Assembly: GCA_902595855.1 (NCBI GenBank)
Contig: CACJRY010000009.1
Location: 1-64,000, forward strand
DNA from: an uncultured Alphaproteobacteria bacterium
GTDB lineage: Bacteria > Pseudomonadota > Alphaproteobacteria > HIMB59 > GCA-002718135
Length of the DNA stretch: 64,000 bases
Direction: 5' to 3'
The position numbers and the translations under genes are program-made. The notes beneath the pieces were generated by a model, which was given only the letters and a program-made list of their open reading frames with translations, did not search any database and had not been told where the DNA came from. Below are positions 1 through 64,000 of this stretch, one piece after another (position 1 is the first letter of the stretch; every line of letters starts with the position of its first letter).

Positions 1-167
1 ATTCTCAGGATAGTAGATTTGATAATGTTGTAGGTTTTGTACCATTTGAAAATCTTGTTGGAAAAGCTAGATTTATTTTCTTTTCATTAGAGAATTCACG
101 TTTTATACAAATATGGAAATGGCCTAAATCTATTAGAGGTGAAAGAATATTTAGTTTGATTAGATGA
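1..167 (+). CDS. lepB: Signal peptidase I, 3' end only
   Basis: This is the C-terminal part of a type I signal peptidase, which removes signal peptides from exported proteins at the inner membrane. The reading frame enters from the left edge (first full codon at 3). It shows the conserved C-terminal box (S-x-D-S-R, then VGFVPFENLVGKA) followed by a short basic tail ending at TGA 165-167. The catalytic Ser and Lys lie outside the window. The stop overlaps the rnc start as ATGA, and lepB-rnc-era is the usual alphaproteobacterial order, which supports the call. Confidence 0.85.
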   Translation, partial: SQDSRFDNVVGFVPFENLVGKARFIFFSLENSRFIQIWKWPKSIRGERIFSLIR

Positions 168-859
168 TTAGTGAAAAAAAAATTAATCAAATTGAAGAAA
201 TTATTTCTTATAAATTTAAAAATAAGCAATTATTGCAAAATGCCCTGATTCATCCAAGTTACATTTCAGAAAAAAAGAAAAGTTTAATAAATAATCTCAG
301 TGATTTTGAAAGATTAGAATTTTTAGGTGATAGAGTTTTAGGATTAGCAATATCAACAATTATTTACAAGAAATTTAATAAAAATAATGAAGGTGATTTG
401 TCAAAAAAACTATCTTATTTAGTGCAAAAAAATTTTTTACATAAAATTGCAATTAATTTAAAAATTGATAGATTTTTGAAATTTTCTTCAAAAAAAAATC
501 AAAAAATGAATATTTCAATATTAGCTGACTCTATTGAGTCTCTAATAGGTGCGCTATATCTGGATGGAGGCTTAAAAAATGCAAAGAAATTTATTAAGTC
601 AACATGGGGCCCTTATTTAGATATTGAAGAAAAAAATATGCAGGATCCAAAAACTAAATTACAGGAACTCTCTCAACAAAAAATAAAAAAACTGCCTGAT
701 TACAATTTAATAAAGAAAGAAGGGCCTTCACATTCACCAATTTTTACTATTTCTCTAAAGGTATTAAATTTAAAAAAAATCATAAGTCAGGGATCTACAA
801 TTAGAGAAGCTGAAAAAAATGCAGCTTCAACTGCGCTTAAAATAATAAATGAAAAGTAA
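164..859 (+). CDS. rnc: Ribonuclease III
   Basis: Double-strand-specific endoribonuclease that processes rRNA precursors and structured mRNAs. The 231-residue protein has the family signature ERLEFLGDRVLG at residues 49-60 and the second acidic cluster ADSIESLIGALYLDGG at 121-136 (metal ligands D122 and E125). A C-terminal dsRNA-binding domain starts near residue 158 (DPKTKLQEL, then the GPSHSPIF segment). Length is normal. The start shares ATGA with the lepB stop and the 3' end overlaps era by 11 bp, so lepB, rnc and era are probably translationally coupled. Confidence 0.95.
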   Translation: MISEKKINQIEEIISYKFKNKQLLQNALIHPSYISEKKKSLINNLSDFERLEFLGDRVLGLAISTIIYKKFNKNNEGDLSKKLSYLVQKNFLHKIAINLKIDRFLKFSSKKNQKMNISILADSIESLIGALYLDGGLKNAKKFIKSTWGPYLDIEEKNMQDPKTKLQELSQQKIKKLPDYNLIKKEGPSHSPIFTISLKVLNLKKIISQGSTIREAEKNAASTALKIINEK

Positions 860-1694
860 ATTACTAAAAGTAAGCTTAGTTGGCAGAACTAATGCAGGAA
901 AATCTACATTAATAAATCAAATTGTTGGTGAAAAGATATCAATTCAAAACAAAAAAATAAACACAACTCAAGAAGCAATAATTGGAGTAAAAAATGTAAA
1001 AGAAGTTCAATTTCTTTTTTATGATACTCCTGGTTCTAATTTCTTAAAGATATTAAATACTCAGTCAAAAAAACTTAAAAAAAATTTATGGAATGGAATT
1101 GATGAGTCTGACTTAATTTTGTATTTAATTGATGCATCATCTTTTAATATAAGCTTTTTATTCAGTCAGTTAAAAAAACTAAATGAGACTAAAAAAAAAA
1201 TTATCATTGTATTCAATAAAACTGATTTAATTTTAAATAAAAAACTTTTGCCAATAATTTCAAATCTTAAAGATCAGTTCAAAATTGAATCTTTCTTTAC
1301 AATTTCAGCAAAAAAAAATATTGGTATTGCAGAGCTTTTGTTTTTTTTAAATAAATTTTCTTACCCATCTAAGTGGTTATATTCTAATGATGAAATCACA
1401 AATAAGGATGAGAAGTTTTTTTTAAGTGAATTATTAAGGGAAACAATGTTAACATTTCTTCATAAAGAAATCCCATACAATCTAGTAATAAATACATCTG
1501 CTTTTAAAATATTAAAAAACTCAGATATAAAAATTAAACAAAATATTACTATTAAAGAACAAAGATATAAAAAGATTATTTTAGGAAAAAAAGGAGCTAT
1601 GATAAAAAAAATTAGAGAAGAATGTCAAAAAAAAATTAAAAAAATTTATAAAAAAAAAATACATTTGTATCTTGAATTATTAGTCAATGACTGA
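849..1694 (+). CDS. era: GTPase Era
   Basis: GTPase that binds the 3' end of 16S rRNA and helps mature the small ribosomal subunit. All G motifs are visible: G1 GRTNAGKST (residues 12-20), G3 DTPG (59-62), G4 NKTD (123-126) and G5 SAK (153-155). A C-terminal KH domain carries GKKG at 246-249. At 281 residues it is slightly short for Era. The start lies inside rnc, and the stop overlaps recO by 8 bp. The 3' part is extremely lysine-rich and contains a run of ten A near 1650-1659. Confidence 0.95.
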   Translation: MKSKLLKVSLVGRTNAGKSTLINQIVGEKISIQNKKINTTQEAIIGVKNVKEVQFLFYDTPGSNFLKILNTQSKKLKKNLWNGIDESDLILYLIDASSFNISFLFSQLKKLNETKKKIIIVFNKTDLILNKKLLPIISNLKDQFKIESFFTISAKKNIGIAELLFFLNKFSYPSKWLYSNDEITNKDEKFFLSELLRETMLTFLHKEIPYNLVINTSAFKILKNSDIKIKQNITIKEQRYKKIILGKKGAMIKKIREECQKKIKKIYKKKIHLYLELLVND

Positions 1695-2391
1695 AAATAA
1701 AGCTAAAGGAATTATATTATTTAATAAAATTTCATCAGAAAATAACTTATATTTAAAAATTTTAACTGACAATGATGAAATTGTAAGTGGTATAAGTTTT
1801 GGAGGATCAACAAGAAAGAAAAAAAACATTTATCAAGTCGGATTTTTTTTGAACTTTAATATTAAAGTGAAAAATGCAAATTTTCCAAAAAATATATCTG
1901 GTGAATTAACTGATCCTTACATTTATAATATTTTTGAAAATAAATATAAATTACATAGTTTATTATCAATAGTGTCTTTGTTAAATTTATCTATTATAGA
2001 GGGTCAAAAAATAAAAGGATTATATCAAACCACAAATGAAATTATTAACATAATATCAATTAAAGAAAATTGGTTAGTTGAATATTTTTTATATCTATTA
2101 AATTTGCTAAAATTAATAGGATATGAAATTGATTTTAAAAATAAAAATTCATTTAATTATCTTAATTTAGATACTTTACAGTTTACAAATAATTTATCAA
2201 ATAATGCAATTATTTTTCCTCATGATTTACTTAAAAGGTCGACTAAAATAGATTTAGCCAATGTTAATTCTTTTTTTAAACTTTTTGAGTTAATTTTGCA
2301 AAATCATCATTTAAATAATATGAATCTTAATATACCAATTAATTATCTGAAGTTTAAAAAACTAATTGTGGAATTTTTGTCAAAAAAATGA
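1687..2391 (+). CDS. recO: DNA repair protein RecO
   Basis: Recombination mediator that loads RecA onto SSB-coated single-stranded DNA in the RecFOR pathway. The 234-residue protein starts with the OB-fold pattern of RecO (KGIILFNKISSENNLYLKILT, followed by the G-G-S-T-R-K segment) and continues with the helical domain (the family's YxLHSLLSIVSLLN region). There is no cysteine, so the zinc site found in some RecO proteins is absent. Position between era and parC supports the call. It overlaps era by 8 bp and parC by 4 bp (ATGA). Confidence 0.85.
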   Translation: MTENKAKGIILFNKISSENNLYLKILTDNDEIVSGISFGGSTRKKKNIYQVGFFLNFNIKVKNANFPKNISGELTDPYIYNIFENKYKLHSLLSIVSLLNLSIIEGQKIKGLYQTTNEIINIISIKENWLVEYFLYLLNLLKLIGYEIDFKNKNSFNYLNLDTLQFTNNLSNNAIIFPHDLLKRSTKIDLANVNSFFKLFELILQNHHLNNMNLNIPINYLKFKKLIVEFLSKK

Positions 2392-4580
2392 AAAATATTA
2401 TTAAAGATAATATAAATGAAATATTAAAGTCTCGATATCTTTCGTACGCTGTTTCTACCATTATTTCAAGATCTCTTCCTGATTTAAGAGATGGATTAAA
2501 GCCCGTTCATAGAAGAATAATTTATTCTATGTATTTGTTGAAATTATTTAATAACTCACCTTTTAAAAAATCTGCAAGGATAGTAGGCGATGTAATGGGA
2601 AAATTTCATCCACATGGTGATCAAGCTATTTATCAAAGTTTAGTCAGGATGGCTCAAGATTTCTCTTCCAGGGTCACTTTAATAGAAGGGCAAGGCAATT
2701 TTGGCAATATAGACGGTGATAATGCTGCAGCTATGAGATATACAGAGGCAAGATTAGAAGAAATCACTGAACTTTTTTTTGATGGTATAGAAGAAGATTC
2801 TACGACATTTAGTGACAATTATGATGGTCAGAATTTAGAACCTGATGTCTTGCCATCAAAATTGCCAAATATTTTATTAAACGGATCAACAGGGATTGCG
2901 GTAGGAATGGCAACAAATATTCCGCCACATAATTTGATAGAATTAAATGATTGTATAATTAAGTTAATTAAAAAACCAAATACTCCTGACTCAGAGCTTT
3001 TAAAAATACTTAAGGGACCAGATTTGCCAACTGGTGGTGAGATAATATTAAGCAAAGCAGAAAAGAAAAAAATTTATAAGACAGGATTTGGCTCATTTTT
3101 AATTAATGCAAAATGGCATGATGAAAAAATTAAAAATGGTATGTATGAAATAGTTATTTCTGAAATACCTTTTCAAGTAAATAAAGTTAAAATTATCGAA
3201 CAATTAGCTAATTGTATAAACCAAAAAAAATTACCTCTAGAAGATGTTAGGGATGAATCAGATGAAAATATAAGAATTGTACTAAAGCCGAAAAACAGAA
3301 ATATAGATAAAAATAAATTAGTAGATCTATGCTTTAAGCTTACTGACTTATCTATTAAATACTCGTGTAATTTTAATGTTCTTGAAAACGGCCGTATTCC
3401 AAAACAATTAGGCTTAAAACCTATTCTTTCTCAATTTATTAATTTTAGAAAGTTGACTGTAAAGAGAAAATCAAAGTTTAATATTGATAAAAATAATAAA
3501 AGATTAGAAATATTAAAGGGCTATTTAATTGTTTTTGTAAATTTAGATAAAATAATAAAAATTATTAGAACAAAAGAAGATCCAAAAAAAGAGATTATAA
3601 AAATATTTAAGCTATCAGAAATACAAGCTGATGCGATTCTTAATATGAGACTAGGTTCGCTAAAAAAATTAGATGAATTAAATATTAGTAAAGAAATTAA
3701 AGAATTAAAAGAAATAAACTCATCTTTAAAAAAACTAATTAACAATGATAATTATCTGAGTAATTTTTTGATTGATGAAACAAGAATCATAAATGATAAT
3801 TTAAGTGATAATATTAAATTAAGGAGAACTAAAATTAATAATGCTGATGATTATGAATTAGATATTGATATTGATGAATTTACTGAAATAGAAAAATTTA
3901 CAGTATTGCTTACAAAAGATCATCTTTTGAAAAGAGTAAGAGATTTCTCAGATAATCCTCAAGAAAAAGATAGTAATATCGTGGCAGCTATCGATATTAT
4001 GTCTAACCAAAAACTTCTTTTATTTTTGTCATCAGGAAAAGTTTTAACACTTGATCCAAATATTCTTCCTGGAGGCAAAGCATCTGCAAAATCCTATATA
4101 GAATTTGTTGATGTGGGAGTAAATGAAAAATTAATAGGTGTGTTTAATCCTCACGCTCAAGATAAATTATTACTTGTATCTAAATTTGGAAAAGGTTTTA
4201 TTTCAATTGCAGAAAATATGATAACAAACCAAAAAAAAGGGAAAAACATCTTTCGCCTTAAAAATGGAGATGAATTATTAAAAGTTCATTTTGTTAACAA
4301 AAATCATCTTGCATTAGTATCAACGAATGAAAAATTACTTATTTTTGACATAGGCTCTTTACCAACTCTTAATAAAGGAACTGGGGTACAGTTAATGAAA
4401 ATCAAAAGTAATGACTCTTTATCAGATTATGCAATTATAGATACTGATGAAGGTTTATCTTGGAGCAAGGGTTCAAAAATAAAAAATCTTAAAGAGATTG
4501 AATTTTGGATTGGAAAAAGAGCACAAGTAGGTAAAAAAATCCCAAAAGGATTTAATAAAAATTTAAAATTTAATATTTAA
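2388..4580 (+). CDS. parC: DNA topoisomerase IV subunit A
   Basis: ATP-dependent type II topoisomerase subunit that decatenates daughter chromosomes with ParE. The breakage-reunion domain shows GKFHPHGDQAIYQSLVRMA (71-89) and the catalytic tyrosine Y118 in AAMRYTEARL. The length of 730 residues and the short C-terminal beta-propeller without a canonical GyrA box favour ParC over GyrA. The residues at the usual quinolone-resistance positions are Q79 and A80 after HPHGD, typical of alphaproteobacterial ParC. It starts on the recO stop codon and closes the rnc-era-recO run. Confidence 0.92.
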   Translation: MKNIIKDNINEILKSRYLSYAVSTIISRSLPDLRDGLKPVHRRIIYSMYLLKLFNNSPFKKSARIVGDVMGKFHPHGDQAIYQSLVRMAQDFSSRVTLIEGQGNFGNIDGDNAAAMRYTEARLEEITELFFDGIEEDSTTFSDNYDGQNLEPDVLPSKLPNILLNGSTGIAVGMATNIPPHNLIELNDCIIKLIKKPNTPDSELLKILKGPDLPTGGEIILSKAEKKKIYKTGFGSFLINAKWHDEKIKNGMYEIVISEIPFQVNKVKIIEQLANCINQKKLPLEDVRDESDENIRIVLKPKNRNIDKNKLVDLCFKLTDLSIKYSCNFNVLENGRIPKQLGLKPILSQFINFRKLTVKRKSKFNIDKNNKRLEILKGYLIVFVNLDKIIKIIRTKEDPKKEIIKIFKLSEIQADAILNMRLGSLKKLDELNISKEIKELKEINSSLKKLINNDNYLSNFLIDETRIINDNLSDNIKLRRTKINNADDYELDIDIDEFTEIEKFTVLLTKDHLLKRVRDFSDNPQEKDSNIVAAIDIMSNQKLLLFLSSGKVLTLDPNILPGGKASAKSYIEFVDVGVNEKLIGVFNPHAQDKLLLVSKFGKGFISIAENMITNQKKGKNIFRLKNGDELLKVHFVNKNHLALVSTNEKLLIFDIGSLPTLNKGTGVQLMKIKSNDSLSDYAIIDTDEGLSWSKGSKIKNLKEIEFWIGKRAQVGKKIPKGFNKNLKFNI

Positions 4581-4619
4581 CTTGTTTTCTAAATCAATTT
4601 AAGGAATATTATATTTATT

Positions 4620-5729
4620 ATGACAGCTGGGCTTAATACACAATCAAGTTTATCAATGAAAGGTGAGGGTTATTATTCCGCTAAAACTGCAGGTGCAAAG
4701 AATGCGATTGATAAAACACAAGAGCTACTTTTAAACTCTCTTAAAAGTTTACCTAAACAAGATATTCTTAGAATAGCTGATTTTGGTAGCGCTGATGGAG
4801 GCACAAGTCAAGAAATGTGGTTTAATATAATAGATAATATAAGATCATCTGGGGACGATAGACAAATAGAAATTTTGTATACAGATCTTGCTTCCAATGA
4901 TTTTTCAGTATTATTTAGAATGATGCAAGGTATGCAGGGTGATAAAAAATTTGCATTTCAAAAAGAATTTCCTAATGTTTTTGTTCATGGATGTGGAACA
5001 GGTTTTCACGAACAGCTGATGTCTAATAATAGCTTATCTCTGGGATTTTCGGCAACCGCTATGCATTATGTTTCAGAAAGACCATGTTTGATTAAAGATC
5101 ATGTCCATATGGTTGGGGCGAAAGATAATGAAAGAGATTTATTCAAACAACAGGCGCTAAAAGATTGGGAAAAAATTTTATTAAGCAGATCAAAAGAACT
5201 AATATCTGGAGGTCGGTTTGTTTGTATTAATTTTGGAATAGATGAAAAGGGCAGGTATCTAGGTAATACTGGTGGTCATAATATGTTTGATAATTTTGCC
5301 AAACATTGGAAAAGCTTAGAGACCAAAAATATTATTTCAAAAGATGAGTTTATAAACGCCACCTTTACCCAACATTATAGGACAGTTGAAGAGTTTATAA
5401 AACCATTTGATAATCCTAATTCAGAAGTTTCTAAATCTGGTTTAGTTTTAAATTCTTATAAAACAATGTTTACTGATTGCCCTTATAAGATTCACTATGA
5501 AAAAAATAAAAACACAATGACATCTCAAGATTACGCAAATACCTTAATTCCTACAATGCGTAGTTGGTCAGAAACAGTTTTTAAAACAGCATTACAAAAT
5601 AGAAATGAAAAAGAAATTAATAAAATAGTTGATGATTTTTATAACTCATACCAAGATGAGGTTTCTAGTAATCCTGATGGTCATGCTATGGATTATATTC
5701 ATATAGTTATGGATATTGAAAAAAAATAA
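4620..5729 (+). CDS. SABATH-family S-adenosylmethionine-dependent carboxyl methyltransferase
   Basis: Probably transfers a methyl group from SAM to the carboxylate of a small acid, giving a methyl ester. The 369-residue protein follows the layout of the plant SABATH family (salicylate, jasmonate and indole-acetate methyltransferases): an N-terminal GEGYYSAKTAGAKNAI segment, the SAM-binding loop ADFGSADGGTS at residues 53-63, the YTDLASNDF motif at 87-95 (plant proteins have a similar LPGNDFN), and an alpha-helical cap domain. It is a single gene 39 bp after parC, and its stop abuts the convergent TRAP permease gene. No substrate can be read from the sequence. Family assignment is from motif order only. 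Confidence 0.72.
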   Translation: MTAGLNTQSSLSMKGEGYYSAKTAGAKNAIDKTQELLLNSLKSLPKQDILRIADFGSADGGTSQEMWFNIIDNIRSSGDDRQIEILYTDLASNDFSVLFRMMQGMQGDKKFAFQKEFPNVFVHGCGTGFHEQLMSNNSLSLGFSATAMHYVSERPCLIKDHVHMVGAKDNERDLFKQQALKDWEKILLSRSKELISGGRFVCINFGIDEKGRYLGNTGGHNMFDNFAKHWKSLETKNIISKDEFINATFTQHYRTVEEFIKPFDNPNSEVSKSGLVLNSYKTMFTDCPYKIHYEKNKNTMTSQDYANTLIPTMRSWSETVFKTALQNRNEKEINKIVDDFYNSYQDEVSSNPDGHAMDYIHIVMDIEKK

Positions 5730-8375
5730 TTAGAAATATAAAGATATATCTTCGTGTGATGATTTGCATCTAGCTAGGTATACAGCCTGCTCTTTATTTA
5801 AACTATCTTGTTTTCTTAAACCAAAAGTTTCCTCTCCTAATTTAGATAGTAAAATAAAATCCTCTAATAAAATATCTTTAGCTTTTAATCTCCAGAATAT
5901 TTCTTTTTCATAAATTAATTTACTTTCCATGATTAATTCTAGAGCTTCAGATTTTTTATCATAGTTTTTCTTTAATAATTTTCTAGCATTTTTAATTGTT
6001 TTTTTAATATTAGACACTTGATTAAATTTATTGAATTTTCTCTCAAAATCCTTCAGTTGGTCAGAGATATTTTCATCCTCTTTTTCTATTTTATTAAAAA
6101 TTTTATCAAAACTATCTTCTATTAAAAAAAGACCTTCTAGGTTTTTAAAAATTTCAATAAATTCCATCAATTCATTAAAAGAGTTATCAACTGTTTTATT
6201 ATATTTTAACTTAGTTTTATTATATTCGTTAAGAATATTGTTAAATTCACTATTTTCACTTTCCCAATTACTTGGGATTGTCATTTTAATTTTTTCAATC
6301 TCATTTTGATATTCTAGAATTTCACTATCTAGTTTTTCAATTTTAGTTGGATCAATCTCCAGCCTAATTTCTTTTTTAATTTTTTCAATTTTATTAAGTT
6401 TTTTATATATGTCTTTTTCTAATCTTCTTACTTTTGTATGTAAAGGTTTGTAATTAATAGAGTAATCATTAAAATTTGACTCAGATATTTTCACTTCATC
6501 AATTAAATTTTTAGATGATCCTATACCAGATATCATGTCTGAGATTTTTTTAGACTGTGGTTCAGGAATAAAACTTAAATTATAGGAATTTATTTTTGTA
6601 ATCAGATTATTTGTTTCTGCAAAGGTTAATATATATTTATCATAAGTATAATCAAATAAACACTCCTGTAATTTGGGATTAATTGGGGGTGGGGCAACTT
6701 CAGAAGAGTAATATGATCTTAAAGGCAAGTAATTTACTAATTGAGGAAAATATCCAACTATTCCTAAACCAACTAATTGTAAGAAAATAAATACACTTGC
6801 ACCCTTCCAAATTTCAGTTGTTTTAATTGATTTAGGAGCAACACCTCTTAAATAGAATAAAGAAAATCCAAAAGGGGGAGTTAAAAAAGAAGTCTGCATA
6901 TTAACACCTATCATAACACCTAGCCATACCGCTGTTATATTTGCTGATGTTTCTGCAAGTAGTATCGGAGCAACTATTGGCACTACCACAATTGCTATTT
7001 CTATAAAATCTAAAAAAAATCCTAAAATAAAAATTACTGCCATTACTACTATAAATTGAGTCCAAAAACCTCCTGGCAGCCCTGTAAGAAAATCTTTAAC
7101 AATTTCCTCACCCCCAAAACCTCTAAATGCAGCAGTTAACATTGCAGCACCAATGAGGATAATAAATACCATTGATGTCGTTAAACTAGTTTCTATCATC
7201 ACATTTTTAAGAACATCATTTATTCTAAAAGTTCTCCAGAAACTCCAAACAATACCTAAGACTAAAAAGAACACAGCTAAAGTTGCACATAAAACTGCAG
7301 TCAATTCTGATGAAGTATTGATAGTTTTTATATTTAAATCAAAATTTGCAACAAGAATTGTAATTAAGATCAAAGAAATTATTGTCACAATGGCTGGCAC
7401 GTACTTTAGTTTACCTTCACCATAAAGCCTATAACTTCCCATAACTCCTGCGCCAACAGCGCCTATGGCACCAGCTTGATTAACAGTTGCGACACCCATT
7501 AAAATAGAACCAAGAACTACAAAAATCAGTGCTAATGGGGGTACTAGGGATAAGAACACTTTCCTAAAAAAAATAAAATTATAATTTCCTTCATATTTAA
7601 CAGGTGGAACTGCATTTTTTTTAAATATACCAACAAAGAGAACATAAATCATATATAATGAAACCAGAACCAATCCTGGAAGAAAGGCTCCTAAAAACAT
7701 ATTTCCTGCACTTACGGACTCTACACTAAATTGACCGGGTATATTCATAGACCCTGTAGCATTTTTGTAATCTAATCTTCTCATATTATCTGCAGCATCT
7801 GAAGCCGTTGCTAATTGATCAGCTAAAATTATTAAAACAATTGATGGAGGGATTATTTGACCTAACGTACCTGATGAACATACAATTCCTGAAGCTAAAG
7901 ATTTATCATAATTATTTTTCATCATTGCGGGTAAAGAGATTAATCCCATAGCAACAACAGTTGCTCCAACTATACCTGTTGTAGCAGCTAATAATGCTCC
8001 TACAAAAATAACTGAAATTCCTAAACCTCCAGGCATTGGACCAAAAAGCTGCCCCATACTTATAAGTAAATCTTCTGCAATCTTAGATTTTTCAAGCATT
8101 ATGCCCATAAAAATAAATAGTGGAATTGCTATTAAAGTATCTCTCTCAACTTCCCAATAAACACCTCTAAAGTTTGTTATACCAGCATTTAACCATTGAA
8201 ACGGACCATCAGAAATAAAATATTCATTAGCGTTACCTTCAATTAAATATCCAAATAGGCCAGCCAACATAATTGTTATAATTGCAGAGCCAGGTAAAGC
8301 AAAAGCTAATGGAAATCCTGAAGCCAACGCAAAGGCCATTACAAATATTAATAAAAAAAGAAAAAATAATTCCAT
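5730..8375 (-). CDS. dctM: TRAP transporter large permease (DctM) with long C-terminal extension
   Basis: Membrane subunit of a tripartite ATP-independent periplasmic importer driven by an ion gradient. Residues 1 to about 550 are a typical DctM permease with many membrane segments, including the GALLAATTGIVGATVVAMG and QIIPPSIVLIILADQ blocks near 125-190 and the MQTSFLTPPFGFSLFYLRG block near 493-511. The last 320 residues (about 560-881) are hydrophilic and rich in Lys, Glu, Asn and Ile with long heptad-like stretches, so they look like a coiled coil. I do not recognise that tail. Length is far above the usual 425-620. It follows the DctQ and DctP genes on the same strand, 1 bp after DctQ. 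Confidence 0.9.
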   Translation of the reverse strand: MELFFLFLLIFVMAFALASGFPLAFALPGSAIITIMLAGLFGYLIEGNANEYFISDGPFQWLNAGITNFRGVYWEVERDTLIAIPLFIFMGIMLEKSKIAEDLLISMGQLFGPMPGGLGISVIFVGALLAATTGIVGATVVAMGLISLPAMMKNNYDKSLASGIVCSSGTLGQIIPPSIVLIILADQLATASDAADNMRRLDYKNATGSMNIPGQFSVESVSAGNMFLGAFLPGLVLVSLYMIYVLFVGIFKKNAVPPVKYEGNYNFIFFRKVFLSLVPPLALIFVVLGSILMGVATVNQAGAIGAVGAGVMGSYRLYGEGKLKYVPAIVTIISLILITILVANFDLNIKTINTSSELTAVLCATLAVFFLVLGIVWSFWRTFRINDVLKNVMIETSLTTSMVFIILIGAAMLTAAFRGFGGEEIVKDFLTGLPGGFWTQFIVVMAVIFILGFFLDFIEIAIVVVPIVAPILLAETSANITAVWLGVMIGVNMQTSFLTPPFGFSLFYLRGVAPKSIKTTEIWKGASVFIFLQLVGLGIVGYFPQLVNYLPLRSYYSSEVAPPPINPKLQECLFDYTYDKYILTFAETNNLITKINSYNLSFIPEPQSKKISDMISGIGSSKNLIDEVKISESNFNDYSINYKPLHTKVRRLEKDIYKKLNKIEKIKKEIRLEIDPTKIEKLDSEILEYQNEIEKIKMTIPSNWESENSEFNNILNEYNKTKLKYNKTVDNSFNELMEFIEIFKNLEGLFLIEDSFDKIFNKIEKEDENISDQLKDFERKFNKFNQVSNIKKTIKNARKLLKKNYDKKSEALELIMESKLIYEKEIFWRLKAKDILLEDFILLSKLGEETFGLRKQDSLNKEQAVYLARCKSSHEDISLYF

Positions 8376-8376
8376 T

Positions 8377-9300
8377 TTATTCCTCTTTGATAATATTAAG
8401 GCTTCTTAAAAAATAGACCACGAATTGAATTAACATTGTGAGTGCAAAAATTATAAGAAAACCTGCCATTAAATATTTTATATTCATACCTTGCGTACTT
8501 TGTGATGTTTCAAAATTCATTATAGGCTGGTTTAAAACACATTGTTTGCATGCCATTCCTTTTAGAAAAATAGTAAGACAAAGAGGAATACCTAAAATCA
8601 AACTTCCAAATAAATTGATCTTTGCTTTGTTTTTTTCTGTAAAATTTGTGTAAAGTACATCTACTCTTACATGACCATCTTTTATTAAGGTGTAATAACT
8701 TCCAAATAAAAATAGACTTCCATACCAAAATCGAACGAGATCACTCATCAAAGTTTGTTCATATGAAAATACAAATCTCAATACAACAATTTGAAATTCA
8801 GCAACAACAACCAAAAATGCTAACCAGAAAAAATTAAGTTTTTTAAAATAGTATCCTAGTAAAAGAGAAATAAACAAGAGTGGAAAATGTATATAAGGGG
8901 CTCTAAATGAGTTATTTGAAAATTTGACATTCCAGCTTTTACCAAACAACATTTCTATGAAACCTTCAATGATTAGTAAAGAAATTATAGCATCTACAAC
9001 TCCTATGATTAATACTGACCAGAAAGCAAAACGAATTATGTATTCATTAAGTCCTTCTAAAAAATCAGCTAAACGTATTATTGTAAAATTTTGTTTATAA
9101 AAAAAAACTATATAAATTGGAAATAAAATTACTATTAAATACAAACTAAATTGCAAAATAGAATAAATATTTAAATCATTTGCGATTGAAAAAGCGCCAG
9201 GCCAATCCCCAGCAAATGTTAAATAGTTATTAATTAAAAAAGCAAATACATAAAGCACAATGCCAACAGAAAAAAACTTTGCTAAACTAAATGTATTCAT
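8377..9300 (-). CDS. dctQ: TRAP transporter small permease (DctQ), long form
   Basis: Small membrane subunit of the same TRAP importer. The diagnostic DctQ block is RFWYGSLFLFGSYYTLIKDG followed by HVRVDVLY in the second half. At 307 residues with about eight hydrophobic segments it is much longer than the usual four-helix DctQ of about 170 residues; long forms are known from the mannitol/chloroaromatic-type TRAP group. It lies between the binding-protein gene and the large permease gene, and its stop is 1 bp from the DctM start. Confidence 0.85.
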   Translation of the reverse strand: MNTFSLAKFFSVGIVLYVFAFLINNYLTFAGDWPGAFSIANDLNIYSILQFSLYLIVILFPIYIVFFYKQNFTIIRLADFLEGLNEYIIRFAFWSVLIIGVVDAIISLLIIEGFIEMLFGKSWNVKFSNNSFRAPYIHFPLLFISLLLGYYFKKLNFFWLAFLVVVAEFQIVVLRFVFSYEQTLMSDLVRFWYGSLFLFGSYYTLIKDGHVRVDVLYTNFTEKNKAKINLFGSLILGIPLCLTIFLKGMACKQCVLNQPIMNFETSQSTQGMNIKYLMAGFLIIFALTMLIQFVVYFLRSLNIIKEE

Positions 9301-9308
9301 AAGATAGT

Positions 9309-9329
9309 AGTGGGGATTAAATCCCCACT
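9309..9329 (-). terminator. Intra-operon hairpin between dctP and dctQ
   Basis: A perfect inverted repeat AGTGGGGAT/ATCCCCACT with a loop of a few bases lies just downstream of the binding-protein gene and ends 9 bp before the dctQ start codon. It is GC-rich against an AT-rich background. No T-run follows, so I read it as a transcript-end stabiliser or partial terminator that favours the binding-protein mRNA, not as a full terminator. Confidence 0.6.
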
Positions 9330-9341
9330 AAAAGATAAAAA

Positions 9342-10448
9342 TTAACCCTCTAAGACTCTTCGTCTTTGAGCAGTATAACCATGATCGGCAATTTTTAACC
9401 AGTCGCCAATATCACTTCTAGCTTTCTTGAAACTTTCTAGAATTCGTCCAGTTAGTTCATTACCTTCTGCTAATTCAGCATAAAGTTCTTCAGAAGCTTC
9501 ACCCATTGCATCAATTACATCATCGTTAAACTCTCTAAGCTCAACACCATGATCATTAATTAGTCTTTGAAGTGCAGCACCATTGTTAGCGTTGTACTCT
9601 GTAAGCATCATTTCATTTTGCACTGTTGCAGCATGCTCAATAATCATTTGATCAGTTTTGCTTAGACTAGTTAGCCAAGATTTATTACATCCAAGAGTGA
9701 TTAATGTTCCAGGCTCGTGCATACCAGGCCAATAGTAGTATTTAGCTGCTTCATAGAATCTAGATCTCTCATCATTCCATGGACCAACCCATTCACATGC
9801 GTCAATAGTACCATTGATAAGGTTTTCATAAATCTGTCCGCCAGGCATTCCTACAACAGAGGCACCAAGTTTAGTTATCATCATACCACCTAAACCTGGC
9901 ATTCTCATTTTAAGACCCTTCCAATCATCAGGTGAGTTAATTTCTTTATTAAACCAACCTCCCATTTGAACTCCAGAGTTTCCAGCCATAAAGTTTTTTA
10001 GTCCAAACTCATCACCAAGTTCATCCCAAAGTTCTTGTCCACCTCCATGTCTAATCCAACCATTAATTTCAGTTGCAATTAAACCAAATGGAACTGATGC
10101 AAAGAAACCCCATCCAGGGTGTTGTCCAACCCAATAATAATCTGCACTATTGTACATTTGTGCGTTACCAGAAGTTACTTCTGTGAAAACATCAAGTGGC
10201 CCAACTCTCTCACCACCGGCATAGTGGTTTACAACAATTCTGCCATCACTTAGATCTGAGATTCTCTGTGATACTGCTTCACCACCTGTTCCAAGTCCTG
10301 GATATCCCCGACCCCAAGTAGCAACACAGTTAACCTCAATTCTGTCTGCAGCTATTGCTGGAGCAGGAAAAGAAGATACGGCAGTAGCTGCGGCAGCTGC
10401 AACACCTGCTTTTTTTATGAAGTCACGTCTTTTAAAGTTTTTTTTCAT
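9342..10448 (-). CDS. dctP: TRAP transporter substrate-binding protein, TakP/DctP type, Tat-exported
   Basis: Periplasmic binding protein that delivers a carboxylate-type ligand to the DctQM permease. The 368-residue precursor begins with a twin-arginine signal (RRDFIKK, then a hydrophobic stretch ending AIA). The mature part has the ACEWVGPW-like pattern (here CEWVGPWNDE) and YYYWPGMHEPG, typical of the group that includes the alpha-keto-acid binder TakP; the ligand here is not certain. A strong ribosome binding site (GGGAGG on the minus strand) precedes the ATG. Codon use appears more biased than in the permease genes, as expected for a highly expressed binding protein. Confidence 0.88.
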   Translation of the reverse strand: MKKNFKRRDFIKKAGVAAAAATAVSSFPAPAIAADRIEVNCVATWGRGYPGLGTGGEAVSQRISDLSDGRIVVNHYAGGERVGPLDVFTEVTSGNAQMYNSADYYWVGQHPGWGFFASVPFGLIATEINGWIRHGGGQELWDELGDEFGLKNFMAGNSGVQMGGWFNKEINSPDDWKGLKMRMPGLGGMMITKLGASVVGMPGGQIYENLINGTIDACEWVGPWNDERSRFYEAAKYYYWPGMHEPGTLITLGCNKSWLTSLSKTDQMIIEHAATVQNEMMLTEYNANNGAALQRLINDHGVELREFNDDVIDAMGEASEELYAELAEGNELTGRILESFKKARSDIGDWLKIADHGYTAQRRRVLEG

Positions 10449-10486
10449 ATGTCCTCCCGAAAAATATGAATATTTATAAATAAATC

Positions 10487-10513
10487 CTACACCTAATTGA
10501 TAAAATTAGGTAG
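10487..10513 (-). promoter_or_regulatory. Hairpin between gcdH and dctP
   Basis: ACCTAATT and AATTAGGT form an 8-bp inverted repeat with a 5-nt loop, and flanking CTAC/TAG bases can add pairs after a small bulge. It lies about 40 bp upstream of the dctP start and about 30 bp downstream of the gcdH stop, both on the minus strand. It could end the gcdH transcript or shape the dctP leader. The T-run after it is weak. Confidence 0.4.
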
Positions 10514-10543
10514 AGAATTTTTAATTTAAATAATCAATTAATA

Positions 10544-11719
10544 CTAAAAACTTGCAATTCCAGTCTGATTTTTTCCAAGAATTAGGGAATGAATATTCTC
10601 AGCACCTTCGTATGTTTTTACTGTCTCTAAATTTACGAGGTGTCGCATAATATGATACTCCTCTATCAGTCCATTTGCACCAAGCATATCTCTACAGTCT
10701 CTCACTATATCAAGTGATTTTTTGCAATTGTTTCTTTTCAAAACTGAAATTGCATTAATAATATTTTTATCATTATTCATTGCATTCGCAGTTAATAAAC
10801 ATGATGATAGTCCAAGATTAATTTCTGTTTGCATGTCAGCAAGTTTTTTTTGAATCAATTGATTTGCAGCCAAAGGCTTTTTAAACATAATTCTGTTCTC
10901 AACATAATCTTTTGCAATTAACCAACACTCAGTTGCTGATCCCAAAACACCCCAACTTATTCCATATCGGGCTTTGTTTAAACAGCTAAATACAGAACTC
11001 CAACCTTTTGTGTATTCAAGACAATTCGAATTTTTTACAAAAACTTTATCAATAATAATTTGACCTGTTGGGCTAATTTTTAAACTCGTTTTATTTTCAA
11101 TAGATTGTGTTGATAAACCTTTGATACCTTTATCTAGAATAAATCCCTTGATCGAATTTGCTTCATGTTTTTCATTTAAAGCCCAAATAATAAATACATC
11201 TGCAATTGGTGAGTTTGTTATCCAATTTTTACTACCATTTAAAACATATCCATCCTTTTGTTTGCTATACGTTGTTTTCATAGATGATGGATCTGATCCT
11301 GCTTCACTTTCTGTTAAACCAAAACAGCCAATTTTATTTCCAGATATTAAGTCAGGAAGGTAATTATTTTTTTGCTCTTCAGAACCAAACTCATTAATTG
11401 GATGAATTACTAAAGAAGATTGTACTGAAATTGATGATCTATAACTACTATCCACTTTTTCAATTTCATAATTTATAAGACCATAGGCAGTATTAGACGC
11501 TGCAGCGCCACCGTAATTTTTAATTGTTGCGCCAAGAATACCTAATTTCCCAAATTCTTTGTAGAGTTCTCTATCAAAAAAATGATCATGATTATATTTT
11601 ACTACATTTGGCCTAAGTTCAGTATTGCAGAATTGTTTTACATTTTTTTGAATAAGTTTGTCCTCTTCTAATAAATTTTCAAAAATAAAAAAAGGGTCAA
11701 ACCATGTATTTTGTTTCAT
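10544..11719 (-). CDS. gcdH: Glutaryl-CoA dehydrogenase
   Basis: FAD enzyme that oxidises and decarboxylates glutaryl-CoA to crotonyl-CoA at the end of lysine, tryptophan and some aromatic degradation routes. The 391-residue protein matches the GCDH subgroup of acyl-CoA dehydrogenases: VDSSYRSSISVQSSLVIHPI near residue 90 (with the substrate-binding Arg), CFGLTESEAGSDPSSM, KNWITNSPIADVFIIWA, and the C-terminal TYEGAENIHSLILG with the catalytic Glu, ending TGIASF. It lies upstream of the TRAP genes on the same strand and is divergent from rpiB. Confidence 0.92.
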   Translation of the reverse strand: MKQNTWFDPFFIFENLLEEDKLIQKNVKQFCNTELRPNVVKYNHDHFFDRELYKEFGKLGILGATIKNYGGAAASNTAYGLINYEIEKVDSSYRSSISVQSSLVIHPINEFGSEEQKNNYLPDLISGNKIGCFGLTESEAGSDPSSMKTTYSKQKDGYVLNGSKNWITNSPIADVFIIWALNEKHEANSIKGFILDKGIKGLSTQSIENKTSLKISPTGQIIIDKVFVKNSNCLEYTKGWSSVFSCLNKARYGISWGVLGSATECWLIAKDYVENRIMFKKPLAANQLIQKKLADMQTEINLGLSSCLLTANAMNNDKNIINAISVLKRNNCKKSLDIVRDCRDMLGANGLIEEYHIMRHLVNLETVKTYEGAENIHSLILGKNQTGIASF

Positions 11720-11721
11720 AG

Positions 11722-11740
11722 AATGATATGCAATATCATT
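11722..11740. promoter_or_regulatory. Dyad, candidate operator between gcdH and rpiB
   Basis: AATGATATGCAATATCATT is a perfect 8-bp inverted repeat around a 3-bp centre. It lies 2 bp upstream of the gcdH start codon on the minus strand, in the 53-bp divergent gap to rpiB. The size and symmetry suit a dimeric repressor site. Which regulator would bind is not visible; no transcription factor gene is adjacent. Confidence 0.45.
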
Positions 11741-11772
11741 ATTTTATTATAAGGGAATAATAATTAATTATA

Positions 11773-12189
11773 ATGGATAAGAAACTCTATATTGCATCAG
11801 ATCACGCTGGTTTTGCTTTAAAAAGCAGATTGTGTGACCGTTTTAAATCATTAGTGGATTTGGGAACAAATTCAGAAGAGAGTGTTGATTATCCAGATTT
11901 TGCATACAAATTAACCAATGAAGTATTAAAAGATGCCTCTAATTTAGGTATTTTGATTTGCGGCACTGGAGTGGGAATGAGTATGGCAGCTAATAGAGTA
12001 AAAGGAATTCGTGCTGGCTTAGTCAGTAATAATGAAATTGCAAGATTAATTAGACAGCATAACAATGCTAATGTATTGGTATTACCAGGAAGATTTATGG
12101 ATGAAGAGGAAGCTATAAAATCTGTGAAAATTTTTATTGAAACTGAATTTGAAGCAGGTAGACACCAATTAAGGATAGATAAAATATGA
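11773..12189 (+). CDS. rpiB: Ribose-5-phosphate isomerase B
   Basis: Interconverts ribose 5-phosphate and ribulose 5-phosphate in the pentose phosphate pathway. The 138-residue LacA/RpiB-fold protein shows the N-terminal ASDHAGF motif (D10, H11), the catalytic cysteine C63 in [15 protein letters not shown], and the [12 protein letters not shown] phosphate-binding segment. Length is normal. Its stop overlaps the glyA start by 4 bp (ATGA), the common alphaproteobacterial rpiB-glyA-nrdR arrangement. Confidence 0.95.
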
Positions 12190-13475
12190 GTGTAAATTTT
12201 TTTAACGACAGTATCAAAACTTCTGATCCAGAAGTATATGCAACTCTTCAAAAAGAGCTTGAAAGACAACAAAATCAAATAGAGTTAATTGCTTCAGAAA
12301 ATATAGCATCTAAAGCAGTCTTAAATGCTCAAGGCTCAGTGATGACAAATAAGTATGCCGAAGGTTACCCGGGAAACAGGTATTATGGTGGGTGTGAATT
12401 TGTTGATCAAGCTGAAAATATTGCTCTTGAAAGAGTAAAGAAACTATACAATTGTAAATATGCAAATTTACAACCGCACAGTGGAGCTCAAGCTAACCAA
12501 GCAGTTTTTTTAGCTCTTTTACAACCTCATGATACAATACTTGGGATGTCATTAGCATCGGGAGGACATTTAACTCATGGGGCAAAACCAAATTTGTCAG
12601 GTAAATGGTTTAACCCAGTTCAATATGGCGTCAAAAAAGATGGAAATGATAAAGATTTAATAGATTATGATGAAGTAGAAGCGTTAGCTAATCAGCATAA
12701 ACCAAAATTGATAATAGCAGGAGCATCTGCATATCCTAGAGTTATCGATTGGAAAAAATTTAGAGATATTGCTGATAAGGTTGGGGCATATTTTTTAGTT
12801 GATATGGCTCATTACTCCGGGTTGATTGCAGGAAAACAATATCCTAATCCAATAGAGTACGCGCATGTGGTGACTTCTACAACTCACAAAACTCTCAGAG
12901 GTGCAAGGAGTGCTATGATATTAACTGATGATGAGACTTTAATAAAAAAAATCAATAGCGCTGTATTTCCTGGTTTGCAAGGTGGTCCACTAATGCACGT
13001 TATGGCAGGCAAAGCTGTTGCTTTTGGTGAGGCTCTTAAGCCTGAATTTGAAGATTATATAAAGAAAGTTATTGAAAATGCTAAAGTATTAGCGTCTTCA
13101 TTAGTAAATAATGGTTTCAAAATTGTAACAGGCGGAACTGATTCTCATATAGTTTGGCTAGACCTAACTCCTAAAAACGTTACTGGAGATAAAGCTGAGA
13201 AAATACTAGAAGAGGTTGGCATTGCATGTAATAAAAACGCTATTCCTTACGACCCTAATCCTCCTAAAATAACTAGTGGACTAAGATTTGGAACTGCCGC
13301 AGCTACTTCCAGGGGTTTTAATGAAAATGATTTTAGTGAAATTGGTAATATGATTTCAGAAGTACTTGAAAACATTAATCAAAATGAGGATAATCAAAAA
13401 GAATTTATTTCTTCTATGAAAAGTAAAGTTATAAATATGTGCAAAAAATACCCAATATATGATGAGGCATTTTAA
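12186..13475 (+). CDS. glyA: Serine hydroxymethyltransferase
   Basis: PLP enzyme that converts serine and tetrahydrofolate to glycine and 5,10-methylene-tetrahydrofolate, supplying one-carbon units. The 429-residue protein has [14 protein letters not shown] near residue 32, the [20 protein letters not shown] block (55-74), the PLP lysine K235 in [12 protein letters not shown], and the C-terminal [13 protein letters not shown]. Length and motifs are typical. It overlaps rpiB by 4 bp and shares a base with nrdR (TAATG). Confidence 0.97.
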
Positions 13476-13927
13476 TGAGATGTCCTTTTTGTAGCAATGA
13501 AGACTCTCAAGTAAAAGACTCAAGACCAACTGAAGATAATACTGCGATTAGAAGAAGGCGAATTTGTGAACAGTGTGGATCAAGATTCACAACCTTTGAA
13601 AGAATTCAATTAAGAGACCTAATTGTCGCCAAATCAAATGGTCAGAAAGAAACTTTTGACAGAGATAAAATGTATAGATCCCTATCTCTTGCTCTTAGAA
13701 AAAGAAATATAGAAACAGAAAAAATAGAAAAAATTGTTAACGCAATTGTAAGAAAACTAGAAAATACAGGTGAAGGTGAAATTAAAACTGCACTGATAGG
13801 TCAATATATTATGGAGGCCCTCGCTAACCTTGATCAGGTCGCCTATGTTAGGTTTGCATCTGTTTATAAAAATTTTAGAGAAGTAAAAGATTTTGAAGAT
13901 TTCCTTGGAAATCTTGAAGATAAATAA
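13475..13927 (+). CDS. nrdR: Transcriptional repressor NrdR
   Basis: Nucleotide-sensing repressor of ribonucleotide reductase genes. The 150-residue protein begins with the zinc-ribbon cysteines C3, C6, C31 and C34 (MRCPFC and [15 protein letters not shown]), followed by an ATP-cone domain ([21 protein letters not shown]). Length is standard. Its target NrdR boxes were not found in this window, which has no nrd genes. It is coupled to glyA (TAATG). Confidence 0.96.
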
Positions 13928-13942
13928 AAATCTTTTTATTAA

Positions 13943-15019
13943 ATGATATATCACTTAAAGTTTATTAATTATGCACATGATTTAGCATCTAAAAATTTTG
14001 GAAATACATTTCCTAACCCATCAGTAGGTTGCATAATTACTAAAAATAATAAAATTATATCAAAGGGTGTAACAAGTAGTACTGGAAGACCACATGCAGA
14101 GGAAATAGCATTAAAAAAAGCTGGAAAAAAAGCAAGTGGAGCTAGTATGTATGTTACGCTTGAACCTTGTTTTCATAGTTCTCAAAATGGTTCTTGTGTA
14201 GATCAAATTTTAAGATCTGGCATAAAAGAAATTTATATTTCATGTATTGATCCAGATCCCAGAACTAAAAATAAAAGTATCATCAAATTAAAAAGAAATA
14301 AAATAAAAGTAGTCTCTGGTTTAGAAAAAAATAAAACAATAAATTTAAATAAGTTTTTTTTTAAAAGTTTAATAAAACAAAAACCTTTTACTAAAGTTAA
14401 AATGGCTATTTCAAATGATGAAAAAATAGCCTGGAGTAATTATAAAAGTAAGTGGATTACGAATTCAAAAAGTAGATCTTATGTGCACAAACTTAGATCA
14501 AATAGTCAGGCAATCCTAACTACTTCAAAAACAATTATTAAAGATAATCCGAGATTTACTGTTAGAAACAAAAATAAAATTATTAAAAATATTAATGTCG
14601 TAGTGGTAGACACCAATTTAAATATTCCTTTAAGTTCAAAAGTGCTTAACAATATGCATGATAAAAGAGTGGTTATTTTTACTTCCAAAAAAAATTCAAA
14701 ATCTCAAAAACTAATTCAAATAGGTTGTGAAGTTATTCAAATGAAAAAAGTGAATAATTCCTTAAATTTGAAAAAATTATTCAGTAATCTCTATAAATTG
14801 AAAATTTCTGACTTATTTGTTGAAGCGGGAGGCATTTTTTTTGCTAATTTAATTAAAAATAATTTAGTAGATGAAATTCATTTATTTAGAGCTCCAATTA
14901 AAATAGGTGAGAAAGGCATACCTGTAATTAAGGGAAATAATTTAAAGATGATCAATAAGAAATTGTTAGAAAAGATGAATTTTGATGATAATTCTTATTT
15001 TAAATACCAAGTAAGATAG
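13943..15019 (+). CDS. ribD: Bifunctional riboflavin biosynthesis deaminase/reductase RibD
   Basis: Performs the second and third steps of riboflavin synthesis: deamination of the pyrimidinone and reduction of its ribosyl group. The N-terminal deaminase domain has zinc ligands H51 (HAEEIAL), C76 and C85 (PCFHSSQNGSC) with normal spacing. The C-terminal reductase domain runs from about 145 (KVKMAISNDEKIAW) to the end, with LFVEAGG near residue 293. At 358 residues it is full length. It ends exactly where ribE begins. Confidence 0.93.
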   Translation: MIYHLKFINYAHDLASKNFGNTFPNPSVGCIITKNNKIISKGVTSSTGRPHAEEIALKKAGKKASGASMYVTLEPCFHSSQNGSCVDQILRSGIKEIYISCIDPDPRTKNKSIIKLKRNKIKVVSGLEKNKTINLNKFFFKSLIKQKPFTKVKMAISNDEKIAWSNYKSKWITNSKSRSYVHKLRSNSQAILTTSKTIIKDNPRFTVRNKNKIIKNINVVVVDTNLNIPLSSKVLNNMHDKRVVIFTSKKNSKSQKLIQIGCEVIQMKKVNNSLNLKKLFSNLYKLKISDLFVEAGGIFFANLIKNNLVDEIHLFRAPIKIGEKGIPVIKGNNLKMINKKLLEKMNFDDNSYFKYQVR

Positions 15020-15607
15020 ATGTTTACAGGAATAATTCAGGAAAAAGGAAAAGTTATTAATTTCTCTAGAGGTATTTTGGAGATATCTACTAATCTTGAT
15101 TTAAGTGATTGTAAATTGGGATCATCTATTTCCTGTAATGGAGTATGCTTAACTGCTACAGAAATAAACCTTATTAATAATTCTTATCAGTTTAAAACAA
15201 ATGTTGGTGAGGAGACAAAGCTCAGAACAACCTTCTCTGATAATTTATTTAATAAAATAAAACCAATTAATTTAGAAAAGTCTCTTAAAATTGGTGAAGA
15301 AATATCGGGACATTTTGTTTATGGTCACGTTGACAGGACTACTAAACTTTTAAAGGTTTCGAAATTAAATAATAGTTGGGAGTTTTTTTTCGAGAACTTT
15401 CAAAATAAAGACAATAACTACATAGTTGAGAAGGCCTCTATTGCGATAAATGGTATTTCTTTAACTATAGCAAAAGCTACCAATGAATATTTTAGTATTT
15501 CTGTTATTCCCCATACATTTGATAATACTAACTTAAGTGACCTCCAAGAATATGATATTGTTAATATTGAATTTGATTATCTTGCAAGGTTTGCAGAAAG
15601 AAAATAA
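15020..15607 (+). CDS. ribE: Riboflavin synthase alpha subunit
   Basis: Dismutates two molecules of dimethyl-ribityllumazine to riboflavin. The 195-residue protein starts MFTGIIQEKG and consists of two lumazine-binding repeats, the first with SCNGVCLTA (about 40-48) and the second with ASIAINGISLTIA and the HTFDNTNL segment. It starts directly after the ribD stop, in the rib gene run. Confidence 0.94.
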   Translation: MFTGIIQEKGKVINFSRGILEISTNLDLSDCKLGSSISCNGVCLTATEINLINNSYQFKTNVGEETKLRTTFSDNLFNKIKPINLEKSLKIGEEISGHFVYGHVDRTTKLLKVSKLNNSWEFFFENFQNKDNNYIVEKASIAINGISLTIAKATNEYFSISVIPHTFDNTNLSDLQEYDIVNIEFDYLARFAERK

Positions 15608-15610
15608 TTG

Positions 15611-16714
15611 ATGGCTGATAAAAATAAAAAATTAAATATTTCCACTATTGAAGAAATAATTGAAGAGGCTCGAAATGGTAGAATGTATATTCTGGTTGAT
15701 GATCCTGGAAGAGAGAATGAGGGTGATTTAATAATTCCTGCCCAAATGGCAACACCAGATGCAATTAATTTTATGGCAAAGTATGGTAGGGGGTTAATTT
15801 GTCTATCAATGACAAAACAACGAATAGAAGAATTAGAATTGCCGCTAATGAACCCCAATAATCAAAAGAATGATCTAACAGCTTTTACTGTCTCAATTGA
15901 AGCTAAGGAAGGTGTAACAACTGGTATTTCAGCAGCTGATCGTGCTCATACTATCTCTGTAGCAATTAATCACAATCGTGACAAAAATGACTTAGTATAC
16001 CCTGGACATGTTTTTCCATTAATGGCTTGGGATGGTGGTGTTTTGGTTAGAGCCGGTCATACTGAAGCAGCTGTAGACATTTCAAAAATTGCAGGTTTAA
16101 ATCCTTCTGGGGTAATTTGTGAAATCATGAGTGATGATGGTAATATGGCAAGGTTGCAAGAGATACTTGAATTTGCAGAATTTCATAATTTGAAGGTTGG
16201 AACAGTATCTGATCTTATTAAATATAGACTTAAATATAATAAGATCATCAAACAAATTTCTGAACGCTCGTTTGAAAGTAAAAAAGGTACTAATTTCAAA
16301 CTTAAAATATTTGAAAATACTCTATCCAAAGAAAAGCATTATGCTTTAGTCAAGAATATAACAAATGAAGAAAACTCTTATCCTGTGCGAATGCATAAAC
16401 TAAATATTGAAAAAGATATTTTTGCAGAAAAAAACGCATTTGGAGATGAAATTAACCATTCGTTTGAAATAATTGAAAAAAATGGATCTGGAGCAATAGT
16501 TTTAATAAACAGTGATATTGCTCCAAATATTTTGAAGGCTTTTGATCAGAGGAATAAACAAGATAATAAATTAGAATTAAGAGAGTACGGAGTTGGAGCG
16601 CAGATACTTAAAAATTTAGGTATCAAAAAAATAATTCTTCTTTCAAATTCAAATAAAAAAATTATAGCATTAGATGGTTTTGATATAGAAATTACAAAAC
16701 AGCAAAAGATATGA
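15611..16714 (+). CDS. ribBA: 3,4-dihydroxy-2-butanone 4-phosphate synthase with degenerate GTP cyclohydrolase II-like domain
   Basis: Makes the four-carbon precursor of riboflavin from ribulose 5-phosphate. Residues 1 to about 205 carry the RibB motifs DDPGRENEGDLI, GISAADRAHT and RAGHTEAAVD. The C-terminal part (about 210-367) has the fold pattern of GTP cyclohydrolase II (YGVGAQILKNLGIKKI) but lacks its zinc-binding cysteine cluster and catalytic residues, so this half is probably not a cyclohydrolase. A TTG at 15608 is in frame, but the ATG at 15611 is the better start. The stop overlaps ribH by 4 bp. Confidence 0.92.
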   Translation: MADKNKKLNISTIEEIIEEARNGRMYILVDDPGRENEGDLIIPAQMATPDAINFMAKYGRGLICLSMTKQRIEELELPLMNPNNQKNDLTAFTVSIEAKEGVTTGISAADRAHTISVAINHNRDKNDLVYPGHVFPLMAWDGGVLVRAGHTEAAVDISKIAGLNPSGVICEIMSDDGNMARLQEILEFAEFHNLKVGTVSDLIKYRLKYNKIIKQISERSFESKKGTNFKLKIFENTLSKEKHYALVKNITNEENSYPVRMHKLNIEKDIFAEKNAFGDEINHSFEIIEKNGSGAIVLINSDIAPNILKAFDQRNKQDNKLELREYGVGAQILKNLGIKKIILLSNSNKKIIALDGFDIEITKQQKI

Positions 16715-17106
16715 AAAAAGTATTAATAGTTAGTTCAAATTATTACGAAGATATCAGCAATAATCTACTAGAGGGAGCTTCTAAAGAGCTCAAAAAAAAT
16801 AATATTGGTTTTGATGTTTTATTTGCCCCAGGTTGTTTTGAAATACCTTTTTTAATTTCAAAAAATATAAAAAAATACAAAGGGTTTATCGCTTTGGGTT
16901 GCATAATAAGAGGGGAGACTTATCATTTTGACCTTATAGCTAATGAATGTGCAAGAAAAATTATTGATATTTCAAATGCTTCTCTAAAACCAATAGGCTT
17001 TGGAGTATTAACATGTGATAATTTAAAACAAGCTATTGTAAGAAGTGATGTTAGAAAAAAAAATAAAGGAAAAGAAGCTGCTAACGCATGTATTAAACTT
17101 CTTTAA
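16711..17106 (+). CDS. ribH: 6,7-dimethyl-8-ribityllumazine synthase
   Basis: Condenses the pyrimidine and the four-carbon unit to the lumazine precursor of riboflavin, normally as a large oligomer. The 131-residue protein has APGCFEIPF (39-47), GCIIRGETYHFDLIANECA (63-81, with catalytic H72) and GFGVLTCDNLKQA. It is shorter than most homologues (about 150) at the N-terminus. It starts on the ribBA stop (ATGA) and precedes nusB by 5 bp. Confidence 0.94.
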   Translation: MKKVLIVSSNYYEDISNNLLEGASKELKKNNIGFDVLFAPGCFEIPFLISKNIKKYKGFIALGCIIRGETYHFDLIANECARKIIDISNASLKPIGFGVLTCDNLKQAIVRSDVRKKNKGKEAANACIKLL

Positions 17107-17111
17107 AATAA

Positions 17112-17576
17112 ATGCAAAATTATATAAAGAGCGAAACAAGGCTGGCTTTTATTCAGTTCATTTTTTCTTCTTTATTTTCGGATGTATCTGTCGAAAAAAG
17201 TACCGACGAGTTTGAAAATTATTTCTATAAATTATTAGTTTCCTCAATCGACCAAAAAAACGAAACACCAATTAATTTTAATAAAAATTATTTTAAAAAA
17301 TTAACAAACAGTTATGATACATTTGTGAAAACTCATAATATTAAAGAAATAATTAATTCAATTATTAAATTTGATAGAGGTTTTGAAAATTGGGATCAAA
17401 TTAATAAATCAATAATTTTATCTATTTTTTCTGAAATTGAAATCACCAAAAAAGAAAAAGTGAAAATTTTACTAAATGATTATATGAATATTTCAAAAAC
17501 ACTCATTCCAAAGAAAGATCTTGGCATGATTAATGCAATTATAGATAAGTATTTAAGTGATAGACAAATCTTATAA
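17112..17576 (+). CDS. nusB: Transcription antitermination protein NusB
   Basis: RNA-binding factor that joins NusE at boxA sites during rRNA transcription. The 154-residue all-helical protein begins with the SETRLAFIQFIFSSLF helix and ends with NAIIDKYLSD, which suits NusB. Conservation is modest, so position carries weight: ribH-nusB-thiL is a widespread bacterial order. The 3' end overlaps the GTG start of thiL by 20 bp. Confidence 0.85.
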   Translation: MQNYIKSETRLAFIQFIFSSLFSDVSVEKSTDEFENYFYKLLVSSIDQKNETPINFNKNYFKKLTNSYDTFVKTHNIKEIINSIIKFDRGFENWDQINKSIILSIFSEIEITKKEKVKILLNDYMNISKTLIPKKDLGMINAIIDKYLSDRQIL

Positions 17577-18543
17577 TTTTCAATTATCAGAAAATTTTAT
17601 TATAAATAATTTTTTAAAAAAGCTGAATTTAAATAAAACTGGGACTTTCAACTTTGGAAATGATGCAGCTTATTTAAATACTTCTAAAAAGAACAAAACT
17701 GTTGTTACAACAGATACCATTGTTGAAAATATTGATTTTTTCTCACAAGACCCTCCTGAGTCTATTGCTCAAAAAATAATGTGTGTAAATTTATCTGATA
17801 TATCTGCAATGGGAGCTTTGCCCAAAACCTATACTCTGAATTTATCCATTAACTCAACAATTGATAAAATTTGGTTAAAAAAATTTACCAATCGTTTAAG
17901 TAAAATTCAAAAAGATTATAATATCTATCTTCTTGGTGGTGATATTTCGAGATCTAGAGAGATTAGTTTAACAGTGACTTGTTTTGGAGAGTCCAAATTA
18001 AAAAATATTATTAAGCAAAATAATTCTGTTGCAGAAGATGATATTTGGGTTACAGGAGACTTAGGTAACTCATATTTAGGATATAAAATTCTTAAACATC
18101 GAAAATTAAAAATAGAAAAAAAACATTTTAATAAATTTAAAAATTTATATTTATATCCTAAACCTTGCATGTTTGGCTTTAAGGCTTCAAAATATATTAA
18201 CTCAGCTACAGATATCTCAGATGGCTTCTATGGTGATTTGCAAAAAATACTAAATGTTAAATTTGGGGCAAAGATATTCAAAGACTCAATTCCTATTTCG
18301 GTTGACTTAAAAAAAATTATGAAGAACAATAAGACAGTCAAATTTTCAGAACTATTATCTTGGGGTGACGATTATGAGTTAATTTTTACTTCATTTAAAA
18401 AAAATAGAAAAAAATTATTAAACCTTGCAAAAAAAAACAAAGTTAAAATCTCATTAGTTGGTAAAATTATAAAAAAAAATGGTATTTTTGATGATTCTCT
18501 TAAGCTTATTAAAAATATTAGTAGTTTTGATCATTTTTGCTAA
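17557..18543 (+). CDS. thiL: Thiamine-monophosphate kinase
   Basis: Phosphorylates thiamine monophosphate to the active cofactor thiamine pyrophosphate. The 328-residue protein belongs to the PurM/ThiL ATP-binding superfamily and has FGNDAAYL, TTDTIVENIDFF, MCVNLSDISAMGA and a C-terminal SWGDDYELIFT. I use the GTG at 17557 because no ATG lies before the first conserved block. It overlaps nusB by 20 bp. It complements the thiamine importer encoded at 35-38 kb. Confidence 0.92.
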   Translation: MIDKSYNFQLSENFIINNFLKKLNLNKTGTFNFGNDAAYLNTSKKNKTVVTTDTIVENIDFFSQDPPESIAQKIMCVNLSDISAMGALPKTYTLNLSINSTIDKIWLKKFTNRLSKIQKDYNIYLLGGDISRSREISLTVTCFGESKLKNIIKQNNSVAEDDIWVTGDLGNSYLGYKILKHRKLKIEKKHFNKFKNLYLYPKPCMFGFKASKYINSATDISDGFYGDLQKILNVKFGAKIFKDSIPISVDLKKIMKNNKTVKFSELLSWGDDYELIFTSFKKNRKKLLNLAKKNKVKISLVGKIIKKNGIFDDSLKLIKNISSFDHFC

Positions 18544-18546
18544 AAT

Positions 18547-18592
18547 CTTGATTTTTCATACACTTTCTGACATATGAGCCAAAAAAATCAAG
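18547..18592 (+). promoter_or_regulatory. Inverted repeat in the hppA leader that overlaps its ribosome binding site
   Basis: CTTGATTTTT (18547-18556) and AAAAATCAAG (18583-18592) are perfect 10-bp complements with 26 nt between them. Inside, CATA (18557-18560) can pair with TATG (18573-18576). The right arm contains the first bases of the hppA Shine-Dalgarno AAGGAG (18590-18595). In RNA the stem would partly hide the binding site, so translational control is possible. The element begins 3 bp after the thiL stop. This is a visual prediction. Confidence 0.5.
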
Positions 18593-18605
18593 GAGAATAC
18601 TGACA

Positions 18606-20702
18606 ATGACAACAATGCAAATTTTTATATTACTATGTGGTCTAGCTGCTGTTTTATATGGTCTGATTACATCAAGACAAATTTTATCTTTAAGTACAGG
18701 CAATGAAAAAATGTTAAGTATTGCAAGTGCAATTCAAGAAGGGGCAAGAGCCTATTTAAATAGACAGTACATAACTATTGGAATAGTTGGGATTGTTATT
18801 TTTATTCTAATTTGGATAGTTTTCGGTTTATCTTCAGGTATTGGTTTTTTAATTGGTGCAGTTTTCTCTGGTGCTGCGGGATATGTGGGAATGAACATAT
18901 CCGTCAGATCTAATGTCCGAACTACACAGGCTGCAAGTTCAAGTTTAGCTGAAGGTTTGTCAGTGTCTTTTAAAGCTGGTGCTGTTACTGGTATGTTAGT
19001 TGCAGGTTTTGCTTTGTTATCAATTGCACTTTACTATTTTGTTTTAGACAATTCAGGCTTATTCCCTGGAAGAGAAATCGTTGCTCCGTTAGTATCCTTA
19101 GGTTTTGGTGCATCACTTATATCGATATTTGCTAGATTAGGTGGTGGCATATTTACAAAAGGCGCTGATGTTGGTGCTGATCTTGTCGGTAAAGTTGAAG
19201 CCGGTATTCCTGAAGATGATCCAAGAAATCCTGCAGTAATAGCAGATAACGTTGGTGATAACGTTGGAGATTGTGCAGGCATGGCGGCTGATTTGTTTGA
19301 AACTTATGTTGTGACTGTAGTTGCAACAATGGTTCTTGCTACTATATTTTTCTCTGATCTATCTTCTATGATGATGTATCCCCTAGCTATTGCAGGTGTA
19401 TGTACTTTAGCAAGTATTATTGGAACTTATTTTGTAAAGTTAGGTAAAAGTGAAAATATAATGGCTGCCCTATATAAAGGGTTCGCAGTCTCTGCAATTT
19501 TATCTGCAATATTACTTTACTTCATAACAGATCATGTAATTGGTTTACGTTCTATCTTTACTGTAGAAGATAAATCCTTCTCTGGTATGTCTCTTTTTTA
19601 CTGTGGTTTGTTAGGTCTAATTATTACTGGCTTAATTATATGGGTTACAGAATATTACACAGGAACAAACTATAGACCTGTTCAAAGTATAGCTCAAGCA
19701 TCCACTACTGGTCATGGAACAAATGTAATTCAAGGACTTGCTATTAGTTTAGAAGCAACTGCTTTGCCTGCTATTATAATTGTTGCCGGAATTATAATAA
19801 CACATTCGCTAGCTGGTTTATTTGGAATTGCTATTGCCGTTACAACAATGTTAGCTTTGGCTGGAATGGTTGTAGCATTGGATGCTTATGGTCCTGTCAC
19901 AGACAATGCTGGGGGTATTGCAGAAATGTCAGAATTAGATGATAATGTTAGAAAAACTACAGATGCATTAGATGCAGTTGGTAATACAACTAAAGCTGTA
20001 ACTAAAGGTTACGCAATTGGTTCAGCAGGCTTAGGTGCACTAGTATTATTTGCAGCTTATACAGAAGATTTAGAGCACTTTGCTAAAGATCCAGCAAGTT
20101 CGCTATATGGTGTAGATGTATCATTTGATTTATCAAATCCCTATGTAGTTGTTGGATTGTTAATAGGTGGTTTATTGCCTTTTCTATTTGGTGCAATGAG
20201 TATGACAGCAGTTGGACGTGCGGCTGGCTCTGTTGTAATAGAGGTCAGAAGGCAGTTCAAAGATATTCCTGGAATAATGGAAGGCACAGGTAAGCCAGAG
20301 TATGGAAAATGTGTAGATATTTTGACTAAATCTGCAATCAGAGAAATGATTGTACCTTCTATGTTGCCCGTACTATCCCCGATTATAGTTTATTTTGTTA
20401 TTTTATTAATTGCTGGTCAATCAGCAGCACTTTCTTGTTTAGGTGCATTACTTCTTGGCGTAATTATAACTGGGTTATTTGTTGCGATTAGTATGACTGC
20501 TGGTGGTGGCGCATGGGACAATGCAAAAAAGTATATTGAAGATGGTAATCATGGGGGTAAGGGTAGCGAAGCTCATAAAGCTGCTGTTACTGGTGATACA
20601 GTTGGTGATCCGTATAAAGATACTGCTGGACCTGCAGTTAATCCCATGATCAAGATTACTAATATTGTTGCTTTATTATTATTAGCTTCAATTGCCTTAT
20701 AA
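18606..20702 (+). CDS. hppA: K+-independent membrane H+-translocating pyrophosphatase
   Basis: Pumps protons out of the cytoplasm using the energy of pyrophosphate hydrolysis. The 698-residue protein has about 16 membrane segments, the substrate motif [15 protein letters not shown] followed by [19 protein letters not shown] near 195-222, and a C-terminal acidic motif ([14 protein letters not shown]). [16 protein letters not shown] near residue 458 has Lys where K+-dependent enzymes have Ala, which marks the K+-independent proton-pumping type. The start has a good AAGGAG site. It is convergent with bamE. Confidence 0.96.
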
Positions 20703-20705
20703 TAA

Positions 20706-21143
20706 TTAATTTGTGTCAGGGACTCTTTGAGTCCCTACACCTCCAAATATTTTCTCTATCAAACCTCTTTGAATAATATTATTTTGAGTTTTCATTTTGT
20801 TTATCTTTACTTTTTGAATTTCATTTAGATCTAAAACGTTTCTTTCAATTACATTATTATTTTTATCAAAAGCAAAAACAAACATATAACTATACTCTCT
20901 TTTCTTAGAAAAAAAATTATTAACCCTATTTTTTTCAGAATAATAAAAGTATTTATTTTCAATAGGGTCAATAAAGCTTGGTTCACCAAAATTTTTTATT
21001 AGATTTTCTTTGTTAGATATGTCAAGATTATCCAAATTATTTTGATTAATAATTTTTCCTGAATAAATTAGCTCTGGTTCAGAACAACTTATTATTGCAA
21101 AGATTAAATTTATTAATAAAAATAGTTTAAATAATTTTATCAT
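20706..21143 (-). CDS. bamE: BamE/SmpA-type outer membrane assembly lipoprotein
   Basis: Small lipoprotein of the BAM complex that inserts beta-barrel proteins into the outer membrane. The 145-residue precursor has a lipoprotein signal (hydrophobic stretch, then IIS-C near residue 20). A SmpA/OmlA domain with KENLIKNFGEPSFIDP and a VFAFDKNNNVIE strand follows. The neighbouring divergent chaperone gene is its usual alphaproteobacterial partner. Its start codon directly abuts that of the chaperone gene (CATATG), and its last codons contain a strong hairpin. Confidence 0.82.
   Translation of the reverse strand: MIKLFKLFLLINLIFAIISCSEPELIYSGKIINQNNLDNLDISNKENLIKNFGEPSFIDPIENKYFYYSEKNRVNNFFSKKREYSYMFVFAFDKNNNVIERNVLDLNEIQKVKINKMKTQNNIIQRGLIEKIFGGVGTQRVPDTN
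20713..20740. terminator. Hairpin inside the bamE 3' end, at the hppA/bamE convergent junction
   Basis: GTGT-C-AGGGACTC, TTT, GAGTCCCT-ACAC form a stem of 12 pairs with one bulged C and a 3-nt loop. It lies in the last codons of bamE, 10 bp beyond the hppA stop. The symmetry means it can act on either strand. No long T-run follows on the plus strand; on the minus strand an AT-rich tract follows. It probably ends or protects both transcripts. Confidence 0.55.
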
Positions 21144-21629
21144 ATGTTTTTTAAGTTTCTTAATATAAAAAAAAATAATTATAAAAATGAAACTTTATCT
21201 TTGTACCAAGAAATAGTTAATCACTCAAATGATTTTATTAAAAACAGTTTAATAGATAGGAAATATAATTTTAATGAAGTTTTTGAAATTTTTTCCATAG
21301 TAGTAGTTTTCTATCTAAAAAAACTAAAAGATATTAAATCTAAAGAAAATAAGGAAATCAGTCAGCTTATTATTAATTGTTTCGTAAAAGATTTAGATCA
21401 GCATTTTAGAGAGCAAGGTATAGGAGATATGTCAATTGGAAAATATGTTAAAAAATATGTAAAAAAATTTTACTACAGGCTAAAAATTTTAGATAGTATT
21501 TTAAGTCAAAAAAAAGATATAACCTTTGAAACTTATTTAAGAAAGTTTCGAATCTACAATATTGGGGATTTGAATCAAATAGGTAGAGATCTTGAGGATT
21601 TATACAATGTCATAAATATTAAGGAATAA
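21144..21629 (+). CDS. Ubiquinol-cytochrome c chaperone family protein
   Basis: Relative of mitochondrial Cbp3/UQCC1, which helps assemble cytochrome b of respiratory complex III. The 161-residue protein matches the family by its LYQEIVNHSND start and by VKDLDQHFREQGIGDMSIGKYVKKYVKKFYYRLK in the middle (two segments, about 88-105 and 106-121). The bamE-chaperone-rpmF-plsX neighbourhood is alphaproteobacterial. In many relatives a DUF177 gene separates it from rpmF; here that gene is missing. Confidence 0.82.
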   Translation: MFFKFLNIKKNNYKNETLSLYQEIVNHSNDFIKNSLIDRKYNFNEVFEIFSIVVVFYLKKLKDIKSKENKEISQLIINCFVKDLDQHFREQGIGDMSIGKYVKKYVKKFYYRLKILDSILSQKKDITFETYLRKFRIYNIGDLNQIGRDLEDLYNVINIKE

Positions 21630-21695
21630 TAATTAATTAATAATCTCTATTTTTCCTTGCAATATATCTAAATTTGTCTAATTGATCCTTCTTAT

Positions 21696-21887
21696 ATGGC
21701 TGTACCAAAAAGAAAAACTTCTCCTTCTAAGAGAAATATGAGAAGATCTCATGACTCTATTGCTAAACTTAATATAGTTGAGGATAAAAATTCAGGAGAA
21801 CCTAGATTATCTCATAGAATAGATAAATCTACAGGTATGTACAATGGCCGTCAAATATTAAAACAAAAAACAAATACCAAAGCCTAA
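21696..21887 (+). CDS. rpmF: 50S ribosomal protein L32
   Basis: Small structural protein of the large ribosomal subunit. The 63-residue protein starts [20 protein letters not shown], the standard L32 N-terminus, and continues with [18 protein letters not shown]. It lacks the zinc-binding cysteine pairs, as alphaproteobacterial L32 usually does. It is followed after 5 bp by plsX. Confidence 0.95.
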
Positions 21888-21892
21888 TTTTA

Positions 21893-22906
21893 ATGTCCAA
21901 TAGACAACTAACTATTGCAATAGATGCAATGGGTGGTGAAAATAGCCCTTACAAAACACTTAAAGGTGCGGAATTTTTTTATGCAGATAATAAAAATTTA
22001 AACCTTTTATTTTTTGGAAATAAAGTAAAAATAAAAGAGGAAATAAAAACTCATAATCTTAATATTTCAAATTATGATATTGTTGACTGTACAGATAATG
22101 TTTCTGATGTAGATAAGCCAAATACAATTCTTAGATCACGAAAAGAAAGCAGTATTTATAAAGGATTAAAATTTGTTAAAGATAATCCAGACTCTGGTTT
22201 CGTATCTGCAGGAAATACAGCAGCTTTAATGATATTATCTAGGCTAATTTTAGGTATGATTCCTGGTATTGACAGACCTGCAATTTGTTCAGATATACCA
22301 AATAAAAAATCCTTTTCACTAATGTTAGATTTAGGTGCAAATGTTTTGGTTGACTCCTCAAACTTATTTCAATTTGCCCTTATGGGTTATGCTTATTTTT
22401 CTATAATTGACCCTAAGAGAGATCCTAAAATTGGAATTATTAACATTGGAACTGAAAATAATAAAGGTCTCGAATTTTTGCAAGAGGCTCATGATTTGAT
22501 ATCAGGCAGTTTTCTAAAAAAAAATTTTGTAGGATTTGTTGAGCCAAATAATATTACTGCTGGAGATTGTGATATTTTGCTATCCGATGGATATACAGGT
22601 AATATAATTTTAAAGACCGCAGAAGGTATGTCTGAATTTATAACTTCAAATTTAAAGTATATATTTAAAAAATCTTTTAAAAATAATATTGCTTTTAAGT
22701 TACTTGAAAATGATTTACAAATATTTAAAGATCAAATTAATCCAGAAAAATATAATGGAGCTACTTTAATCGGTTTAAATGGAATATCAGTTAAGAGTCA
22801 TGGCAGTGCTTCACCATATGCTTTTAGCTGCGCTATTAAAAAATGTTTTGATTTCATTGATAATGATTTAAATCAAAAGATTATACAAAATTTTAGAGAT
22901 TTATGA
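21893..22906 (+). CDS. plsX: Phosphate acyltransferase PlsX
   Basis: Converts acyl-ACP to acyl-phosphate, the first step of phospholipid synthesis in the PlsX/PlsY route. The 337-residue protein starts with IAIDAMGGENSP and contains FVSAGNTAALMILSRLILG, CDILLSDGYTGNIILKTAEG and LIGLNGISVKSHGSA, all diagnostic. It overlaps ihfA by 4 bp. The fabH gene that usually follows plsX is absent here. Confidence 0.94.
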   Translation: MSNRQLTIAIDAMGGENSPYKTLKGAEFFYADNKNLNLLFFGNKVKIKEEIKTHNLNISNYDIVDCTDNVSDVDKPNTILRSRKESSIYKGLKFVKDNPDSGFVSAGNTAALMILSRLILGMIPGIDRPAICSDIPNKKSFSLMLDLGANVLVDSSNLFQFALMGYAYFSIIDPKRDPKIGIINIGTENNKGLEFLQEAHDLISGSFLKKNFVGFVEPNNITAGDCDILLSDGYTGNIILKTAEGMSEFITSNLKYIFKKSFKNNIAFKLLENDLQIFKDQINPEKYNGATLIGLNGISVKSHGSASPYAFSCAIKKCFDFIDNDLNQKIIQNFRDL

Positions 22907-23211
22907 CAGAAGCAAACAATATTACAAGATTTCAAATTGCAGATTCGATACATAATGAGTTTGGTTTACCAAAAAAGGACTGTCTTGAGCTAGTAAGTGA
23001 TATAATAGAAATTATAGTTGAAGGATTGCAAAGTTCTGACAAAGTGAAAATACATAATTTTGGAACATTTATTGTTAGAAATAAAAAAAGTAGAATTGGA
23101 AGAAATCCAAAAACTAAAGAAGAAGTTATGATTAAAGAAAGAAAGGTAATCTCATTCAAAGCAAGCAAAAATGTCCTTAAATATTTAAATTCTGTCAATG
23201 TTAAAAAATAA
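22903..23211 (+). CDS. ihfA: Integration host factor alpha subunit
   Basis: DNA-bending histone-like protein that dimerises with IhfB and shapes promoters, recombination sites and the nucleoid. The 102-residue protein has the HU/IHF signature, with the beta-arm segment IHNFGTFIVRNKKSRIGRNP near 47-66 and the N-terminal ADSIHNEFGLPKKDCLELV helix. Position before a MerR regulator matches alphaproteobacterial ihfA. The start overlaps plsX (ATGA) and the end overlaps the next gene by 14 bp. Confidence 0.92.
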   Translation: MTEANNITRFQIADSIHNEFGLPKKDCLELVSDIIEIIVEGLQSSDKVKIHNFGTFIVRNKKSRIGRNPKTKEEVMIKERKVISFKASKNVLKYLNSVNVKK

Positions 23212-23581
23212 GCAATATTACAATATTAAGGAAGTATCAAATAGACTAGACATAAAAGAACATGTGATCAGACATTGGGATTCAGTAGATCCAAAAACAA
23301 AAAAATTAAGAATTGAAGGTTTGTCAATGAGAACAAAAGGTGGCACTAGATATTTTAATCAAAGTCACATAAAAAAATTATCTAGAATAAAGAATATTTT
23401 ATTTGTTGAGGGCAAGCATAATTATTCTTTAGATTTAGTAAAAAAAATTATTTCCTCAAAAAAATTAGACAAACAAATTGATGAAACTAACAGTTCATAC
23501 AGTAAGGAGAGTAATAAGTTAGTTTATTCTAATAAAAAAAAATTAAAAGCAATTATCAACAGACTAAACTCACTATTATAA
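23198..23581 (+). CDS. MerR-family transcriptional regulator
   Basis: Small DNA-binding regulator of unknown target. The 127-residue protein begins with the MerR winged helix-turn-helix (YYNIKEVSNRLDIKEHVIRHWD, about residues 6-27) and a TRYFNQSHIKKLSRIKNIL second part. The C-terminal 45 residues show no metal- or drug-binding motif. It follows ihfA by overlap, as in many alphaproteobacteria. Its start lies within the last codons of ihfA. Confidence 0.85.
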   Translation: MLKNKQYYNIKEVSNRLDIKEHVIRHWDSVDPKTKKLRIEGLSMRTKGGTRYFNQSHIKKLSRIKNILFVEGKHNYSLDLVKKIISSKKLDKQIDETNSSYSKESNKLVYSNKKKLKAIINRLNSLL

Positions 23582-23633
23582 AAAATAATTTATATTTATC
23601 AGTTATTTAAATTAAATATTTAATATATTATTT

Positions 23634-23661
23634 TTGATAAATTATTATTTTTTACTATTTA
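23634..23661 (+). promoter_or_regulatory. Candidate proteorhodopsin promoter
   Basis: TTGATA (23634-23639) and TATTTA (23656-23661) are spaced by 16 bp and lie about 55 bp upstream of the proteorhodopsin start. A palindrome ATTAAATATTTAAT (23611-23624) sits just upstream. A small TTGCTT/AAGCAA hairpin (23675-23690) lies in the predicted leader. The base composition is so AT-rich that chance matches are likely. Confidence 0.35.
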
Positions 23662-23716
23662 AAAATGTTTTTTTTTGCTTATAAAAGCAATCATAAAAAA
23701 CAAGGAGTATTTTTTT

Positions 23717-24406
23717 ATGGATCATAGTTTTTTAAGTGGTTCTGATTTTGTAGGAATAACATTTTGGATCGTCTCGATTGCAATGTGGGCTTCAACTATA
23801 TTCTTTTTTTATGAAGGAATGAGGGTTTCTGCAAAATGGAGAACTTCAATGGTAGTGGCTGGATTAATTACATTTATTGCAGCTGTTCACTATATGTACA
23901 TGAGAGATTTTTGGGTAGAAATGGGAGAGTCTCCTACTGTCTACCGATATATTGATTGGGTTTTAACTGTTCCACTACAAATGGTTGAATTCTATTTAAT
24001 CCTTATAGCTGCTGGAGCAGCGGTATCAGGAGGAGCTTTTTGGAGACTTCTTGTGGGTACTCTTGTAATGGTAATCGGTGGTTACCTAGGAGAAGCTGGA
24101 ATGGTTTCTGTATTATTAGGATTTATCATTGGTATGATTGGTTGGGCTGTTATCATCTGGGAAATTTTCAGAGGGGAAGCAAGTCAAGCAGCTGCTTCAA
24201 ACGAATCTGTCTCCTCAGCTTTTAATGCAATGAGATTAATTGTTCTTGTTGGTTGGGCTATTTATCCATTAGGTTATGTATTTGGTCTAATGATGGGATC
24301 TGTTGATGCAAACACTTTAAACTGGATATACAATCTAGCAGATTTTGTTAATAAGATCTTATTTGGTCTAATAATTTGGAATGCGGCTGTCAAAGATACT
24401 GCATAA
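23717..24406 (+). CDS. Proteorhodopsin, blue-absorbing type, proton pump
   Basis: Seven-helix retinal protein that pumps protons outward in light. In the 229-residue protein the proton acceptor D80, T84 and proton donor E91 (RYIDWVLTVPLQMVEF) give the DTE pattern of proton pumps, H58 is the counterion-linked histidine, and K213 (ADFVNKILFG) binds retinal. The spectral-tuning position is Q88, as in blue-absorbing forms. I start at ATG 23717 because AAGGAG lies 9 bp upstream; an upstream TTG would add an unlikely basic leader. It is monocistronic with its own terminator. No retinal synthesis genes are in the window. Confidence 0.97.
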   Translation: MDHSFLSGSDFVGITFWIVSIAMWASTIFFFYEGMRVSAKWRTSMVVAGLITFIAAVHYMYMRDFWVEMGESPTVYRYIDWVLTVPLQMVEFYLILIAAGAAVSGGAFWRLLVGTLVMVIGGYLGEAGMVSVLLGFIIGMIGWAVIIWEIFRGEASQAAASNESVSSAFNAMRLIVLVGWAIYPLGYVFGLMMGSVDANTLNWIYNLADFVNKILFGLIIWNAAVKDTA

Positions 24407-24427
24407 CAAATTTCCTAAAAACTATTT

Positions 24428-24457
24428 AAAAACCCCCCTTTTTTGGGGGGTTTTTTT
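24428..24457 (+). terminator. Rho-independent terminator after proteorhodopsin
   Basis: AAAAACCCCCC, six T, GGGGGGTTTTT form a perfect 11-bp stem followed by a T-run. It starts 22 bp after the proteorhodopsin stop and separates it from rplM. Confidence 0.92.
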
Positions 24458-24505
24458 ATTATTGTATTGACTTAAATTTATCTAATCTGTAAGTGGAGCT
24501 GCGAT

Positions 24506-24967
24506 ATGAAAACATTTAGTTTGAGAAAAGAAGATATTAAAAAAGATTGGATATTGATTGACGCAAAAGATGCTGTTTTAGGAAGGTTGGCAGTTTATTC
24601 AGCTAATGTTCTCAGAGGAAAGCATAAGACAAATTATACGCCAAACCAAGATTGTGGAGATAATTTAATTATAATTAATGCGGATCACGTTCATCTTACA
24701 GGTAAGAAAGCTAAAGATAAGATATATTATCGACACACTGGATACCCAGGTGGAATAAAAGAGACTAATCCTGATAAAATGAAAGCTAAAGATAAATCTA
24801 GTGATATAATTAAGCTAGCTATTAAAAGAATGATCCCTTCAGGGCCTTTAGGTAAAAAACAATTATCCAACTGCAAAATTTACGCTGGAGAAAATCATTC
24901 ACATGAAGCTCAACAACCTAAAAAAATTAACTTCAGTAAATTTAATTTTAAAAATTCTAAAAGATAA
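24506..24967 (+). CDS. rplM: 50S ribosomal protein L13
   Basis: Early-assembly protein of the large ribosomal subunit. The 153-residue protein has [20 protein letters not shown] near 15-34, [19 protein letters not shown] and [17 protein letters not shown] lies 7 bp before the ATG. It precedes rpsI by 2 bp, the conserved L13-S9 pair. Confidence 0.96.
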
Positions 24968-24969
24968 TT

Positions 24970-25410
24970 ATGGAAAACTTAGAAAACAACTCTGAAAATT
25001 CTATGCAGCCTAAACTTGATAAAATGGAAAGAGCATACGCAACAGGAAAAAGAAAAAATTCTATAGCTAGGGTTTGGCTCAAAAGAGGTGATGGCAAAAT
25101 ATCAGTTAATGGAAAATCTCTGGACAAATATTTTGCAAGACCAGTTTTACAAATGATAGTTAATCAGCCTCTTGATGTAGTTGATGGAAGTAATGGGTAT
25201 GAAATAATGGCTACTGTAAAAGGTGGCGGGCTTTCTGGTCAAGCTGGAGCAATAAGACATGGTATAAGTAAAGCACTAAGCCTTTATGACTCATCTTTAA
25301 GACCTGCGCTTAAAAAAGTTGGGTTCATAACAAGAGACTCACGTGTTGTAGAAAGAAAAAAATCTGGTCTAGCAAAAGCAAGAAGAAGTTATCAATTTTC
25401 TAAAAGATAA
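24970..25410 (+). CDS. rpsI: 30S ribosomal protein S9
   Basis: Small-subunit ribosomal protein whose C-terminal tail reaches the tRNA site. The 146-residue protein has [19 protein letters not shown] near 25-43, [20 protein letters not shown], and the C-terminal [14 protein letters not shown]. The first 22 residues are an acidic, Asn-rich extension, which is common in alphaproteobacteria. It is in an operon with rplM and is followed 8 bp later by argC. Confidence 0.96.
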
Positions 25411-25418
25411 TTTTCATT

Positions 25419-26447
25419 ATGAAAAAAAAAGTATCAGTAGCCATACTTGGCTCAACTGGTTTTGTTGGCTTAGAATTAATTAAAATTTTATCTAAACATC
25501 CAAGTGTCAATATTGTTTTTTTTGGAACAGAAAATAATCCAAATACAAAAATTAGAGATATTGATCCAACTATAAAAGTTTATAACAACCAATTCACACA
25601 ACTGAATGAAAATTTTGAACATTCTTCAGTCGATACAATATTTATGGCACTTCCACATGGTGTGTCACATAAATATGTAAATTGTTTTTATGATAAACTT
25701 CAGATAATTGACTTATCAGCAGATTTTAGATTAGATGATATCGATATATATAAAAAAAATTATGATGAAAAACACTCTGCTCCAAATTTACTTGGTGAAT
25801 TTCAATATGGTCTTGTTGAGATTTATAGAAAAGCTTTAATTAACAATAAGAATATAGCAGTACCTGGTTGTTATCCAACTTCCGTTCTTATTCCTTTAAT
25901 ACCATTATTAAAAAATAGTATAATTGACTCAAAGAATATAATAATTGACTCTAAATCTGGTTATAGTGGGGCTGGTAAAAAGTTTGATTTAAAAAATATT
26001 AAAAACTTAGAAGACTATAATTTTTTTAATTACAATACTAATAATCATCGGCATATTTGCGAAATTAAACAAGAATTATTAAAAAATTCAAAATCATCAG
26101 AAGTTCTATTTTCATTTAACCCTCATATCCTACCTAATTTTAGAGGAATGTTATCAACTATGTATTGTGATTTACTACCAGGTATGAACAAAGATAATGT
26201 AATAAATTGTTTGAATGAAATCGCAATTAACAATGAATTTATAAAATTGATAAACGATGATCAAAGAGCAGATTTTTTTTCAATTCAAAATACAAACAAT
26301 TGCATATTAAAAATTTTTGATCATTACGACTCTTCAAAAATAATTATTGTCAGTCTTATAGATAATCTTGTGAAAGGGGCAGCGGGGCAAGCAGTACAAT
26401 GCTTTAATTTAAGTAATGGTTTTGCAGAGAACACAGCATTAATTTAA
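25419..26447 (+). CDS. argC: N-acetyl-gamma-glutamyl-phosphate reductase
   Basis: NADPH-dependent third step of arginine synthesis. The 342-residue protein has the nucleotide-binding start VAILGSTGFVGLELIKIL (about 6-23), LPHGVSH, the catalytic cysteine in AVPGCYPTSVL near residue 151, and DSKSGYSGAGK. C-terminal VKGAAGQAVQ is also typical. It follows rpsI closely, an order seen in other alphaproteobacteria. The stop overlaps the small lipoprotein gene by one base (TAATG). Confidence 0.95.
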   Translation: MKKKVSVAILGSTGFVGLELIKILSKHPSVNIVFFGTENNPNTKIRDIDPTIKVYNNQFTQLNENFEHSSVDTIFMALPHGVSHKYVNCFYDKLQIIDLSADFRLDDIDIYKKNYDEKHSAPNLLGEFQYGLVEIYRKALINNKNIAVPGCYPTSVLIPLIPLLKNSIIDSKNIIIDSKSGYSGAGKKFDLKNIKNLEDYNFFNYNTNNHRHICEIKQELLKNSKSSEVLFSFNPHILPNFRGMLSTMYCDLLPGMNKDNVINCLNEIAINNEFIKLINDDQRADFFSIQNTNNCILKIFDHYDSSKIIIVSLIDNLVKGAAGQAVQCFNLSNGFAENTALI

Positions 26448-26629
26448 TGAAATTATTAATTTTTATATTTATGTTTTTAATGTCATGTAGTTATCCAGAT
26501 ATTGACTCAGTGCCAAATTTTAAAGATATAAAATTATCTGAAGAAGAACTATTTGATTTGTGTGAATTATCATCAAGTGATAAGAATGCAATAGATACTT
26601 GTATTGAAAATAAACGAAACAATTTATGA
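26447..26629 (+). CDS. Small lipoprotein of unknown function
   Basis: A 60-residue protein with a lipoprotein signal: hydrophobic MKLLIFIFMFLMS then Cys at about residue 14. The mature part is acidic and has two further cysteines (LCELSS and DTCIENK). It starts on the last base of argC and ends with a 4-bp overlap into hom (ATGA), so the frame fits exactly between two real genes, which argues that it is expressed. I do not recognise a family. Confidence 0.6.
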   Translation: MKLLIFIFMFLMSCSYPDIDSVPNFKDIKLSEEELFDLCELSSSDKNAIDTCIENKRNNL

Positions 26630-27918
26630 AAAACTTAAACATATCTATTGCCGGTGTGGGAAATGTGGGATCTGCTGTAGTAAATGTAATTGAGGATAAT
26701 TCTTTATATTGGGAAAAAAAATCTAATTTAAGCTTAAAGATTATTGGTTTGTCAGCGAAAAATATTAATAAAAAAAGAAGCTTCAATACAAAAAAATATA
26801 AATGGGTAGAAGCGCCAATAGATTTACTAAATATTAATGATGTAAAACCTGATATTTTAATTGAATTAATAGGTAATGAAAAAGGCATAAGCTATGATTT
26901 AGTGAAATCAGCCTTAAATAAAAAAATTAATGTTATTACAGGGAATAAAGCAATGTTGGCCTTACATGGACAGGAGCTTTTTAAAATTGCAGAAAAAAAT
27001 AAAGTATCTTTACTTTTTGAAGCAGCAGTAGCTGGAGGAATTCCTGTAATAAAAACATTAAAAAATAATATTTTTTTGAATAAGATTAAGAAAATTTCTG
27101 GCATTCTTAATGGAACAACTAATTACATTTTGACTACAATGGAATTACAAAACAAATCATTTAACGAAGTATTAGAAGACGCAAAACAAAAAGGTTTTAC
27201 ATCAGATCATGAGTCGAAATTAGATATAGGAGGTTATGATGCTGCACATAAACTTACTTTATTAAGCTCTATTGCTTATGGAGGAGAAATTGATTTTAAT
27301 TTAAATGAAATAGAAGGAATCCAAAATATTACGATTGAAGATATTAATTTTGTAAAGCAGTTGGGCTTTAGAATTAAACTAATATCTGAAACAAGAGTAA
27401 TTGATAATAAAATTTATAGTTCTACAAAACCAAAACTAATTTCATTAGATAAACCCCTAGCAAATGCAAATGATGCATTAAATGCTATTAATATCGTAAC
27501 AGATCAGCTTCAAAATTTATATCTTGAGGGCGAAGGAGCAGGTGGATTACCTACTGCAAGTTCAATTCTTTCTGATGTATTTGAAATTGCAAACAATGTT
27601 GATATTAGTTCATGTGGTTATAATACTGATCAATTAACAAGATATGAAAAGTTTGACTCTTCTAATATAAAGTCTAAGTTTTACTTAAGAATAAGGGTTA
27701 TTGATCAATCTGGTGTTTTATCTAAAATTACAAGTTTTTTAAACGAGTTTAATATTTCAGTTGAAAAAATTCTTCAAATTCCAGATAGTAAAAAAAATAA
27801 TATACCTATTTTAATTACAACTCATAAAATTAAAACATCTGAGCTACTCAATTCAGTAAAAAAAATTGGTGAACTTGAGTTTGTTGATGAAAATATATCA
27901 ATAATTCCAATTGAATAG
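26626..27918 (+). CDS. hom: Homoserine dehydrogenase
   Basis: Reduces aspartate semialdehyde to homoserine for threonine and methionine synthesis. The 430-residue monofunctional protein has the NAD(P) motif GVGNVGSAV (10-18), ITGNKAMLALHG, GILNGTTNYILT, DIGGYDAAHKLTLLSS and EGEGAGGLPTASSILSDV. A C-terminal ACT domain (LRIRVIDQSGVLSKITSFLN) suggests feedback control. It is coupled to the lipoprotein gene upstream and overlaps recJ by 8 bp. Confidence 0.95.
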   Translation: MKNLNISIAGVGNVGSAVVNVIEDNSLYWEKKSNLSLKIIGLSAKNINKKRSFNTKKYKWVEAPIDLLNINDVKPDILIELIGNEKGISYDLVKSALNKKINVITGNKAMLALHGQELFKIAEKNKVSLLFEAAVAGGIPVIKTLKNNIFLNKIKKISGILNGTTNYILTTMELQNKSFNEVLEDAKQKGFTSDHESKLDIGGYDAAHKLTLLSSIAYGGEIDFNLNEIEGIQNITIEDINFVKQLGFRIKLISETRVIDNKIYSSTKPKLISLDKPLANANDALNAINIVTDQLQNLYLEGEGAGGLPTASSILSDVFEIANNVDISSCGYNTDQLTRYEKFDSSNIKSKFYLRIRVIDQSGVLSKITSFLNEFNISVEKILQIPDSKKNNIPILITTHKIKTSELLNSVKKIGELEFVDENISIIPIE

Positions 27919-29671
27919 CATTATTTCTAAAATAGAGCACTCTAGTTCATTATTTGAAAAAAAGTGGAAATTAAAAAATTTCGATGAAAGAAATGCACTT
28001 GCAATATCTCAAAAGTATGACCTAACATCAATAATAGGTAAACTTTTATCAATAAGAAATATTGGAGAAGAAGATATTGATTTTTATTTAAATCCAAACA
28101 TTAATAATCATATTCCTGACCCTAACCAAATAAAGGATATGGATATTGCTATAAAAAGAGCCGCTGAAGCTATTCTAAAAAATCAGAAAATTGGCATAAT
28201 TGCAGATTATGATGTGGACGGTTCAACTTCAGCTTCTATTTTATTTAAATTTCTTAAACATTATAATGCCTCAATAATCTTAAGGATACCTAATAGATTA
28301 CAAGATGGATATGGGCCAAACATTAAACTCATGAGAGAAATGCTATCCGAAGATGTTGACTTATTATTTACCCTTGATTGTGGTACTACAGCAAATCATA
28401 TCATTGATGATATTGAATTTAAAAAAATTGATGTAATTGTTATTGATCATCATTTAAGTGAATTTGAGTTACCTAGAGTGCATTCAATAATAAACCCTAA
28501 TAGATTTGATGATGAAAGTGATTTTAAACAAATGGCAGCGGTTGGAGTTACTTTTTTATTTTTGATGGCACTAAGAAAAGAATTAAGAAATCATCCAAAA
28601 AAAAAGACAGAACCAAATCTTCTATCTTATTTAGATTTGGTTGCTTTAGGAACAGTATGTGATGTAGTTGAATTGAAAAAGTATAATCGATTATTTGTTA
28701 TTAAAGGGTTGGAGCTTATTCATCAAAGACATCACAAAGGTATATCTAAACTAATTGATAATTCTAAACTTAATTCTGCTCCATCTTCACAAGATCTGGG
28801 TTATATTGTTGGTCCACAAATTAATGCTGCAAGTAGAATCGATGATTCATCTCTAGCTTCTAAACTTTTAATTACTAATGATGTTGAGCAAATTGAGACA
28901 ATAAGTAGAAAACTCTTTTTACTTAATGAAAAAAGAAAACTAATCGAAAAACAAATATTAGAGGAGGCGATTAAACAAGCAGAAATACAAAATGACTCTA
29001 AATATATCCTTGTCTATGGCGAGAACTGGCATAATGGTGTTTTAGGTATTGTTGCTAGTAAATTACTAGATCAATTCAACAAACCAACAATAGTAATATC
29101 CTTTGTAAATTCTAATGGTATTGGATCAGCAAGATCAATAAATGGAATTGATTTTGGTAATATAATTCTAAATGCAAAACAAAAAAACATAATTTTAGAG
29201 GGAGGTGGTCATGCTATGGCTGCTGGTTTAAAATTAGATTACAAAAATTTAAATAACTTTAAATATTTTTTAAATGAAAGTTTTGAAAAATTTGATAACC
29301 ATTTTTTTGAAAAGGTTATATCTTATGATTTAGTTATTTCTATAAACGATATTAATCATAGCTTTCTTAACTCTCTAGAAAAACTTCAACCTTTTGGAAA
29401 GGGTAATCCTGAGCCATATTTCATAGTGAGTGATTTAAAAATTGACTCAATAAAAATCTTAAAAAATAGGCATATATTAATATTTTTTGAAAACGATTTA
29501 GGTGAAAAAATAAAGGGAATTTGTTTTAATTGTGTAGGAACAATTCTTGGAGATTATATGGAGAAGTATAGAAATTATAATTTTTATTTTGGATGCACTG
29601 TTACTCCAGATAAATTTTCACGAGATAACAAACCTCAATTAATAATAAAAGATGCTATGAAAATTGATTAA
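27911..29671 (+). CDS. recJ: Single-stranded-DNA-specific exonuclease RecJ
   Basis: 5'-3' exonuclease acting in recombination and mismatch repair. The 586-residue protein has the DHH-family motifs DYDVDGSTSAS (about 97-107), DCGTT, VIDHHLS and the DHHA1 motif GGGHAMAAG near residue 435. The TTG at 27911 is used because the conserved N-terminal segment SSLFEKKWKLKNFDERNAL lies before the first usable ATG. It overlaps hom by 8 bp. The hom-recJ order is common in alphaproteobacteria. Confidence 0.93.
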   Translation: MNSIISKIEHSSSLFEKKWKLKNFDERNALAISQKYDLTSIIGKLLSIRNIGEEDIDFYLNPNINNHIPDPNQIKDMDIAIKRAAEAILKNQKIGIIADYDVDGSTSASILFKFLKHYNASIILRIPNRLQDGYGPNIKLMREMLSEDVDLLFTLDCGTTANHIIDDIEFKKIDVIVIDHHLSEFELPRVHSIINPNRFDDESDFKQMAAVGVTFLFLMALRKELRNHPKKKTEPNLLSYLDLVALGTVCDVVELKKYNRLFVIKGLELIHQRHHKGISKLIDNSKLNSAPSSQDLGYIVGPQINAASRIDDSSLASKLLITNDVEQIETISRKLFLLNEKRKLIEKQILEEAIKQAEIQNDSKYILVYGENWHNGVLGIVASKLLDQFNKPTIVISFVNSNGIGSARSINGIDFGNIILNAKQKNIILEGGGHAMAAGLKLDYKNLNNFKYFLNESFEKFDNHFFEKVISYDLVISINDINHSFLNSLEKLQPFGKGNPEPYFIVSDLKIDSIKILKNRHILIFFENDLGEKIKGICFNCVGTILGDYMEKYRNYNFYFGCTVTPDKFSRDNKPQLIIKDAMKID

Positions 29672-29714
29672 ATAATTTGAAAAATTAACTTTAATATGTA
29701 TATAACCTTTCATA

Positions 29715-29789
29715 GACCCCTTCGTCTATCGGTTAGGACATCAGGTTTTCATCCTGAAAAGAGGAGTTCGATTCTCCTAGGGGTCGCCA
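29715..29789 (+). tRNA. tRNA-Glu (UUC)
   Basis: A full cloverleaf: acceptor GACCCCT/AGGGGTC, anticodon stem TCAGG/CCTGA around loop TTTTCAT with anticodon TTC, T-arm GAGGAGTTCGATTCTCC, discriminator G and an encoded CCA (29787-29789). It lies between recJ and the minus-strand oxidoreductase gene, whose stop is 1 bp beyond. Confidence 0.97.
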
Positions 29790-29790
29790 C

Positions 29791-30774
29791 TTATGGTTCA
29801 AGAATTATTGAACCGAAGCTTTTCCTTGATTGTAAAGTTTTATGAGCTTCTTCCGCTTCATTTAACTTAAATTTTTTATAGATGTTTACTTTCAAATCAC
29901 CTTTTTTAATTTTATCAAATACTTTGTTTGAGCAATTTATTAGCTCTTCTCTATTAAGAGTATAACCCATTAGACTAGGTCTAGTATAAAACAAACTTTT
30001 TGGATTAAACGTTTTGTGCATATCAATTTTTTCTACCATGCCTGATGATTGACCAAAGGAAACCATTAAACCTCTTGTGGAAAGACATTTAATGGACTCA
30101 TCAAATGTATCTTTACCAACTCCATCATAAACTACTGGCACACCTTTGTTATCGGTTATTTCCATTACTTTGTTAGACACTTTTTCCTCTTTGTAGTTAA
30201 TAACAAACTCACATCCATGTTCTTTTGCAAGTGTTGCTTTTTCTTTTGTACTTACAGTTCCAATCATTTTGCATCCAACTGATCGAGCCCATTGACATGC
30301 AATTAGACCAACTCCACCAGCAGCAGCATGAAATAAAATAATCTCATCTTTTTTTATATTGTATAGGCGTTCAAACAAGTATTCCACTGTCATAGCTTGT
30401 AAAAGAATTGAAGCTGCTTCATCATCACTAATATAATCTGGTATTGCGATTAATTTTGCCTCAGGAAAATCTCTTATTTCACAATATGCCCCTATTGGAG
30501 GGGTGGCATAAACTACTCTGTCACCAATTTTAAAATTAATAACATCTTCACCAATTGCAATGACTACTCCTGCAGCCTCCATTCCAAGACAAGAAGGCAA
30601 TTCAGATGGTAATGGATAGATACCAGATCGATGATAAGTATCTATATAATTAAGACCAATTGCAGTTTGTTTGATTCTTACCTCATTTTTTTTAATATTC
30701 TTTGGCAAACTATATTCTTGATATTTTAATACTTCAGGACCACCTAATGATGAAATTACAATTTGATTTGGCAT
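29791..30774 (-). CDS. qor: NADPH:quinone oxidoreductase, zinc-free MDR family
   Basis: Reduces quinones or related carbonyl compounds with NADPH. The 327-residue protein is a medium-chain dehydrogenase with the quinone reductase signature (GLNYIDTYHRSGIYPLP near 38-54), the nucleotide-binding AAGGVGLIACQWARSVG near 148-164, and DGVGKDTFDESIKCL. No zinc ligands are visible. Length matches Qor. It lies 3 bp downstream of the acetoacetyl-CoA synthetase gene on the same strand, so both may be in one transcript. Confidence 0.87.
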   Translation of the reverse strand: MPNQIVISSLGGPEVLKYQEYSLPKNIKKNEVRIKQTAIGLNYIDTYHRSGIYPLPSELPSCLGMEAAGVVIAIGEDVINFKIGDRVVYATPPIGAYCEIRDFPEAKLIAIPDYISDDEAASILLQAMTVEYLFERLYNIKKDEIILFHAAAGGVGLIACQWARSVGCKMIGTVSTKEKATLAKEHGCEFVINYKEEKVSNKVMEITDNKGVPVVYDGVGKDTFDESIKCLSTRGLMVSFGQSSGMVEKIDMHKTFNPKSLFYTRPSLMGYTLNREELINCSNKVFDKIKKGDLKVNIYKKFKLNEAEEAHKTLQSRKSFGSIILEP

Positions 30775-30777
30775 AAA

Positions 30778-32715
30778 TTAATTTTTTTTTAATTCTTGAT
30801 ATATATTTTCATATTCCTTTAAGCAATCAGGATTTGCTAATGCATTCCTATTAGTAACCTTATATCCATTTATTATATTTTTAATTGATAATTCAACAAT
30901 TTTTCCACTTTTTGTTTTTGGAATATCTTTAACTTGAAACATTTTGCTAGGCACATGTTTAGGAGAGAGATTTGATCGAATTTCAAATTTAATTATTTTT
31001 TTTAAGTCCTCATTTAGTGTGACTTCTGGCTGTATCTTGAGGAAAAGTATAACTTCTGTATCATTATACAAAATAAGCTCAACTGCGACACATTCAATAA
31101 TATTTTCAATATTTTCAACAACTCTGTATAATTCTGCTGTACCAAATCTTACTCCTCCAGCATTCAAAGTCGCATCTGATCTGCCGTATATTATATATCC
31201 TTCATTTTTGGTCTTCGCGCAATAATCACCATGATGCCAAATATTATTATATTTATTAAAATAAGCATTTAAATACTTTTGATTATTTTTATCATTCCAA
31301 AAATAAATTGGTTTAGATGGAAAAGGGGTTTTGCAAACTAACTCACCTTTCTCTTGCAATATTGAATTTCCTTTTTCATCAAATATATCAACGTCCATTC
31401 CTAACGCTGCACATTGAATTTCACCTGAGTAAACATCCATATTCGGATTTCCTGTAACAAAACAAGCAACTATATCTGTTCCACCACTAATAGATGCTAA
31501 ATGTACATTTTTTTTGATAAAGCTGTAAACATATTCAAAAGATTCTTGAACGAGAGGAGATCCTGTTGAAGCAATTGTTTTTAGTTTTGCTAATTTATAT
31601 TTGTTTTTAACATCTACTTTATTTTGTTTTAAATAATCAATGTATTTTGCCCCAGTCCCAAAAAAAGTAATTTGTTCTTTTTCTGCAATATCAAATAAAT
31701 ATTCATTACTTGGAAAAAATGGTGAACCGTCGTATAAAACTATAGTTGCTTTTGAAGCTAATGCAGATATCAACCAGTTCCACATCATCCAACCACAAGT
31801 TGTAAAATAAAAAACTTTATCATTCTCTTTTATATCTAAATGTAATTGATGTTCTTTTTTATGTTGTATTAATGATCCTCCAGATCCATGAACTATACAT
31901 TTTGGAACGCCTGTGGTGCCACTTGAGAATAAAATATAAAGTGGATGGTTAAAATCAAATCTTTCAAAAATTTCATATTTATCTCTCTGATTTAAAATTT
32001 CATTCCAATTTGTGTATTCAAATTCATCAGTCGATATTTGTTCATTACTAAATGGAATTATTATTAAATTTTCTATTGATGGTAATTCACTTAAAATAGA
32101 TTTTATATTTTTTAAGGTATCAATTTTTTTGTTATTATAAAAATAATGATCTGAAATAATTAAAATTTTTGGTTCAATTTGTTTAAACCTATCTATAATT
32201 GCTTTTGGCCCAAAATCAGATGAACATGATGACCAAATAGCTCCAATTTGTGCACAAGCCAAAAATGCTTGGACTGTTTCAGGAATATTTGGAAGTACGG
32301 CTGCTATTCTGTCATACTTTTTTATGTTTTTAGTTTTAAAATAATGCGCAATCTTAAAAACATTTGATTTTAAATCATACCAAGTAATTTTTTTTAAATG
32401 TTTTTGTTCATCATAATAAACTATAGCCTCATCATTAGTATTAAGTTGAAGACAATTTTCCGTATAATTTAAATGAGAGTTTTCAAAAAATTTTGTTTCA
32501 ATAAAATTTTTTGAGTCTTTAAAAATTTTACCTTGTTTTTCACCTATGATATTTGAAAAATCCCAAAATTTACTCCAAAAAATTTCTTTTTTTTCTATAC
32601 TCCATCGATGTAAATGTTCATAATTATCTATTTTTAATTCATCATTTATATATTTTGTAAATAAATTTAAGGTATTTTTTGTTGTGGTTGGAGACCACAA
32701 CTTTTTATCAGACAT
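30778..32715 (-). CDS. aacS: Acetoacetyl-CoA synthetase
   Basis: Activates acetoacetate to acetoacetyl-CoA with ATP, allowing use of ketone bodies or stored polymer products. The 645-residue adenylate-forming enzyme has the ATP motif LFSSGTTGVPKCIVHG near 265, GWMMWNWLISALASKA, the A8 segment YGRSDATLNAGGVRFGTAELY and the catalytic lysine in PKTKSGKIVELSIK. The N-terminal WSIEKKEIFWSKFWDF pattern is specific to this family within acyl-CoA synthetases. It is followed by qor and lies after irr on the same strand. Confidence 0.9.
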   Translation of the reverse strand: MSDKKLWSPTTTKNTLNLFTKYINDELKIDNYEHLHRWSIEKKEIFWSKFWDFSNIIGEKQGKIFKDSKNFIETKFFENSHLNYTENCLQLNTNDEAIVYYDEQKHLKKITWYDLKSNVFKIAHYFKTKNIKKYDRIAAVLPNIPETVQAFLACAQIGAIWSSCSSDFGPKAIIDRFKQIEPKILIISDHYFYNNKKIDTLKNIKSILSELPSIENLIIIPFSNEQISTDEFEYTNWNEILNQRDKYEIFERFDFNHPLYILFSSGTTGVPKCIVHGSGGSLIQHKKEHQLHLDIKENDKVFYFTTCGWMMWNWLISALASKATIVLYDGSPFFPSNEYLFDIAEKEQITFFGTGAKYIDYLKQNKVDVKNKYKLAKLKTIASTGSPLVQESFEYVYSFIKKNVHLASISGGTDIVACFVTGNPNMDVYSGEIQCAALGMDVDIFDEKGNSILQEKGELVCKTPFPSKPIYFWNDKNNQKYLNAYFNKYNNIWHHGDYCAKTKNEGYIIYGRSDATLNAGGVRFGTAELYRVVENIENIIECVAVELILYNDTEVILFLKIQPEVTLNEDLKKIIKFEIRSNLSPKHVPSKMFQVKDIPKTKSGKIVELSIKNIINGYKVTNRNALANPDCLKEYENIYQELKKN

Positions 32716-32720
32716 TTAAT

Positions 32721-33170
32721 CTAACTTTTTTTTTCTTTTAATGTTCTTATTCTAACAATTACATCTATATCATGGAGTTGAAGACATGCAGGAATTGAAG
32801 GGATATCTAAGTCAATATTTTTAGTAGGAATGTCTATTACCTTGCCCTCATCTTCAATATATAAATGATAATGGCTTTGATTGTTATTACAATAAAGAGA
32901 TTTATTTTGATCAACAACAATTTCTCTTATTAAACCTAAGGTTGTAAATTGCTTAAGTGTATTATACACTGTTGCCATAGAAATCTTTCTCTCTTCTTTT
33001 TTAACTTCGTCAAATAAATTTTCAGCCGATATATGTCTTTTACCTTTATCAAATATTAGTTTAGCTAACACTCTTCTTTGTTTCGTAGCTCTAATTCCAT
33101 TTTTTTCTAATTTACTTATGGCGCTATTATATGCGGTTAGTGGATTATATACTTCTATTGATGCAGACAT
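32721..33170 (-). CDS. irr: Fur-family iron response regulator Irr
   Basis: Transcription factor that in alphaproteobacteria controls iron and haem genes in response to haem status. The 149-residue protein has the Fur winged helix (GIRATKQRRVLAKLIF and ATVYNTLKQFTTLGLIRE) and the Irr-type continuation H100-Y-H102 before VIDIP, where Irr usually has HHH. The C-terminal CxxC zinc motifs of Fur and Zur are absent. It ends 5 bp before aacS and is divergent from a hydrolase gene 22 bp away. Confidence 0.82.
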   Translation of the reverse strand: MSASIEVYNPLTAYNSAISKLEKNGIRATKQRRVLAKLIFDKGKRHISAENLFDEVKKEERKISMATVYNTLKQFTTLGLIREIVVDQNKSLYCNNNQSHYHLYIEDEGKVIDIPTKNIDLDIPSIPACLQLHDIDVIVRIRTLKEKKS

Positions 33171-33192
33171 ACTAAAACTATATTTGTTATTT

Positions 33193-33990
33193 ATGAATTA
33201 CATATTTTTAATAGTTTTTCTATATATTTTTTTTGGGTTTTTGCTGTATATTTTCCAACGAAAAATTATTTTCAATAAATCCAAAAAACCTAAATCTCCT
33301 GAAAGTTATGGTCTGGATAATACTGAGGAAATATTTATCAAAACACAGGATCAAATTAGCCTTTTAGCTTGGTTTTTCAAAGGTGATCCAGATAAGCCTT
33401 TATTGATTTATTTTCATGGAAATTCATTTGATATTGGAGAGAGAGCTTATAGAATAAAAAGATATAACGACGCAGGCCTATCTACACTTATAGTGGGTTG
33501 GAGAGGTTTTAGCGGAAATCTGGGAAATCCAAGTGAAACCAATCTGTATTTAGATGGCAATGCTACAATAGATTGGATATTAGAAAATACAAAATTTAAA
33601 ATCAAAGATTTAGTAAATTATGGTGAGTCACTCGGTACAGGAGTGGCAGTTCAACTTAATCTTAAATACAATTTCTTGTGCACTGTATTGGAGGCACCTT
33701 TTACTTCAATTGCTGATGTGGCAAATTACAGATATAAGATTTACCCAACAAAGTATCTTGTTAAAGATAAGTTTGATAACTTAAGTAAAATAGATAAAAT
33801 TAAATCACCTTTACTCATAGTAAGTGGGAAGAAAGATGAGGTAGTGCCTCATATTCATAGTAAAGTACTATTAGAAAAAGCAGTTAATCTAAAAGAATCA
33901 CTTTTTGTTGACGAAGCAATGCACAATAATTTATATGATTTCGGGATTGAAAAACCAGTTATTAAATTTATTTTAAAATTATGGAAATAA
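33193..33990 (+). CDS. Membrane-anchored alpha/beta hydrolase, BEM46/ABHD13-like
   Basis: Predicted serine hydrolase held in the membrane by one N-terminal segment (about residues 4-22). The 265-residue protein has LLIYFHGNSFDIG (oxyanion region), GWRGFSGNLGNPSE, the nucleophile elbow YGESLGTGVAV, and a late D-E-V plus histidine (EAMHNNLY). I start at ATG 33193; an earlier frame opening at 33118 would run through the irr promoter and coding start. Substrate unknown. It overlaps nhaD by 10 bp. Confidence 0.78.
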   Translation: MNYIFLIVFLYIFFGFLLYIFQRKIIFNKSKKPKSPESYGLDNTEEIFIKTQDQISLLAWFFKGDPDKPLLIYFHGNSFDIGERAYRIKRYNDAGLSTLIVGWRGFSGNLGNPSETNLYLDGNATIDWILENTKFKIKDLVNYGESLGTGVAVQLNLKYNFLCTVLEAPFTSIADVANYRYKIYPTKYLVKDKFDNLSKIDKIKSPLLIVSGKKDEVVPHIHSKVLLEKAVNLKESLFVDEAMHNNLYDFGIEKPVIKFILKLWK

Positions 33991-35282
33991 ACCTTACAAC
34001 TTCATATGTTGGCTTTTTAAGCTTGGCAGTTTTTTTTGTTGCTTATGCTGTAGTAATGGCAGAAGAATTTAGCCATTTGAGAAAATCTAAACCTGTAATT
34101 TTATCTGCAGCTATTATTTGGGCTATAATCGCCTTTTATTTCTCTGGTGACAAATCCTATAGCAAAGAAATAGAATATGCCTTAGAGCATAATATTCTAG
34201 AATTTGCAGAACTTTTTTTATTTCTTTTAGTAGCTATGACTTACATTAATGCACTTGAAGAAAGAAAGGTATTTGATGTTGTAAGATATCAATTAACATC
34301 TCGAGGTTATAGCTTCAGGCAATTATTCATCTTTACTGGAATTATAACATTTTTTTTATCACCCATTGCTGATAATTTAACAACTGCTCTTGTTATGTGT
34401 TCTGTTGTTATGGCTTGCGGCAAAGGAAATTCTAAATTTATTTCAATTGGCTGTATTAATATAGTTGTTGCTGCTAATGCAGGCGGTGCTTATAGCCCAT
34501 TTGGAGACATTACCACGCTGATGGTGTGGCAAGCAGGTATTGTGGAATTTTTTACTTTCTTTAATATTTTTATTCCTTCCGTTGTTAATTATGTAATCCC
34601 TGCAGCAATTATGTATTTTTTTATACCAAATGAAAGCCCAGCAGTTAGCTCTGATAGAGTGTATATGAAAAGAGGAGGGAGAATGATTATCTTCCTCGGA
34701 CTGTTCACAATTTTTAGTGCTGTAAACTTCCATAACATACTTCATTTGCCTCCTATGCTCGGCATGATGTTTGGCTTAGGTCTTCTTGGTTTGTATTCTT
34801 ACTACCTAAAAATAACTTTCAATCCAGAAAACGAAGATAATAAATTTGATTTCTTTAAAAAAATATCAAGAGCAGAATGGGATACTCTATTATTTTTCTT
34901 TGGTGTAATTTTAAGTGTGGGAGGACTTGGTTTTATAGGATACTTATCTTTAGTATCTGAAATACTTTACGATGGTTTAGGACCTACAATCGCTAACTCA
35001 ATTGTTGGTGTTTTATCTGCTATCGTTGATAATATCCCAGTAATGTTTGCAGTAATTACTATGAGACCAGAAATGTCTATAGATCAATGGTTGTTAGTCA
35101 CCCTTACTACTGGTGTTGGAGGAAGCCTATTGTCAATTGGCTCAGCAGCTGGAGTAGCTTTAATGGGTCAAGCAAGAGGCTATTATACTTTCTTTGGCCA
35201 TCTAAAATGGACTCCAGTCATATTTATTGGATATATTGCTAGTATTTATGTTCACGTTCTCATGGCAGGTTTGCCTTGGTAA
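33981..35282 (+). CDS. nhaD: Na+/H+ antiporter NhaD type
   Basis: Exchanges sodium for protons and so sets cytoplasmic pH and the sodium gradient. The 433-residue protein has about 11-12 membrane segments with FLSPIADNLTTALVMCSVVMA (about 119-139), NAGGAYSPFGDITTLMVWQ (about 164-182) and a C-terminal DNIPVMFAVITMRP, all conserved in NhaD of the ion transporter superfamily. It overlaps the upstream hydrolase gene by 10 bp and the convergent thiP gene by 31 bp. Confidence 0.9.
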   Translation: MEINLTTSYVGFLSLAVFFVAYAVVMAEEFSHLRKSKPVILSAAIIWAIIAFYFSGDKSYSKEIEYALEHNILEFAELFLFLLVAMTYINALEERKVFDVVRYQLTSRGYSFRQLFIFTGIITFFLSPIADNLTTALVMCSVVMACGKGNSKFISIGCINIVVAANAGGAYSPFGDITTLMVWQAGIVEFFTFFNIFIPSVVNYVIPAAIMYFFIPNESPAVSSDRVYMKRGGRMIIFLGLFTIFSAVNFHNILHLPPMLGMMFGLGLLGLYSYYLKITFNPENEDNKFDFFKKISRAEWDTLLFFFGVILSVGGLGFIGYLSLVSEILYDGLGPTIANSIVGVLSAIVDNIPVMFAVITMRPEMSIDQWLLVTLTTGVGGSLLSIGSAAGVALMGQARGYYTFFGHLKWTPVIFIGYIASIYVHVLMAGLPW

Positions 35283-36841
35283 TTAAAGTTATCAATAATA
35301 AAATAAATTATCATACTCATTAACAGAATTATACCGGCAACAAATGATGCTTCATTGAATCTATATGAAGAGATTAATTTATATAAATAACTTGGAAGTG
35401 TGTCAAAGTCTTCGCTTCTAAAAAATGAAATTATAGTAAAATCTCCGAATGTGATAACGGTAGAAAATGCAAAAACATATAGGAAATTTTTTTTAAATAA
35501 TGGAAAAATTATTCTAAAATAATTAATAAAATTTAATCTATAAGTTTTTTTATAATCTTCAAAAGTTAAATAAATATTCTTTAAATTATTAAAAAAAATC
35601 AGAATTGAAAAAGGTAATAAAAAAATAGTATTTATTAGAATGACAATAAAAAATTTTACAAACTCAATATAAATATAAGATTGAAAATAAATAAAATAAC
35701 CAAGACTAAATATTATCGGAGAAATTATTAAAATTATTGAGGTAATTATAAATATAATTTGTTGAATTAAAATATTTTTATAATTTATGACTAGTACAAA
35801 TGAAGTGATTAAGCCAATAAAACTTACTAAAACGCCAGTCGTTATAGAAATAATTATTGAATTAAAAAACGCTTTTACAAAATAGTATTCAAAAATTATA
35901 TTTGAAAAATTACTTTTTAATGTTTCAAATAAAATAAAATAAATTGGAGAAAATAGCAAAATGATAAATAAAAAAATAATTACAAAATCTGTTAACTTTA
36001 ATAAAAATATATCTTTATGAGGATGTCCCTTTGTTAGATCATCAATTTGAAAAAAATTAGAACCTCTAAATTTATAAAAACCAATTGAGACAAAAAAAAT
36101 ACAAATTACTATTTGTATAAAACTTAAAATAATTGCTTTATTAAAATTTAGATCAAATAAGGCATACTGATATATAGCTACTTCTAAAGTTGAATTTCTT
36201 GGATTGCCTCCAAGAGCCATTACAATTGCAAAGCTTAAAAAACATAATGAAAAAATTATTGAAAAAACTGCAAATAAATTTTGCTTTATAATAGGAGTTT
36301 CTAGTTTTAATATATTTCCAATAACACTAATATTTAAAGATTGTGAAATTTCATAATATTTATTTGGAATGTTATTTAAATTTTGAAAAAATAATCTTGT
36401 TGCAAATGGTGTATTAAGAAAAATATGTGCAATTAAAATTCCCTTCAATCCATAGATACTTTCTATATTTGCGTAATTATAAAAATTAAAATAAGTATTT
36501 AAAAAACCATTATATCCAAATATTTTTATAACTGAAAAAACTATTAAAATACTTGGTATAACAAAAGAAAAACCACATAAAGAAACGATGATTTTAACAA
36601 ATGTTAAATTTTTATGACGATTTAAAGAAAGTGCAAAAGGAATAGCCAATGCACAACTTATTAACCCTGATAAAAAAGCTTGGTAGAAAGAAAAAAATAT
36701 AATGCGTCGAGTGTAATTATTTTTTAAAAAATTAAATATCTCATCAACATCATAACTAATTTTAGAAAAAATTCCTAATAAAGGAAAAAGAAGCACTAAG
36801 ATAAAAAAACTTAATACAAATATATTAAATCTAAAGTACAA
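35252..36841 (-). CDS. thiP: Thiamine ABC transporter permease
   Basis: Inner-membrane channel of a thiamine importer. The 529-residue protein is a fused double permease of about 12 membrane segments, with ABC permease loops in each half (YEISQSLNISVIGNILKLETPI in the first, about 187-207, and YKKTYRLNFINYFRIIFPL in the second). It follows thiB by 20 bp under a TPP riboswitch, which fixes the substrate as thiamine or a precursor. The usual third gene thiQ (ATPase) is absent. Its 3' end overlaps nhaD. Confidence 0.87.
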   Translation of the reverse strand: MYFRFNIFVLSFFILVLLFPLLGIFSKISYDVDEIFNFLKNNYTRRIIFFSFYQAFLSGLISCALAIPFALSLNRHKNLTFVKIIVSLCGFSFVIPSILIVFSVIKIFGYNGFLNTYFNFYNYANIESIYGLKGILIAHIFLNTPFATRLFFQNLNNIPNKYYEISQSLNISVIGNILKLETPIIKQNLFAVFSIIFSLCFLSFAIVMALGGNPRNSTLEVAIYQYALFDLNFNKAIILSFIQIVICIFFVSIGFYKFRGSNFFQIDDLTKGHPHKDIFLLKLTDFVIIFLFIILLFSPIYFILFETLKSNFSNIIFEYYFVKAFFNSIIISITTGVLVSFIGLITSFVLVINYKNILIQQIIFIITSIILIISPIIFSLGYFIYFQSYIYIEFVKFFIVILINTIFLLPFSILIFFNNLKNIYLTFEDYKKTYRLNFINYFRIIFPLFKKNFLYVFAFSTVITFGDFTIISFFRSEDFDTLPSYLYKLISSYRFNEASFVAGIILLMSMIIYFIIDNFNYQGKPAMRT

Positions 36842-36861
36842 TTTTTTTATTAATTAGTAGA

Positions 36862-37842
36862 CTAAGATGCATTAAGCCACTCATTAATCCACACATCTTT
36901 ATTAAAATTAATATCATTTGGATCTAATTGTAAAACATTAGGTATTTCTAATTTATTAAAAGCCTCTGGCAAATCCACACCCGTTACAGGATACATAATA
37001 TTTGTTGTTGGAATTACTTTTTGAAAATCATCTGAAACCATGAATTCTAAAAATTGATTAGCTATCTTTTTATTTTTTGAAGAATTTAATATTCCAGCAA
37101 ACTCTACAGATATATAATTTCCTTCTCCAAAAGCAGAAGCAGAAATGTCATAATTATCTTCAAACATAATATGTGCAGCAGGAGAGGTTGAATAGCTAAG
37201 TACAATATCAGCTTCACCAGCCATAAAAAAATTGTAATAGGCATCAGTCCAACCTTTGGTAACAGCAATTATTTTTTTATTTAATTGAGACCATTTAGTT
37301 TGAGCGTTATCTCCATAAAGAGCTTTCATCCAAGTTAATAATCCTAATCCTGGTGTTGAGGTTCTTGGATCTTGAATTACTATTCTAGCTTTAGTATCAT
37401 TAATTAACTCCTCCATTGAACGGGGAGGGTTTTTAAGCTTTTTGTTATTATAAACGAAAGCAAAGTATCCATAATTATAGGGAACAAACATTTCACTATT
37501 CCAATCTATTGGAATAGTTAATTTGTTATTTATGTTTTTAATATTATGAGGAATAAAAAGTTCAGAATTTTCTGCAGCATTAAATAGATTCATATCTAAG
37601 CCTAAAACTATATCTGCTTTAGTATTTTCTCCTTCTAATATAATTTTATTTAGAAGTGTGGCTGCACTGTCTACTGCAACAAACTGTAGATCGATTTCGT
37701 ATTTATCTTCAAAAACTTTTTCAACTATTGGTCCAGGACCCCACTCAGAAACAAAAGAGTCATAAGTGTAAACTGTTAGTTTTTCAGCTCTAAGAGCACT
37801 ACTTAAAATAATTATTGTTAATATGATTGTAACTAAACGCAT
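36862..37842 (-). CDS. thiB: Thiamine ABC transporter substrate-binding protein
   Basis: Periplasmic thiamine-binding protein. The 326-residue precursor has a signal peptide (about residues 1-18, ending LRA) and the ThiB pattern LTVYTYDSFVSEWGPGP, ADIVLGLDMNLF, YGYFAFVYNN and VLSYSTSPAAH. I start at the ATG complementary to 37840-37842, directly after a GGAGG site; the frame stays open upstream but runs into the riboswitch. thiB and thiP form one operon. Confidence 0.93.
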   Translation of the reverse strand: MRLVTIILTIIILSSALRAEKLTVYTYDSFVSEWGPGPIVEKVFEDKYEIDLQFVAVDSAATLLNKIILEGENTKADIVLGLDMNLFNAAENSELFIPHNIKNINNKLTIPIDWNSEMFVPYNYGYFAFVYNNKKLKNPPRSMEELINDTKARIVIQDPRTSTPGLGLLTWMKALYGDNAQTKWSQLNKKIIAVTKGWTDAYYNFFMAGEADIVLSYSTSPAAHIMFEDNYDISASAFGEGNYISVEFAGILNSSKNKKIANQFLEFMVSDDFQKVIPTTNIMYPVTGVDLPEAFNKLEIPNVLQLDPNDINFNKDVWINEWLNAS

Positions 37843-37912
37843 TTTTCCTCCGCTGGCATTATCCAGATCAGGTTTAAAGGGTATAAATCTCAGCATTTAA
37901 GCACCCCTAGTT
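37843..37912 (-). promoter_or_regulatory. TPP riboswitch (THI box) controlling thiB-thiP
   Basis: On the minus strand the leader reads GGGGTGC, GCTGAGA, ATACCCTTT, AACCTGATCTGGATAATGCC, AGCGGAGG. These are the conserved pyrimidine- and pyrophosphate-binding parts of the TPP aptamer in the right order. The aptamer's last bases are the thiB Shine-Dalgarno, a few bases before the ATG, so control is likely at translation initiation. A strong outer P1 helix is not evident. Confidence 0.95.
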
Positions 37913-37914
37913 AT

Positions 37915-37943
37915 AATATAAGTATAATCCTATAAAAATTCAA
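37915..37943 (-). promoter_or_regulatory. Candidate promoter of thiB-thiP
   Basis: Read on the minus strand, TTGAAT (37938-37943) and TATATT (37915-37920) are separated by exactly 17 bp. The predicted start of transcription is 5-8 bp further, at about 37908-37912, which is the beginning of the TPP aptamer. The promoter match and the riboswitch position support each other. Confidence 0.5.
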
Positions 37944-37990
37944 ACTAATTAATTGTTTTTCAAAATTTTATGAATATAACAACAATTTCT

Positions 37991-38067
37991 CGGGGAGTAG
38001 CGCAGCCTGGTAGCGCACCTGGTTTGGGACCAGGGGGTCGAAGGTTCGAATCCTTTCTCCCCGACCA
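37991..38067 (+). tRNA. tRNA-Pro (UGG)
   Basis: Cloverleaf with acceptor CGGGGAG/CTCCCCG, anticodon stem CCTGG/CCAGG around TTTGGGA (anticodon TGG), T-arm AAGGTTCGAATCCTT, discriminator A and encoded CCA (38065-38067). Confidence 0.97.
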
Positions 38068-38138
38068 TATTATATTTTAATCTTTTCTATATTCCTTTAG
38101 TTAAACTTTGTGATATTCTTAAATAAATAAGAAACTTT

Positions 38139-39173
38139 ATGGATTTTTGTCATTTTTTAACAAGCTATATGCCTGATCCAAATATTGGCTCAGAGAAACA
38201 TTTTCAAAATATGATAGATCAATCTATCCTTGCAGAAAAATTAGGTTACAAAACTGTTTCAATACCGGAGCACCATCTAATTAATATTTTGATGATGCCT
38301 TCACCTTTACAAATGGCTGTCAAAATAGCTACACTAACTAAAAAAATTGATATAACTACCGGCATATCGGTTTTACCTTTACATGATATGAGAACATACG
38401 CAGGTGATGTTGCGACTGCTGATATATTAACAAATGGAAGATTAATACTGGGCGTAGGCAGAGGAGCTTTTGCCTGGGAAATGGAAAGATTAGGATCTCC
38501 TATTAATGATTCAAAAGAAAAATTTATTGAGTCTTTAAAAGTGTTACAATTATTATTAAATGAAAAAGAAGTATCTTATAAAGGTAAATATTATAATTTT
38601 GATCCTATCACTATAATGCCTAGACCTATTAGCAATCCTATTTCAATGATGATTGCGGCAATGGATATCGATAGTATTAAAAATGCTGCTTCAAGAGGTT
38701 TTCATGTGCAATCAACTGTTTTATCTGGCACTAAAGAACTTTTAGTAAAAAGAGTTAATGCTTTCAAAGATGGTTGTGAACAATTAGGTGAAAAGGGAAA
38801 GTTATTAAAATTATCTATGCAAAGGATGGCATATGCAGCTTCAGATGAGAAAGATGCTAAAGATAAAAATAAACTAGCATATGAGTATTATAAACGTTTT
38901 GACAATATGTTTACTGGGCCTGGTAAAGTAAAAAATGGAGAAATTGAACCATTGCCAAGAAAGCAAAGCCTAGAAGAATTAACAGAAAATTTATTAATTT
39001 GTCCAACAAGTGAAATGATAGACAAACTAAGTATTTATGCAGAGGCAGGAGTTGATGAAATAATTTTAAGTTCTGACCTTGGTCAAACACAAAATGAAAT
39101 GATAGACTCAATGTATAGAATAGGTGAAGAAATAATACCTCATTTTAAGAAAACTAATAGTCAAGTTGCGTAG
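38139..39173 (+). CDS. LLM-class flavin-dependent oxidoreductase (luciferase-like monooxygenase)
   Basis: Predicted flavin-dependent monooxygenase or reductase; substrate unknown. The 344-residue protein has the bacterial luciferase-like TIM-barrel pattern: LAEKLGYKTVSIPEHH (about 31-46), TTGISVLPLHDMRTYAGDVATAD, GRLILGVGRGAFAWEM, and a late DEIILSSDLGQ. It is followed 11 bp later by an alpha/beta hydrolase gene, so the two probably form an oxidise-then-hydrolyse pair. It is preceded by tRNA-Pro and a 71-bp gap. Confidence 0.85.
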   Translation: MDFCHFLTSYMPDPNIGSEKHFQNMIDQSILAEKLGYKTVSIPEHHLINILMMPSPLQMAVKIATLTKKIDITTGISVLPLHDMRTYAGDVATADILTNGRLILGVGRGAFAWEMERLGSPINDSKEKFIESLKVLQLLLNEKEVSYKGKYYNFDPITIMPRPISNPISMMIAAMDIDSIKNAASRGFHVQSTVLSGTKELLVKRVNAFKDGCEQLGEKGKLLKLSMQRMAYAASDEKDAKDKNKLAYEYYKRFDNMFTGPGKVKNGEIEPLPRKQSLEELTENLLICPTSEMIDKLSIYAEAGVDEIILSSDLGQTQNEMIDSMYRIGEEIIPHFKKTNSQVA

Positions 39174-39184
39174 CTGCTTTACAA

Positions 39185-39958
39185 ATGACTAAATTTGTCG
39201 ATTGTCATTATTCCCAAACAGGTAAGGGGCCTGGACTATTTTTGATACATGGTATTGGGGCAGCTAAAGATGCATGGAGACTTCTAGTTACACAATTGTC
39301 AAAACATTTTACTGTTATAACTTACGATTTACGAGGTCACGGAAAATCTCCCATTACTAATTTGGATTTTACACTCAATGATTTGATTGCAGATCTTGAG
39401 AGATTAAGAGAAAAAACAAAAATAGAACAAGCTCACTTTATTGGACATTCTTTGGGCGGAATGATTGCACCAGCATATGCAAAAAAATTTCCAGAAAATA
39501 CTCTTTCTGTAGGATTGTTATCAACTGTAGCAGGAAGAAGTAATGAAGACAGAGATAAAGTTTTAAAAATTATCAAAAGCATGGAGCTAGAAGGTATTGC
39601 AAAAATATTGCCAACTCTAAAAACAAGATGGTTTACAGATCATTTTATTAAAAATAACCCTTCATTAGTTGAAAGAAGAATTAAACAAGTCATAGATACT
39701 AATCCGGATGTTTTTTTAAATGTATTTAAAATTTATGCAGAAACAGAAATGATTACATGGTTAAAAAATATAAATAAACCATGTCTTGTGATGACAGGTG
39801 AAAATGATTTAGGCTGCTCCCCAAACCATAATCAAAAAATAGCAACACAATTACAAAATTCTCAACTAGTTATTTTACCAAAAGTTAAACATTCAATTTT
39901 ACTTGAAAATCCTGATACTGTTTCTTCAGAAATATTAAATTTTTTGTTAAATTTGTAA
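39185..39958 (+). CDS. Alpha/beta hydrolase, enol-lactonase-like
   Basis: Predicted serine hydrolase of the family that includes 3-oxoadipate enol-lactonases and related esterases. The 257-residue protein has LFLIHGIGAAKDAW (oxyanion loop), YDLRGHGKSP, the nucleophile elbow IGHSLGGMIA near residue 95, ENDLG (acid) and KHSILLENP (histidine). It pairs with the upstream luciferase-like gene. Substrate cannot be inferred. Confidence 0.82.
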   Translation: MTKFVDCHYSQTGKGPGLFLIHGIGAAKDAWRLLVTQLSKHFTVITYDLRGHGKSPITNLDFTLNDLIADLERLREKTKIEQAHFIGHSLGGMIAPAYAKKFPENTLSVGLLSTVAGRSNEDRDKVLKIIKSMELEGIAKILPTLKTRWFTDHFIKNNPSLVERRIKQVIDTNPDVFLNVFKIYAETEMITWLKNINKPCLVMTGENDLGCSPNHNQKIATQLQNSQLVILPKVKHSILLENPDTVSSEILNFLLNL

Positions 39959-40066
39959 TTATCTTACAATTAATTAGTTTTTGATTAAAAATAACCAATA
40001 GAAATTACTAACTCTTTATTAATAGTTATTTATTAATTTTAATAATTAATGGTATAAATAAATTTG

Positions 40067-41026
40067 ATGGGAAATAATTATGATCAAGGAAGATTAAATT
40101 TACCTTTTGTAGGCATATGTACATTTGGTAAATATCCTTATGTAAGCGATTGGGATCAGATTAGTGCAGATGTAGCAGTTATGGGAGCTCCTTTTGACTT
40201 TGGAAGTCAATTTCGAACTGGTTCTAGAATGGGTCCAAGGGGTGTAAGAGAAGCCTCAACATTATTTTCTTTTGGTCATGCTGGCGCATATGACTTTGAA
40301 GATGATATTACCTATCTACCATCAGATACAACAAGAATTGTAGATATAGGTGATGCAGATATTATTCATACTGATACGATTAAAAGTCACTCAAATATAA
40401 AATTTGGTGTAAACAAAATTTTAGCAGCTAATGCCATTCCAGTTGTGATCGGAGGAGATCATTCAATAAATATTCCTTGTATTGATGCTTTTGAAAATGA
40501 AGAACCTATTCATTTAATACAAATTGATGCTCATTTAGATTTTGTTGATGAAAGACATGGTGTCAAATATGGTCATGGTAATCCAATGAGAAGAGCTTCA
40601 GAAAAAGAATATGTATCTGGGATGACACAAATAGGAATCAGAAATGTCTCCTCAACAGCTAAAGAAGGGTATGTTGATGCTAGAGAGAAAGGCTCTAAAA
40701 TTTTTTCTGTGCGCCATGTAAGACAAATGGGTTTAAACAAAATCTTAGATGAAATACCTAAAGGTAAGAGATATTATATTACGATAGATATAGATGCATT
40801 TGATCCATCAATTGCATCTGGTACAGGGACGCCAAGTCATGGTGGTTTTTATTATTATGAAGTGCTTGAATTAATTGATGGAATTATCAAGCAAGGATCA
40901 GTAGTTGGACTAGATCTAGTGGAAGTAGCTCCAGATTATGACGTTACAAATTCAACTTCTACTTTAGCTGCGCAATTGTTAATGAATACTATTGGAAGAA
41001 TTTTACATCATAAAATTAAAAAATAA
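40067..41026 (+). CDS. speB: Ureohydrolase, agmatinase family (first of two)
   Basis: Hydrolyses a guanidino compound to urea and an amine; agmatine is the usual guess, but guanidinobutyrate or other substrates are possible. The 319-residue protein has the binuclear manganese motifs GGDHS, QIDAHLDF and DIDAFDPS with TGTPSHGG. I start at ATG 40067 rather than the TTG just before it. The gene lies 9 bp before a PhyH dioxygenase gene, and a second, divergent ureohydrolase follows on the other strand. Confidence 0.85.
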   Translation: MGNNYDQGRLNLPFVGICTFGKYPYVSDWDQISADVAVMGAPFDFGSQFRTGSRMGPRGVREASTLFSFGHAGAYDFEDDITYLPSDTTRIVDIGDADIIHTDTIKSHSNIKFGVNKILAANAIPVVIGGDHSINIPCIDAFENEEPIHLIQIDAHLDFVDERHGVKYGHGNPMRRASEKEYVSGMTQIGIRNVSSTAKEGYVDAREKGSKIFSVRHVRQMGLNKILDEIPKGKRYYITIDIDAFDPSIASGTGTPSHGGFYYYEVLELIDGIIKQGSVVGLDLVEVAPDYDVTNSTSTLAAQLLMNTIGRILHHKIKK

Positions 41027-41035
41027 TTTATTTGA

Positions 41036-41836
41036 ATGAGCGAATTAAAAAAATTTTATGATAAAAATGGATATTATCTTCCTATAAATGTTTTGGAAAA
41101 TAATAAAATAAATTTATCAGCAAAAAAACTTAATGCTCTTCATATTAACCCACCATCTAACATTAAGCATCCATGGAATTTACAGGCTCATTTGTTAGCT
41201 GATTGGATTTATGATTTATGTGTTGCTCCAAAATTATTGGATGCAGTGGAGGAGGTTATAGGTCCAAATATATTAATACAATCTGCAGATATATTTATAA
41301 AACCAGCTAATGGAAAAAAACACATTAATTGGCATCAAGATGCTAATTATTGGGGATTAGATCCTTATGAGCTTGTTACTGGTTGGATTGCCATTACTGA
41401 TGTAAATTTAGAAAATGGATGTATGAACTATCTTCCAAAATCACATCTTAATCAAAAAATTGAGCATACAGAAACATTTGACAAAAACAGTGACTTAACT
41501 AGAGGGCAGGAAATTAATTTGGAAATAAAAGATAAAGATGTTGTTCCAGTAATTTTAGAAAAAGGTCAAGCTGCTTTACATCATTGTTTGCTTGCTCACG
41601 GCTCTGGTCCTAATAAAACTAATTCTGCTCGAATTGGGATTGCAGTTAGATATCTACCAACGCATGTGAAACAAACAAAAGGCCCTCCGATCTCTATGAT
41701 TCTTGCAAGAGGCGAAGATGAATATAAAAATTTTAAGATGGATCAAATACCAACTGGTGATTTTGATAGTAAATCAATTGCAGAGCATGACAAGGCTAGC
41801 TCTCCTCATGCAGAATCAAACTATGCGACTTCTTGA
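41036..41836 (+). CDS. Phytanoyl-CoA dioxygenase (PhyH) family protein
   Basis: Predicted Fe(II)/2-oxoglutarate-dependent oxygenase that hydroxylates a small molecule. The 266-residue protein has the metal triad H100-x-D102 (WHQDANYWG) and a distal His in LLAHGSGPN, with the 2-oxoglutarate-binding Arg about 10 residues later (RIGIAVRYLP). The family covers many substrates. Its location between two ureohydrolase genes, 9 bp after the first, suggests it acts on a guanidino or related nitrogen compound; that is inference only. Confidence 0.82.
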   Translation: MSELKKFYDKNGYYLPINVLENNKINLSAKKLNALHINPPSNIKHPWNLQAHLLADWIYDLCVAPKLLDAVEEVIGPNILIQSADIFIKPANGKKHINWHQDANYWGLDPYELVTGWIAITDVNLENGCMNYLPKSHLNQKIEHTETFDKNSDLTRGQEINLEIKDKDVVPVILEKGQAALHHCLLAHGSGPNKTNSARIGIAVRYLPTHVKQTKGPPISMILARGEDEYKNFKMDQIPTGDFDSKSIAEHDKASSPHAESNYATS

Positions 41837-41838
41837 TA

Positions 41839-42795
41839 TTATTTATTAGGAAGAATTTTTTCTGATTTAAGTAGGCAAATGAAATCAAGTATAATTGAAG
41901 CAGCTGCTAGTGCAGTAATTTCAGCTTTATCATAAGATGGAGAAACTTCTACTAAATCACCGCCAATAAAATTAATTCCATTTAAACCTCTTATAAGGCT
42001 TTGTGCTTCCCATGTAGTAAACCCTCCACAAACTGGAGTTCCAGTTCCGGGAGCATATGCTGGATCTAGAAAATCTATATCAAATGAAAGGTAACAATTA
42101 TTTGTTCTGACTATTTGTTTAATTTTATCACAAGTTTCACTAACATTATGTTCATGAACAAAATTAGCATCAAGTATATTAAATCCATGCGTATCTTTGT
42201 TATTTGTTCTTAATCCAATCTGAACAGAATTTTTGGAATTTATAATCCCTTCTTTGGAGGCATGATAAAACATTGATCCATGATCAAATCTCTTTGTTGT
42301 TTCAGCCCAAGTATCCGAATGAGAGTCAAATTGTATTAATGATATGGGTCCATATTTATTTGCATGAGCTTTTAAAAGAGGATAGCTTACTGAATGATCA
42401 CCCCCCATAGATAATAAGAAACAATCATGATCAATTATTGATTTAGCTTCATTTTGAATATTTTCAAATATTTGTTCTGGAAAACCAGGATCAAAATAAC
42501 AATCTCCGTAATCAATCATTTTAATACTTTCAAATGGATCAAATTTCCACGGCCATGGTCCCCCATCCCAAGCAAGATTAGTTGATGCCTCTCTTATGGC
42601 ACGAGGTCCAAACCTTGCTCCAGGTCTATTAGTAACTGACAGATCATAAGTAACTCCCCAAGTTACTAAGTCTGCATGTTGTACAATTTTTGAATATTCT
42701 CTTCTAAATAAACTTGTTACTCCGCTGTAAGTTGGTTCATAACCAATTCCTGATACTGAATGTTTTGAAATTGCTTTATCAGTTTTATCTACCAT
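41839..42795 (-). CDS. Ureohydrolase, agmatinase family (second of two)
   Basis: A second guanidino-hydrolase, clearly different from the first. The 318-residue protein has MGGDHSVSYPLL, QFDSHSDTW and DIDFLDPAYAPGTGTPVCGG, so all metal ligands are present; the Ser in D-S-H-S-D replaces the more common Ala. The N-terminal GARFGPRAIREAS is also typical. It could be an agmatinase, guanidinobutyrase or guanidinopropionase. It is 8 bp downstream of ytoQ on the minus strand and convergent with the PhyH gene. Confidence 0.85.
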   Translation of the reverse strand: MVDKTDKAISKHSVSGIGYEPTYSGVTSLFRREYSKIVQHADLVTWGVTYDLSVTNRPGARFGPRAIREASTNLAWDGGPWPWKFDPFESIKMIDYGDCYFDPGFPEQIFENIQNEAKSIIDHDCFLLSMGGDHSVSYPLLKAHANKYGPISLIQFDSHSDTWAETTKRFDHGSMFYHASKEGIINSKNSVQIGLRTNNKDTHGFNILDANFVHEHNVSETCDKIKQIVRTNNCYLSFDIDFLDPAYAPGTGTPVCGGFTTWEAQSLIRGLNGINFIGGDLVEVSPSYDKAEITALAAASIILDFICLLKSEKILPNK

Positions 42796-42803
42796 ATTAA
42801 AAA

Positions 42804-43253
42804 TTAAATTTTAGCATTGCATGAATAATTTAAAATTTTAACAACTTCATCTACATTTGAAGTTACAGCTTGTGCCATAGCATCTATTTCTTTTAAAGCA
42901 TGCTGATTATCATCACTGTGCATAACAATTAAACTTTTTGACATTGCTGCAGCATAACCTGCATCAAAAGCAGCATTCCATTGTTTGTATTTATCTCCAA
43001 ATCGAACAACTACTATATCTGATTGCTCAATGGCATTTTTTGTTCTAATTGAATTTATTTTAGCTGATTTATGATCATGCCAAAATTTATTATCTTCTTT
43101 ACCTAAAATTTTTACACCAACATCGTCAGATAGTTCATGGTTTGTATTTGGAGATAAAAAATTAATAGGTAAATTTAGTTGACTGCATTTTTCAATTATT
43201 TCTTCTCTCCAGTTTGTATGAATTTCTCCAGAAAGATAAACACAAAGTTCCAT
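42804..43253 (-). CDS. ytoQ: YtoQ family protein
   Basis: A 149-residue protein of the YtoQ family, related in fold to nucleoside 2-deoxyribosyltransferases. It has YLSGEIHTNWREEI at the start, WHDHKSAKINSIRTKNAIEQ and VVVRFGDKYKQWNAAFDAGY in the middle. No enzyme activity is established for the family to my knowledge. It shares a strand and an 8-bp gap with the second ureohydrolase and is divergent from adenine deaminase, so a nucleoside or nitrogen-salvage role is plausible. Confidence 0.83.
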   Translation of the reverse strand: MELCVYLSGEIHTNWREEIIEKCSQLNLPINFLSPNTNHELSDDVGVKILGKEDNKFWHDHKSAKINSIRTKNAIEQSDIVVVRFGDKYKQWNAAFDAGYAAAMSKSLIVMHSDDNQHALKEIDAMAQAVTSNVDEVVKILNYSCNAKI

Positions 43254-43324
43254 AGATTGTTTATAAATTCTATTAATTTATTGTAAATATTTTAATGAAA
43301 TAAACTTTATGATAAGATTTGATA

Positions 43325-45130
43325 GTGATTAATAGATTTTCAGTTTCACCATTATCAAATTGCACAAGAAAATTAGCTAATGTTGCATCTGGTAGAGAAA
43401 TTCCTAATTTAATCTTATCTAATGCACGTATTTTATCTACTTATACAGATCGTATATTAGAGGATAAAGAAATTTGGATATCTGAAGGTAGAATTGCATG
43501 TGTTAGAGAAAATAATGAAAGTTTAAATATATTTAATAAATCTGATTTAAAGATTTATGATGTGCAAAAAAATATTTTAGCTCCAGGATTAATTGATCCT
43601 CATATGCATATAGAAAGTAGTATGATGACAGGCTGTGCTTATGCAGAAGCAGCACTTTTAAATGGCACAACTACAATATTTTGTGACTCTCATGAAATTG
43701 GAAATGTCAGTGACACAGAAGGTATCGAATGGATGCTAGAAGACTGTAGGCAGGCACCATTATCAATATTTTTAACTTTACCAAGCACAATACCTGCAAC
43801 TAACGACAGTCTGGAGACAGCTGGCGGTAGCCTTGATGCAATCAAAGCCTCTAAGCTATATGACAAATGGCCGGAAATAATTGGTCTTGGCGAAAAAATG
43901 GATTTTGTTTCTGTTTGTAATGCAGATGATTTACCTCATTCTATTATAGCAGAAACACTGAAAAGAAATTTACCTATCAGTGGCCATGTTTTTGGCAGGG
44001 AGTTTGTGGCTGCTTACGCCGCAAGTGGTGTGACTGACACTCATGAAGCAGAAGAAAAATTATTTACTAACGATCTACTTGATGCTGGTTTATGGATTTT
44101 TTTACGCGGTGGTAATCCTAAAACACCATGGAACAGTATTAAGGAAGCAATAAAAGTAATTACAGAATTCAAAGCTAGCACAAAAAGAATTTGTGTTTGC
44201 ACTGATGATAGGGATGCTGATGATTTATTTAATTTTGGCCTAGATTGGGTTGTGCGACAAGCAAATGAGTTAGGTATTGATAAAACTAGTGCTTGGTCAA
44301 TGGGATCACTACATCCTGCTACGAGATATAATATTGATAGAGATTATGGGGCACTTGGGCATAGTAGAAGGGCCGATATAGTTATGGTGGATGATAATCT
44401 GAGAGTGCAAAATACTTGGTTAGGCGGTAACTTAGTAGTTGAGAATAAAAAAATTACCTCTTCTCTAGATGAGCAATTAACTAATCACAGATATAAATAT
44501 CCTTCTAAAGCTTACAATACAGTCCACATACCTGATAATATTCAAATGATACCAGAAATTCCAAAAGAAAAAGAATTTAAAATTAATGTAATAAGAACTC
44601 AATTACCCGGAATAGTTACTTTTAAAGAACAAATAAAAATTAATGAATTATCAACCTGGTCTGATGTTTTAGCAAAGTATAATTTATGTCATTTATGTGT
44701 GATTGAAAGACATAAAAAAGTTGGTGATTTTGCTCATGGTTTTTTAAAAGATTTTAATTTAAAAAAAGGAGCTGTTGCAAGTAGCGTAGGTCATGATGCT
44801 CATAATATTATTGTAGCAGGATTAAATTATGAGGATATGCAATTTGCTGTGGACAGAATTGATCAAACTCAAGGCGGAATTGTTATTGTAGAAAATAAAA
44901 AACTCATTGCTGAGGTTCAATTGCCAATCGCAGGTTTGTTATCAGATAAAAAAGCTTCTGATGTTGCTAAAGAAAATATAGAATTTAAAAAATCATGGGT
45001 TGAAGCCGGCTGTACACTTCCTTACATGGGGTTTAATTTATTACCCTTATCAGTAATTCCTAATTTCAGAATAACAAATAAAGGACTTGTTGATGTCAAT
45101 TCAATGAAGTTGGAGCCACTATTCGAATAA
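43325..45130 (+). CDS. ade: Adenine deaminase
   Basis: Deaminates adenine to hypoxanthine with release of ammonia. The roughly 600-residue amidohydrolase has HMHIESSMMTGCAYAEAAL (metal site), DSHEIGNVSDTEG, CTDDRDADDLF, GSLHPATRY and a C-terminal VGHDAHNIIVAGLN, all Ade-type. There is no ATG before the conserved N-terminus: I start at GTG 43325, with TTG 43319 as the alternative. It is divergent from ytoQ. Adenine could come from MtnP encoded at 57 kb. Confidence 0.9.
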   Translation: MINRFSVSPLSNCTRKLANVASGREIPNLILSNARILSTYTDRILEDKEIWISEGRIACVRENNESLNIFNKSDLKIYDVQKNILAPGLIDPHMHIESSMMTGCAYAEAALLNGTTTIFCDSHEIGNVSDTEGIEWMLEDCRQAPLSIFLTLPSTIPATNDSLETAGGSLDAIKASKLYDKWPEIIGLGEKMDFVSVCNADDLPHSIIAETLKRNLPISGHVFGREFVAAYAASGVTDTHEAEEKLFTNDLLDAGLWIFLRGGNPKTPWNSIKEAIKVITEFKASTKRICVCTDDRDADDLFNFGLDWVVRQANELGIDKTSAWSMGSLHPATRYNIDRDYGALGHSRRADIVMVDDNLRVQNTWLGGNLVVENKKITSSLDEQLTNHRYKYPSKAYNTVHIPDNIQMIPEIPKEKEFKINVIRTQLPGIVTFKEQIKINELSTWSDVLAKYNLCHLCVIERHKKVGDFAHGFLKDFNLKKGAVASSVGHDAHNIIVAGLNYEDMQFAVDRIDQTQGGIVIVENKKLIAEVQLPIAGLLSDKKASDVAKENIEFKKSWVEAGCTLPYMGFNLLPLSVIPNFRITNKGLVDVNSMKLEPLFE

Positions 45131-45180
45131 AATATTACCATGATTTAATAATTATTATTAAAATTAGCATTTGTAATATT
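45131..45180. promoter_or_regulatory. Nested inverted repeats after ade
   Basis: Outer arms AATATTAC (45131-45138) and GTAATATT (45173-45180) enclose an inner palindrome TTTAATAAT-T-ATTATTAAA (45144-45162). The outer repeat begins at the base after the ade stop. In RNA it would fold as a two-tier hairpin. It could end the ade transcript or regulate the amidotransferase gene 24 bp downstream. It contains little GC, so its strength is uncertain. Confidence 0.4.
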
Positions 45181-45204
45181 TAAAATTTGTCTTAAAAATT
45201 AATT

Positions 45205-45903
45205 ATGAAAAAAGTCCTCTACGTTCTTCATCAAAAAACATCAGTAGCAGGCGATATTGGAAAAAAATTTAAAGAAAGAGGATATTTAGATGAAATCATT
45301 CGTCCCCCACTTGGTGATAGATTGCCTGAAGATTTATCAAAATATTCCGCTATTGTAATTTTTGGTGGTCCAATGAGTGTGAATGATGATGATCAATTTA
45401 TCAAGGATGAAATAGAATGGATGGAAAAAGTAATTAAATCAAAAATACCTTTTTTAGGAATATGTCTTGGAGCACAAATTCTTGCTAAATATTTGGGTTG
45501 TGATGTTGTTAAAAATGAAAATGACTTAGCTGAAATAGGTTTTTATGAAATAAAGCCAGTTGGAGAGGGTGATAATATTTTCAAAAATCAAAATATTTTT
45601 TATCAATTTCATACTGAGGGTTTTGAACTTCCAGAAGGCTGCCAGCTTTTAGCAAGAGGTGAAATATTTAAAAATCAAGCTTTTCGATATGAAAATTGTT
45701 ATGCTCTACAGTTCCATCCAGAGGTAAATATGATTGTTCATCTTAGATGGCTTTTTCTGGTACTAATAAAAAAACCAAAGGTTTTATTTATTAATGGATC
45801 ACAAAATTTATTTTATCAACTTTATCTTAGATTAAAATATAACAAATCTGTCTCAATTTGGCTTGACTCATTTTTAGATAACTATTTACTTGCTCATAAA
45901 TAG
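45205..45903 (+). CDS. Class I glutamine amidotransferase
   Basis: Predicted glutaminase-type amidotransferase of the GuaA/PuuD-like stand-alone group. The 232-residue protein has the nucleophile C87 in FLGICLGAQIL and the His-Glu pair in LQFHPEVN near 170. Acceptor substrate unknown. It lies alone between ade and the sugar-type ABC genes. It could add ammonia transfer or gamma-glutamyl hydrolysis to the nitrogen-scavenging set, but this is a guess. Confidence 0.82.
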   Translation: MKKVLYVLHQKTSVAGDIGKKFKERGYLDEIIRPPLGDRLPEDLSKYSAIVIFGGPMSVNDDDQFIKDEIEWMEKVIKSKIPFLGICLGAQILAKYLGCDVVKNENDLAEIGFYEIKPVGEGDNIFKNQNIFYQFHTEGFELPEGCQLLARGEIFKNQAFRYENCYALQFHPEVNMIVHLRWLFLVLIKKPKVLFINGSQNLFYQLYLRLKYNKSVSIWLDSFLDNYLLAHK

Positions 45904-45948
45904 AAAAGTAATTTATAAATATCCTTTTTGGCGATGCAATATCAATAA

Positions 45949-47073
45949 ATGTATAAAATTTTTAATAAATATTCTGAACAAATAAATGGTTATTTATTCA
46001 TATTACCTGCTTTTCTAATAATTGGACTCTTTGGTATTTTTCCTGTTTTTTTTGGAATGTACATGAGTGTTCATAAATGGAAAGTTTTTAAAGGTAGATT
46101 TCTTGGGTTTGAAAATTACCAAAAAATTTTAGGTGATATAAGCTCTTTCTGGATCTTTATATTTGGGCTACTAATTATGATTGCGTCATATTGGGTTTGG
46201 TCCGAATTTAAAGATAAAATGAAGAAAAGAATTTATTGTTTTATAATTTCAATACTTTTACTTTTAATTAGCCTTTATCTTATCAATATCAGTTGGTCTA
46301 ACATGATGGAAAAAGGTGACGAAGATTTTCTTAACTCGCTTATTTATATTTTTTATTATTCTTTTTTTGCCATTACTACTGAAGTTGGTTTAGGTTTGTT
46401 AATAGCTTTCGCACTTTATCAAAAGCTTAAAGGAAAACAGTTTTTTCAAATGATTCTTTTATTTCCTTACATCACACCTGCTGTTATGGGAGGTGCAGTT
46501 TTCTTTATAATATTTGGAAAAGCAGAAAATTCAATTTTAAATGAATTTATAGGGCTGTTTGGTTATGATCCTCAACTGTGGTTGTTTGATAAAAGAAAAA
46601 TTACAGAAATTTTATTTGGTATAAAAATTGATGGATTTTTTGCTGGTCCAAGTTTGGCTTTATTGACTTCTATTTTATATGGGGTTTGGTCTTACACGGG
46701 TTACTATGCAATAATTTTATTAGCAGGTTTATCTATAATACCTTCTGACTTGTATGAAGCCGCAAAAGCTGAAGGAGCTTCTAGATGGCAAACTTTTATC
46801 AAAATTACAGTTCCATTACTGATGCCGATAATTTTCTTTTTATTATTAACTGGTTTTATCAATTCATTTCAAGCATTTAACCATATTATGGTGATGAAAA
46901 CTTCATCTGCAGGAGAGACCATGGATGTGGTAACAATCGAAATATTTGATCATTTTTGGGATCGAGTCAAATTTGGTTACGCTGCTGCTGAAGGAGTTGT
47001 TTTATTTGTAATTCTAAATGTTCTAGCAATTTCACAGTATGTAATTTTTAGAAAAAGGTTGAACTATGATTAG
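45949..47073 (+). CDS. Sugar-type ABC transporter permease, MalF-like
   Basis: First membrane subunit of a carbohydrate uptake (CUT1-type) ABC importer. The 374-residue protein has LFILPAFLIIGLFGIFPVFF at the start, a two-helix insertion at about 65-115, and the permease loop YEAAKAEGASRWQTFIKITVPLL near 271-290. It overlaps the second permease gene by 8 bp. Ligand not identifiable; a sugar, polyol or glycerol-phosphate type compound is likely from family. Confidence 0.87.
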   Translation: MYKIFNKYSEQINGYLFILPAFLIIGLFGIFPVFFGMYMSVHKWKVFKGRFLGFENYQKILGDISSFWIFIFGLLIMIASYWVWSEFKDKMKKRIYCFIISILLLLISLYLINISWSNMMEKGDEDFLNSLIYIFYYSFFAITTEVGLGLLIAFALYQKLKGKQFFQMILLFPYITPAVMGGAVFFIIFGKAENSILNEFIGLFGYDPQLWLFDKRKITEILFGIKIDGFFAGPSLALLTSILYGVWSYTGYYAIILLAGLSIIPSDLYEAAKAEGASRWQTFIKITVPLLMPIIFFLLLTGFINSFQAFNHIMVMKTSSAGETMDVVTIEIFDHFWDRVKFGYAAAEGVVLFVILNVLAISQYVIFRKRLNYD

Positions 47074-47911
47074 TTTTCAAAAAAAAGAATTAATAGTTCC
47101 TTACATCATATTATTTATTATGATGTTTTTATCTGTTTACCCATTATTGTATATGATCAGTGTTTCATTAATGACACCAGGGGAGGCTTCTAACCAATAT
47201 TTGTTTCCAAAAGTTCCAAGATTTGAAAATTATATTGAAGTATGGACTTCTAATAATTTTCAGCAGTATACACTTAACAGTATCATCATAAGCGGTTTAA
47301 TTGTAGTTGGCGTTCTTTGCACAAGTATTCCAGCAGCATATGCATTTGCGAAAATTCAATTCCCATTTAGAGATGTAATTTTTTACTCTTTATTACTCTC
47401 ACTAATGATACCAGAAATTATTGCACTTCTTCCTCATCTTTTAATTATTCGGGGCAATATATTTCCTCTACCTTTTGGACCGTCCTGGATGAATTCGTTG
47501 CAAGGTTTGACTGTACCATTTTTCGGAAATATTTTTATTATTTTTCTTTTAAGACAATATATTAAAAAAATTCCAAATGAGTTGTGGGATGCTGCTAGGA
47601 TGGACGGAGCATCTCATTTTTATTTTTTAAGAAAAGTTGTTATACCTATGAGCATGCCAATCATTGTCACTGTATCTTTATTTGCATTTATTTTAGCTTG
47701 GAACTCTTTTGCATGGCCATTACTGATTTTAACCAAAGAAGATTGGTTTCCTGTCACTGTATCTATTTATAGCTTTATTAGAGAGGCAGGCACTCAGTAT
47801 AATTTGTTAATGGCAGCTTCATTAATTTCTATTTTTCCAGTGTTAATGCTATATTTTTTCACTCAACGATTATTTTTAGAAAGTATCTCCAATTTTGGCC
47901 TAAAACAATAA
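47066..47911 (+). CDS. Sugar-type ABC transporter permease, MalG-like
   Basis: Second membrane subunit of the same importer. The 281-residue protein has six hydrophobic segments, AYAFAKIQFPFRD and the loop WDAARMDGASHFYFLRKVVIP near 175-195 that contacts the ATPase. It overlaps the MalF-like gene by 8 bp. No ATPase gene is present in the cluster. Confidence 0.87.
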   Translation: MISFQKKELIVPYIILFIMMFLSVYPLLYMISVSLMTPGEASNQYLFPKVPRFENYIEVWTSNNFQQYTLNSIIISGLIVVGVLCTSIPAAYAFAKIQFPFRDVIFYSLLLSLMIPEIIALLPHLLIIRGNIFPLPFGPSWMNSLQGLTVPFFGNIFIIFLLRQYIKKIPNELWDAARMDGASHFYFLRKVVIPMSMPIIVTVSLFAFILAWNSFAWPLLILTKEDWFPVTVSIYSFIREAGTQYNLLMAASLISIFPVLMLYFFTQRLFLESISNFGLKQ

Positions 47912-47923
47912 TTGTTAACAATT
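47910..47923. promoter_or_regulatory. Palindrome upstream of the sugar-binding protein gene
   Basis: AATTGTTAACAATT is a perfect 14-bp palindrome that begins within the stop codon of the MalG-like gene, about 73 bp before the binding-protein start. It could be an operator for a repressor of the importer or an mRNA element. No regulator gene lies nearby. Confidence 0.35.
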
Positions 47924-47996
47924 TTCTGTAATGAAATAGCAATAGAATCGTAGTATTTTATTATTAATTAGATATTCTTATCTTAGGGGTGTGATT

Positions 47997-49325
47997 ATGA
48001 TTTATAAATTTTTGATTAAAGTTGTTTTACTAACAACATTTTTATTTTCTTCTCAATTGTTAGCAGTAACTGCTGCAGATATTGAGAACGCTAATCCTAA
48101 AGGTCAAACTGTAGAGTTTTGGGTTCAGTATTCAGATGAACGTCTTGATGCGATGAAAGCTAGAGCTGAGAGATTTGAGGCTGAAACAGGTATTAAAGTT
48201 AACATTACGTACAAAGGTCATTACGGAAAAGTACAATCAGCAATGATGACTTCAGCTGGAACACCAGATCAAGCTGATGTAGCAAGAGGATATGGAAATG
48301 CTGCTGCTGATATGTATCAGATTGGTGCAGCAATGGATCAATCTATATTAGCCAACAGTAAAAAATGGGGTGTAACTCAAGAGGATATTGATGATTGGGG
48401 AGCAAACTGGACTGTAGGTTTTTCTGGTTATTTTGATGGAAATCCTAAGTTACTGCATGAAGTAGGAAAATCTATTGAAGTTGTTTATTACAATAAAGAT
48501 TGGCTTGATGAACTAGGTTTATCAGAACCAAAAACTCCAGCTGAATTTGCTGAAGCAGCTTGTGCAGCAACCAATAGCACATTTAGTGGAAGAGTAGGAG
48601 ATACTCCAAGCCTTGGTTATGAAATAGATACTGATGCCAGCAACTTTGCTGCCTGGGTTTTTGCTCATGGTGGCGATGTATTTGATTATGATGCTGGGCA
48701 ATATATCTTGAATGGACCAGCTGCAATAGCAGCAATGGAATTTATTCAGGGTATGGCCAATGATGGCTGTGCTCAGGTCACTAGAGATAAATATGCTGAT
48801 CAACAATATCTTGGCCTTGGATCAAATTTATTTGCCTTATCTTCAACATCTGGAATTACTTATTTCCAGAGTGCAATTGAGGATGGTTATAATGGAAACT
48901 GGGAAATTTCTGCAGTACCGCATACCACTTCTAAACCAGTAATGAATCTTTATGGTGGTGGTTTAATTATGGGCAATACTGGCAACGTTGATAAAATGGT
49001 AGCTGCTTATCAATGGATGAAATACATAACTAATACTGAAAATTCAGCTGTATGGTCTACTGAAAGCGGTTATGGTTTTGTCAGAACATCTTCAGCTGAT
49101 CATCCACTAATTGTTGCTAAGAGAAATGATCTTCCTCAATATGACAGATCGCTTGGTTTAATTCAGTATGGAAAAGGTGAGCCGTCTGTACCTGCTTATT
49201 ATTCTGTAAGAGGTGAAATTGAAAAAGCCTATGCTGCAATTATTAATGGTGATGATATAATGTCTACCTTGAATGATTTGAATAAGGAAGCTAATTCAAT
49301 TTTAGCAGATGCTATTGAAAATTAA
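47997..49325 (+). CDS. Sugar-type ABC transporter substrate-binding protein
   Basis: Periplasmic binding protein of family 1 for the preceding permeases. The 442-residue precursor has a signal peptide (about 1-25), then VEFWVQYSDERLDAMKARA and an ITYKGHYGKVQSAMM segment typical of CUT1 proteins. I start at ATG 47997, which follows an AGGGG site by 7 bp; a GTG at 47991 is in frame. It ends before a strong terminator. The order permease-permease-binding protein is less common than the reverse. Ligand unknown. Confidence 0.9.
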   Translation: MIYKFLIKVVLLTTFLFSSQLLAVTAADIENANPKGQTVEFWVQYSDERLDAMKARAERFEAETGIKVNITYKGHYGKVQSAMMTSAGTPDQADVARGYGNAAADMYQIGAAMDQSILANSKKWGVTQEDIDDWGANWTVGFSGYFDGNPKLLHEVGKSIEVVYYNKDWLDELGLSEPKTPAEFAEAACAATNSTFSGRVGDTPSLGYEIDTDASNFAAWVFAHGGDVFDYDAGQYILNGPAAIAAMEFIQGMANDGCAQVTRDKYADQQYLGLGSNLFALSSTSGITYFQSAIEDGYNGNWEISAVPHTTSKPVMNLYGGGLIMGNTGNVDKMVAAYQWMKYITNTENSAVWSTESGYGFVRTSSADHPLIVAKRNDLPQYDRSLGLIQYGKGEPSVPAYYSVRGEIEKAYAAIINGDDIMSTLNDLNKEANSILADAIEN

Positions 49326-49345
49326 TAAACTCTTTTAATGTTGAT

Positions 49346-49373
49346 AGGGTGGTTTATAACCACCCTTTTTTAT
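49346..49373 (+). terminator. Terminator after the sugar-type ABC operon
   Basis: AGGGTGGT and ACCACCCT form a stem with a short loop, followed by TTTTTTA. It starts 20 bp after the binding-protein stop and ends right at the next ATG, so the next gene needs its own promoter or readthrough. Confidence 0.85.
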
Positions 49374-49374
49374 T

Positions 49375-49938
49375 ATGATAATAGTTTGTTCATTAAGTGA
49401 TTTAGTTACCGTATGTGATAGTGTTAAACCTAAGTATTTAATATCAGTTATTGATCCTGGATATGAACCGGAAACTCCTCAATTTGTTCAAAATCATCTT
49501 AAATTAGGATTTGATGATATAATTAAAGTAAGTCCAGATAATCACATATTTAGACTTAACACCGAGGAAGTGCCGCAATTACCACCTAATAACTCTCATA
49601 TTGACTCAATAGAAAAATTTACAGTTAATTGGGATGTAAGCGAAGATATTGTCGTTCATTGTTGGTGTGGCGTTTCTAGATCTATGGCAACAGCTACCTA
49701 CTTAATGTGTAAAAAAAACATCAAAGATATAGACACTAATATTAAATATATTCGCTCTATAGCTCCGCATGCAAATCCTAATAAGTTATTAATAAAATTA
49801 TTTGAAGAAAAATTAAATACTAAAGGACAAATTGCAAAGTCTTTTGAAAAATACCCATACACCCAAACATATGATTGCTCTTCAAATTTTGCACCAATTA
49901 CATTATTTAACTATGAAGAAATGATAAATTTTAAATGA
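49375..49938 (+). CDS. Tyrosine phosphatase-like protein
   Basis: Predicted protein tyrosine or dual-specificity phosphatase of an alphaproteobacterial type. The 187-residue protein has the CX5R loop C96-W-C-G-V-S-R102 preceded by His (VVHCWCGVSRSMATA). The general-acid Asp cannot be placed with certainty. The last 40 residues are unlike classical phosphatases. It is 13 bp upstream of apt and may share its transcript. Confidence 0.75.
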   Translation: MIIVCSLSDLVTVCDSVKPKYLISVIDPGYEPETPQFVQNHLKLGFDDIIKVSPDNHIFRLNTEEVPQLPPNNSHIDSIEKFTVNWDVSEDIVVHCWCGVSRSMATATYLMCKKNIKDIDTNIKYIRSIAPHANPNKLLIKLFEEKLNTKGQIAKSFEKYPYTQTYDCSSNFAPITLFNYEEMINFK

Positions 49939-49951
49939 AAGAGAGAATTGA

Positions 49952-50467
49952 ATGAAAGAGTACGTCAGAACAATTTTAGACTATCCTGTTAAAGGTATTC
50001 AATTCAGAGATATTACAACACTTTTACAAGATGCAGGACATTTTAAACAAGTCATTGATGAAATGACAAACCCATGGAAAAATTTAGATATAGATGCTGT
50101 TTTAAGTATTGAGTCTCGTGGTTTTATAATGGCAGGAGCAATAGCATATCATATAGGCGCCGCTTTTATACCATTAAGAAAACCGGATAAACTACCAGGA
50201 GAAACCTTCAAAGTTTCTTATACCTTAGAGTATGGATCAACTGAGATGCATATTCACAAAGATGCACTCGACAATCATAAAAATTTATTAATTATAGATG
50301 ATTTGCTTGCAACTGGAGGTACTGCACTTGCAGCAATTGATTTAATTAATATGTTTAAAAATAAAAATATCGTTGGAGCAGGTTTTATTATTAATCTCCC
50401 AGAATTGAAGGGTGATAAAAAACTTCAAGATAGAGGAGTGAAAATACATTCATTGATGGAGTTTTAA
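49952..50467 (+). CDS. apt: Adenine phosphoribosyltransferase
   Basis: Converts adenine and PRPP to AMP. The 171-residue protein begins VRTILDYPVKGIQFRDITTL and has SIESRGFIMAGAIAYHIGA, FIPLRKPDKLPGE and the PRPP-binding LLIIDDLLATGGTALAAID. These motifs are those of Apt. It abuts the thiolase gene (TAATG). Together with Ade and MtnP it provides adenine salvage. Confidence 0.95.
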   Translation: MKEYVRTILDYPVKGIQFRDITTLLQDAGHFKQVIDEMTNPWKNLDIDAVLSIESRGFIMAGAIAYHIGAAFIPLRKPDKLPGETFKVSYTLEYGSTEMHIHKDALDNHKNLLIIDDLLATGGTALAAIDLINMFKNKNIVGAGFIINLPELKGDKKLQDRGVKIHSLMEF

Positions 50468-51606
50468 TGAAGAGTGCAGTCTTAGTTGGTTTTAAAAGAT
50501 CTCCTTTCACAATAGCAAATAAAGGTTTGTTAGCAACTGTAAGACCTGAAGATGTTTTATCTCAAGTAATTAATGATTTAGTCAAAACAACAAAAATTAA
50601 TAAAGAAGATATAGAAGATATTATTGCAGGCTGTGCTTACCCTGAAGGAGCTCAAGGTTATAACATTGCTAAAATTGTTTCCTTTATGACTGGCATGCCT
50701 GAACATGTTGGTGGTATGACAATTAATCGTTGGTGCGGATCTTCTATGCAATCAATTCATAGTGCAGCGGGTGCCATTTCTATGAGTGCAGGTAAAGTTT
50801 TTATTTGTTGTGGTATTGAGTCGATGACATCTGTGCCAATCAATGGATTAAACTACTCACCTCATCCAGAGCTTATAGAAGATCAGCCAAATGTTTATTT
50901 ATCAATGGGGCTTACAGCAGAAAATGTTGCTAAAAAATTTAATATATCCAGAAAAGAACAACAAGAATTTGCTATTCAAAGTCACTCTAAGGCATTTAAA
51001 GCTCAATCTTCAAATGCATTTGATGAAGAGATTACAATTATTAAAAACAAAGAAACTGAGGTTGTTGTTGATGGCGCAATAAGGCCAAATACTAATCAAG
51101 AAATCTTAGATGGGCTTAAATTAGTTTTTGATCAGAAGGGAACAGTTACTGCCGGTACCGCTTCACCTTTAACAGATGGAGCCTCAGCGACTTTGGTGTG
51201 TGAAGAAAGCTATGCAATATCAAATAATCTGCCTATTTTAGCTAGAATAAAATCCACAGCAATTAATGGATGCCCTCCTGAATTAATGGGATTGGGGCCA
51301 ATTGGAGCATCTTTAAAGGCTCTAAAAAGAGCAGGACTTGATATTAATGACATTGATATAATAGAATTAAATGAGGCTTTTGCGTCACAATCACTTGCTT
51401 GTATAAAGGAGCTCAACATAAATCCTGATAAAGTTAATATTGAGGGAGGGGCAATCGCAATTGGACATCCACTAGGGGCAACTGGAACTAGAATAACTGC
51501 TAAAGCAGCCTATCTATTGAGTAAACAAAATAAACAATATGCTTTAGCTACCCAATGCATAGGTCTTGGACAAGGTATTGCAACAGTTTTGGAAAAAGTT
51601 GAATAA
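50467..51606 (+). CDS. Acetyl-CoA acyltransferase (thiolase)
   Basis: Thiolytic enzyme that cleaves 3-ketoacyl-CoA or condenses acetyl-CoA. The 379-residue protein has the nucleophile C90 in NRWCGSSMQSIHSAAGAI, GTVTAGTASPLTDGASA, GGAIAIGHPLGATGTR and QCIGLGQGIATVLE. It resembles the FadA/FadI group. It is followed after 2 bp by an acyl-CoA dehydrogenase, forming a beta-oxidation pair. Confidence 0.92.
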   Translation: MKSAVLVGFKRSPFTIANKGLLATVRPEDVLSQVINDLVKTTKINKEDIEDIIAGCAYPEGAQGYNIAKIVSFMTGMPEHVGGMTINRWCGSSMQSIHSAAGAISMSAGKVFICCGIESMTSVPINGLNYSPHPELIEDQPNVYLSMGLTAENVAKKFNISRKEQQEFAIQSHSKAFKAQSSNAFDEEITIIKNKETEVVVDGAIRPNTNQEILDGLKLVFDQKGTVTAGTASPLTDGASATLVCEESYAISNNLPILARIKSTAINGCPPELMGLGPIGASLKALKRAGLDINDIDIIELNEAFASQSLACIKELNINPDKVNIEGGAIAIGHPLGATGTRITAKAAYLLSKQNKQYALATQCIGLGQGIATVLEKVE

Positions 51607-51608
51607 GT

Positions 51609-53390
51609 ATGCAAGTTTATAAAACGCCAATTAGAGAATATAGATTTCTACTAGAAGACTTTTTAGATTTAAATAATAGTAAAGTTCTAAAAGATAGAAG
51701 TTTAGAAATTGATGATCTTCTAATGATAATTGAAGAGGCATCAAAAATGTGCGAAGAAACTCTATTACCACTCAACGCTTCAGGGGATAATGATGGATGT
51801 GCTTTTCAAGATGGTAAAGTTATAGCTCCAAAGGGCTTCAAAGAGGCTTATAAAATATTTTCTGAAAATGGTTGGCAAGGAATAAAAGTTAAAGAAAAAT
51901 ATGGCGGTCAAGAACTGCCATATATTATGAACATGTTTTTGGATGAAATGGTGAGTTCTGCAAACATGTCTTTTGGACTTTATCCAGGTTTAACTGCTAA
52001 TGCAATTGATGCCATTGAAAAAAGTGCAACTGATGAATTAAAGAACTTATATCTTCCTCAATTAACTTCTGGCAAATGGACAGGTACTATGAATTTGACA
52101 GAACCACAATGTGGAACAGATCTTGGTCTTAGCAAAACTATGGCAACACCTAATGATGATGGATCTTATAAAATCACAGGCACAAAAATATTTATTACTT
52201 GTGGTGAGCATGATTTAAGTGAGAACATAGTGCATTTAGTTTTAGCTAGAACACCAAATGCCCCAGAAGGAATTAAAGGTATAAGTCTTTTTCTTGTTCC
52301 AAAAATACTTCCTAATGCAGATGGAACTCTTGATAAAAAAAATAATGTAACGTGTGGATCAATTGAAAAGAAAATGGGCATTAAGGCTAGTCCAACTTGT
52401 GTTATGCATTATGAAGAATCTCAAGGTTGGCTAGTTGGTGATTTAAACAAAGGTATGAAGGCAATGTTCATCATGATGAATGGTGCTAGATTGTTTGTTG
52501 GCATTCAAGGTATTGGATTATCTGAGACTGCATTTCAATCAGCATTACATTACTCTAAAGAACGTGTTCAAGGAAAATTACCTGAAAGTGAAAATATTGC
52601 TGATCCAATTATAGTTCATCCTGAAATAAGAAAAAACTTAATGTTCATGAAATCTATCAATGATGGAATTAGAGGATTAATGCTTAAAGCTGGTCATGCT
52701 TTTGATTTGATAGATACAGATCAAAATCAAGAGTTAAGTCAGTCTTCAGAAAATTTGATAGCATTATTAACTCCTATTTTAAAATCTTTTGCAACTGACA
52801 AGTCTATGGAAATAACTAATCAGGCTTTACAAATATACGGTGGTCATGGATATATTACTGATCACGGAATGGAGCAATTAGTTCGTGATGCAAGAATTAC
52901 TCCGATTTATGAAGGAACTAACGGTATTCAAGCTTTAGATTTAATTGGTAGAAAATTTAATATTCATGATGGATTAATTATTAATCAATATTTGGAAAGT
53001 ATTAATGAGTTTTTGAATAAAAATAAAGAAAACTTAGATATGAAAAAATATATTAAATTATTTGAATCATCCTATAAGGATTTAAAAGATTGTATAAACT
53101 TTATAAAAGAAATTGACTCATCAAACATACAAGAAATTAATTCACACGCTGTAGATTTATTAAATATTTTTGGACTTGTTGCGGTAGGTTTTACTTGGTT
53201 AGATTTCATTAGTGTATCATTTAATAAAATCAAAGAAAAAAAAGATGATTTTTACCTTTCTAAAATTCAATTGGGTGATTTCTATCTTACAAAACTTATT
53301 TTTGAGACTAAAAAATACAAAAATAATATTTATTCTTCAGGTAACTTGTATAATGAGTTTGAAGATAAATATTTTGAAAGTGGCATATAA
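51609..53390 (+). CDS. Acyl-CoA dehydrogenase, DmdC/FadE-like long form
   Basis: FAD-linked acyl-CoA dehydrogenase. The 593-residue protein has MNLTEPQCGTDLGLSKT, ITGTKIFITCGEHDLSENIV, HYSKERVQGK, QIYGGHGYITDHGMEQLVRD and the catalytic-region IYEGTNGIQALDLIGRK, followed by a C-terminal DUF-type extension. The layout is that of the subgroup containing methylmercaptopropionyl-CoA dehydrogenase DmdC, but that subgroup also holds general fatty acid enzymes; no other dmd genes are visible. It follows thiolase by 2 bp. Confidence 0.85.
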   Translation: MQVYKTPIREYRFLLEDFLDLNNSKVLKDRSLEIDDLLMIIEEASKMCEETLLPLNASGDNDGCAFQDGKVIAPKGFKEAYKIFSENGWQGIKVKEKYGGQELPYIMNMFLDEMVSSANMSFGLYPGLTANAIDAIEKSATDELKNLYLPQLTSGKWTGTMNLTEPQCGTDLGLSKTMATPNDDGSYKITGTKIFITCGEHDLSENIVHLVLARTPNAPEGIKGISLFLVPKILPNADGTLDKKNNVTCGSIEKKMGIKASPTCVMHYEESQGWLVGDLNKGMKAMFIMMNGARLFVGIQGIGLSETAFQSALHYSKERVQGKLPESENIADPIIVHPEIRKNLMFMKSINDGIRGLMLKAGHAFDLIDTDQNQELSQSSENLIALLTPILKSFATDKSMEITNQALQIYGGHGYITDHGMEQLVRDARITPIYEGTNGIQALDLIGRKFNIHDGLIINQYLESINEFLNKNKENLDMKKYIKLFESSYKDLKDCINFIKEIDSSNIQEINSHAVDLLNIFGLVAVGFTWLDFISVSFNKIKEKKDDFYLSKIQLGDFYLTKLIFETKKYKNNIYSSGNLYNEFEDKYFESGI

Positions 53391-53392
53391 AG

Positions 53393-53698
53393 ATGACTAT
53401 TAAAATTTACAAACCTTCAAAATCTTCCATGCAATCTGGTCTAGGAAAAACAAAGCAATGGCTTGCTGAATACATTTCAGAAAAAGATAAAATTAAAGAT
53501 ACTCTTATGGGTTGGAATAGTTCTTTAGATACAAAAGAACAAATAAAAATATTTTTTGACACAAAAGAACAAGCTATTGAATGGTCAAAAAAAAATAACC
53601 AACAGTTTATCGTTATTGAACCAAAAGAGAGAAAAATAAAGCCTAAAAACTATGCATCAAATTTTGATATGAATAGAAAAGAGCCTTGGACACATTAA
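53393..53698 (+). CDS. NDUFS4-like complex I accessory protein
   Basis: Homologue of the 18-kDa accessory subunit of respiratory NADH dehydrogenase (complex I). The 101-residue protein has IYKPSKSSMQSGLGKTKQWL at the start, LMGWNSSLDT, IFFDTKEQAIEWSKKN and a conserved end YASNFDMNRKEPWTH. It is typical of alphaproteobacteria. It begins 2 bp after the acyl-CoA dehydrogenase stop and precedes tRNA-Arg. Confidence 0.9.
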   Translation: MTIKIYKPSKSSMQSGLGKTKQWLAEYISEKDKIKDTLMGWNSSLDTKEQIKIFFDTKEQAIEWSKKNNQQFIVIEPKERKIKPKNYASNFDMNRKEPWTH

Positions 53699-53737
53699 TC
53701 TTTTGAATTCATTTATAGTATGATAAAGGGCATTTAA

Positions 53738-53813
53738 GCGCCCGTAGCTCAGTGGATAGAGCAACCGCCTTCTAAGCGGTAGGTCAAATGTTCGAATCAT
53801 TTCGGGCGCGCCA
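53738..53813 (+). tRNA. tRNA-Arg (UCU)
   Basis: Cloverleaf with acceptor GCGCCCG/CGGGCGC, D-arm GCTCAGTGGATAGAGC, anticodon stem ACCGC/GCGGT around CTTCTAA (anticodon TCT), T-arm AAATGTTCGAATCATTT, discriminator G and encoded CCA (53811-53813). Confidence 0.97.
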
Positions 53814-53834
53814 GTTTAATTTGGAGATCTAGTT

Positions 53835-54176
53835 ATGTTATACAATTTAAAATGTCATTGTGGAGCGGTAGAGCTACAAGTTGAAACAGATCTTAAAACT
53901 ATTAAACAATGCAATTGCTCAATTTGTATAAGAAAAAATGCTAAAATGTGCATGGTTTCTAAAGAGTCAGTCCAGATAATTAAAGGTAAGAAAAATCTCA
54001 GTTCCTATAAATTTAATACTAAAATTGCAGAACATTTTTTTTGTAAAACTTGTGGAATATATACCCATCACAACAGAAGAAGTGATCCAAATGGTGCCGC
54101 AATAAATATTGGATGTATTGATGCTATTAATCCCTTTGATTATGAAGCTGAATTTATTGATATGAAAAGTAAATAA
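53835..54176 (+). CDS. GFA (glutathione-dependent formaldehyde-activating) fold protein
   Basis: Small zinc protein of the Gfa/CENP-V family; the true activity of most members is unknown. The 113-residue protein has the cysteine sets C7-x-C9 (LKCHCGAVEL), C26-x-C28-x2-C31 (QCNCSIC) and CKTCG near 71-75, then THHNRRSDPNGAAINIGC. It lies between tRNA-Arg and iolC with a 3-bp gap to the latter, so it may be the first gene of the iol-mtn transcript. Confidence 0.85.
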   Translation: MLYNLKCHCGAVELQVETDLKTIKQCNCSICIRKNAKMCMVSKESVQIIKGKKNLSSYKFNTKIAEHFFCKTCGIYTHHNRRSDPNGAAINIGCIDAINPFDYEAEFIDMKSK

Positions 54177-54179
54177 TTT

Positions 54180-55169
54180 ATGTCTTTGGAATTTTTAATT
54201 TCAAAAATTCAAAAAAATAATTTTTTACTAATTGGTAGGGTGGGTGTTGATATTTACCCTGATCCACCTGGAACTAAAACTGAAAGAGCAAATAATTATG
54301 TGACTCATATTGGAGGTTCATCAGCAAACATGGGTGTTCAATTAACTAAATATGGTGGATCATGTTCTTTACTTACAAGAGTATCTAATGATGCATTAGG
54401 TAAGTTTGCATTAAATCAATTAGATCACTATGGAGTTAAGAAAAATTTAATTAAATTAGAAGATAATGAAGCTAGAATCTCATTTGCTATCGTTGAGTCA
54501 ACTGTAGAGGATCATCAATCAATAATCTACAGGCATAAAGCTGCTGATTTATTTTTAAATAAAAATGATATAGAAAACTCTAACATTCAAAACTTTCAAT
54601 GCATATTGATTACAGGGACTTCTCTTGCAGCTGAACCATCGCGAAGTGCTGTATTATATGCTCTGGAGCTAGCTAAAGAAAAAAATATACCGGTAATTAT
54701 GGATATAGATTATAGACCTTACACATGGGAGTCAGCAGACAAAGCAAAACAAATATACAATATTGCTAGCGATTACTGTTCTGGTATCATTGGCAACGAT
54801 GATGAATTTGCTATCCTTTCAGGCAGTTATGAAGAAGGCTTTAATTATGCCAAAAAAAAATCAAGTAAGTGTGATTTGGTAATTTACAAAATGGGTGAAA
54901 AAGGCTCAATAACTTTTGCAAATAATGAAGAAATAAAAAAAGGAATTTTTCCAGTCAAGCCGCTAAAACCTACTGGTGCTGGCGATGCTTTTATGGGTTC
55001 ATTAATTGGAGCTCTACTTAAAAATTACGATCTACAAAAAGCTTTAGAAATCGGTTCTGCTGCCGCTGCAATAGTTGTAACTAAGGTTGGATGTGCTCCG
55101 GCTATGCCTGATTTGGATGAAGTTTTAGATTTTATGAAAAGTAACAACATTAAAAAAGGAGATACATAA
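54180..55169 (+). CDS. iolC: 5-dehydro-2-deoxygluconokinase, short form
   Basis: PfkB-family kinase that phosphorylates 5-dehydro-2-deoxygluconate in myo-inositol catabolism. The 329-residue protein has LLIGRVGVDIYPDP, HIGGSSANMGVQLTKYG, MDIDYRPYTWES and the ATP/catalytic motif PTGAGDAFMGS near 262. The DUF2090 aldolase-like domain fused to IolC in many alphaproteobacteria is missing; a separate aldolase gene follows iolB instead. It shares a base with iolB (TAATG). Confidence 0.88.
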   Translation: MSLEFLISKIQKNNFLLIGRVGVDIYPDPPGTKTERANNYVTHIGGSSANMGVQLTKYGGSCSLLTRVSNDALGKFALNQLDHYGVKKNLIKLEDNEARISFAIVESTVEDHQSIIYRHKAADLFLNKNDIENSNIQNFQCILITGTSLAAEPSRSAVLYALELAKEKNIPVIMDIDYRPYTWESADKAKQIYNIASDYCSGIIGNDDEFAILSGSYEEGFNYAKKKSSKCDLVIYKMGEKGSITFANNEEIKKGIFPVKPLKPTGAGDAFMGSLIGALLKNYDLQKALEIGSAAAAIVVTKVGCAPAMPDLDEVLDFMKSNNIKKGDT

Positions 55170-56008
55170 TGCATATACCACCATTTGATAATCAGAATAA
55201 TCCTATTGTAGATATTGATGATAAACATGTTCCGCTAAATTATTTTAATATTGTTAAATTAAACAAAGATCAAAGTTTTGAATATGTAACCCCTGGTTAT
55301 GAAACATGTATTGTTCCTGCAACAGGAACAATAAATGTTAATGTCGAAGGCTATGAAGTTAAAAATTTAGGTACAAGAACAGTTGACGTATGGGATGGTG
55401 AACCTGAGGGTATATATGTACCATCTGGAACAAAAGCTTCTTTTGTTGCTATCAAAGATTCTGAAATATTTATAGCAGGGGCAAAGTTTGATAAAACTCT
55501 TGAGCCATTTGCCGTAAGAGTTGATGAAATTGATATGGTTCAATATGGATCAGACGATACAAAAACTCACCGAAAAATTAAACATATTCTTGGTGCCAAA
55601 CATCATGATAAGGTAGGAAGACTTCTTTGTAATGAATTGTATACAGTAGGACAGGGAGGTTGGTCAGGTTTTCCTCCTCATAAACATGATACTGACAGAC
55701 TTCCAGACGAAACGCGCCATGACGAAACATATAATTATCGATTTCGTCCTAATAACGGATTTGGTTTTCAATTATTTCAACAAGTTGACGATAAGGTTGG
55801 AAAGGCAGAGCACATAATTGATGGATCAACAATTGCAATTAGAACAGGCTATCATCCTTGTGTTGTAGCCCCAGGTTATGAGATGTATTATTTTACTATT
55901 TTAGGTGGACTATCGCAGAGATCTCTTGTGCAATATTTTCAACCAGAGCATGCTTATCAAGTAGAGACTATACCTGGAATAAAAGATATGATCGCAAAAT
56001 ATAAGTAA
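55169..56008 (+). CDS. iolB: 5-deoxy-glucuronate isomerase
   Basis: Isomerises 5-deoxy-glucuronate to 5-dehydro-2-deoxygluconate in inositol catabolism. The 279-residue bicupin has the IolB pattern VGQGGWSGFPPHKHDTD (metal ligands) with ETYNYRFRPNNGFGFQ and HPCVVAPGYEMYYFTILGG. A strong AGGAG site precedes the start. It overlaps iolC and the aldolase gene by one base each, so these three are translationally coupled. Confidence 0.92.
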   Translation: MHIPPFDNQNNPIVDIDDKHVPLNYFNIVKLNKDQSFEYVTPGYETCIVPATGTINVNVEGYEVKNLGTRTVDVWDGEPEGIYVPSGTKASFVAIKDSEIFIAGAKFDKTLEPFAVRVDEIDMVQYGSDDTKTHRKIKHILGAKHHDKVGRLLCNELYTVGQGGWSGFPPHKHDTDRLPDETRHDETYNYRFRPNNGFGFQLFQQVDDKVGKAEHIIDGSTIAIRTGYHPCVVAPGYEMYYFTILGGLSQRSLVQYFQPEHAYQVETIPGIKDMIAKYK

Positions 56009-56850
56009 TGACAGCAGTTAATTTAAAAACGTTACTCAGGAAAGCAAATAAATATAACTATGCTATAGCTGGATTAGTTGTAATTACTTGGGAAGATGCC
56101 TTAGCATATACTGAGGCAGCAGATGAAACAGGTATACCAATTATTCTTCAAGCAGGACCATCATGTAGAGCATTCACACCTATATCAATATTAGGTAAAA
56201 TGTTTAGGTATCTTGCTTCACAAACTAAAACTCCCATATGTTGTCATCTTGATCATGGTTTTTCTTATAGAGAATGTAAGGAAGGAATCGATAGTGGTTT
56301 TACATCTGTTATGTTTGATGGCTCTAAAATGCCTTTGCAAAAAAATATTAACATTAGCTCTAAAATTTCTAATATTGCACACAAATATAATATTTCTGTA
56401 GAAGGTGAAATTGGAGAGGTTGGATATTTTAAGGGGAAAAATTCTATAGGAACGGATATAACTGAAGCAAAAACTTATGCTTCTAAAAGTAAAGTTGACG
56501 CAATGGCTATCTCAGTTGGTAATACACACTTACAAACATCTAAAGTAGCTAAAATTAATTTTAACAAAATTTTAGATATCCAAAAAATAACTAAATTGCC
56601 TTTGGTCCTTCATGGAAGTAGCGGAATATCAAATGTAATGAGAAAAAAAATCGCCACTAAAACAAATGTTGCCAAATTTAACATAGGAACAGAATTAAGA
56701 ATGATAGGATGTAAAACGCTCAGAGAAAGCTATAACAAAAATATTAAAAATTTTGATAAAATAAGTATTATTAAGCCATCAATTAAAGAATTAAAAAAAG
56801 CTACTATTAGTGTTATAAAAAATATAGGTCCTCAAATTGTCAAAAAATAA
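56008..56850 (+). CDS. iolJ: Class II aldolase, IolJ/Fba family
   Basis: Zinc aldolase predicted to cleave a ketose phosphate to dihydroxyacetone phosphate and an aldehyde. The 280-residue protein has CHLDHGFS (H83 zinc ligand, D82 catalytic), FDGSKMPLQKNI, VEGEIGEVGY, ISVGNTHL (zinc His), LHGSSG and KFNIGTELR. Position after iolC-iolB suggests 6-phospho-5-dehydro-2-deoxygluconate aldolase; the following mtnP-mtnA suggest it may also take 5-deoxyribulose or methylthioribulose 1-phosphate. It overlaps mtnP by 14 bp. Confidence 0.85.
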   Translation: MTAVNLKTLLRKANKYNYAIAGLVVITWEDALAYTEAADETGIPIILQAGPSCRAFTPISILGKMFRYLASQTKTPICCHLDHGFSYRECKEGIDSGFTSVMFDGSKMPLQKNINISSKISNIAHKYNISVEGEIGEVGYFKGKNSIGTDITEAKTYASKSKVDAMAISVGNTHLQTSKVAKINFNKILDIQKITKLPLVLHGSSGISNVMRKKIATKTNVAKFNIGTELRMIGCKTLRESYNKNIKNFDKISIIKPSIKELKKATISVIKNIGPQIVKK

Positions 56851-57727
56851 ATTAGCTTTTATTGGTGGAAGTGGAATATATAATTTAGATATACTCACGG
56901 ATGTTAAAGAACATGATCTAAAATCAGCTTTTGGTAAACCTTCAAGTAAAATCATTGAGGGAAAAATTAATGAAAATTTAATATATTTTCTATCGAGGCA
57001 TGGTTTAGGACATCGTCTTTCTCCATCTGAAATTAATTATAGAGCAAATATAGATTGTTTTAAGCAACTTGAAGTAACTGACATTATTTCATTATCTGCT
57101 GTTGGTTCATTGAGGAATGAACTTGATCCAGAAACTTTTGTTATTGTAGATCAGTTTATAGATAGAACAATAAATAGAAAGAAAACTTTCTTTGAAAATG
57201 GTATTGTTGCTCATGTGCCAATGGCTCAGCCAACATCTAAAGTTTTAATGGATCTTTCAAAAAACATATTAGAAGATTTAAAAATTAAACATGCATATGG
57301 TGGAACATATCTTGCAATGGAAGGTCCACAATTTTCAAGTAAAGCAGAGTCTATATTGTACAGAAGTTGGGATTGTGATGTGATAGGCATGACCAATATG
57401 CCAGAAGCAAAATTAGCAAGAGAAGCTGAAATTAGATATGCTTCAATTTCAATGGTAACAGATTATGACTCATGGAGTTCAGAGCATGATGATGTGGATC
57501 TACAAATGCTTTTAGAAACCATGCATAAAAATGTTGAGAAATCGAAAAAATTTATTGAAAATTTTTCCAATCGATATTTTGCTAATGTAGATTTTAGATA
57601 TGATAATACCTCTAAAATACTTGATACATCAATTGTGACACAACCTAATAATTGGGATAAGAACACTGCTGATAAATTATCCAATATTTTAAAACGATTT
57701 ATAAAAGAAAATAATGTTAGTAAATGA
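56837..57727 (+). CDS. mtnP: 5'-methylthioadenosine phosphorylase
   Basis: Phosphorolyses methylthioadenosine (and often 5'-deoxyadenosine) to adenine and the 5-substituted ribose 1-phosphate. The 296-residue protein has FIGGSGIY, LSRHGLGHRLSPSEINYRAN, MEGPQFSSKAES and GMTNMPEAKLAREAEI. The TDYDSW motif carries the Asp pair that recognises 6-aminopurines, favouring MTA over guanosine or inosine. It uses TTG at 56837; no ATG lies before the glycine motif. It overlaps the aldolase gene and mtnA by 14 bp each. Confidence 0.92.
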   Translation: MSKNKLAFIGGSGIYNLDILTDVKEHDLKSAFGKPSSKIIEGKINENLIYFLSRHGLGHRLSPSEINYRANIDCFKQLEVTDIISLSAVGSLRNELDPETFVIVDQFIDRTINRKKTFFENGIVAHVPMAQPTSKVLMDLSKNILEDLKIKHAYGGTYLAMEGPQFSSKAESILYRSWDCDVIGMTNMPEAKLAREAEIRYASISMVTDYDSWSSEHDDVDLQMLLETMHKNVEKSKKFIENFSNRYFANVDFRYDNTSKILDTSIVTQPNNWDKNTADKLSNILKRFIKENNVSK

Positions 57728-58790
57728 TAAACACTTAACAACGATTTGGTATGAAAAGAAAACTGATAAAGTTAAGATTATAGATCAACGTTTAATTCCA
57801 TTTGAGTTAAAAATTATAGAACTGAATACTGTTGATGAAGTTTGTTTTGCAATAAAAGAAATGCAGGTGAGGGGAGCTCCGTTGATAGGTGTAACTGCTG
57901 CATATGGTATGTATATAGCTTCCAAAGAAAATGCTAACTTAGATTTTTTGCAGGAGGTATCAAAAAGAATTAATGCAACTAGACCTACAGCAGTTAATTT
58001 GTCATGGGCTCTTAATGAAGTAATGACTAAAATTACTGACTTGAAAGAAGATCAAACTTCAGCAAAGATTCTGGAAATAGCAAATCAAATAAGACAGGAT
58101 GACATTGATAATTGTAAAAAAATTGGTGAATATGGATGTGAATTAATTAAAAAAATTTATGCACTTAAAAATAAACCTGTTAATATTTTAACTCATTGTA
58201 ACGCAGGTTGGCTGGCAACTGTTGATTGGGGAACTGCTCTAGCACCAGTATTTGTTGCTAACAAAAATAATATACCAGTTCATGTTTGGGTTGATGAAAC
58301 ACGACCAAGAAATCAAGGATTTAGCCTTACTGCTTGGGAACTTATTAATGAAAATATTCCTAATTCTTTAATAGTTGATAATGTTGGTGGTCATTTGATG
58401 CAGCACAATAAAATAGATATTTGTATAACCGGCACTGATAGAACGGCGTCTAATGGAGATGTATGTAATAAGATAGGCACTTACCTTAAAGCTCTTGCTG
58501 CATATGATAATAATATTCCATTTTATGTTTCTGCACCTATTTCTAGTATAGATTTTAATATTGAAAATGGTGTTATGGATATACCTATAGAAGAGAGAGA
58601 TAGTGAAGAGGTATCTCATATTAGTGGTTTAGATGAAAATAATAAATTAAAAAAAATTAAAATAGTTCCAGAAGGCTCTTCTTGTACTAACTTTGCATTT
58701 GATGTTACTCCTGCTAAATATATTACAAAATTAATTACTGAAAAGGGAATTGTTGATGCAAATTATCAATCGATTAGCAGTTTAAAGTAA
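57714..58790 (+). CDS. mtnA: S-methyl-5-thioribose-1-phosphate isomerase
   Basis: Isomerises methylthioribose 1-phosphate (or 5-deoxyribose 1-phosphate) to the ribulose form. The 358-residue eIF2B-like protein has MQVRGAPLIGVTAAYGM, the catalytic Cys in LTHCNAGWLATVDWGTALA, DETRPRNQG and the catalytic Asp in TGTDRTASNGDVCNKIGTY. None of mtnB, C, D or E follows, so the product must be handled otherwise. It overlaps mtnP by 14 bp and precedes the cupin gene by 1 bp. Confidence 0.94.
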   Translation: MLVNDKHLTTIWYEKKTDKVKIIDQRLIPFELKIIELNTVDEVCFAIKEMQVRGAPLIGVTAAYGMYIASKENANLDFLQEVSKRINATRPTAVNLSWALNEVMTKITDLKEDQTSAKILEIANQIRQDDIDNCKKIGEYGCELIKKIYALKNKPVNILTHCNAGWLATVDWGTALAPVFVANKNNIPVHVWVDETRPRNQGFSLTAWELINENIPNSLIVDNVGGHLMQHNKIDICITGTDRTASNGDVCNKIGTYLKALAAYDNNIPFYVSAPISSIDFNIENGVMDIPIEERDSEEVSHISGLDENNKLKKIKIVPEGSSCTNFAFDVTPAKYITKLITEKGIVDANYQSISSLK

Positions 58791-58791
58791 A

Positions 58792-59217
58792 ATGTTGTTA
58801 AAAATTTTAGACAAATTAGGACGAAAAAAAGTTGTGTTGGATAGAGGTCCGTCTCACCCTGAATTTGATCAAGCAAAACCATGGCTGGAGAGATATTATT
58901 TATTATTTAGAAAAAGACCAAAATGGTTCCCTTTTAATATTTTAATCCATAGAATGTTAGATGATGATCATGGTGAGGGTGTTCATAATCATATGTGTCC
59001 ATACATTACAATTATATTGAAAGGTGGTTATTGGGAGACAACCTCTAAGGGTAAATTTTGGAGATCACCTGGATATATAGGGTTTCGATCAGCAGATCAT
59101 CTACACCGAGTTGATTTAAAACCAAACACAGACACAATGACATTATTTATACCTGGACCTTTTGGTACAAGAAAATCTAAAAGAGCAGATTATAAAACTA
59201 ATTTTAATAAAAAGTAA
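58792..59217 (+). CDS. Small cupin protein of unknown function
   Basis: A 141-residue single cupin with probable metal ligands HNHMCPY (H-N-H near residues 64-66), an intervening TIILKGGYWE strand and a late His-Arg (DHLHRVDL). It resembles uncharacterised bacterial cupins and cysteine-dioxygenase-fold relatives, but the specific family is not clear. It starts 1 bp after mtnA, so it is probably in the same operon and may act on an aldehyde, sugar or thioether product. Confidence 0.6.
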   Translation: MLLKILDKLGRKKVVLDRGPSHPEFDQAKPWLERYYLLFRKRPKWFPFNILIHRMLDDDHGEGVHNHMCPYITIILKGGYWETTSKGKFWRSPGYIGFRSADHLHRVDLKPNTDTMTLFIPGPFGTRKSKRADYKTNFNKK

Positions 59218-59234
59218 AAAAGGAGATAACGAAT

Positions 59235-59528
59235 ATGAAAAAGGCATATTGGGTTGGGGTTGTTAATGTTAAAAATCATGATGAATATAAAAAATATGCA
59301 GATATAGCAGGTCCTGCATTAACAGCTGCTGGAGCTAAAATATTAAGTAGAGGAGGAAGGATTAAAAATTTAGAAGGTGAGAAAATGAATAGAGTTGTGG
59401 TGATTGAATTTCCCTCAATGGAACAAGCTGAGTCTTTTTATCACTCAGATGAATACAGAAAAGGTCTTCAATATATAAATTCTGAAGTAGCAGATCGTTT
59501 TTTGAATATAGCAGAAGCTATTGACTAG
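59235..59528 (+). CDS. DUF1330 family protein
   Basis: A 97-residue protein of the DUF1330 family, a ferredoxin-like alpha/beta fold related to small monooxygenases. It has YWVGVVNVKNHDEYKKYADI, the GAKILSRGGRIKNLEG segment and FPSMEQAESFYHSDEYRKGL, all diagnostic. Function unknown. A strong AGGAG lies 9 bp before the ATG. It is the last plus-strand gene of the iol-mtn run and overlaps the convergent TauE/SafE gene by 4 bp. Confidence 0.88.
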   Translation: MKKAYWVGVVNVKNHDEYKKYADIAGPALTAAGAKILSRGGRIKNLEGEKMNRVVVIEFPSMEQAESFYHSDEYRKGLQYINSEVADRFLNIAEAID

Positions 59529-60259
59529 ATTATTCCATCGTAAATAAGTTTTAAACCACTTAAAAAAAGCAAGATATAAATTACATTAAAAAAAATTTTC
59601 TCAGGAATTTTTTTTTGAATAAAATATCCAATTAAGACACTTATAAAAGCAAGTGGTAATAAAATAAGTGAAACAATTAAGTTAGAAGGTGCTAATAATC
59701 CAACATAGTAATAAGGTATTAATTTAACAACATTAATCACTAAGAACGCCATCGTCATTGTCCCTATAAAAGATATTTTATCCAATTTTAATGGGAGGGT
59801 ATAAAAATTCATTGGGGGATTACCTGCATGAATTAAGAAACTCGTATAGCCTGCAATACAAGACCAGAAATAACCTTTTAGCTTTGTTGGTTTCAGTAAA
59901 CTGTTACTTTTTTGAATGAAAGAAATTAAAACAAAAATTATTGAAATAATACCAACCATTATTCTGATTTGGTCTTCGTTTGTATATTTGAAAGTAAATG
60001 CCCCAAATAAAATCCCAACTATTGATGCTGGAATAATAATTTTTAAAATTTTAATTATCCATTTCTTCCAATATAAATATATTGCTGAAAAATCCATTAT
60101 GATCAACAGTGGTAACAGTATACCTGCTGCTTGAAGAGGGCTCATTGCAAAAGACATGACTGGAACAGCTAACATAGCAATTGGGCCCGGAACCCCACCT
60201 TTTGAAATACCAAAAACAAAAACTCCAAACGCAGCAAAAGCCAAAAATACAGGATCCAT
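59525..60259 (-). CDS. TauE/SafE family membrane protein (sulfite exporter type)
   Basis: Predicted transporter of the TSUP family, often linked to export of sulfite or organosulfonate-derived anions. The 244-residue protein has about eight membrane segments, with the paired ISKGGVPGPIAMLAVPVMS (about 19-37) and SFLIHAGNPPMNFYTLPLK motifs of the family. It is coupled to the MetC-like gene upstream (TAATG on the minus strand), which supports a sulfur-related role. Confidence 0.82.
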   Translation of the reverse strand: MDPVFLAFAAFGVFVFGISKGGVPGPIAMLAVPVMSFAMSPLQAAGILLPLLIIMDFSAIYLYWKKWIIKILKIIIPASIVGILFGAFTFKYTNEDQIRIMVGIISIIFVLISFIQKSNSLLKPTKLKGYFWSCIAGYTSFLIHAGNPPMNFYTLPLKLDKISFIGTMTMAFLVINVVKLIPYYYVGLLAPSNLIVSLILLPLAFISVLIGYFIQKKIPEKIFFNVIYILLFLSGLKLIYDGII

Positions 60260-61419
60260 TATTTTAGAGTTTTTAAACCTGTAATTATATCTTTGATTTG
60301 ATCTTCAGAGTCCTCTAAACCACAATAAATCCTTATTAAATTTCCTTTAAGCTGACTTTTATATTTTCTTTTTGATAATGGGGGAAAGGTAATTAAGCTG
60401 TCATATCCACCCCAACTATATCCTAATTTAAATATTTTAAGCTTAGAGAACATTTTTTTTATTTTATTTTGAGAATGTAATTTCTTTAAAGAAAATGCAA
60501 ATAGGCCAGAACTGCCTGAAAAATCTCTTTTCCAAATATGATGATTTATTGTTGTCTGTAAAGCAGGGTGGTAAACCGTCTCTACTAAAGGATGATTGCT
60601 TAATTTTTTAGCCATTTTTAAAGCATTATCTTCTATTTGTTTCATTCTTAAATTTAATGTTGGTAATCCTCTAAGCGCTAAGTAAACTTCTTCTGATCCT
60701 GGACAAATACCTAATGTTTTGGTTGCAACTCTAATAGATTTTGAGTGTTTTTTATCTGAGCTAATGAAACCAATAAGAATATCTGAGTGCCCATTGATAT
60801 ACTTAGTGCCTGCATCAATAATAATGTTTACACCAAGTTTTATAGGGTCACAAAATATTGGGGATGCCCATGTATTATCCATTACTGTTGGTATTTTTTT
60901 TCTTTTAGTAATTCTAGTTATTTTTGGAATATCAAGAATTTCAAATGTTGCTGTTCCTGGTGATTCTAAGTATATTAATTTAGTTTTTGGTTTAATTAAT
61001 TTTTCAAAATTATTTATATCTATAAAAGGATGAAAATAATTTATTGTAACACCATAATTTTTTAAAAGCTTTTCACAAAAAGTTCTTGTTGGACTGTAAA
61101 CTGTATCATTTATTAAAACTTCATCACCTTGTTTTAAAAAAGCAAAAAAAGGAACTATGAGAGCAGCAAGTCCTGATGGTGCTACAACAGTATCATGGCA
61201 ATTATACAAATTACTAACTGCTTTTTCTAATTGATCTACAGAAGGGTTTTTGTTTATTCCATATAAAGTACTTCTATCATCATCATTTTTAATATCATTG
61301 ATATAGTCGTCAAAATTATCAAAGATCATTGTTGAACCTTTATAAATTCCTGGATTAATGAATCCTTTCTGTTTTTTTACATTTCTTGAAACCTTAGTTA
61401 GTTTTGTGTTAATCTTCAT
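60259..61419 (-). CDS. metC: Cystathionine beta-lyase (Cys/Met PLP family)
   Basis: PLP enzyme that probably cleaves cystathionine to homocysteine, pyruvate and ammonia. The 386-residue protein has APSGLAALIVPFFAF, YLESPGTATFEI, VMDNTWASPIFCDPI and the PLP lysine in IDAGTKYINGHSD near residue 205, then GGYDSLITFP at the C-terminus as in MetC. I use the ATG at 61419; a GTG at 61425 is in frame. It overlaps the TauE/SafE gene by one base. Other beta-lyase substrates are possible. Confidence 0.88.
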   Translation of the reverse strand: MKINTKLTKVSRNVKKQKGFINPGIYKGSTMIFDNFDDYINDIKNDDDRSTLYGINKNPSVDQLEKAVSNLYNCHDTVVAPSGLAALIVPFFAFLKQGDEVLINDTVYSPTRTFCEKLLKNYGVTINYFHPFIDINNFEKLIKPKTKLIYLESPGTATFEILDIPKITRITKRKKIPTVMDNTWASPIFCDPIKLGVNIIIDAGTKYINGHSDILIGFISSDKKHSKSIRVATKTLGICPGSEEVYLALRGLPTLNLRMKQIEDNALKMAKKLSNHPLVETVYHPALQTTINHHIWKRDFSGSSGLFAFSLKKLHSQNKIKKMFSKLKIFKLGYSWGGYDSLITFPPLSKRKYKSQLKGNLIRIYCGLEDSEDQIKDIITGLKTLK

Positions 61420-61445
61420 AACCACTACATCTAGTATATATTTTT

Positions 61446-61467
61446 AACATAATATACAAATTATGTT
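61446..61467. promoter_or_regulatory. Dyad in the metC-aapJ divergent region
   Basis: AACATAAT and ATTATGTT form a perfect 8-bp inverted repeat with a 6-bp centre, 26 bp upstream of the metC start and about 110 bp upstream of aapJ. It may be an operator for either gene. The next dyad toward aapJ is listed separately. Confidence 0.4.
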
Positions 61468-61501
61468 TATATTTAAGATATAAAATTAGCTATTTCGTAG
61501 T

Positions 61502-61530
61502 TTGATTAATTTTGTTAATGGGGATAATTC
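61502..61530 (+). promoter_or_regulatory. Candidate aapJ promoter
   Basis: TTGATT (61502-61507) is followed after 16-17 bp by ATAATT/TAATTC (61524-61530). It predicts a start of transcription near 61537, leaving about 40 nt of leader before aapJ. The match is reasonable but the region is AT-rich. Confidence 0.4.
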
Positions 61531-61544
61531 TTTGAAAAAAGATG

Positions 61545-61562
61545 TTTAAATAATTATTTAAA
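61545..61562 (+). promoter_or_regulatory. AT-only palindrome before the aapJ ribosome binding site
   Basis: TTTAAATAATTATTTAAA is a perfect 18-bp palindrome ending 2-3 bp before the GAGAGG ribosome binding site. In the leader RNA it would form a weak AU hairpin that may affect translation. It may instead be an operator. Confidence 0.35.
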
Positions 61563-61577
61563 ACGAGAGGAAATAAT

Positions 61578-62582
61578 ATGAAAAAACTATTATCAATCCT
61601 AGCTGTTTCTGTATTTGCTTTCTCAGCAAATGCTGGAACTCTTGATGATGTTAAAAATAGAGGTTTTCTTAAATGTGGTGTAACAACTGGTCTAGCTGGT
61701 TTTGCTGCTCCTGATGATAGCGGTGAATGGGCTGGTCTTGATGCTGATATGTGTCGTGCAGTTGCTGTAGCAGTTTTTGGAGATCGTTCTAAAGTAGAAT
61801 TTATCACTACAACTGGTAAATCTCGTTTCCCTACATTGGCTTCTGGTGAAGTTGATATGTTAGCGAGAAATACTACTTGGACAATCAGCCGTGATGTTAA
61901 TCTTGGTTTTGAGTTCGTAGGTGTTAACTTCTATGATGGTCAAGGTTTCATGGTTCCTTCTGCTCTTGGAGTTTCAAGTGCGAAAGAACTAGATGGTGCT
62001 ACTGTATGTATCCAAACTGGTACTACTACAGAGCTTAACCTTGCTGACTTCTTCAGATTAAATGGAATTAGCTACGAAGCTCTTCCAATTGAAACTAACG
62101 ATGAAGGAAAAGAAAACTTATTCGCTGGAAGATGTGATGTATACACTACTGATGCATCTGGTCTTTCTTCAACTAGAGCTGCAGCTGCAGACCCTGGTAA
62201 GTGGGTAGTTTTACCTGAAATCATTTCAAAAGAACCTCTAGGTCCACTAGTAAGACACGGAGATCACCAATGGGGTGACGTAGTTCGTTGGTCTCTAAAT
62301 GCAATGATTATTGCTGAAGAACTAGGTGTTTCATCTGAAAACGTTGATGCTCAAAAAAGCTCAAATGTTCCTGAAGTACTAAGACTTCTTGGTGTTGAAG
62401 GTTCATATGGTGAAATGCTTGAACTAGCTCCTGATTGGGCTTATCAAATTATCAAACAAATTGGTAACTATTCAGAGTCATACGAAGCTAACGTTGGTCC
62501 AGATACTCCGCTTGAGATTGCAAGAGGTCTTAATGCACTTTGGACTCAAGGTGGTATTTTATACGCACCTCCGTTCAGATAA
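61578..62582 (+). CDS. aapJ: General L-amino acid ABC transporter substrate-binding protein
   Basis: Periplasmic binding protein for a broad-range amino acid importer. The 334-residue precursor has a signal peptide (about 1-19, FAFSANA) and the AapJ pattern GFLKCGVTTGLAGFA, GLDADMCRAVAVAVFGD, AGRCDVYTTDASGL and NVGPDTPLEIARGLN. The gene is visibly richer in GC and has more regular codons than its neighbours, as expected for high expression. It has a good GAGAGG site and is followed by a hairpin before aapQ. Confidence 0.95.
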   Translation: MKKLLSILAVSVFAFSANAGTLDDVKNRGFLKCGVTTGLAGFAAPDDSGEWAGLDADMCRAVAVAVFGDRSKVEFITTTGKSRFPTLASGEVDMLARNTTWTISRDVNLGFEFVGVNFYDGQGFMVPSALGVSSAKELDGATVCIQTGTTTELNLADFFRLNGISYEALPIETNDEGKENLFAGRCDVYTTDASGLSSTRAAAADPGKWVVLPEIISKEPLGPLVRHGDHQWGDVVRWSLNAMIIAEELGVSSENVDAQKSSNVPEVLRLLGVEGSYGEMLELAPDWAYQIIKQIGNYSESYEANVGPDTPLEIARGLNALWTQGGILYAPPFR

Positions 62583-62601
62583 ATCGTAAATATTTTACAA
62601 T

Positions 62602-62631
62602 TAGGGGGTTTCAAAACCCCCTATTTTTTTT
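62602..62631 (+). terminator. Hairpin with T-run between aapJ and aapQ
   Basis: TAGGGGGTTT and AAACCCCCTA form a 10-bp stem with a 2-nt formal loop, followed by eight T. It starts 19 bp after the aapJ stop and ends about 13 bp before aapQ. As in other binding-protein operons it probably acts as a partial terminator, so the binding protein is made in excess over the permease. Confidence 0.85.
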
Positions 62632-62643
62632 TATAGGAGTCTA

Positions 62644-63807
62644 ATGAGATCTAACGCAAATTTTTTTTCAGATGAAAAGTTTAGATCTATATTTTTTCAA
62701 ACTCTTGTTATTGGATTGTTTGCACTAGGAATATATTTTGTAGTTCAAACTACAGCTTATAATTTAGAAAAACGAAATATAGCAACTGGTTGGAGATTTC
62801 TCACTGACCCTGCTGGATTTGATATAAGTTTTTCACCATTCATTAACTTTAAATCAACTGACACACATTTAGATGTTTATTTTGTTGGTGTTTTGAACAC
62901 TTTATTAGTTTCTTTTTGCGGATGTATCGCAGCCACAATTCTTGGTTTTTTAGTAGGAATTATAAGATTATCTTCTAACTGGCTTCTAGTCAGAGTAGCG
63001 TATATTTATGTTGAATTTACAAGAAACGTTCCATTACTTTTACAAATTATTCTTTGGTACAGTATTCTTATTCAACTACCCAGAGTAAAACAATCACTAG
63101 AATTTTTAGATATATTTTTTATTTCTAATAGAGGAATTTATTCACCAAGACCTATTTTTGAAAATGGTTTTTCTTATGTTTTTATAGCATTTGTCTTAGC
63201 TTTGATATCGAGTTTCATTTTAAGAAGATGGGCAAAAAAAAGACAAGATAATACTGGAAAACAGTTTCCAGTTACTAGTTCAGCATTTGGTATGATTATT
63301 TTTGTTCCTTTATTATTATTTTTTATTCTTGGCTCACCATTATCTTTTGATTATCCAGCCTTAAAAGGTTTTAATTTTAAAGGAGGTATGGTTATTCGTC
63401 CTGAGTTTATAGCCATGTTCTTAGCATTAACAATTTATACTGCAGCCTTTATCTCTGAAACTGTAAGATCTGGAATTTTATCAGTTACAAAAGGTCAAAG
63501 AGAAGCATCAGCTTCTCTTGGATTAAAAAAGAGTTGGATAATGAGATTAATTATTATTCCTCAAGCCTTAAGAGTTATTGTGCCGCCCCTAACAAGTCAG
63601 TATCTGAATTTAACAAAAAACTCATCATTAGGGATTGCTGTCGGATATGCAGATCTTGTACATGGGTTTGGAGGAATAAGCTTAAATCAAACAGGACAAG
63701 CTATTGAATGTATGGTTATTGTAATGGCGACATATTTAACAATCAGTTTAACAATATCCGTGTTTATGAACATTTATAACAGAAGTATACAATTTAAAGA
63801 GAAGTAG
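62644..63807 (+). CDS. aapQ: General L-amino acid ABC transporter permease AapQ
   Basis: Membrane subunit of the AapJQMP amino acid importer. The 387-residue protein has a long N-terminal part before the first permease block (NTLLVSFCGCIAATILGFLVG, about 92-112), then VEFTRNVPLLLQIILWY and the C-terminal loop EASASLGLKKSWIMRLIIIPQALR followed by PPLTSQYLNLTKNSSLG. The polar amino acid transporter permease signature is clear. It starts after the aapJ hairpin with a GGAG site. Confidence 0.94.
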   Translation: MRSNANFFSDEKFRSIFFQTLVIGLFALGIYFVVQTTAYNLEKRNIATGWRFLTDPAGFDISFSPFINFKSTDTHLDVYFVGVLNTLLVSFCGCIAATILGFLVGIIRLSSNWLLVRVAYIYVEFTRNVPLLLQIILWYSILIQLPRVKQSLEFLDIFFISNRGIYSPRPIFENGFSYVFIAFVLALISSFILRRWAKKRQDNTGKQFPVTSSAFGMIIFVPLLLFFILGSPLSFDYPALKGFNFKGGMVIRPEFIAMFLALTIYTAAFISETVRSGILSVTKGQREASASLGLKKSWIMRLIIIPQALRVIVPPLTSQYLNLTKNSSLGIAVGYADLVHGFGGISLNQTGQAIECMVIVMATYLTISLTISVFMNIYNRSIQFKEK

Positions 63808-63808
63808 A

Positions 63809-64000
63809 ATGAATGATTTAACTGAAGAAAGAAAACCACCTGTTGCTACAACTGGTATATTAGGATGGCTTAGGATCAATTTATTTTCAAGTTGGTTTAA
63901 TTCACTAATTACACTTTTTGTTTTATACATCTTAATTCAATTTGTACCTTGGATACTTAATTGGACAATTTTTGCTGCAGATTTTAAATATAATTTTAAT
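63809..64000 (+). CDS. aapM: General L-amino acid ABC transporter permease AapM, 5' end only
   Basis: The first 64 codons of the second permease, cut by the window edge. The N-terminus MNDLTEERKPPVATTGILGW, then FSSWFNSLITLFVLYILI as first membrane segment, matches AapM. It starts 1 bp after the aapQ stop. The ATPase gene aapP is expected beyond the window. Confidence 0.85.
   Translation, partial: MNDLTEERKPPVATTGILGWLRINLFSSWFNSLITLFVLYILIQFVPWILNWTIFAADFKYNFN

Follow-up and report, generated by a model that had tools for sequence, protein, structure and literature searches.

SABATH methyltransferases have, to our knowledge, been studied almost wholly in plants, and a gene for such a protein in a marine alphaproteobacterium raises the question of what the enzyme would methylate there. 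The gene is present in the window, by which we mean the whole stretch of 64,000 nucleotides analysed here, derived from an uncultured alphaproteobacterium of a clade that we take to be AEGEAN-169/HIMB59-like. A sequence-only reading of this locus had described the product as a plant-like carboxyl methyltransferase of a type rare in bacteria, which a streamlined genome would not keep without a role. The results presented below support this interpretation of the gene as a whole in part.

A SABATH-fold gene of bacterial kinship

The open reading frame occupies positions 4620..5729 of the + strand, from an ATG at 4620 to a TAA at 5727-5729, and comprises 369 codons, none of which is an internal stop. 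It starts 39 bases past the end of a parC-like gene, an AAGGA sequence (read by eye) is located about a dozen bases 5' of the ATG, and the reverse strand of the gene contains many stops. The dN/dS values calculated against two relatives with 96-97% identity were 0.08 and 0.10, similar to those obtained for parC (0.08 and 0.09). We conclude that the gene is real and that it is under purifying selection.

The 369-aa product matched the Pfam family Methyltransf_7 (PF03492) with an E value of 8e-32. The score was 111.1 bits, the family cut-off being 29.8, and the match spans residues 46-367 of the protein and positions 12-334 of the profile. Methyltransf_7 was the sole Pfam family above cut-off, so the profile search did not move the protein to another methyltransferase family, an outcome which the sequence-only reading had named as contrary to its SABATH assignment; no NCBIfam model matched the protein. 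The nearest solved protein by sequence was the fatty acid O-methyltransferase of Mycobacterium marinum (FAMT; PDB 5f2k, E 6.7e-20; further entries 5f2n and 5f2o), with loganic acid methyltransferase (LAMT) second at 2.3e-8 and salicylate methyltransferase (SAMT; PDB 1m6e) at 0.0037. An AlphaFold model built with ten homologues (pLDDT 82.6, pTM 0.84) was then compared with solved structures. Against the SABATH structures listed it gave Z scores of 27.6-35.8 over 310-348 residues, while the best other fold reached 18.6. The values were 35.8 for FAMT (5f2k; 347 residues, rmsd 2.9), 31.9 for an N-methylating SABATH enzyme of the caffeine synthase branch (6lyh), 31.2 for SAMT, the comparison that had been proposed beforehand, and 30.5 for LAMT (6c8r); the comparison identified a Rossmann domain and the SABATH helical cap across the full length of the model. 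Profile and fold matches therefore establish that the product is a SABATH-fold enzyme. Its nearest kin are bacterial however: among solved proteins a mycobacterial enzyme matches best, and the close relatives belong to the Alphaproteobacteria. "Plant-like" is therefore a poor and misleading description.

A single scan across species genomes yielded 353 confirmed relatives, and we examined 80 of these loci. The titles of these include uncultured marine alphaproteobacteria, SAR116/Puniceispirillum, Rhodobacteraceae single cells, Acuticoccus and Amorphus; two loci titled Euryarchaeota and Porticoccaceae (L104 and L143) fit the window's genus and SAR116, and are probably mis-binned. A PF03492 match was present in 38 of the 162 genomes of the window's order, every one of them in the window's genus, and in 13 of 385 genomes of the class. 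The profile of alignment A1 matched in 23/136 genomes of the order of a SAR116 genome (G542), and relatives were found in 26/347, 10/61 and 3/196 genomes of the orders of G549 (Acuticoccus), G189 and G544, respectively. Thus, rarity in bacteria holds in the sense that the distribution is patchy, but not as regards the number of relatives. No relative was detected in the viral contigs searched. These statements on kinship cover bacterial genomes, viral contigs and solved structures, and a closer algal relative is possible. Among open papers on bacterial or marine SABATH enzymes we found none on this clade, which is weak evidence.

Residues of the putative substrate site

Conservation was analysed in an alignment of 58 rows, in which the window was joined by 57 representatives (clustered at 80% identity), with the distant L066 kept as an outgroup. 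In the SAM-binding loop (residues 53-63, ADFGSADGGTS; 4776..4808, + strand) residues D54, G56, A58, D59 and G61 are invariant. In the D..ND-F motif characteristic of SABATH enzymes (residues 87-95, YTDLASNDF; 4878..4904, + strand) D89 and D94 are found in 58/58 rows and N93 in 57/58. Both motifs, like the reading frame, are located exactly where the sequence-only reading had placed them.

The clade profile was aligned with the solved structures, and the residue equivalences that follow rest on this sequence alignment. The codon at 4695..4697 (+) encodes A26, which in the profile alignment to 1m6e and 5f2k takes the position of the carboxylate-binding Gln (SAMT Q25, FAMT Q31, LAMT Q38). The codons at 5064..5069 (+) encode H149-Y150, aligned with LAMT H162-W163, FAMT Q154-W155 and SAMT M150-W151. 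Q25 and W151 are the carboxylate-binding Gln and Trp of SAMT; the roles of Q31 and W155 in FAMT are deduced from the alignment, and Q154A is a solved mutant (5f2o). Position 26 is Ala in all 58 rows and Gln in the outgroup, and position 149 is His in all 58 rows and Gly in the outgroup. Position 150, the site of the carboxylate-binding Trp, is Tyr in 45 rows, including the window, and Trp in 13; the outgroup has Tyr. Residues R314, D358, H361, H161 and N204 are invariant across the 58 rows. The Gln of the carboxyl-methylating subgroup (SAMT Q25, LAMT Q38) thus appears to be replaced by A26, and its Trp (SAMT W151, LAMT W163) by Y150 in the window. H149 aligns with LAMT H162, a His that is not family-wide, since SAMT has Met and FAMT has Gln there.

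According to a study on LAMT (PMC10420828), the carboxylate is held by His162, Trp163 and Gln38, and mutants H162A and W163F are nearly inactive, with negligible activity for W163F. As the equivalents of Q38 and W163 are replaced and that of H162 is kept, the clade retains one of the three LAMT carboxylate anchors. The sequence-only reading had stated in advance that a lack of the carboxylate-binding residues would speak against it; this lack is half borne out, the Gln and the Trp having been exchanged and the His having been kept.

FAMT is bacterial and has the SAM and ND-F motifs in common with the window's protein, but shares only 20% identity with it, and its Gln31, Gln154 and Trp155 correspond to Ala26, His149 and Tyr150 here. 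LAMT (19% identity) resembles it in the fold and in the aligned His, but differs in Gln38 and Trp163, and serves a plant alkaloid pathway. SAMT (16% identity) has the same fold and motif order but differs at all three positions (Gln25 to Ala26, Met150 to His149, Trp151 to Tyr150). Because the site residues of the plant carboxyl methyltransferases and of FAMT appear to be absent, we would class the protein as SABATH-like in fold and cofactor use, and not with either of these groups. Judged by the alignments, it is a member of a bacterial branch apart from the plant enzymes, with an altered active site of its own.

Association with a TakP-type TRAP transporter

The most informative feature of the locus, absent from the sequence-only reading, is the TRAP transporter that adjoins the gene. 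The dctM gene, encoding a large permease of 881 aa (5730..8375, - strand; Pfam DctM, 3.7e-63), is convergent with the methyltransferase gene, and the stop codons of the two genes abut (sequence at 5727-5732). It is accompanied by dctQ (small permease, 307 aa; 8377..9300, - strand; Pfam DctQ, 1.6e-10) and by dctP, whose product is a TakP-type solute-binding protein (368 aa; 9342..10448, - strand; Pfam DctP, 3e-48; PDB TakP 2hzk, 1.3e-71). Residues 560-881 of DctM (5733..6698, - strand), located past the permease, are predicted to be all-helical (alignment A3; model pLDDT 88.6), a long tail that distinguishes this transporter from the TakP TRAP. The TRAP which replaces this one in other genomes of the genus (see below) has a DctM of 457 aa; the extra part of the window's DctM is C-terminal, is predicted to form long helices, and ends in the conserved motif GLR.Q..L and a terminal F.

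The report on TakP of Rhodobacter sphaeroides (PDB 2hzk, 2hzl; PMC1839085) describes binding of 2-oxo monocarboxylates together with a cation via Arg177, Tyr100, Gln156, Glu214, Trp215 and Glu240. The window's DctP keeps all six residues (Y100, Q156, R177, E214, W215, E240; YQREWE), as do the DctP proteins of other genus members, SAR116 and L067; those of Acuticoccus and Amorphus have Asp at 214 and Phe at 215 (TakP numbering). The lining of the cavity partly differs from that of TakP, for instance at Phe40 (Trp in the window), Val97 (Ala) and Pro243 (Thr). Since the six residues are kept, the likely cargo of the window's TRAP would be a small 2-oxo or similar acid. The replacing TRAP, however, also keeps all six, and these residues therefore do not explain which TRAP needs a methyltransferase; the predicted cargo would not single out the substrate of the enzyme.

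The cassette is flanked on the left by the parC-like gene (2388..4580, + strand; presumably parC, a name given from its place and look), which adjoins the site both in relatives that have the cassette and in those that lack it, and on the right by an acyl-CoA dehydrogenase gene (acd; 10544..11719, - strand; Pfam), present whether or not the cassette is. We considered acd as part of the cassette and rejected this, as acd stays when the cassette is gone. In genus members for which enough flanking sequence was available, the genes are arranged rnc-era-recO-parC-SABATH, followed on the opposite strand by dctM-dctQ-dctP-acd and then by rpiB-glyA. Within the window's order, a DctM match was obtained in 38/38 genomes with the methyltransferase gene, versus 11/124 without it. 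In four of these 11 (G070, G079, G108 and G125) the contig ends within dctM, and a fifth (G126) is a short fragment, likewise at the edge of a contig. Three more belong to another family and match weakly, and the remaining three (G127, G128 and G133) are sister genera. In G133 and G127 this extended TRAP occupies the corresponding place with the methyltransferase missing, and between TRAP and parC there is either nothing or, in G127, an SDR gene; G128 is cut.

Among 30 same-genus genomes lacking the gene, a search for the flanking acyl-CoA dehydrogenase was positive in 21. The site contained another TRAP (dctP ~42% identical) in 18 of the 21 and none in three. Six of these negatives were examined further, and all six showed dctQ (167-181 aa)-dctM (457 aa) convergent with dctP, and no methyltransferase. 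In one of the three empty sites (G003; locus L241, 2772-2964) SABATH codons 1-49 directly adjoin dctP codons 2-15, a scar left when a deletion removed the rest of the cassette. The same site thus contains the extended TRAP with the methyltransferase, another TRAP, or neither, and the region from parC to acd (4581-10543) is therefore a cassette-exchange site at which the methyltransferase accompanies one kind of TRAP. It is plausible that a streamlined genome would keep such a gene only for a role, but the gene is missing from many genomes of this genus, where another transporter takes its place.

The association is not limited to the genus. In SAR116 the order dctP-dctQ-dctM-SABATH, on one strand, was found in 11 of the 80 loci examined, one of them cut inside dctM; the methyltransferase gene is followed by a 3-hydroxyisobutyrate dehydrogenase-like gene in 11/11 and by a gamma-glutamyltransferase (GGT)-like gene in 9/11. 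The order is dctQ-dctM-dctP-SABATH in Acuticoccus and Amorphus and SABATH-dctP-dctQ-dctM in L067, and these same-strand runs, like those of SAR116, look like operons. SABATH-dctP is present in L213 and L229, and dctP-SABATH in L220 and L221. A TakP-like TRAP lies near the gene in 17 of the 58 tree rows, and the quick tree that we used, in which 10 forks are open, requires no fewer than 6 changes for this pattern. Two TakP-like rows, L187 (30% to TakP, at a distance of 7.6 kb) and L149 (24%), had been removed from this count beforehand because the six residues are absent. A TakP-type DctP was located at most 5 kb from the gene in 14 of 36 positive genomes of two orders, compared with 0.31 expected at random. 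Treating related genomes as independent overstates this contrast, and both orders were picked once TRAP neighbours were known to occur in them. This set excludes 15 hand-picked genomes out of 51, adjacency was scored by eye from coordinates, and without three seed genomes known beforehand (G189, G548 and G549) the count is 11/33. Together, this recurrence provides good support for a functional tie between methyltransferase and TRAP. The transporter is not obligatory however, since no TakP-type TRAP was counted near the gene in 41/58 rows, and other branches have other neighbours.

Among these, other SAR116 genomes have no TRAP but a run hydrolase-GGT-DUF1330-NMO-CoA ligase-RraA-SABATH; in L120 (3204-11101) it reads abhydrolase-GGT-DUF1330-NMO-CoA ligase-RraA-like-SABATH, with the methyltransferase last. 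A role as oxamate amidohydrolase was considered for the SAR116 GGT-like neighbour and discarded, the best solved match being another GGT-family protein (2nlz). Genes for an M19 peptidase, a 560-aa protein that belongs to no known family, a DUF3726 protein and an Ldh_2 dehydrogenase are found near the gene in several genomes of other orders, and in Acuticoccus and Amorphus this set is present alongside the TRAP. The M19, 560-aa and DUF3726 proteins may be linked to glycine betaine or dimethylglycine breakdown, and a search of the literature on DUF3726 and PA5396 yielded no paper. The three were dropped as a clue to the substrate, as the 560-aa protein also occurs in same-genus genomes without the methyltransferase (G003, G112 and G063). 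In L231 (own genome C1), a ~569-aa protein (8758-10467) adjoins an M19 dipeptidase-like gene (10488-11465), and the pair lies beside an ABC transporter and a DAO-family oxidase. Homologues of this ~569-aa protein gave no Pfam or NCBIfam match; pairs of this type recur near the methyltransferase in other orders, and also in genomes without it. Furthermore, the gene that immediately precedes the methyltransferase gene in L131 encodes a nicotinamidase-family hydrolase (above the PRK11609 cut-off), of which L141 and L187 have homologues. In L229 a neighbouring gene encodes a sarcosine oxidase beta-family protein (above the TIGR01373 cut-off), and fatty acid hydroxylase-family genes lie near a few relatives (L127, L148 and L145).

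Candidate substrates and implications

The repeated siting of the gene beside an organic-acid importer suggests that the imported acid, or a product thereof, is methylated. We give nearly an even chance to the reading that the enzyme carries out SAM-dependent methylation, most likely of a carboxylate, of an acid that is imported by the adjoining TRAP or made from such an acid. The enzyme would be a cytoplasmic small-molecule methyltransferase acting as partner of the TakP-type TRAP. The acid taken up by the importer would be a small monocarboxylate of the 2-oxo (or 2-hydroxy) type. The methyl group of SAM would go to its carboxylate, or to that of a close product, and this carboxylate would be held by His149 and Tyr150 in place of the plant Gln-Trp pair. 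The product would be a neutral methyl ester, which the cell may retain, hand on or lose by volatilization. Points against this reading are the exchanged Gln and Trp, the 41 rows in which no TakP-type TRAP was counted near the gene, the sister genera that have the TRAP alone, and the replacing TRAP, in which the six TakP residues are conserved as well.

A rather unlikely alternative is that the protein is an N-methyltransferase, as in the caffeine branch, whose target would be the nitrogen of an imported or scavenged N-containing acid such as a pyridine carboxylate or an imino acid. If a nitrogen is methylated, the carboxylate-binding Gln is not needed, which would fit its exchange for Ala in 58/58 rows, and the N-methylating structure 6lyh matches the model well. 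Neighbours that act on nitrogen compounds, namely the nicotinamidase-family and sarcosine oxidase beta-family proteins, M19 and Ldh_2, are found in some branches but are absent beside the window's gene; moreover, the His of the carboxyl-methylating LAMT is kept, and the linked TRAP is of the 2-oxoacid-binding kind. It is unlikely that gene and TRAP travel together merely via the parC-acd exchange hot spot, with a substrate unrelated to the TRAP. Such an explanation could draw on the exchange of whole cassettes at this site, on the sister genera that have the TRAP without the enzyme, and on the majority of relatives without a nearby TRAP, but it does not account for the fact that the pair recurs away from this site with its genes ordered differently, in some cases as operon-like runs on one strand.

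The two remaining alternatives take the known enzymes of this fold as their guide. FAMT is the closest solved relative in both sequence and fold, and an O-methyltransferase acting on fatty acids or 3-hydroxy fatty acids, as in M. marinum, would agree with this; we consider it quite improbable nonetheless, as identity over the fold match is ~20% and FAMT Q31, Q154 and W155 are all replaced. Besides, the additional conserved residues of the clade (H149, H161, R314 and D358) are polar or charged, which would suit a small polar ligand better than a fatty acid, and lipid genes are absent beside the window's gene, the fatty acid hydroxylase-family genes being near few relatives. Synthesis of a volatile or hormone ester of the plant type (salicylate, benzoate, indole-3-acetate or jasmonate) is very improbable, for while the fold is the same, the plant enzymes are more distant than the bacterial FAMT, and the Gln and the Trp are replaced.

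Methylation of an acid supplied by the TRAP is accordingly the reading that we prefer. In a more specific form, which we regard as doubtful, marine alphaproteobacteria would combine a dedicated TakP-type TRAP importer with a SABATH enzyme having a His-Tyr site that methyl-caps the 2-oxo or related acid at once, and this couple would be gained, swapped and lost as one module. If so, the methyl cap may stop the acid from leaking back, detoxify it, or yield a volatile ester. What is new here is the gene context, namely the recurrent link to a TakP-type TRAP of a widespread bacterial SABATH branch with a changed substrate site. The clade offers a clear comparison for substrate change within the SABATH fold, and the couple lends itself to a concrete and cheap test (bind, methylate and measure the ester) of what would be an unstudied carbon transformation in the surface ocean.
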